Of a DNA stretch of 21,704 bases, positions 1 through 21,704 are shown piece by piece. Positions within the stretch are counted from its first letter, which is position 1, and every line of letters begins with the position of its first letter. The stretch is taken from assembly GCA_902796875.1 (NCBI GenBank), contig CADBQT010000056.1, positions 1 to 21,704 on the forward strand. Direction: 5' to 3'. The translations under genes were made by a program, and so were the position numbers. The DNA comes from an uncultured Eubacteriales bacterium. Its GTDB lineage: Bacteria; Bacillota; Clostridia; Peptostreptococcales; Anaerovoracaceae. The notes beneath the pieces were generated by a model, which was given only the letters and a program-made list of their open reading frames with translations, ran no database searches and was not told where the DNA came from.

Positions 1-486
1 GAGATCGTGGAGAGCCGGTACGGCGTAGAGGAAGTGGCCGGGTACCGGATCATCCGCCAGATGTCCAAAGACAGGAATGCCCTGGGTTCCTCCCGGGCCT
101 TCGATTACGTTTCCCATCTCCCCGGAGAGAAGGAACTGATCCTGATGATGAACAACCTGAGCGACGCCGCAGAGTGGTCGGAGAACACCTGCTGGCTCTA
201 CGACTGTGATTTCGAGTTTCTCCGGCAGGACAACATCCGGAACATCATCGTCACCGGGCCAAGAGCCAGGGACTATCACCTCCGCCTGAAGATGGCGGGG
301 ATCGACGACGACCGGATCTCCTTCGTCCACGACGAGATCGATTCCCCCGGGGCCCTGCGCCTGTATCCGGGTGAGGACATCTACGTGCTCTACGGCACCG
401 ACTCCATCGAACTGGCGGACAAGGTGGCGGCCAAGGTGAAAGAGAAGATCCAGGCGAAGGCCGGAGAGGGGAGGAAGCAGTCATGA
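1..486 (+). CDS. murT: MurT-like Mur ligase, C-terminal fragment (5' end outside window)
   Basis: This is the last 161 codons of a gene that starts upstream of the window. The frame is open from base 1, so the GTG at 7 need not be a start. It resembles the C-terminal domain of MurT (DUF1727), the Mur-ligase-like subunit that works with GatD to amidate the D-isoglutamate of lipid II in Gram-positives. Support comes from the segment WLYDCDFEFL, corresponding to the family's SWxWDxDFE, and from TGPRARDYHLRLKMAG, corresponding to the family's SGxRAxDMALRLKYAG. The Asp-rich stretch just before the WLYD segment (family DNxxDGxD) reads NNLSDAAEWSEN here and is clearly divergent. The final YTA-type motif is also altered to YGTDS. 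The stop overlaps the next start in ATGA (483-486), so the two genes are translationally coupled. Family assignment is good; enzymatic activity is uncertain. Confidence 0.8.
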   Translation, partial: EIVESRYGVEEVAGYRIIRQMSKDRNALGSSRAFDYVSHLPGEKELILMMNNLSDAAEWSENTCWLYDCDFEFLRQDNIRNIIVTGPRARDYHLRLKMAGIDDDRISFVHDEIDSPGALRLYPGEDIYVLYGTDSIELADKVAAKVKEKIQAKAGEGRKQS

Positions 487-1253
487 AGATCGAAGTACTG
501 TATCCGGAGATCTGCAACCTCTACGGAGATCTGGCCAACATCCGATATCTGAAGGAATGCCTGGCCCAGGCGGAGGTGATCGAAACCACCCTCCAGACCC
601 GACCCCGTTTTCTCGAAGAGGAGATGGATCTGGTCTACATGGGCTCCACCACGGAGAACGGCCAGCGGCTGGCCCTGGATCAGCTGCGGTTCTTCCGGGA
701 GGAGATCCTGGCCGCCGTGGAAAAAGGCCAGAAATTCCTCATCACCGGAAACGCCATGGAAATCTTCGGTGATCGGATCGAAGAGGACGGGGAGATGGTC
801 CTTCGGGGACTGGGCGTTTTCCCCGGCGTGGCGAAACGGTCCTCCATCAACCGGTTCAACAGCCTGTTTCTGGGTGACTTCACTCCGGAGGCGGCAGAGC
901 CCATTCGAGTGGCCGGATTCAAGAGTCAGTTCGGTCATACCTTCTGCGATGAAGGGGATCAGGGACTGGATGATCAGGCCCTCTTTACCGCCGTCCGGGG
1001 ACCGGGAATGAATCGTTATGCAAAAGGTGAGGGGATCCATAGGAATAATTTCCTGGCCACTTACGTCATCGGACCCCTGCTCATCCTCAACCCGCCCTTC
1101 ACCCGGTGGTTCATCGAAGAGTTCCTGGGAGAAGAGACTGCACACCTGGCCTACGAGAAAGAAGCCTTGGCGTCCTATGAGGCGAGGGTGAAAGAATATG
1201 CAGACCCGAACACGGGACTCTACTACTGGGGAGGGACCACGGAGCGGTGGTAG
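483..1253 (+). CDS. GatD-like class I glutamine amidotransferase, catalytic residues replaced
   Basis: The 256-residue protein follows MurT with an ATGA overlap, and its length and fold match GatD, the CobB/CobQ-type glutaminase that feeds ammonia to MurT. N-terminal YPEICNLYGDLANI (residues 7-20) matches GatD's NLYSDIGNI region. The catalytic parts do not match. The nucleophile elbow, ICGGYQFLG in S. aureus GatD, reads ITGNAMEIFG (87-96), so the Cys position is Thr88. The glutamine-binding segment GFENHGGRT reads GFKSQFGHT (145-153), with His152 in place of Arg. The catalytic-His segment GTYLHGPIL reads ATYVIGPLL (192-200), with Ile196 in place of His. The scaffold around each motif is intact and the frame is uninterrupted, which suggests a retained non-glutaminase role rather than decay. 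Partner function is inferred from context only. The comparison residues are recalled from the S. aureus enzyme. Confidence 0.8.
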   Translation: MKIEVLYPEICNLYGDLANIRYLKECLAQAEVIETTLQTRPRFLEEEMDLVYMGSTTENGQRLALDQLRFFREEILAAVEKGQKFLITGNAMEIFGDRIEEDGEMVLRGLGVFPGVAKRSSINRFNSLFLGDFTPEAAEPIRVAGFKSQFGHTFCDEGDQGLDDQALFTAVRGPGMNRYAKGEGIHRNNFLATYVIGPLLILNPPFTRWFIEEFLGEETAHLAYEKEALASYEARVKEYADPNTGLYYWGGTTERW

Positions 1254-1297
1254 ACCTTTCCGGAGACGACGGGACAGACCAGGGAAACAGGCAAGAA

Positions 1298-1330
1298 AAA
1301 AAGCAGGTATGGGATCCATAGCTGCTTTTT
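1298..1330. terminator. Bidirectional intrinsic terminator between gatD-like gene and spoVG
   Basis: The arms AAAAAGCAG (1298-1306) and CTGCTTTTT (1322-1330) pair perfectly. An inner stem TATGG/CCATA (1308-1312 with 1316-1320) closes on a GAT loop. On the plus strand the hairpin is followed by CG, leaving a five-T run. On the minus strand the run is seven T (complement of 1295-1302), so it should end spoVG transcripts efficiently as well as those from the upstream MurT/GatD pair. The two genes are convergent across it. Confidence 0.85.
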
Positions 1331-1370
1331 CGTTGAGACGAATGCCTTTCAGATTTCTTCACGGCGGTGT

Positions 1371-1661
1371 TTATTCACTGGTGTCTGCTTCCTCTGCCGC
1401 CTTTTGGGCCAGTACTTTCTCGTATTCCTCCAGGATAGCATCTCTGATTTTGTTCCTGGTCTCGGAGACCAGGGGATGAGCGATGTCGCGAAAATCGCCT
1501 TCACTCATCTTTCTGCTCGGCATAGCGATGAATGGACCGTTCTGACCTTCGATGATCTTGATGTCATGAACGACGAATTCATCATCGAAGGTAATCGATA
1601 CGATGGCTTTCATTTTGCCTTCATCGCTTACCTTGCGGATCCTTACGTCTGTAATGTCCAT
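1371..1661 (-). CDS. spoVG: Septation regulator SpoVG
   Basis: This 96-residue protein has the usual SpoVG length and signature: [11 protein letters not shown] at the start, [21 protein letters not shown] (positions 19-39), then FIAMPSRKM and a segment of the form [14 protein letters not shown]. SpoVG is a small nucleic-acid-binding regulator that affects septation, sporulation and surface properties in Bacillota. The C-terminal tail after about residue 84 is charged and variable, as in other members. The start at 1661 is supported by an upstream AAAGGCGG (complement of 1671-1678) at good spacing and a strong promoter farther upstream. In Bacillus, spoVG lies directly upstream of glmU in the same orientation. 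Here it points away from murC and is separated from the acetyltransferase gene by murC. Confidence 0.96.
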
Positions 1662-1702
1662 GAACGTTACCGCCTTTCATGCCGCATTATGAATATGAAT
1701 AA

Positions 1703-1731
1703 ATTATACAACCGATGAATAAAACATGCAA
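1703..1731 (-). promoter_or_regulatory. Sigma-A-type promoter for spoVG
   Basis: Reading the minus strand, TTGCAT (complement of 1726-1731) and a perfect TATAAT (complement of 1703-1708) are separated by 17 bases. Transcription should begin near 1696, giving a leader of about 35 nt. The surrounding AT-rich patch contrasts with the GC-rich genes. Confidence 0.85.
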
Positions 1732-1740
1732 GTTAAATAG

Positions 1741-1769
1741 TTCAAAACCGCCGGGAAATATGGTACAAT
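1741..1769 (+). promoter_or_regulatory. Extended -10 promoter for the murC operon
   Basis: TTCAAA (1741-1746) and TACAAT (1764-1769) are 17 bases apart. A TGG immediately before the -10 provides the extended TGn element, which would offset the weak -35. It is divergent from the spoVG promoter with about 10 bases between their -35 boxes. The murC ribosome site AGGAGG is at 1789-1794. Confidence 0.65.
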
Positions 1770-1805
1770 GACATCACCGAAAAGCTACAGGAGGAGCGAC
1801 CATAA

Positions 1806-3194
1806 ATGATCAATCTTTCAGAATACAAAAGGATCCACTGCATCGGCATTGGCGGTATTGGATTGTCCGGAATTGCAGAGATCCTGCTTTCCCGTGGATA
1901 CGAAGTATCCGGTTCTGATATGAGGGAGAGCGATATAACCGAGAAACTGATCGGCGACGGGGCGAATATTTACCTGGGCCACCGGGGAAAGAACGTGGAA
2001 GGCGCCGATCTTGTCATCTACACCGTGGCAGTGGGAGACGATAATCCGGAACTTGTCCGGGCCGCCGAACTGGGGATCCCCGCGGTCACCCGGGCGCAGG
2101 CCCTGGGCGCGCTGATGGCGGAGTACGAAAACAGCATAGCCATCTCCGGTACCCACGGCAAGACCACCACCACGGCCATGATCTCCCTGATCCTCAAAGG
2201 AGCGGGGAAGGAGCCGACGATCTCCGTAGGCGGAAACCTGGATGAGATCGGCGGCAATTTTTACGTCGGCGACAAGGACTACTTCGTCACCGAGGCCTGT
2301 GAATACCGGGACAGCTTCCTGCAGCTCAGGCCCACCATCGAGATCATCCTGAACATCGATTCCGACCACCTGGACTACTTCAAGGACGTGGATCACATCG
2401 CCCGGTCCTTCGAGCGGTTCGCCCGCCAGGTCCCCGAGGACGGGACGGTGATCGCCTATGACGCCAACCCATTCGTGCAGAGCGTCATCGAGGGACTGCC
2501 CAACGTGGTCACCTTTGGCTTCAGCTCACGAAGCGACTTTTATGCCACCAACATCGTATTCGACAGCGAGGGGATGCCTTCCTTCGACGTTCACCACGGG
2601 GGCAAGACCCTGTGCCGCATCGAACTGTCCGTTCCGGGAGAGCACAATATCTTAAACGCCCTGGCTGCCTTTGCATGCTGCCACCTGCTGGGCATCGAAA
2701 ACGAAGCGATCGTCGATACCCTCCGGGAGTACAAGGGGATCCACCGGCGCTTCGACGTGCTGGGAAGGACCAGCGACAACGTGAAGATCATCGACGACTA
2801 CGCCCACCATCCCACGGAGATCAAGGCGACCCTGTCCGCCGTGCGGAACATGAAGCACAATCATCTGTGGTGCCTGTTCCAGCCCCATACCTATACCCGC
2901 ACCCTGGCCCTGCTGGAGGAATTCTCCCAGGCCTTCACGGAAGCGGATAAGGTGGTGCTGGCGGAGATCTACGCGGCCAGAGAAAAGAACATCTATAAGA
3001 TCAGCTCCAAGACGCTGATGAACAAGATCCGGGAGTACGACCCGGAGGCGGACGTCTTCTACTTCAAGGGATTCGAGGACATCGCCAAATTCGTCTACGA
3101 CAATGCGGAAGAAGGGGATCTGATCCTGACCATGGGCGCAGGAGACATCTACCGGGTCGGAGAGATGATCCTGGAACTGGATCGAAAATTCTAA
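1806..3194 (+). CDS. murC: UDP-N-acetylmuramate--L-alanine ligase MurC
   Basis: MurC is a cytoplasmic enzyme that joins L-alanine to UDP-MurNAc using ATP, the first step of the peptidoglycan stem peptide. The 462-residue protein has the usual family length. The N-terminal UDP-binding Rossmann motif is GIGGIGLSG (14-22). The ATP loop is GTHGKTTT (115-122). The central domain has TEACEYRDSFL and NIDSDHLDYF, and the C-terminal domain has DDYAHHPTEIKATL and FQPHTYTRT. Start 1806 is preceded by AGGAGG with 11 bases spacing. It opens the murC-to-dapB operon, and the next gene begins 24 bases after its stop. Nothing unusual is seen in the protein. Confidence 0.97.
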   Translation: MINLSEYKRIHCIGIGGIGLSGIAEILLSRGYEVSGSDMRESDITEKLIGDGANIYLGHRGKNVEGADLVIYTVAVGDDNPELVRAAELGIPAVTRAQALGALMAEYENSIAISGTHGKTTTTAMISLILKGAGKEPTISVGGNLDEIGGNFYVGDKDYFVTEACEYRDSFLQLRPTIEIILNIDSDHLDYFKDVDHIARSFERFARQVPEDGTVIAYDANPFVQSVIEGLPNVVTFGFSSRSDFYATNIVFDSEGMPSFDVHHGGKTLCRIELSVPGEHNILNALAAFACCHLLGIENEAIVDTLREYKGIHRRFDVLGRTSDNVKIIDDYAHHPTEIKATLSAVRNMKHNHLWCLFQPHTYTRTLALLEEFSQAFTEADKVVLAEIYAAREKNIYKISSKTLMNKIREYDPEADVFYFKGFEDIAKFVYDNAEEGDLILTMGAGDIYRVGEMILELDRKF

Positions 3195-3218
3195 GGAAAA
3201 GAGAGGAACGACGGACGG

Positions 3219-3917
3219 ATGAGTCTGAGACAATACGAAGCGGAAGAGAAGAAGAGGATCAAGAGAAATCTTGCCTACGAGGAGAGGGGCGTCCGGTTCA
3301 TGGACCTTCGCACGGCGTACATCGACGAGACGGCGCGGATCGGTCAGGGAACGGTCATCTACCCCAACGTGATCCTGGAAGGAGACGTGACCATCGGAGA
3401 GGACTGCACCATCGGGCCCAACACCCGGATCGTGGATTCGGAGGTCGGCAACGGCACGGTGATCCAGTATTCGGTGATCACCGAGAGCAAGGTGGGCAGC
3501 GAGACCAAAGTGGGGCCCTTCGCATACCTCCGTCCGGGAAGCACCATCGGCGACGGATGCAAGGTGGGCGACTTCGTGGAGGTGAAGAACTCCTCCATGG
3601 GTGACGGGGCCAAGGCCTCCCATCTGACGTATATCGGAGATTCCGACGTGGGCAGGGACGTGAACCTGGGCTGCGGCGTGGTCTTCGTCAACTACGACGG
3701 CACATCCAAGCATCGGTGCGTGGTGGAGGACGGTGCCTTCATCGGCTGCAACTCCAACCTCATCGCCCCGGTCCACGTGGGTGAGAAGTCCTACGTGGCG
3801 GCGGGAAGCACCATCACCGAAGACGTGCCCGACGGGGCCCTGTACATCGCCAGAGCCAGGGGGAAGGCTCTTCTGGACTGGGTCAGCCGCAAAGGCATTC
3901 TGAAAAAGAAAAAATAA
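3219..3917 (+). CDS. glmU: Stand-alone GlmU-type acetyltransferase (left-handed beta-helix), no uridyltransferase domain
   Basis: The 232-residue protein aligns with only the linker and C-terminal half of GlmU, which acetylates glucosamine-1-phosphate with acetyl-CoA. It begins in the linker helix (YEAEEKKRIKRNLAYEERGV), continues with hexapeptide repeats such as IGEDCTIGPNTRI, and keeps the acetyltransferase active-site residues: Arg105 in YLRPGS, Lys123 in FVEVKN, His135 and Tyr138 in KASHLTYIGD, Asn149, NYDG (158-161) and Lys164. The N-terminal pyrophosphorylase half (about 230 residues in bifunctional GlmU) is absent, and only 24 bases separate this gene from murC, so it is not a missed upstream exon or frameshift here. 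The GAGAGGA at 3201-3207 supports the start, and Met28 at 3300 is a less likely alternative. It sits immediately before prs as glmU does in Bacillus. Function is probably GlcN-1-P acetylation with uridylation done elsewhere. Confidence 0.88.
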   Translation: MSLRQYEAEEKKRIKRNLAYEERGVRFMDLRTAYIDETARIGQGTVIYPNVILEGDVTIGEDCTIGPNTRIVDSEVGNGTVIQYSVITESKVGSETKVGPFAYLRPGSTIGDGCKVGDFVEVKNSSMGDGAKASHLTYIGDSDVGRDVNLGCGVVFVNYDGTSKHRCVVEDGAFIGCNSNLIAPVHVGEKSYVAAGSTITEDVPDGALYIARARGKALLDWVSRKGILKKKK

Positions 3918-3965
3918 ATACCGTTCATCATTATTCATGACTATACATTAAGGAAGGAGCATCCA

Positions 3966-4916
3966 ATGAAAAACGGCCTTTTCGCGAACCACAAGATCTT
4001 CGCAGCCAACTCCCATCCGGAACTGGCGGAAGAGATCTCGTCCATCATCGGCAAGCCTCTGGGAGAAGCGAAGGTTTCCAAGTTCAGCGACGGGGAGATC
4101 TCCGTGAGTCTGGGGGAATCGGTGCGAGGTAGCGACTGCTTTATCATCCAGTCCACCTGCGACCCGGTGAATGACAACCTGATGGAACTGCTGATCATGA
4201 TCGACGCCATGAAGCGGGCTTCAGCGGGAAGGATCAGCGCAGTGATGCCCTATTACGGATATGCCCGGCAGGACCGGAAAGCAAAGGCAAGGGATCCCAT
4301 CACGGCCAAGCTGGTGGCGGACATGCTGGTGGCCGCCGGCGCGGACCGGGTGGTGACCATGGACCTTCACGCCGCCCAGATCCAGGGATACTTCACCATT
4401 CCGGTGGATCACCTGGTGGGTCTGCCTATCCTGGTCAAGTATTTCGCCCAGAAGGGCCTGAAGGACCTGGTAGTGGTCTCCCCGGACCACGGCAGCGTGC
4501 CCCGGGCCAGAAACATGGCGGAACCTCTGGGATGCCCCATCGCCATCGTGGACAAGAGACGTCCCGAGCCTAACAAGAGCGAGATCATGAACATCATCGG
4601 TGAGATCGAAGGCAAGAACTGCATCCTGGTGGATGATATGATCGATACGGCGGGAACCATCACCAATGCGGCCAACGCCCTGAAGGACCTGGGCGCCAAG
4701 AGCGTACTGGCCTGCGCCACCCATCCCGTGCTTTCGGGACCGGCCATCCAGCGTCTGGACGAATCGGCCATCGAAGAGCTGGTGGTGCTGAACACCATGC
4801 CCATTCCCAAGGAAAAACAGCTGCCCATGATGAAGATCCTGTCCGTAGGCCCCATCTTCGCCGAGGCCATCAATCGGATCCACACCAACGGCTCCATCAG
4901 TAAGCTGTTTGTATAA
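3966..4916 (+). CDS. prs: Ribose-phosphate pyrophosphokinase (PRPP synthetase)
   Basis: The enzyme makes PRPP from ribose-5-phosphate and ATP for purine, pyrimidine, histidine, tryptophan and NAD synthesis. At 316 residues it has class I family length. Visible motifs are FSDGEIS (40-46), the flexible ATP loop [16 protein letters not shown] (97-112), [11 protein letters not shown] (133-143) with the conserved His135, [13 protein letters not shown] (170-182) and the PRPP-binding loop [11 protein letters not shown] (221-231). The usual GGVxRAR in the catalytic region reads GSVPRAR, a minor change. A strong AAGGAAGGAG at 3950-3959 precedes the start. The 48-base gap from the acetyltransferase gene is AT-rich, but no convincing promoter is visible there, so it is probably read as part of the operon. 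Confidence 0.97.
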
Positions 4917-4931
4917 CACGGAGAACGGCAT

Positions 4932-5525
4932 ATGTACGTGATTGTGGGCCTGGGGAACCCGGGCAGGCAATACGAAAATACAAGACATAATATGGGGTTT
5001 CGTGTACTGGATATCCTGTCGGAGAAGGAGGGGATCCCCCTCACCCGGCTGAAACACCGGGCCCTCATCGGCGAGGGAAGGATCGCCGGAGAGAAGGTCA
5101 TCCTGGCCAAACCCCAGACATTCATGAACAACAGCGGGGAATCCATCGGGGAGATCGTCAGGTATTACGATCTGGCCCCGGAGGAACTGCTGGTGATCTA
5201 CGATGACATGGACATGCCGGCGGGGACCATCCGCATCCGCAAAAAAGGCGGAGCCGGATCCCATAACGGCATGAAGTCCATTCTTTCTCATCTTCAGGGG
5301 GAACAGGGATTCCCCCGGATCCGGGTGGGGATCGGAGCCAGCCGTGGAGAGGACTGGAAGGATTTCGTCCTGAACAAGGTGGGAAAAGAAGAAGGTAAAC
5401 TCCTTCAGACCGGGATCGAGACCGCAGCGGATGCCGTCATGAGCATCCTTTCCGAAGGGATCGACCGGGCCATGAACCGTTACAACGTCCGGCCGGACAG
5501 GGACAGGCCGAGTGATCTGGATTGA
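4932..5525 (+). CDS. pth: Peptidyl-tRNA hydrolase
   Basis: Pth recycles tRNA by cleaving peptidyl-tRNA released from stalled ribosomes. The 197-residue protein has the family motifs VGLGNPGRQYENTRHNMGF (5-23) with catalytic His19 and Asn9, KPQTFMNNSG (60-69), YDDMDMPAG (90-98) with the Asp that supports the histidine, and GSHNGMKS (109-116). It starts 15 bases after prs. Its TGA stop overlaps a TTG that may start mfd. The order prs-pth-mfd is standard in Bacillota; the ctc and fin genes that lie between them in Bacillus are absent here. Confidence 0.97.
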   Translation: MYVIVGLGNPGRQYENTRHNMGFRVLDILSEKEGIPLTRLKHRALIGEGRIAGEKVILAKPQTFMNNSGESIGEIVRYYDLAPEELLVIYDDMDMPAGTIRIRKKGGAGSHNGMKSILSHLQGEQGFPRIRVGIGASRGEDWKDFVLNKVGKEEGKLLQTGIETAADAVMSILSEGIDRAMNRYNVRPDRDRPSDLD

Positions 5526-8500
5526 AGAAAAAAGGAATGATCAACATCGCCGGCGCAGCGGAGGGCAGAGTCGCCCCCCTGGCCGCAGAACAGATCAGAA
5601 ATCACGGGGGACAATGCCTCATCGTTGTCCCCTCCATGATCCGCGCGAGGCGGCTTGCCACTGACCTCGCTTTTTTTCATGGGGACATCCCCATACTCCT
5701 CCTTCCGGAGGAAGAGGAGAGCCGGATCGCCTTCGAAGCGAGAAACAGTGAGGACGCCCAGGAGAGGATGAAGGTCCTGAGGACCGTCTGCTCCGGGGAA
5801 GACTGCGTGGTCATCGCCCCGGCGGCAGGGGCCGTCCGCAGGCTCCCCCCGGCGGAGATCTACGAGAAGTGGAGCATCTCCATCGCCCTGGAAGAGGACG
5901 TGGATATCCGGAAACTGACGGAGACCCTGGCCATCATGGGGTACCAGCGGGTGTCCATGGTGGAAGCCAAGGGGGAATTCACCCTGCGGGGCGGGATCCT
6001 GGACGTCTATCCCCCCGATGAGGATCTGCCCATCCGGATCGAGCTCTTCGATACGGAGGTGGACTCCATCCGGCGTTTCGATCAGGAGACCCAGCGTTCA
6101 GCGGAAAACCTGCGGGCGGCAAGGATCTGGCCCTGTCATCTCCTTCGGAGGGACCGGGAGGTTTTCGATGCTGCCGCAGGAAGGATCCGGAGAGCCTACG
6201 ACCGGCAGATCCGGACCATCGAAAAAAAGGCGGCGGAGGCGGCCAGGAATTCCTCGGAAAGCGGGGAAGCTCTGGGGGCGTCCCGGGTGCAGACGGAGCT
6301 TTCCCAAAAGCTGGAGCAGCGGAAGGGTCAGCTGCTGGAGTACGTGGAAGAGGGGATGAACCTTCAGTATCTGGAGAGCATGCTCCACTATTTCTATCCC
6401 GAACCGGCATGGATCTGGGACTACATGGACGATCCCCTGGTGATCGTCGATGATCCTGCCCGGATCCTGGAGGGCCTGGAAGCCGCAGAGAAGGAACAGC
6501 AGGCGGATATGGAGGCTTTGCTGGCAGAGGGCAGGGCCATCGGAGAGGATTTTCGCTGGTCGGCGGGAAAAGAGGACTACTTCCGCCTTTACGAGAGGGA
6601 AGGATTCATCTTCACCCCCTTCGTGAGCACCATCCGAAATGCTCCTTTCCTACACGAACTTCGCCAGGTGGACTGCCGCCAGAGTCCGGTGTACAACGGC
6701 CGGATGGACTTTTTCAAGGCGGATATGGACAGCTACCTGGCCGCAGGATACCAGGTCACCATGATCTGCAGCAATCCGGAACGGCGGAAGATGCTGGATG
6801 AATTCCTGGTCCGGGAGGACTTTTACGACCGTAAGGCCCCGGGGACCTTTCACCTGGTGGAGGGGACCATTACGGCGGGGATGGTGTTCCCCGAGTGGAA
6901 GAAGTGCTGGATCTGGGAAGGGGATATCTTCGGCACGGGAAGCCGGCGCCGGCGTTCCCGGAGGACCAAAAGCCGGGGAGAGAAGATCCGCAGCTTTTCC
7001 GATGTGCAGGTGGGGGACTATGTGGTCCACGAGATCCACGGGATCGGCCGGTTCCTCGGGGTGGAACAGATGGCGGTCCAGGGGGTGAAGCAGGACTACC
7101 TGAAGGTGAAATACGCCGGAGCGGACATGCTCCACATCCCCGTGGATCAGATGGGGATCCTTCAGAAATACATCGGAGGAGAAGGGGTCCAGCCCAAGCT
7201 GAACCGGCTCAGCGGAGGAGAGTGGCGGCAGACCAGAGCCCGGGCCCGGGCTGCGGTGGAGGACATGGCTCAGGATCTGATCCGGGTCTCCGCCGAAAGG
7301 ATGCGTCAGAAGGGCCACGCTTTCTCCGAGGACACGGTGTGGCAGCGGGAATTCGAGGACGGATTCCCCTATCAGGAGACGGAGGACCAGCTTCGGTGCA
7401 TCGAGGAGATCAAGGAGGACATGGAGCGGGACGTACCCATGGACCGGCTCCTCTGCGGCGATGTGGGCTTCGGCAAGACGGAGGTGGCCGCAAGGGCCCT
7501 GTTCAAGTGCGTCTGCGAAGGAAAGCAGGCGGCGGTGCTGGTGCCCACCACCCTCCTGGCCAACCAGCACTACTACACCCTGAAGGAACGGTTCGAAAAG
7601 TTCCCCTTCCGGGTGGAGGTCCTCTCCCGGTTCCGCACTGCGGCAGAGCAGAAGAAGATCGCCCAGGCCATCGCCAAAGGGGAGGTGGACCTGGTGATCG
7701 GCACCCACCGGCTCCTGTCCAAGGATGTTTCCTTCAAGGATCTGGGCCTTCTGGTGGTGGACGAGGAGCAGCGGTTCGGCGTCCGTCACAAGGAGAGGAT
7801 CAAACAGCTGAAGGAAAACGTGGACGTGCTGACTTTGTCCGCCACGCCCATCCCCCGGACGCTGAACATGTCCCTTTCCGGGATCAAGGATATGAGCACC
7901 ATCGAGGCGCCGCCGGAGGACAGACACCCGGTCCAGACCTACGTGATGGAGCGGGACGACTTCGTGATCCGCAACGCCATCGAAAAGGAGCTGGAACGGG
8001 GCGGTCAGGTCTACGTGCTCCACAACCGGGTGGACTCCATCCACCGGGTGGCTTCGGAGATCTCCCGGCTGGTGCCCCAGGCCTCTGTGGGCGTGGGCCA
8101 CGGCAGGATGAAGGAGCAGGAACTTGAGGACGTGATCATGGACTTCATCGACGGGGAATTCGATGTGCTGGTGTCCACCACCATCATCGAAAACGGCATG
8201 GACATCCCCAACGTGAACACCATGATCATCCTGGAGGCGGAGCGGTTCGGGCTGGCGCAGCTCTACCAGCTTCGAGGCCGGGTGGGCCGGTCCGGGCGGA
8301 TGGCCTGGGCCTACCTCATGTACCGGCGGGACGGGAACCTTTCGGAGATCGCCGAGAAGCGCCTTCAGGCCATTCGGGAATTCACCGAGTTCGGCTCGGG
8401 ATTTCGGATCGCCATGAAGGATCTGGAGCTTCGGGGCGCGGGAAATATCCTGGGCACGGAGCAGTCGGGCCACATGCTCAGTGTGGGCTATGAGCTCTAC

Positions 8501-9022
8501 TGCAAAATGCTGGAGGAAGCAGTCCTCCGGCTTCAGGGGCAGGTCCCGGCGGCGGAAGCGGAAGAGACCGTCTTCAGTCTGCCCATCCCGGCGCTGATCC
8601 CCGGCTACTATATCGAGGACGAGATGCTCCGGCTGCAGATGTACAAAAAGATCGCCATGATCCGGGACGACCGGGATATGTCCGAAGTGGTGGACGAGAT
8701 GACGGACCGATTCGGAGATATCCCACGGGATACCATGAATCTGATCCGCATCGCCCGGATCCGGTCCATGGCCTGCCGACTGGGAGTCAAAGAGATCATG
8801 CGAAACGGAAACTGGATCAAATTCGCTCTCCGGCCAACCACCAGGTTTTCCGACGGGGCGATCCCCGCTCTGGCGGCGGCCTACGGCGGGCGGATCAAAT
8901 TCAACGGAGGGAGCGATCCCTTCATTCGGCTGACCGTGCTGTCGCCGAAGAACGACAGGGCTTTGCTGGATGAGATGGAAGGATTCCTCCAGACGGCTCT
9001 GGGAGAGGAAAAGGTGAATTGA
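5522..9022 (+). CDS. mfd: Transcription-repair coupling factor Mfd
   Basis: Mfd is a DNA translocase that removes stalled RNA polymerase and recruits UvrA. The 1166-residue length is typical. Seen in order: an N-terminal UvrB-homology module with GGILDVYPP (157-165), the RNA-polymerase-interacting CarD-like domain with VGDYVVHEIHGIGRFLG (about 497-513), the helicase motor with Walker A GDVGFGKT (646-653), DEEQ box (747-750) and LSATPIPRTLNMS, then the TRG translocation motif ELRGAGNILGTEQSG (about 968-982) and a C-terminal TRCF domain. The start is unsettled. TTG at 5522 overlaps the pth stop, and ATG at 5537 lacks a well-spaced ribosome site because AAAAAAGGA abuts it. The difference is five residues. 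The last codons overlap the dapB start. Confidence 0.97.
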   Translation: MKKKGMINIAGAAEGRVAPLAAEQIRNHGGQCLIVVPSMIRARRLATDLAFFHGDIPILLLPEEEESRIAFEARNSEDAQERMKVLRTVCSGEDCVVIAPAAGAVRRLPPAEIYEKWSISIALEEDVDIRKLTETLAIMGYQRVSMVEAKGEFTLRGGILDVYPPDEDLPIRIELFDTEVDSIRRFDQETQRSAENLRAARIWPCHLLRRDREVFDAAAGRIRRAYDRQIRTIEKKAAEAARNSSESGEALGASRVQTELSQKLEQRKGQLLEYVEEGMNLQYLESMLHYFYPEPAWIWDYMDDPLVIVDDPARILEGLEAAEKEQQADMEALLAEGRAIGEDFRWSAGKEDYFRLYEREGFIFTPFVSTIRNAPFLHELRQVDCRQSPVYNGRMDFFKADMDSYLAAGYQVTMICSNPERRKMLDEFLVREDFYDRKAPGTFHLVEGTITAGMVFPEWKKCWIWEGDIFGTGSRRRRSRRTKSRGEKIRSFSDVQVGDYVVHEIHGIGRFLGVEQMAVQGVKQDYLKVKYAGADMLHIPVDQMGILQKYIGGEGVQPKLNRLSGGEWRQTRARARAAVEDMAQDLIRVSAERMRQKGHAFSEDTVWQREFEDGFPYQETEDQLRCIEEIKEDMERDVPMDRLLCGDVGFGKTEVAARALFKCVCEGKQAAVLVPTTLLANQHYYTLKERFEKFPFRVEVLSRFRTAAEQKKIAQAIAKGEVDLVIGTHRLLSKDVSFKDLGLLVVDEEQRFGVRHKERIKQLKENVDVLTLSATPIPRTLNMSLSGIKDMSTIEAPPEDRHPVQTYVMERDDFVIRNAIEKELERGGQVYVLHNRVDSIHRVASEISRLVPQASVGVGHGRMKEQELEDVIMDFIDGEFDVLVSTTIIENGMDIPNVNTMIILEAERFGLAQLYQLRGRVGRSGRMAWAYLMYRRDGNLSEIAEKRLQAIREFTEFGSGFRIAMKDLELRGAGNILGTEQSGHMLSVGYELYCKMLEEAVLRLQGQVPAAEAEETVFSLPIPALIPGYYIEDEMLRLQMYKKIAMIRDDRDMSEVVDEMTDRFGDIPRDTMNLIRIARIRSMACRLGVKEIMRNGNWIKFALRPTTRFSDGAIPALAAAYGGRIKFNGGSDPFIRLTVLSPKNDRALLDEMEGFLQTALGEEKVN

Positions 9023-9798
9023 TGGTAAAGGCAGTGATCTGCGCCCCGAGAGGGGCCATGGGCAGTCTCATCGTCCAGGAGGCGGCGGCCGATTCCGGGA
9101 TCCAAATCACCGGGTGCGTGGGGAGCCCGGGCAGAGACTATATCGGACAGGATGCCGGTCTTGTGGCCGGACTTGGCCGGAAGATCGGCGTTGCCGTCAG
9201 CGACGACATCGAAAAGGTGATCGACTCCTGCGATCTGGTGGTGGATTTCTCCACGGTGGAGTTTGGCATGGAGATCCTCCGGGCCTGCGTGAGTCACGGC
9301 AGGGGCCTGATCTGCGGCACCACCGGATTTACCGAAGAACAGACGAAGGAGCTTCTGGCGGCTGGGGAGACCATCCCCATGATGAAGGCGGCCAACACCT
9401 CCTACGTGGTGAACGTCATGCGCAAACTGGTGGGCATGGCCGCGGAGAAGCTGGGGGACAGGTGCACCATCGAGATCATCGACCTCCACAGCGAGACCAA
9501 GAAGGACGCCCCCAGCGGGACCGCCATCGAGCTGGCGGAGGAGGTGGCCGCAAAGGCACCGGACAAGACTTTGGGAGACATCCCATTCCACTCCGTCCGG
9601 GCGGGGAACACCCCCAGCGAGCACCGGGTGATCTTCGGCTGCATGGGAGAGAAGATGGAGATCGCCCACGAGGTCTACGACTGGCGGTGCTACGCGTCGG
9701 GAGTCTGCGGCGCGATGAAGTACATGGGGGAGAAGATCCAGTCCGGCGAAAAGGGAGGCATCGGCCTTTACACCATGGAAGACGTCATCGGCCTGTGA
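9022..9798 (+). CDS. dapB: 4-hydroxy-tetrahydrodipicolinate reductase DapB (variant active site)
   Basis: DapB performs the NAD(P)H-dependent reduction in the lysine/meso-diaminopimelate pathway, supplying the third stem residue that follows MurC chemistry. The 258-residue protein has a dinucleotide motif APRGAMG (8-14), close to the GPRGRMG of Bacillus, CGTTGF (98-103), AANTSYVVNV (123-132) and the substrate motif HSETKKDAPSGTA (156-168). The usual HHxxK is HSETK: the first His (156) and the Lys (160) are kept, and the second His is Ser157. The C-terminal HRVIFGCMGEKMEIAHEV is recognisable. I chose ATG 9022, which overlaps the mfd TGA and has AAGGTG at 9011-9016; an in-frame TTG lies at 9019. 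This is the last gene of the operon. Assignment is good; kinetic properties may differ from the classical enzyme. Confidence 0.88.
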   Translation: MVKAVICAPRGAMGSLIVQEAAADSGIQITGCVGSPGRDYIGQDAGLVAGLGRKIGVAVSDDIEKVIDSCDLVVDFSTVEFGMEILRACVSHGRGLICGTTGFTEEQTKELLAAGETIPMMKAANTSYVVNVMRKLVGMAAEKLGDRCTIEIIDLHSETKKDAPSGTAIELAEEVAAKAPDKTLGDIPFHSVRAGNTPSEHRVIFGCMGEKMEIAHEVYDWRCYASGVCGAMKYMGEKIQSGEKGGIGLYTMEDVIGL

Positions 9799-9810
9799 TC
9801 CCCGGGAAAT

Positions 9811-9839
9811 AAAAAAACCCTCCGGACGGATCCGAAGGG
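9811..9839 (-). terminator. Intrinsic terminator, best on the minus strand
   Basis: The arms CCCTCCGGA (9818-9826) and TCCGAAGGG (9831-9839) pair with one mismatch around a CGGA loop. On the minus strand the hairpin is followed by seven T (complement of 9811-9817), a textbook terminator. On the plus strand only GATTTATC follows, so it would be a weak terminator for dapB. No minus-strand gene lies to its right, which makes the orientation unexpected. Confidence 0.6.
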
Positions 9840-9842
9840 GAT

Positions 9843-9890
9843 TTATCGCGCTGACGTGAAGGGGATACGCCAGTCGTCGATAGCGCGGTA
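9843..9890. other. Conserved-looking stem-loop element between dapB and the response regulator
   Basis: CGCGCT (9847-9852) pairs with AGCGCG (9882-9887), extended outward by TAT/GTA with one G-U pair. An inner GACG (9853-9856) pairs with CGTC (9875-9878) across a GAT bulge. The loop holds AGGGGATACGCC. The stem can form in RNA from either strand. I do not recognise a known riboswitch or RNA family. On the minus strand it would lie directly before the terminator at 9811-9839. Confidence 0.4.
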
Positions 9891-9904
9891 TGAATTTGGC
9901 GTGC

Positions 9905-9932
9905 TTAACACCCATCTTGCAGTAACTATAAT
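9905..9932 (+). promoter_or_regulatory. Promoter for the two-component operon
   Basis: TTAACA (9905-9910) and a perfect TATAAT (9927-9932) are 16 bases apart. The predicted start is near 9939, which leaves a leader of about 100 nt before the response regulator ATG at 10041. The ribosome site GGGAGA is at 10029-10034. Confidence 0.7.
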
Positions 9933-9959
9933 CCCTAAAGATTAAAATTCCATGAGAAG

Positions 9960-9990
9960 GGGAAATTTTCAATATTTCTCGTGTTTTTTT
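9960..9990 (+). terminator. Possible attenuator hairpin in the response-regulator leader
   Basis: GGGAAAT (9960-9966) pairs with ATTTCTC (9974-9980) using one G-U pair, with a 7-base loop, and is followed by GTG and seven T (9984-9990). It lies inside the predicted leader between promoter and first gene. The stem is AT-rich and short, so it may be only a weak terminator. No competing antiterminator was identified. Confidence 0.35.
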
Positions 9991-10040
9991 GTGGCACGAC
10001 GGGACAGGGTAGTGTAGGATAGTAGTCGGGAGAAAGATCC

Positions 10041-10736
10041 ATGAGAATACTGATCGCGGAAGACGAGCGGGATCTGAACGAACTGATCCGAAAAAAACTG
10101 ACCTCGGAAGGGTACAGCGTGGACGCCTGTTTCGACGGCAACGAAGCCCTGGATTTTCTGGAGAGCGGAGTCTACGACGGCGCAGTGCTGGACGTGATGA
10201 TGCCCGGCCGGGATGGTTTTCAGGTGCTGGAAGCCGCCCGGGCAAAGGGGATCGACACCCCGGTCATGTTTCTCACGGCCAAGGATGCGGTGGAGGACCG
10301 GGTCCGGGGACTGGATAAGGGCGCGGCGGACTATCTGATCAAACCCTTCTCCTTTCAGGAGCTGATGGCAAGACTTCGGGTCATGACCCGGAAGAAATAC
10401 AGCACCCCCTCCAACGTGCTTCAGGCGGGGGATCTGGTCATGGATACGGCCAGGCAGGAAGTGCGCCGGGGAGACCGGCGGGTGGAACTGACCACCCGGG
10501 AGTACACCCTGCTGAAATACATGATGCTCAATCAGGGCGTGGTGCTGTCCCGGGATCAGATCCAGGATCACGTCTGGAACTATGAATACCAGGGTGGGAC
10601 CAACGTAGTGGACGTCTACGTCCGCTATCTCCGCCTCAAGATCGACGAGGGGGAGGATGTGAAGCTGATCCAGACCGTCCGGGGACGGGGCTACGTGCTG
10701 CGGCCCTCGGATGAAGAGAGGGAGAAGACGGAATGA
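10041..10736 (+). CDS. OmpR/PhoB-family response regulator
   Basis: The 231-residue protein has an N-terminal receiver domain (1 to about 118) with the acidic pair Glu7/Asp8, phospho-acceptor Asp51 in VLDVMMPGRDG, Thr79 and Lys101 in IKPF. It is followed by a winged-helix DNA-binding domain (about 128-225) with LTTREYTLLKYM and the wing VRGRGYVLR. It would bind DNA when phosphorylated by the kinase encoded next, whose start overlaps its stop in ATGA (10733-10736). The closest general type is the CutR/QseB-like group paired with a small EnvZ/CusS-like kinase, but the ligand and regulon cannot be told from sequence. It has its own promoter and a long leader. Confidence 0.94.
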   Translation: MRILIAEDERDLNELIRKKLTSEGYSVDACFDGNEALDFLESGVYDGAVLDVMMPGRDGFQVLEAARAKGIDTPVMFLTAKDAVEDRVRGLDKGAADYLIKPFSFQELMARLRVMTRKKYSTPSNVLQAGDLVMDTARQEVRRGDRRVELTTREYTLLKYMMLNQGVVLSRDQIQDHVWNYEYQGGTNVVDVYVRYLRLKIDEGEDVKLIQTVRGRGYVLRPSDEEREKTE

Positions 10737-12136
10737 GAAATATGTCCGTGCGGAAGAGGACTACCCTCTGGATCATTTTCGCCCTGGCCATGATCGTCAC
10801 CCTGACCTATGCGGTCTTTCTGCTCACCGGCGAGACGGTGGCCCGTCAGACCGCCCGGGACGACCTGAGGGAAGTGGTGGCCACCAATTGCGAGCAGATC
10901 CGGATCAGCCCCGACGGGATCGCTCCCCCCAACTACTTCACCACCCCCGTGAAGGGGGGTCTTCTGGCGGTGGACAACGACTTCCTCCAGGAGATCAGTG
11001 GAGTGACCTGCGGACTGTATTCCGGCGGAGGGAAGCTGATCTACGGGATCGACCGTCTGCATGGGGAAACGGCGGAGCTGGAATTTCAGGAAAAGAAGAT
11101 CCGTTCCGTCCGGTCCGGCGGGCACACCTACTATGTGCTGGATCAGCCCGTCACCCTGGAAAATGACCAGACCTACTGGGTCCGGGGCATGATCGACCGG
11201 GCGCAGGACCGGGAACCTCTGCTCCTGGTGTACCGCCTGGCACTGCTGATCCTGCCCATCCTCATCGCCATGGCGGCGGTGGGCGGCTTCATCATCACCC
11301 GCCGTTCCCTGCGGCCCATCGATGAAGTGATCGGACAGGCCCAGCATATCCACCGGGAATCGGATCTGAAGCAGAGGATCACCATCCGGACCGGTGACGA
11401 TGAGCTGAGGGAACTGGTGGATGCCTTAAACAGCATGCTCCAGCGTCTGGAGGATTCCTACGAGCGGGGCAAACGGTTCACCTCCGTGGCCTCCCACGAT
11501 CTGAGGACGCCCATCTCGGTGATCTCCGCTCAGACGGAGTTGGCTTTGGAACAGGAGGACCTCTCCGAGGAAGAGCGGCAGGCCTTTACCGTCATCCAGC
11601 GGCAGAGCGAGCGGATGACCGATATGGTCAACTCCCTGCTGAACTACGCGCGACTGGAAAGCGGCCTGGAGACGGCAGAAATGAAGGACGTGGACCTGAG
11701 CCGGTTGGCGGAAACGGTGTGCGAGGCCTTCAGGATCCAGGAGGGAGATCGGCGTTCCATCCGTTCGGACATCACTCCGGGGATCACGGTCTCCGGAAAC
11801 GAAGGGCTCCTTCAGGGGATGATGGAAAACCTGGTGAGCAACGCCTGCAAATACGGCGTGGACGGAGGCTGGGTGAAAGTGGAACTGAAACGGGAAGAGG
11901 ACAGTGTGCGCTTCACCGTGGAGGATAACGGGGTCGGGATCGGAAGGGACGATCTGGAACATATTTTCGACTGGGAATACCGTGGGACGACCGCCTCGGA
12001 ACAGGGGGGAGCAGGTTTCGGCCTGTTCCTGGTGAAAGCCGTGGCGGATCTGCACCAGGGAACCATAGAAGTTATCAGTGAAGAAGGAAAGGGAAGCCGG
12101 TTTACGGTGACTCTTCCGGAAGGGAGGAATGCATGA
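10733..12136 (+). CDS. Sensor histidine kinase, two transmembrane segments with HAMP
   Basis: The 467-residue membrane kinase has a transmembrane helix at about 10-33, an extracytoplasmic sensor region (about 34-162) with no domain I recognise, a second helix at about 163-187, a HAMP linker (about 188-243), a dimerisation domain with phospho-acceptor His255 in ASHDLRTPIS, and a C-terminal ATPase domain. The latter shows MENLVSNACKYG (N box), VEDNGVGIG (G1) and GGAGFGLFLVKAVADLH (G2). The F box region reads HIFDWEYRG. It overlaps both neighbours by ATGA (10733-10736 and 12133-12136), consistent with co-translation of regulator, kinase and a secreted PepSY lipoprotein. The last may be a signal partner on the outside of the membrane; that is inference. 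Confidence 0.94.
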   Translation: MRNMSVRKRTTLWIIFALAMIVTLTYAVFLLTGETVARQTARDDLREVVATNCEQIRISPDGIAPPNYFTTPVKGGLLAVDNDFLQEISGVTCGLYSGGGKLIYGIDRLHGETAELEFQEKKIRSVRSGGHTYYVLDQPVTLENDQTYWVRGMIDRAQDREPLLLVYRLALLILPILIAMAAVGGFIITRRSLRPIDEVIGQAQHIHRESDLKQRITIRTGDDELRELVDALNSMLQRLEDSYERGKRFTSVASHDLRTPISVISAQTELALEQEDLSEEERQAFTVIQRQSERMTDMVNSLLNYARLESGLETAEMKDVDLSRLAETVCEAFRIQEGDRRSIRSDITPGITVSGNEGLLQGMMENLVSNACKYGVDGGWVKVELKREEDSVRFTVEDNGVGIGRDDLEHIFDWEYRGTTASEQGGAGFGLFLVKAVADLHQGTIEVISEEGKGSRFTVTLPEGRNA

Positions 12137-12570
12137 AATTAGAGATGAAGAGAGAGGGACGCAGACTGGGGAAGAAAAGGGTTGCAGCGCTTATGATCGC
12201 CCTGGTCGCAGGATTTGCCATGATGCTTACGGCCTGCGGATCCAGCGACACCACGGAGGAGACCACGGCGGCGCCTGAGACGGCAGCCACGGAAGCGACG
12301 ACGGCGGCTCCGGCCACGGAAGCAACGACAGCTGCGCCGGCGAACAACACGGGAGATCCTCAGATCACCGAGCAGCAGGCGAAGGACATCGCTCTTGGGA
12401 GCGCAGGACTCTCCGAAGATCAGGCCCAGATGCTCACATGCCACCTGGATTGGGATGACGGCGTTCAGGTCTATGAGATCGAATTTGCCGCCGACGGATT
12501 CGAGTATGACTACACCATCGATGCCAACTCGGGAAATATCCTGGAGCAGGATAAAGGCATCATAGACTGA
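12133..12570 (+). CDS. Secreted lipoprotein with a PepSY domain
   Basis: The 145-residue protein begins with a basic stretch and a hydrophobic helix ending in the lipobox LTAC, with Cys35 as the lipidation site. Residues about 40-74 are a low-complexity spacer rich in Thr, Ala and Pro with repeated TTAAP. Residues about 77-145 form one PepSY domain, seen in ITEQQAKDIALGSAGL and in VYEIEF followed by YDYTIDANSGNIL. PepSY domains occur in peptidase propeptides and in small proteins beside two-component systems, where inhibition or sensing roles have been suggested. The start is well supported by GGGAGGA at 12122-12128, and it overlaps the kinase stop. A long hairpin follows the gene, so it ends the operon. 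The specific function is unknown. Confidence 0.88.
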   Translation: MKLEMKREGRRLGKKRVAALMIALVAGFAMMLTACGSSDTTEETTAAPETAATEATTAAPATEATTAAPANNTGDPQITEQQAKDIALGSAGLSEDQAQMLTCHLDWDDGVQVYEIEFAADGFEYDYTIDANSGNILEQDKGIID

Positions 12571-12577
12571 TCCGGAA

Positions 12578-12640
12578 AAAAACCATTGGGGTAAGATCCG
12601 GGATCCGCATAAGGGTCTCGGATTTTACGTTGTGGTTTTT
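12578..12640. terminator. Long bidirectional terminator after the PepSY gene
   Basis: AAAAACCA (12578-12585) pairs with TGGTTTTT (12633-12640), and an inner 10-base stem GTAAGATCCG (12591-12600) pairs with CGGATTTTAC (12619-12628) with one G-U. Seven A on the left and five T on the right give U-runs in both directions. It separates the two-component operon from ileS. Confidence 0.8.
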
Positions 12641-12658
12641 CTCCCGATGGTGTAGAAT
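12630..12658 (+). promoter_or_regulatory. Probable ileS promoter overlapping the terminator arm
   Basis: TAGAAT (12653-12658) is a good -10 box. The -35 position 17 bases upstream is TTGTGG (12630-12635), a poor match that lies inside the 3' arm of the preceding terminator. The predicted leader is about 30 nt, followed by AAGGAAG at 12684-12690. No T-box leader fits in this space. Confidence 0.5.
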
Positions 12659-12696
12659 GTAGGGCAAGTGTTTTCATTGAATGAAGGAAGTTAATC

Positions 12697-15600
12697 ATGA
12701 TCAAGAATTTATCCGACAAATCCATCGCCCAGCTCCAGACCGAACAGGCGGAGCAGTGGGAAGAAAACGATCTTCTGGACAAGTGCGTCACCACCCGGCA
12801 GGACTGTCCGTCCTTTGTGTTCTACGAGGGACCGCCGACAGCCAACGGCAAGCCGGGGATCCACCACGTCATGGCCCGTACCCTGAAAGACTCGGTCAAC
12901 CGGTACAAGACCATGAAGGGATTCAAGGTCAACCGTAAGGCGGGCTGGGACACCCACGGCCTCCCGGTGGAGATCGAGGTGGGAAAGCAGCTGGGCATCG
13001 AAGGCAAGCAGCAGATCGAGGACTACGGCATCGACAAATTCAACGAGAAGTGCCGGGAGTCCGTCTTCACCTACAAAGGCCTTTGGGAAGAGATGAGCCG
13101 TCGGATGGGCTATATGGCCGATATGGAGGATCCCTACATCACCCTGGACAACGACTACATCGAGACGGGATGGTGGATCATCAAGGAGTTCTTCGACGCC
13201 GGTCTGATCTACGAAGGATACAAGATCCTGCCCTACTGCCCCCGGTGCGAGACGGGACTGGCCTCCCACGAAGTCGCCCAGGGCTACAAGGACGTGAAAG
13301 TCAACACCATCACCGCCAAGTTCAAGCGGACGGATGCGGATGAGTATTTCCTGGCCTGGACCACCACACCCTGGACCCTGGCCTCCAACGTGTCCCTGAC
13401 CGTAGGACCGGACATCGACTACGTGAAGGTAAAGATGCTGGAAGGCGATGAGGAAGGGAATGTCTTCTACGTGGCCAAAGGCCTGGCGGACGCCGTTCTC
13501 GGCGCCGGCAAATACGAGGTCCTGGATGAGATGAAGGGATCGGATCTGGAGTATGTGGAATACGAGCAGCTCATGCCTTTCTGCAAAGCGGACCGCAAGG
13601 GCTTCTTCGTCACCTGCATGGACTACGTCTCCACGGAAGACGGCACGGGCATCGTCCATACGGCCCCGGCCTTCGGTGAAGACGACTACCAGTGCGGACG
13701 GAAATACGATCTGCCGGTGCTCCAGCCGGTGGACGAAAACGGCAAATATACGGAGACTCCCTGGAAGGGTCGCTTCGTCATGGAAGACGGCCTGGACGTG
13801 GAGATCATCAAGTGGCTGGCGGAGGAGGACAAGATCTTCGCCAAGGCCAAGATGGAGCATAACTATCCTCACTGCTGGCGATGCGGCACGCCTTTGGTCT
13901 ACTACGCCAAGCCCAGCTGGTACATCGCCATGAGCCAGCTGAAGGACCAGCTGGTGAAGAACAACAACGAAGTGAACTGGTACCCGGATTTCGTCGGAGA
14001 GAAGCGGTTCGGCAACTGGCTGGAAGAGGTCAAGGACTGGGCCATCTCCCGGAACCGTTACTGGGGCACCCCCATTCCCATCTGGCGCTGCGAGTGCGGC
14101 CATCTGGAGTGTGTGGGAAGCCGTAAGGAGCTTGCCGCAAAGGCGATCGAGGACATCGATGAAACCATCGAGCTCCACCGGCCCTATGTGGACGACGTGA
14201 CCATGGTCTGCCCCGAGTGCGGCAAACCCATGCACCGGATCCCGGAGGTCATGGACTGCTGGTTCGACTCGGGCGCCATGCCCTTCGCCCAGTGGCACTA
14301 CCCGTTCGAAAACAAAGATCGGTTCGACGAGGAACTGTTCCCCGCCGACTTTATCTGCGAAGGCATCGACCAGACCCGTGGATGGTTCTATTCTCTGATG
14401 GCCATTGCTACCTTCATCAAGGGGACGTCCCCCTATCGGAACGTGCTGGTCAACGACCTGATCCTGGACAAGGAAGGGAAGAAGATGTCCAAGCACGTGG
14501 GCAACACGGTGGACCCCTTCGAGATGCTGAACAAGTACGGCGCCGATGCCACCCGCTGGTATCTGCTCCACGTTTCCCCGGCATGGTCACCGACCAAGTT
14601 CGACGAAAGCGGTCTCATCGAGATCGTCAGCAAGTTCTTCGGAACCATCCGGAACGTGTACAACTTCTTCGTCCTCTATTCCAACGAAGACGATGTGGAC
14701 TTCCGCGCCCTGGAGGTTCCTTACGAGGAACGTCCCGAACTGGACCGGTGGATCCTGTCCAAGTACAACCGGATGATCCGGGAAGCCACGGAATCCATGG
14801 ATGCCTACGACCACATGAAGACGGTCCGGGCCATTCAGGAATTCGTCATCGAGGATCTGTCCAACTGGTACATCCGTCGTGCCCGGCGCCGGTTCTGGAG
14901 CGAGGGACTGAACCCGGACAAAAAGGCGGTCTATGCCACCACCTATGAGATCCTGGTTGGGGTCGCACGGCTGATCGCGCCCTTTGCCCCCTTCCTGTCC
15001 GATGAGATGTACATCAACCTGACGGGAGAAGAGTCGGTCCATCTGGCATACTATCCCCAGACGGATGAATCCCTTATCGACGAGAAGGTGGAGGAGCGGA
15101 TGGATCTGGTCCGGACCCTGGTCACCCTGGGAAGAGGAACGAGAGAGCAGGAGAAAATCAAAGTCCGTCAGCCTTTGCAGGAAGTCCTGGTGGACGGCCG
15201 GTACGAAGAGATCATCGGCGACCTGACGGATCTGATCTGCGAGGAACTGAACATCCGGGAAGTGGTCTTCGCCCAGAACCTGGAGGAGTACATGGACTAC
15301 TCCTTAAAACCCAACTTCAAGGTGGCGGGACCGGCTCTCGGCAAAAATATCAAGGCCTTTGGGGCCGCCCTGGCACAGGTGGATCCGGCTGCGGCCATCG
15401 GTCAGCTGGAATCCGATGGGAAGATCGAGCTGGATCTGAACGGTGAAAATGTGGACATCACCAAGGACATGGTGGACGTGCGGATCACGTCGAAGGAAGG
15501 CTTCGCCGTGGCCATGGAAAACAACGTCTTCACCATTCTGGATACCACCATCACGCCGGACCTGGCATCGGAGGGACTGGCCAGAGAGCTGATCTCCAAG

Positions 15601-15810
15601 GTCCAGCAGATGCGTAAGCAGAAGGACTTCGAGATGATGGACAACATCGTCATCTATGTGGAGGCGGACGATGAAGTCTCCGCCGCCATCGACGAGCATC
15701 GGGACTACATCTGCAAGGAAACTCTGGCCACGGCCATCGAAAACGGCAGCGGTCTGGAGACGGTCAAGCTGAACGGCCACAAGACGGGACTGGATGTGAA
15801 GAAAGTCTGA
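12697..15810 (+). CDS. ileS: Isoleucyl-tRNA synthetase, type 2 (IleRS2) with GIHH signature
   Basis: This 1037-residue class I synthetase charges tRNA-Ile. The catalytic core has YEGPPTANGKPGIHHVMAR (43-61), where the usual HxGH signature reads GIHH (54-57), and KMSKHVGNTVDPF beginning at 596. The KMSKH form and overall length fit the eukaryote-like type 2 enzyme rather than type 1. The CP1 editing domain is present, with TTTPWTLASNVS and GTGIVHTAPAFGEDDY. Cysteine pairs in CPRCETG, HCWRCG, CECGHLEC and CPECGKP suggest zinc-binding insertions. The anticodon-binding domain follows (about 700-850), then the type 2 C-terminal extension. The leader is too short for the T-box that many Bacillota use on ileS. 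The rlmN gene starts 23 bases later. Type 2 enzymes are naturally tolerant of mupirocin; resistance here is inference. Confidence 0.95.
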   Translation: MIKNLSDKSIAQLQTEQAEQWEENDLLDKCVTTRQDCPSFVFYEGPPTANGKPGIHHVMARTLKDSVNRYKTMKGFKVNRKAGWDTHGLPVEIEVGKQLGIEGKQQIEDYGIDKFNEKCRESVFTYKGLWEEMSRRMGYMADMEDPYITLDNDYIETGWWIIKEFFDAGLIYEGYKILPYCPRCETGLASHEVAQGYKDVKVNTITAKFKRTDADEYFLAWTTTPWTLASNVSLTVGPDIDYVKVKMLEGDEEGNVFYVAKGLADAVLGAGKYEVLDEMKGSDLEYVEYEQLMPFCKADRKGFFVTCMDYVSTEDGTGIVHTAPAFGEDDYQCGRKYDLPVLQPVDENGKYTETPWKGRFVMEDGLDVEIIKWLAEEDKIFAKAKMEHNYPHCWRCGTPLVYYAKPSWYIAMSQLKDQLVKNNNEVNWYPDFVGEKRFGNWLEEVKDWAISRNRYWGTPIPIWRCECGHLECVGSRKELAAKAIEDIDETIELHRPYVDDVTMVCPECGKPMHRIPEVMDCWFDSGAMPFAQWHYPFENKDRFDEELFPADFICEGIDQTRGWFYSLMAIATFIKGTSPYRNVLVNDLILDKEGKKMSKHVGNTVDPFEMLNKYGADATRWYLLHVSPAWSPTKFDESGLIEIVSKFFGTIRNVYNFFVLYSNEDDVDFRALEVPYEERPELDRWILSKYNRMIREATESMDAYDHMKTVRAIQEFVIEDLSNWYIRRARRRFWSEGLNPDKKAVYATTYEILVGVARLIAPFAPFLSDEMYINLTGEESVHLAYYPQTDESLIDEKVEERMDLVRTLVTLGRGTREQEKIKVRQPLQEVLVDGRYEEIIGDLTDLICEELNIREVVFAQNLEEYMDYSLKPNFKVAGPALGKNIKAFGAALAQVDPAAAIGQLESDGKIELDLNGENVDITKDMVDVRITSKEGFAVAMENNVFTILDTTITPDLASEGLARELISKVQQMRKQKDFEMMDNIVIYVEADDEVSAAIDEHRDYICKETLATAIENGSGLETVKLNGHKTGLDVKKV

Positions 15811-15833
15811 GTCAGGCCGGATCCGGAGGAAAG

Positions 15834-16865
15834 ATGAAGAAGGATCTGCTTGAACTGAATATGGAAGAGATGAAAGCGTTTGCCGCGGAACAGGGTGAGA
15901 AGCCCTTCCGCGGCAAACAGATTTTTCAGTGGATCTACCGGGGAGCATCCTCTTTCGAGGAGATGAGCGACCTGTCAAAGGACCTCCGCCAGAGGCTGGC
16001 GGAAGTGGCCAGTCTGGAGCCGGTGAACCTTGCCGGCGTCCAGGAGGACCCGAAGGACGGGACGAAGAAGTTCCTGTTTCAGACGGTGGACGGTGAGCTG
16101 GTGGAAGGGGTCTTCCTGCAGTACGGCTTCGGCAACACCATGTGCGTCTCCTCCCAGGTGGGCTGCCGGATGGGATGCGCGTTCTGCGCTTCCGCACTGG
16201 GGGGCTTCGTACGCAACCTGACCGCCGGGGAAATGATGGGACAGATCCTGACGGCCCAGCGGTATGCGGGGGAGAAGATCGACCACATGGTCCTCATGGG
16301 CATGGGAGAGCCTTTGGATAACTGGGACCAGGTGAGCAGATTTCTCAGGCTTCTTCACGAGCGGTCGGGAAAGAATATGAGCTGGCGGAACATGACCGTT
16401 TCCACCAGCGGCATCATTCCCGGGATCCGGCGGCTGGGGGAGGAATTTCCCCAGGTGAATCTGGCCATTTCCCTCCATCGTCCCGACGATGAGGGACGGA
16501 GCCGGCTCATGCCGGTGAACCGGGCCTATCCTCTGGAGGATCTTATCGCTGCGGCCCGGGAGCACGGAGAGAAGACCGGGCGGAGGATCACCTTCGAATA
16601 CGCCCTCATCGACGGAGAAAACGACCGACCCGAGGATATCCGCCGGCTGAAACAGCTTCTTTCCGGGATGCTCTGCCACGTGAATCTCATCCCCTTAAAC
16701 GAGGTGGAGGAGACGGGACTCAAAGGGAGCACCCGCATCCGGGCGGAGGAGATCGCAGAGGAACTGATCCGGTCGGGTGTTCCGGCCACGGTGCGGAGAA
16801 AGCTGGGAGAAGGCATCGAAGGGGCCTGCGGACAGCTCCGCCGGAGGACGGAAAAAAAGGGCTGA
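15834..16865 (+). CDS. rlmN: Dual-specificity 23S rRNA/tRNA adenine-C2 methyltransferase RlmN
   Basis: RlmN is a radical-SAM enzyme that methylates C2 of A2503 in 23S rRNA and A37 in some tRNAs, aiding translational accuracy. The 343-residue length is typical. The N-terminal helical domain has FRGKQIFQWIYRG. The [4Fe-4S] cluster motif is CRMGCAFC with Cys111, Cys115 and Cys118. Further motifs are VLMGMGEPLDN, ISLHRPDD and NLIPLNEV. The second catalytic cysteine is Cys332 in GACGQLR. It lacks Cfr-specific features that I can recognise, and its neighbourhood with ileS is a housekeeping one. GGAGGA ahead of the start supports ATG 15834. The 3' end is followed by a weak CTGAAAA/TTTTCAG stem (16862-16894) without a U-run. 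Confidence 0.96.
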   Translation: MKKDLLELNMEEMKAFAAEQGEKPFRGKQIFQWIYRGASSFEEMSDLSKDLRQRLAEVASLEPVNLAGVQEDPKDGTKKFLFQTVDGELVEGVFLQYGFGNTMCVSSQVGCRMGCAFCASALGGFVRNLTAGEMMGQILTAQRYAGEKIDHMVLMGMGEPLDNWDQVSRFLRLLHERSGKNMSWRNMTVSTSGIIPGIRRLGEEFPQVNLAISLHRPDDEGRSRLMPVNRAYPLEDLIAAAREHGEKTGRRITFEYALIDGENDRPEDIRRLKQLLSGMLCHVNLIPLNEVEETGLKGSTRIRAEEIAEELIRSGVPATVRRKLGEGIEGACGQLRRRTEKKG

Positions 16866-16894
16866 AAAAATGCCATCGGACGGGTGCTTTTCAG

Positions 16895-16923
16895 TTGCCG
16901 GGTCCGGGGATATAGGTTATAAT
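16895..16923 (+). promoter_or_regulatory. Promoter for the small P-loop gene
   Basis: TTGCCG (16895-16900) and a perfect TATAAT (16918-16923) are 17 bases apart. The predicted start near 16930 leaves a leader of about 38 nt with GGGAGGAATAAGG (16952-16964) before ATG 16968. With the terminator at 17425-17448 it makes the gene a single-cistron unit. Confidence 0.75.
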
Positions 16924-16967
16924 AAACGAAATAATCAAATTATTGATCTGTGGGAGGAATAAGGACT

Positions 16968-17390
16968 ATGGTGAAGTTACTCATTGGACATAAAGGAAGC
17001 GGAAAGACGAACAAGATGCTGCAGATCGCGAACGAAAACGTAGAAAATGCTGCGGGAAGCATCGTGTTCATCAACAAGAATCATCGGCTCATGTACGAGC
17101 TCAGCTACCGGATCCGCGTTATCTGCATGGAGGACTTTGAGAACATCACCAATACGGACGAATACATCGGCTTCCTGTACGGGATCATCAGTTCCGATCA
17201 CGACATCGAGACCATCTTCATCGACAGCATCCTGAAGCACGCCGACGTGTCCATGGGTGACCTGCCCGAGTTCATCAACCGGCTGAAGGTCATCTCCGAG
17301 ATCTACGATCTGGACTTCGTGGTCAGCATCAGCGCGGAGAAGGAAGAGATGATCGGTGTGGACTTCGACGGCTGCGAGATCCTCAACTGA
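16968..17390 (+). CDS. Small P-loop ATPase-like protein of unknown function (clostridial family)
   Basis: The 140-residue cytoplasmic protein opens with a strand and Walker A loop GHKGSGKT (7-14), then a Walker-B-like ETIFIDSI (81-88) and a late strand DLDFVVSISAEKEE. No helicase, kinase lid or partner domain is visible. The same short architecture is common in Clostridia, where copies are often labelled 'twitching motility protein PilT'. That label is not supported, since PilT is much larger and has Asp and His boxes missing here. ATG 16968 is preferred over an in-frame GTG at 16950 because GGGAGGAATAAGG lies between them. It has its own promoter and terminator, so its neighbours say little about its job. 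Function is unknown. Confidence 0.75.
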   Translation: MVKLLIGHKGSGKTNKMLQIANENVENAAGSIVFINKNHRLMYELSYRIRVICMEDFENITNTDEYIGFLYGIISSDHDIETIFIDSILKHADVSMGDLPEFINRLKVISEIYDLDFVVSISAEKEEMIGVDFDGCEILN

Positions 17391-17424
17391 CCGGATTACT
17401 TAAATCGATAACGTTAAGAGAGAT

Positions 17425-17448
17425 GGGCGGTGGAAACACCGCCCTTTT
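17425..17448 (+). terminator. Intrinsic terminator after the P-loop gene
   Basis: GGGCGGTG (17425-17432) and CACCGCCC (17437-17444) pair perfectly around a GAAA tetraloop, followed by TTTT (17445-17448). It ends only five bases before the preferred ATG of the next gene. A self-complementary TAACGTTA lies upstream at 17410-17417. Confidence 0.85.
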
Positions 17449-17453
17449 GTACA

Positions 17454-19040
17454 ATGAAGATCGTTTATGTTTATGTTCTGATCACGGCATTCCTCTTCGG
17501 ATCCATGGAGGTGGCCTGCAAGATCGGGGGCACGGAGTTCGATGAACTCCAGCTCACTTTTCTCCGGTTCGCCATCGGAGGACTGGTCCTGCTGCCTTTT
17601 GCCCTGCGGGAAGTGAAGCAGAGAAGTTACCGACTGAGCCTGAAAGACATCCTTCAGCTGGCGGCGGTGGGCACCCTGGGGATCCCGGTGAGCATGGTGA
17701 TGTTCCAGCTGTCCATCATGGCCTCCAACGCTTCCACGGTGGCGGTCCTGATCTGCACCAGCCCATTCTTTACCATGGTCTTCGCCCATCTGTTCACCGA
17801 GGAGAAACTGACCCGCCATAAACTGATCGTCCTGGCCATCGCTCTGGCCGGGATCTTCTTCATGTTCCGTCCCTGGGACATCCAGGAGGGAAACACCATC
17901 TACGGCATGGTCCTCATGCTTCTGGCGGCCCTGTTCTTCGGGGCCTACACCATCGCCGGGAAAGTGTGCGTCAAACGGATGGGACTCATGGCCCAGACCA
18001 GCTTCAGTTTTCTGCTGGGGTCCTTTGTGCTTTTGCTCATCATCCTCATCACCGGACGGCCGGTGGTGGCCGGGGTGGTCGAGCACCTGCCCATCGTCCT
18101 CTACGTGGGCGTCTTTGTCACCGGGGTGGGCTACTACTGTTACTTCAAAGCCATCGAAATGTCCGATGCGGCCACGGGCTCCTTTGCCTTTTTCCTGAAG
18201 CCGGCCATCGCGCCGGTGCTGGCCGCCATCTTCCTTCACGAGACCATCCTGTGGAACACCTACGTGGGGATCGCCCTGATCCTCTGCGCCTCCCTTTTGA
18301 ACATCCTTCATCAGAAGGAGGCGGCCCATCAGCAGAGGGTGGAGGATCTTCGCAGGTCGGGAGGAGATCAGATCCGGAAGGCCCTGACCATGGACGATCC
18401 GATCCCGGAAAACGACTTCCGTCACTACTCGGTCCTGATCCCCCTCATCGAAGGGGAGGAGGGCATCCGTGTCCTCTACGAAGTCCGGGCGGCGGATCTG
18501 GACCGGCAGCCGGGAGAGATCTGTTTCCCGGGAGGCCAGGTGGAGCCTGGGGAGACCTACGGGGAATGCGCCCTGCGGGAGACGGAGGAGGAGATCGGCA
18601 TCCCACGGGAAAAGATCGAACTGCTGGACGAGCTGACCGTCATCTACGGTGTGGGGCGGTTTGCCATGCATTGCTTCCCCGGGATGATCGCCAGGGAAAC
18701 GGCGGACAAAATGAACATCAGCCGGGACGAGGTGGGGGAGGTCTTCACCGTCGCCCTGGAGGACCTGATGAATACGGAGCCGGAGATCTACCGGGCCGAA
18801 CTGATCCAAAAAGGACCGGAGGACTTCCCCTACGAGAAGATCACGGGAGAATCCTCTTATGACTGGAGCCGCCTGACTTCACCCGTGCCGGTCTACGACG
18901 TGGACGGACGGATGATCTGGGGGCTGACGGGAAGAGCCACCAAAGTGCTGGTGGAAACGCTGAAGGAGAGAGGGGAGGGATCCCTCGAAGAGGGAACCGA
19001 CGGGTCCCCAGGAGATGAGAACAAGGAGGAAACGCGATGA
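17454..19040 (+). CDS. Fusion protein: EamA/DMT-family transporter + NUDIX hydrolase (NudL-like)
   Basis: A single open frame encodes about 528 residues. The first 290 or so are a drug/metabolite transporter with two EamA repeats and about ten hydrophobic helices, for example YVYVLITAFLFGS near the start and IVLAIALAGIFFMF. After a charged linker (about 287-325) comes a NUDIX domain. The NUDIX box runs from Gly361 to Ile383 with Glu367, Arg375-Glu376 and Glu379-Glu380. The preceding RQPGEICFPGG resembles the motif of NudL-type CoA pyrophosphatases. The C-terminal tail is acidic and low in complexity. I chose ATG 17454; an in-frame GTG at 17430 lies inside the terminator hairpin. No ribosome site precedes the ATG. 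The transporter's substrate is unknown. The stop overlaps the next start in ATGA (19037-19040). The fusion is seen directly; joint function is inference. Confidence 0.85.
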   Translation: MKIVYVYVLITAFLFGSMEVACKIGGTEFDELQLTFLRFAIGGLVLLPFALREVKQRSYRLSLKDILQLAAVGTLGIPVSMVMFQLSIMASNASTVAVLICTSPFFTMVFAHLFTEEKLTRHKLIVLAIALAGIFFMFRPWDIQEGNTIYGMVLMLLAALFFGAYTIAGKVCVKRMGLMAQTSFSFLLGSFVLLLIILITGRPVVAGVVEHLPIVLYVGVFVTGVGYYCYFKAIEMSDAATGSFAFFLKPAIAPVLAAIFLHETILWNTYVGIALILCASLLNILHQKEAAHQQRVEDLRRSGGDQIRKALTMDDPIPENDFRHYSVLIPLIEGEEGIRVLYEVRAADLDRQPGEICFPGGQVEPGETYGECALRETEEEIGIPREKIELLDELTVIYGVGRFAMHCFPGMIARETADKMNISRDEVGEVFTVALEDLMNTEPEIYRAELIQKGPEDFPYEKITGESSYDWSRLTSPVPVYDVDGRMIWGLTGRATKVLVETLKERGEGSLEEGTDGSPGDENKEETR

Positions 19041-19843
19041 AATTCAAACTGGGACTGTGCCAGATCTCAGGATCCATGGACAAGGAGAAAGCCAGAGAAA
19101 ACGCAGGGAAGCACGTGCGGGAAGCGGCGGAAAACGGAGCCCAGGTCATCTCCCTTCCGGAGATGTGGGACTGCCCCTATTCCAACGACTACTTCCGGGA
19201 ATATGCAGAACCGGCGGACGGCCCCACGGTGGAATTCATGTCCCGGCTGGCGGAAGAGACGGGCGTCTGGCTCATCGGCGGCTCCATCTCCGAACTGGAC
19301 GGAGACCGGGTGTACAACACGTCCTTTTCCTTCGATCCCAAAGGCAGGATCATCGGCCGCCACCGCAAAGTCCACCTCTTCGACATCGATGTGAAGGGCG
19401 GGATCCGGTTCATGGAGTCGGACACCCTGACGGCGGGGGAGGAGATGACCATCCTGGAGACGGAGTTCTGTCCCATCGGCGTGGCCATCTGCTACGACGT
19501 CCGTTTCCCCGAATGGTTCCGGAAGATGGCTCTGGCCGGCGCCCAGGTGATCGTCCTGCCGGCGGCCTTTAACATGACCACCGGACCTGCCCACTGGGAT
19601 CTGACCATGCGGGCAAGGGCCCTGGATAATCAGGTCTATTTCGCAGCAAACGCCCCGGCCAGAGATGAACAGGGCGTCTATGTCGCTTACGGTAATTCGT
19701 GTATTGCCAGTCCCTGGGGGGACTTCATCGCCCATGCGGACGAAAAGGAACAGATCATCTACGGTGAGGTGGATCTGGACCGGGTCAAAGAGATCCGGGA
19801 GCAGCTGCCCCTTCTGAAGCACCGCCGCCCGGAACTGTACTGA
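19037..19843 (+). CDS. Nitrilase-superfamily amidase, omega-amidase/Nit2-like
   Basis: The 268-residue cytoplasmic enzyme has the carbon-nitrogen hydrolase triad: Glu42 in LPEMWDCPYS, Lys111 in RHRKVHLFDIDV and Cys152 in GVAICYDVRFPE. The segments CPYSN and HLFDIDV are typical of the Nit2 branch, which hydrolyses alpha-ketoglutaramate and alpha-ketosuccinamate, or related deaminated amides. Related branches include Nit1 and bacterial agmatine or carbamoylputrescine hydrolases, so the substrate is not certain. A perfect AAGGAGG (19023-19029) lies seven bases before the start. The gene overlaps the EamA-NUDIX stop by ATGA, so the two are co-translated. Its stop is three bases from the stop of the oppositely oriented citrate synthase gene, with no terminator between. 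Confidence 0.9.
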   Translation: MKFKLGLCQISGSMDKEKARENAGKHVREAAENGAQVISLPEMWDCPYSNDYFREYAEPADGPTVEFMSRLAEETGVWLIGGSISELDGDRVYNTSFSFDPKGRIIGRHRKVHLFDIDVKGGIRFMESDTLTAGEEMTILETEFCPIGVAICYDVRFPEWFRKMALAGAQVIVLPAAFNMTTGPAHWDLTMRARALDNQVYFAANAPARDEQGVYVAYGNSCIASPWGDFIAHADEKEQIIYGEVDLDRVKEIREQLPLLKHRRPELY

Positions 19844-19846
19844 TCC

Positions 19847-21310
19847 CTACTTGTCGAAAAGGCTCTTTCTCTCGTCGATGGGCACGTAGTCCAGGTGATC
19901 CTGAACGGAAATGTACGCCGGACGCATGAGCTTGCCGCCGGCCACCAGTTCCTCGATGCGGTGAGCGCACCATCCGGAGAGACGGGCCGTAGCAAAGAGA
20001 GGGGTGGCGACATCCACGGGAATGTTCAGAGCATCGTAGACGAAGCCGGAGTACAGATCCACGTTGGCCGGCATGTTGATGTCTTTGCCCGTCACCTCGG
20101 CGAAGAGGCGGGGGGCATTCCGCTCGATGTAATCGCAGAGGAGGAAGTCGTCGATGAGATCCTTGCTCTCCGCAAGTTTCTTGGCCATGCTCTTCAGGAT
20201 CGTGGCTCTGGGATCCGACAAAGTATAGATCGCATGTCCCATGCCGTAGATCAGACCGGTCCGGTCATGGGCTTCTTTTTTGATGATCTTGACCAGATAG
20301 TCGTCCAGTTTGCCCCGGTTGTTGATGTTGGGAACGTTCTCCTTGATGTTCTCCAGCATATTGATGACCGCGATATTGGCGCCGCCGTGCTTGGGGCCTT
20401 TGAGAGAGCCCACGGCCGCGGCGATGGCCGAGTAGGTGTCCGTGCCCGAGGAAGTCACCAGCTGAGTGGTAAATGACGAGTTGTTTCCACCGCCGTGCTC
20501 CGCATGAAGGATCATGCTGATGTCCAGGAGCTTGGCCTCCAGTTCGGTGTATTCTCCCATGGGCCGGAGCATCCTCAGGATGTTCTCCGAAGTGGAAAGT
20601 TCCGGAATGGGAGCATGGAGGTGCAGACTCTTCTTGTCATAGAAAGAGCTCTTGGCCTGATAGGCGTAGGAGATGATCGCCGGGAAATAACCCATAAGGT
20701 TAAAGGACTGGCGCAGCACATTGGCCACGGAAACGTCGTCCGGGTTCTCATCGTAGCAGTAGAGGGCGAGGACACTCCTGGCCAGTTTGTTCATGATGTT
20801 GTTGGAGGGGGCCGTCAGGATCATGTCCCGGGCAAAGCCGGAGGGCAGTTCCCGGTGGGATCCCAGGATCTCGTTAAAGGCCGCCAGCTCCGACTTGCTG
20901 GGCAGTTCGCCCATAACCAGAAGGTAGGAGACCTCCTCGAAGCCAAAACGATTCTCCGCAAGGCAGTTGTTGACCAGGTCCTCCACATCGTATCCCCGAT
21001 AGTAGAGTTTTCCCTCCATGGGGACCTTCTTGCCCTGGTCGTCGATCTGGTATCCGCAGACCTCTCCGATGTGGGTCAGTCCCACGATGACTCCCGTGCC
21101 GTTGGCGTTACGCAGACCCCGTTTCACATCGTGGCGCTGGTAGGCGTCAGCAGGGATAACGTTTTTCTCCGCCAGGATCTGGGCGCCTCTCTCATAGGAA
21201 AGGTCGGCCACGTCCTGGGCCTTCACGCTCCGGTTCCATCTCCGGGGCTTTTTTTCCTTAGTCTTTTCCTTGTTTTTTTCTTTACTTTTTTCTCTTTTCT
21301 CTTTGAACAT
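19847..21310 (-). CDS. gltA: Citrate synthase (Si-type) with lysine-rich N-terminal tail
   Basis: The enzyme condenses oxaloacetate and acetyl-CoA to citrate; here it may feed glutamate synthesis in an anaerobe. Numbering from ATG 21310 (487 residues), the motifs are HAEHGGGNNSS with His272, GPKHGGAN with His308, GMGHAIYTLSDPRA with His359, NVDLYSG with Asp418 and FATARLSGW with Arg443. These cover the catalytic His/His/Asp set. The first 28 residues are an unusual run dominated by Lys and Glu, beginning MFKEKREKSKEKNKEK, followed by RRWNRSVK. ATG 21310 is chosen because AGAGGT (complement of 21317-21322) is well spaced. ATG 21316 is too close to it, and a GTG at 21406 lies in the promoter. 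It could also accept propionyl-CoA (methylcitrate synthase), but no prp genes are near. Confidence 0.92.
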   Translation of the reverse strand: MFKEKREKSKEKNKEKTKEKKPRRWNRSVKAQDVADLSYERGAQILAEKNVIPADAYQRHDVKRGLRNANGTGVIVGLTHIGEVCGYQIDDQGKKVPMEGKLYYRGYDVEDLVNNCLAENRFGFEEVSYLLVMGELPSKSELAAFNEILGSHRELPSGFARDMILTAPSNNIMNKLARSVLALYCYDENPDDVSVANVLRQSFNLMGYFPAIISYAYQAKSSFYDKKSLHLHAPIPELSTSENILRMLRPMGEYTELEAKLLDISMILHAEHGGGNNSSFTTQLVTSSGTDTYSAIAAAVGSLKGPKHGGANIAVINMLENIKENVPNINNRGKLDDYLVKIIKKEAHDRTGLIYGMGHAIYTLSDPRATILKSMAKKLAESKDLIDDFLLCDYIERNAPRLFAEVTGKDINMPANVDLYSGFVYDALNIPVDVATPLFATARLSGWCAHRIEELVAGGKLMRPAYISVQDHLDYVPIDERKSLFDK

Positions 21311-21368
21311 ATTCATACCTCTTTTAGTCCGTTTCCGCCCCATGAAAAAGGGGTAGATCAAGCAGCTC

Positions 21369-21398
21369 ATTATAACACAGTATCCCGGTAAAGTGCAA
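21369..21398 (-). promoter_or_regulatory. Citrate synthase promoter with overlapping inverted repeat
   Basis: On the minus strand TTGCAC (complement of 21393-21398) and a perfect TATAAT (complement of 21369-21374) are 18 bases apart, with TGT giving an extended -10. The inverted repeat GTGCA-AATC-TGCAC (21393-21406) overlaps the -35 and could be an operator. The leader is about 55 nt. Confidence 0.75.
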
Positions 21399-21410
21399 AT
21401 CTGCACACCT

Positions 21411-21437
21411 GCCGGGCGCGTATAGCACGCCTCCGGC
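21411..21437 (-). terminator. GC-rich hairpin after the nuclease-like gene, weak as a terminator
   Basis: GCCGG (21411-21415) pairs with CCGGC (21433-21437), with partial pairing of the GCG/CGC bases inside. No T-run follows on either strand, so it may only be an mRNA 3' stem-loop. Leftward transcription could read into citrate synthase. Confidence 0.3.
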
Positions 21438-21458
21438 TAAAGCCTGGGCCGTACCCGA

Positions 21459-21704
21459 TCAGATCCTGGGCCGGACCCTGTTAACGATGATCCACTCCAC
21501 TTCCTCCATATCGATGCTGTCGTTGGCGTCATAGATATAGATCATGTTCCGCCAGGGCACGATGCCCAGACTGCGATACTGGCCTTCCCGCCAGACCTGA
21601 TGGTTGGCATATCCGGCATCGTCCATCAGTCCGCAGTATTCCAGATAGAATTCATCGTTGTGCCGATCCAGAAAAGTAAAATCCGGCGCCAGGGTATACC
21701 GGCC
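21459..21704 (-). CDS. Hypothetical protein, C-terminal part; PD-(D/E)XK nuclease-like
   Basis: This is the last 81 codons of a gene entering from the right edge on the minus strand. It ends in TGA (complement of 21459-21461). The visible sequence contains TLAPDFTFLDRHNDEFYLEY, then CGLMDDAGY and SLGIVPWRNMIYIYD. This resembles the C-terminal region of hypothetical proteins common in Lachnospiraceae and other clostridia, in which PDF...(Y/W)LE(H/Y)xGxMDD precedes a tyrosine-rich segment ending in NLIxTY. The PDF...LE pattern is like the D...E of PD-(D/E)XK nucleases. The frame has no stop over 245 bases and its codon use matches the neighbours. The start and N-terminal domains are outside the window, and the function is unknown. 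Confidence 0.65.
   Translation of the reverse strand, partial: GRYTLAPDFTFLDRHNDEFYLEYCGLMDDAGYANHQVWREGQYRSLGIVPWRNMIYIYDANDSIDMEEVEWIIVNRVRPRI

Follow-up and report, generated by a model that had tools for sequence, protein, structure and literature searches.

What can a MurT/GatD complex do once its glutaminase subunit has lost the catalytic residues? This question is raised by a stretch of 21,704 nucleotides, here called the window, from an uncultured Eubacteriales bacterium of the family Anaerovoracaceae (assembly GCA_902796875.1, contig CADBQT010000056.1). At its start, a murT-like and a gatD-like open reading frame are joined by a 4-base overlap (Table 1). A first-pass annotation had recognized the gatD-like frame, its similarity to GatD, and its overlap with the murT-like frame, and all of this was borne out. 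The GatD-like protein contains a CobB/CobQ-type domain (Pfam PF07685 GATase_3, 38.9 bits; cut-off 27) and matches the PDB entries 5n9m, 6gs2, 6fqb, and 9sq9. Its scores against two NCBIfam GatD models, 51.3 bits (cut-off 400) and 51.4 bits (cut-off 450), are below those of an equivalog.

The murT-like frame is cut by the start of the contig. Its N-terminal 299 residues were found on another contig of this genome, at the end of C196 (4,769 bases; locus L183), and the two pieces align to residues 1–300 and 304–456 of the 463-residue MurT of a relative (locus L069). This genome (G000; 1.39 Mb, 267 contigs, 91.6% complete) has a single match each to MurT_C and to the window GatD in profile and sequence searches. 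Directly upstream of murT on C196 lies an ATP-grasp gene (PF14397, 122.6 bits; cut-off 31.4). Elsewhere in the window, positions 3219–3917 encode a protein of hexapeptide repeats that is similar to GlmU in its acetyltransferase half and has no uridyltransferase half (Pfam Hexapep, 104 bits; Hexapep_GlmU, 23.2 bits, slightly below its cut-off), and positions 17430–19040 hold a single reading frame in which an EamA transporter is fused to a NUDIX domain.

Residue numbering and site assignments were taken from an alignment to Staphylococcus aureus GatD, which is ungapped around the nucleophile (ITGNAMEIFG/ICGGYQFLG). The first-pass annotation had stated that all three key positions of the glutaminase are replaced: Cys by Thr88, the glutamine-binding Arg by His152, and the catalytic His by Ile196. 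The nucleophile is indeed lost, although the residue at its position is Gly89 rather than Thr88, and the replacement of the His by Ile196 was confirmed. The glutamine-binding Arg, however, is kept as Arg124, so that the claim of a threefold loss is wrong. His152 aligns instead with the Arg of the GGRT motif, a position that varies in canonical GatDs (the four commonest residues among 46 canonical rows are R, 29; K, 11; Q, 4; and M, 1). An additional loss is found in MurT, at Asp349.

Table 1. Genes and active-site features of the window (S. aureus numbering for canonical residues).
Feature	Position	Strand	Basis
murT-like gene, C-terminal third, truncated at contig start	1..486	+	PF08353 MurT_C, 85.7 bits
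SKDRNALG loop, the canonical K-N-P loop extended by two residues	64..87	+	alignment
Asn at the MurT Asp349 position	184..186	+	alignment
gatD-like gene, class A putative pseudo-glutaminase subunit, 256 aa	483..1253	+	Pfam, NCBIfam, and PDB matches
Gly89 at the nucleophile Cys94 position	747..749	+	alignment
Arg124, retained counterpart of glutamine-binding Arg128, in NRFNSL	852..854	+	alignment
GFKSQFGHT replacing canonical GFENHxGxT; E147K, H149Q	915..941	+	class comparison
Ile196 at the catalytic His189 position	1068..1070	+	alignment
spoVG, next gene (context)	1371..1661	-	PF04026
murC, UDP-MurNAc ligase (context)	1806..3194	+	named by eye from sequence

These substitutions fall on residues of recognized importance. 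S. aureus GatD carrying C94G is described as inactive in both 2018 papers (PMC6085368, PMC6113224). MurT Asp349 is put forward in one of them as the third member of the S. aureus triad, and the D349N variant is said to abolish catalysis completely in a figure legend and to reduce it severely in the text (PMC6113224). The Streptococcus pneumoniae paper places the third triad residue on a GatD acid, at S. aureus residue 19 (PMC6085368). This acid is retained in the window as Asp16, but on its own it would not be expected to rescue the glutaminase, because Cys and His are gone. An alternative Cys/His pair in the active site, considered in the first-pass annotation, is ruled out: no Cys or His is invariant across the rows of the window's class (class A, below), and no other conserved pair therefore fills the site. 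The window GatD thus lacks Cys94 and His189 and keeps the counterparts of Arg128 and the residue-19 acid. On the MurT side, the N-terminal half on C196 carries GTNGKT, NNQGSN, EIDER, CPRC, and CPECGF; the P-loop, the acceptor acids, and the zinc ribbon are present, and Asp349 is missing.

Relatives were collected at several levels. Of 349 Anaerovoracaceae genomes, 145 have a match to the window GatD, and MurT_C is present in 170; 60 wide loci were fetched, giving a first set of 71 GatD matches. At the class level, MurT_C was found in 212 of 391 genomes, of which 49 were examined; these are mostly low scorers, a part of all low scorers, and some have no readable pair. At the phylum level, 146 of 398 genomes, a set overlapping the class sample in part, match a profile of MurTs of the window's type, and 50 loci were read. 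Finally, 313 GTDB stretches matched; 274 of them encode a relative, and the analysis drew on the best 80. The constant pairing with MurT that the first-pass annotation had proposed to test for nearly holds: MurT lies immediately upstream in 68 of the 71 first-set matches, and the three exceptions are a GatD that adjoins MurT in another order (L056), a fragment, and one at a contig end. Likewise, 80 of the 85 GatDs in the GTDB loci have MurT in this position.

The losses in the two subunits co-occur, though imperfectly. Among 113 distinct pairs, all 11 with both Cys and His in GatD have Asp349 in MurT, and one has lost Cys alone (to Ser). The other 101 have neither Cys nor His and are here called dead; their MurT residue 349 is Asn (58), Thr (18), Glu (12), Asp (12), or Ser (1). 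Two counts weigh against our preferred reading, namely, the 12 dead pairs that keep Asp349 and the residue-19 acid, the other proposed triad member, which stays acidic (D or E) in 96 of the 99 rows of the clade described next.

A tree of 157 concatenated MurT/GatD pairs, from which the catalytic columns had been removed, contains a single split between 99 pairs, all without Cys and His, and 58 others, comprising 46 canonical pairs and 12 with independent Cys losses on several branches. The clade that the first-pass annotation had suggested looking for is thereby recovered. The split is supported at 1.0 by MurT alone, at 0.93 by GatD alone, and at 0.998 by both proteins after removal of all diagnostic columns. 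A two-residue insertion in the MurT K-N-P loop, present in 99/99 clade rows and 0/58 others, follows the same division. The window has no row of its own because its MurT is cut; its GatD and its MurT C-terminus carry the residues of class A.

Four classes with near-fixed residues make up most of the clade: A (36 rows), B (17), C (19), and D (19), with eight rows outside. MurT position 349 is N in A, T in B, N in C, and E or D in D. GatD residues 147–149 are mostly K-S-Q, R-S-Q, Q-I-Q, and V-N-K in A to D, respectively, compared with canonical E-N-H; E147 and H149 are found in 46/46 canonical rows, and K147 and Q149 in 34/36 and 28/36 rows of class A. Arg128 is V, I, or T in C and is retained in the other three classes, with one Lys in B. 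The MurT loop near the acceptor site has changed as well: canonical D137, Y/F139, and E141 are replaced, with N139 in 96/99 and H141 in 75/99 clade rows. Among the 12 Cys losses outside the clade, canonical D137, Y139, and E141 are kept in 8, 7, and 8, respectively. The ligase residues, by contrast, are retained in all classes with few single exceptions, and in 30 MurTs of the dead type the P-loop G, G, and K, N82/G85/N87, E114/D116/E117, the four zinc-binding Cys, and N278 are invariant. Values of dN/dS for gatD between the window and five relatives are 0.13–0.18, rough figures because dS exceeds 1, and those among the relatives (ten pairs) are 0.07–0.18. The gene is therefore not decaying, being under purifying selection next to a MurT that retains its ligase residues and zinc cysteines. 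Collectively, these observations establish, at the level of residues, a conserved and co-substituted MurT/GatD complex, predicted to be dead as a glutaminase and apparently intact as a ligase, which belongs to a large clade of such complexes in Clostridia.

Many members of the clade have an ATP-grasp neighbor. An ATP-grasp gene lies within 1.5 kb of 22/40 A-like, 16/18 B-like, and 2/16 D-like pairs, and of 0/18 class C, 0/8 canonical, and 0/2 further pairs; six GatDs (fragments or unpaired) were left out of this count, and several A-like misses, the window included, have no upstream sequence. In the GTDB loci, many from genomes shared with the other set, it accompanies 34 of 85 GatDs. Nine loci (L049–L052 and L055–L059; L056 in another order) contain two dead pairs, and six of them (L049, L050, L051, L055, L057, and L058) are arranged as MurT_B, GatD_B, ATP-grasp, MurT_A, GatD_A, L055 carrying an additional gene. 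By eye, glmM-like and in part glmS-like genes neighbor class C, and murC lies near class A. Two other neighborhoods were recorded: at L166:3865-6404, a dead GatD is followed by an asparagine synthase B-like amidotransferase, and at L171:5407-7165, a dead GatD (GKS, with the MurT Asp kept) overlaps a FemAB-family gene.

An ornithine racemase was also considered as a sign of a D-ornithine nucleophile and was rejected. Racemase-family matches occur in 19/20 class C and 16/16 class A genomes (the class of one of the latter, G067, being unread), compared with 3/20 canonical-scoring genomes (by score) and 1/8 of class D. A control within the window's family erased this signal, the matches being present in 9/12 genomes with canonical MurT (six read, six assigned by MurT_C score), 23/29 without MurT_C, and 15/15 with low-scoring MurT_C (by score). 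The sole remaining adjacency is at L153:5470-7291, where a class C GatD gene overlaps a racemase frame (NCBIfam Orr, 411 bits; cut-off 480).

The core idea of the first-pass annotation, that a GatD without glutaminase residues and with its MurT partner kept has taken on another role, stands. Three alternatives had been offered, namely, a structural subunit, a ligase using free ammonia, and a different modification of a wall precursor; the last fits best, GatD then being a subunit with a structural or binding role. We propose that the window encodes a MurT ligase whose GatD partner is a pseudo-glutaminase, and that the amine which this ligase attaches to the D-Glu of lipid II is not ammonia derived from glutamine and is probably an amino acid. 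To this reading we assign a probability of about one half; the activity (ATP binding included), the substrate, and the nucleophile are what we infer. By analogy with canonical MurT, the ligase would bind ATP and activate a carboxylate of a peptidoglycan precursor, most likely the D-Glu α-carboxyl on lipid II, as an acyl phosphate. GatD would make no ammonia and would serve as an obligatory structural subunit, perhaps also as the binding site for the incoming amine, since it retains the glutamine-binding Arg in an otherwise rebuilt pocket. If the amine is an amino acid, D-Glu would come to carry a branch or bridge, as it does in type B peptidoglycan, and the ATP-grasp protein encoded directly upstream would probably add a further amide bond to the same branch.

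In type B walls, the bridge starts from the D-Glu α-carboxyl, and we know of no enzyme identified for building such cross-bridges. In searches of the open-licence PMC literature, neither a dead GatD nor a type B bridge ligase appears as a topic in the titles and abstract openings of the papers listed. It is a tentative extension of our reading, and one we hold to be less probable than its contrary, that the dead clade includes the ligases for the first amino acid of the type B bridge, or of a related branch, on the D-Glu α-carboxyl in Clostridia. GatD would then hold the amino acid, classes A–D would differ in which one is used, and the ATP-grasp protein would extend the bridge. Against our main reading, no ATP-grasp gene was found beside class C or beside 18 of the 40 A-like pairs, some of them without flanks.

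The link to type B walls comes from class C. In L145, the class C GatD has the same sequence as a protein named for Acetobacterium woodii, whose one-contig genome has a single MurT_C match, paired with this dead GatD. All seven genomes of the A. woodii family among the 49 examined carry a dead class C pair; it is the only MurT found in A. woodii and five others, and the seventh, G675, also has a canonical pair. For the genus Eubacterium (Eubacteriaceae), to which relatives of A. woodii belong, Table 1 of a 2024 review lists B2α besides A1γ, A4α, and A4β (PMC11382707), and a genome paper gives Ala, Glu, Lys, Orn, and Ser for the wall of E. limosum (PMC4791908). Class A has the clade in common with class C, not the wall type; this and the A types listed for Eubacterium count against our main reading.

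The main rival is an isoglutaminyl synthase fed by free ammonia, in which D-isoglutamine would still be made with ammonia from the ammonia-rich gut and GatD would be a scaffold. S. aureus MurT/GatD is reported to take ammonia at pH 8.5, with GatD still required (PMC6085368). Outside the dead clade, three GatDs in f113 (L192, L193, and L201) have independently lost Cys alone (to Gly) and keep Arg, His, and the MurT Asp; among named relatives, Syntrophaceticus and Thermacetogenium are closest to L193. Both genera live at high ammonia. Free ammonia suits these Cys-only losses better than the window's clade, for which it seems rather unlikely: a simple switch to ammonia needs no class-specific rebuilding of the loop at the MurT active site and of the pocket in GatD and no second dead pair in one locus, and the type B walls of the Eubacteriaceae would, from their chemistry, leave no free α-carboxyl for amidation. 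The relatives of L193 also led us to drop the GRH GatDs, at first suspected to come from Erysipelotrichaceae, as a second type B group. Two further observations concern pair architecture. In G349 (L175:486-3065, reverse strand, and L124), an 860-residue protein combines Mur_ligase_M, MurT_C, and GATase_3; in this natural fusion of MurT and GatD, Gly takes the place of Cys and His is retained. G963 (L212, L184) has a canonical pair and also a dead one (GKL, with His at MurT 349), which falls outside the main dead clade.

A different acceptor, that is, another wall-precursor carboxylate such as that of diaminopimelate or a non-wall molecule, we regard as quite improbable. Classes A and B coexist in single loci, so that at least one of them may act elsewhere, and the genes near classes A and C suggest wall synthesis. 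Against this, only one MurT_C is present in each of the six Anaerovoracaceae genomes whose canonical pair was read, as if the dead and the canonical kind excluded each other on one substrate; G675, with both, is a counterexample.

The amine could also be a diamine. In Selenomonas and Veillonella walls, cadaverine or putrescine is joined to the D-Glu α-carboxyl, that is, to the same acceptor position on a lipid-linked substrate, and such chemistry would suit MurT. Yet none of the pairs read was noticed to have a diamine-related gene as its direct neighbor (a decarboxylase lies one gene away in L164), and the kept Arg124 points to a carboxylate-bearing ligand; a diamine ligase is accordingly a poor prospect. 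A pseudogene or sequencing artefact, for which the contig break within murT might speak, is dismissed with near certainty: besides the purifying selection on gatD and the open other half of murT on C196, the read error that the first-pass annotation allowed for is contradicted by the recurrence of the same losses across class A (Gly in 35/36 rows and Ser in one; His absent in 36/36) and the best 80 GTDB loci, where 0/85 GatDs have the catalytic Cys or His (genomes partly the same as in the other set).

These proteins are named glutamine amidotransferase, cobyric acid synthase, CobQ, or lipid II isoglutaminyl synthase in the sources; for a large clade in Clostridia whose glutaminase is dead and whose ligase is kept, such an annotation is wrong. 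The clade leads us to predict, for bacteria of the rumen and gut, a modification of the wall that has yet to be described. Wall fragments act as immune signals there, and MurT/GatD is studied as a drug target. Named genes, such as those of A. woodii, are now available for the question of which enzyme builds the type B cross-bridge.

Compared with known systems, the window pair stands at some distance from each. In archaea, a MurT-like paralogue of MurT is described with or without canonical MurT in the genome, and for archaea with MurT-like only, no GatD is reported in the source (PMC11915815); the window's kind, in contrast, keeps a dead GatD. The ATP-grasp gene in the window's genome is a clear member of ATPgrasp_ST (PF14397), a family named after sugar-transfer clusters and here tied to MurT/GatD. 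The A. woodii 'type 1 glutamine amidotransferase' (P0121) and its MurT belong to the same 99-pair clade, with Cys and His lost and Asn at MurT 349, but differ from the window in that Arg is lost too (Val) and in their surroundings, which are glmM/glmS (by eye) with no ATP-grasp gene within 1.5 kb. With the lipid II isoglutaminyl synthase MurT/GatD of S. aureus (6gs2/6h5e) and S. pneumoniae (6fqb), the window shares the overlapping genes, the GATase_3 and MurT_C domains, the P-loop, the acceptor acids, the zinc ribbon, the glutamine-binding Arg, and the residue-19 acid. It departs from them in the replaced Cys94, His189, and MurT Asp349, the rebuilt GFENHxGxT, the altered MurT loop 137–141, the K-N-P loop longer by two residues, and an NCBIfam score of 51 against 400 bits.
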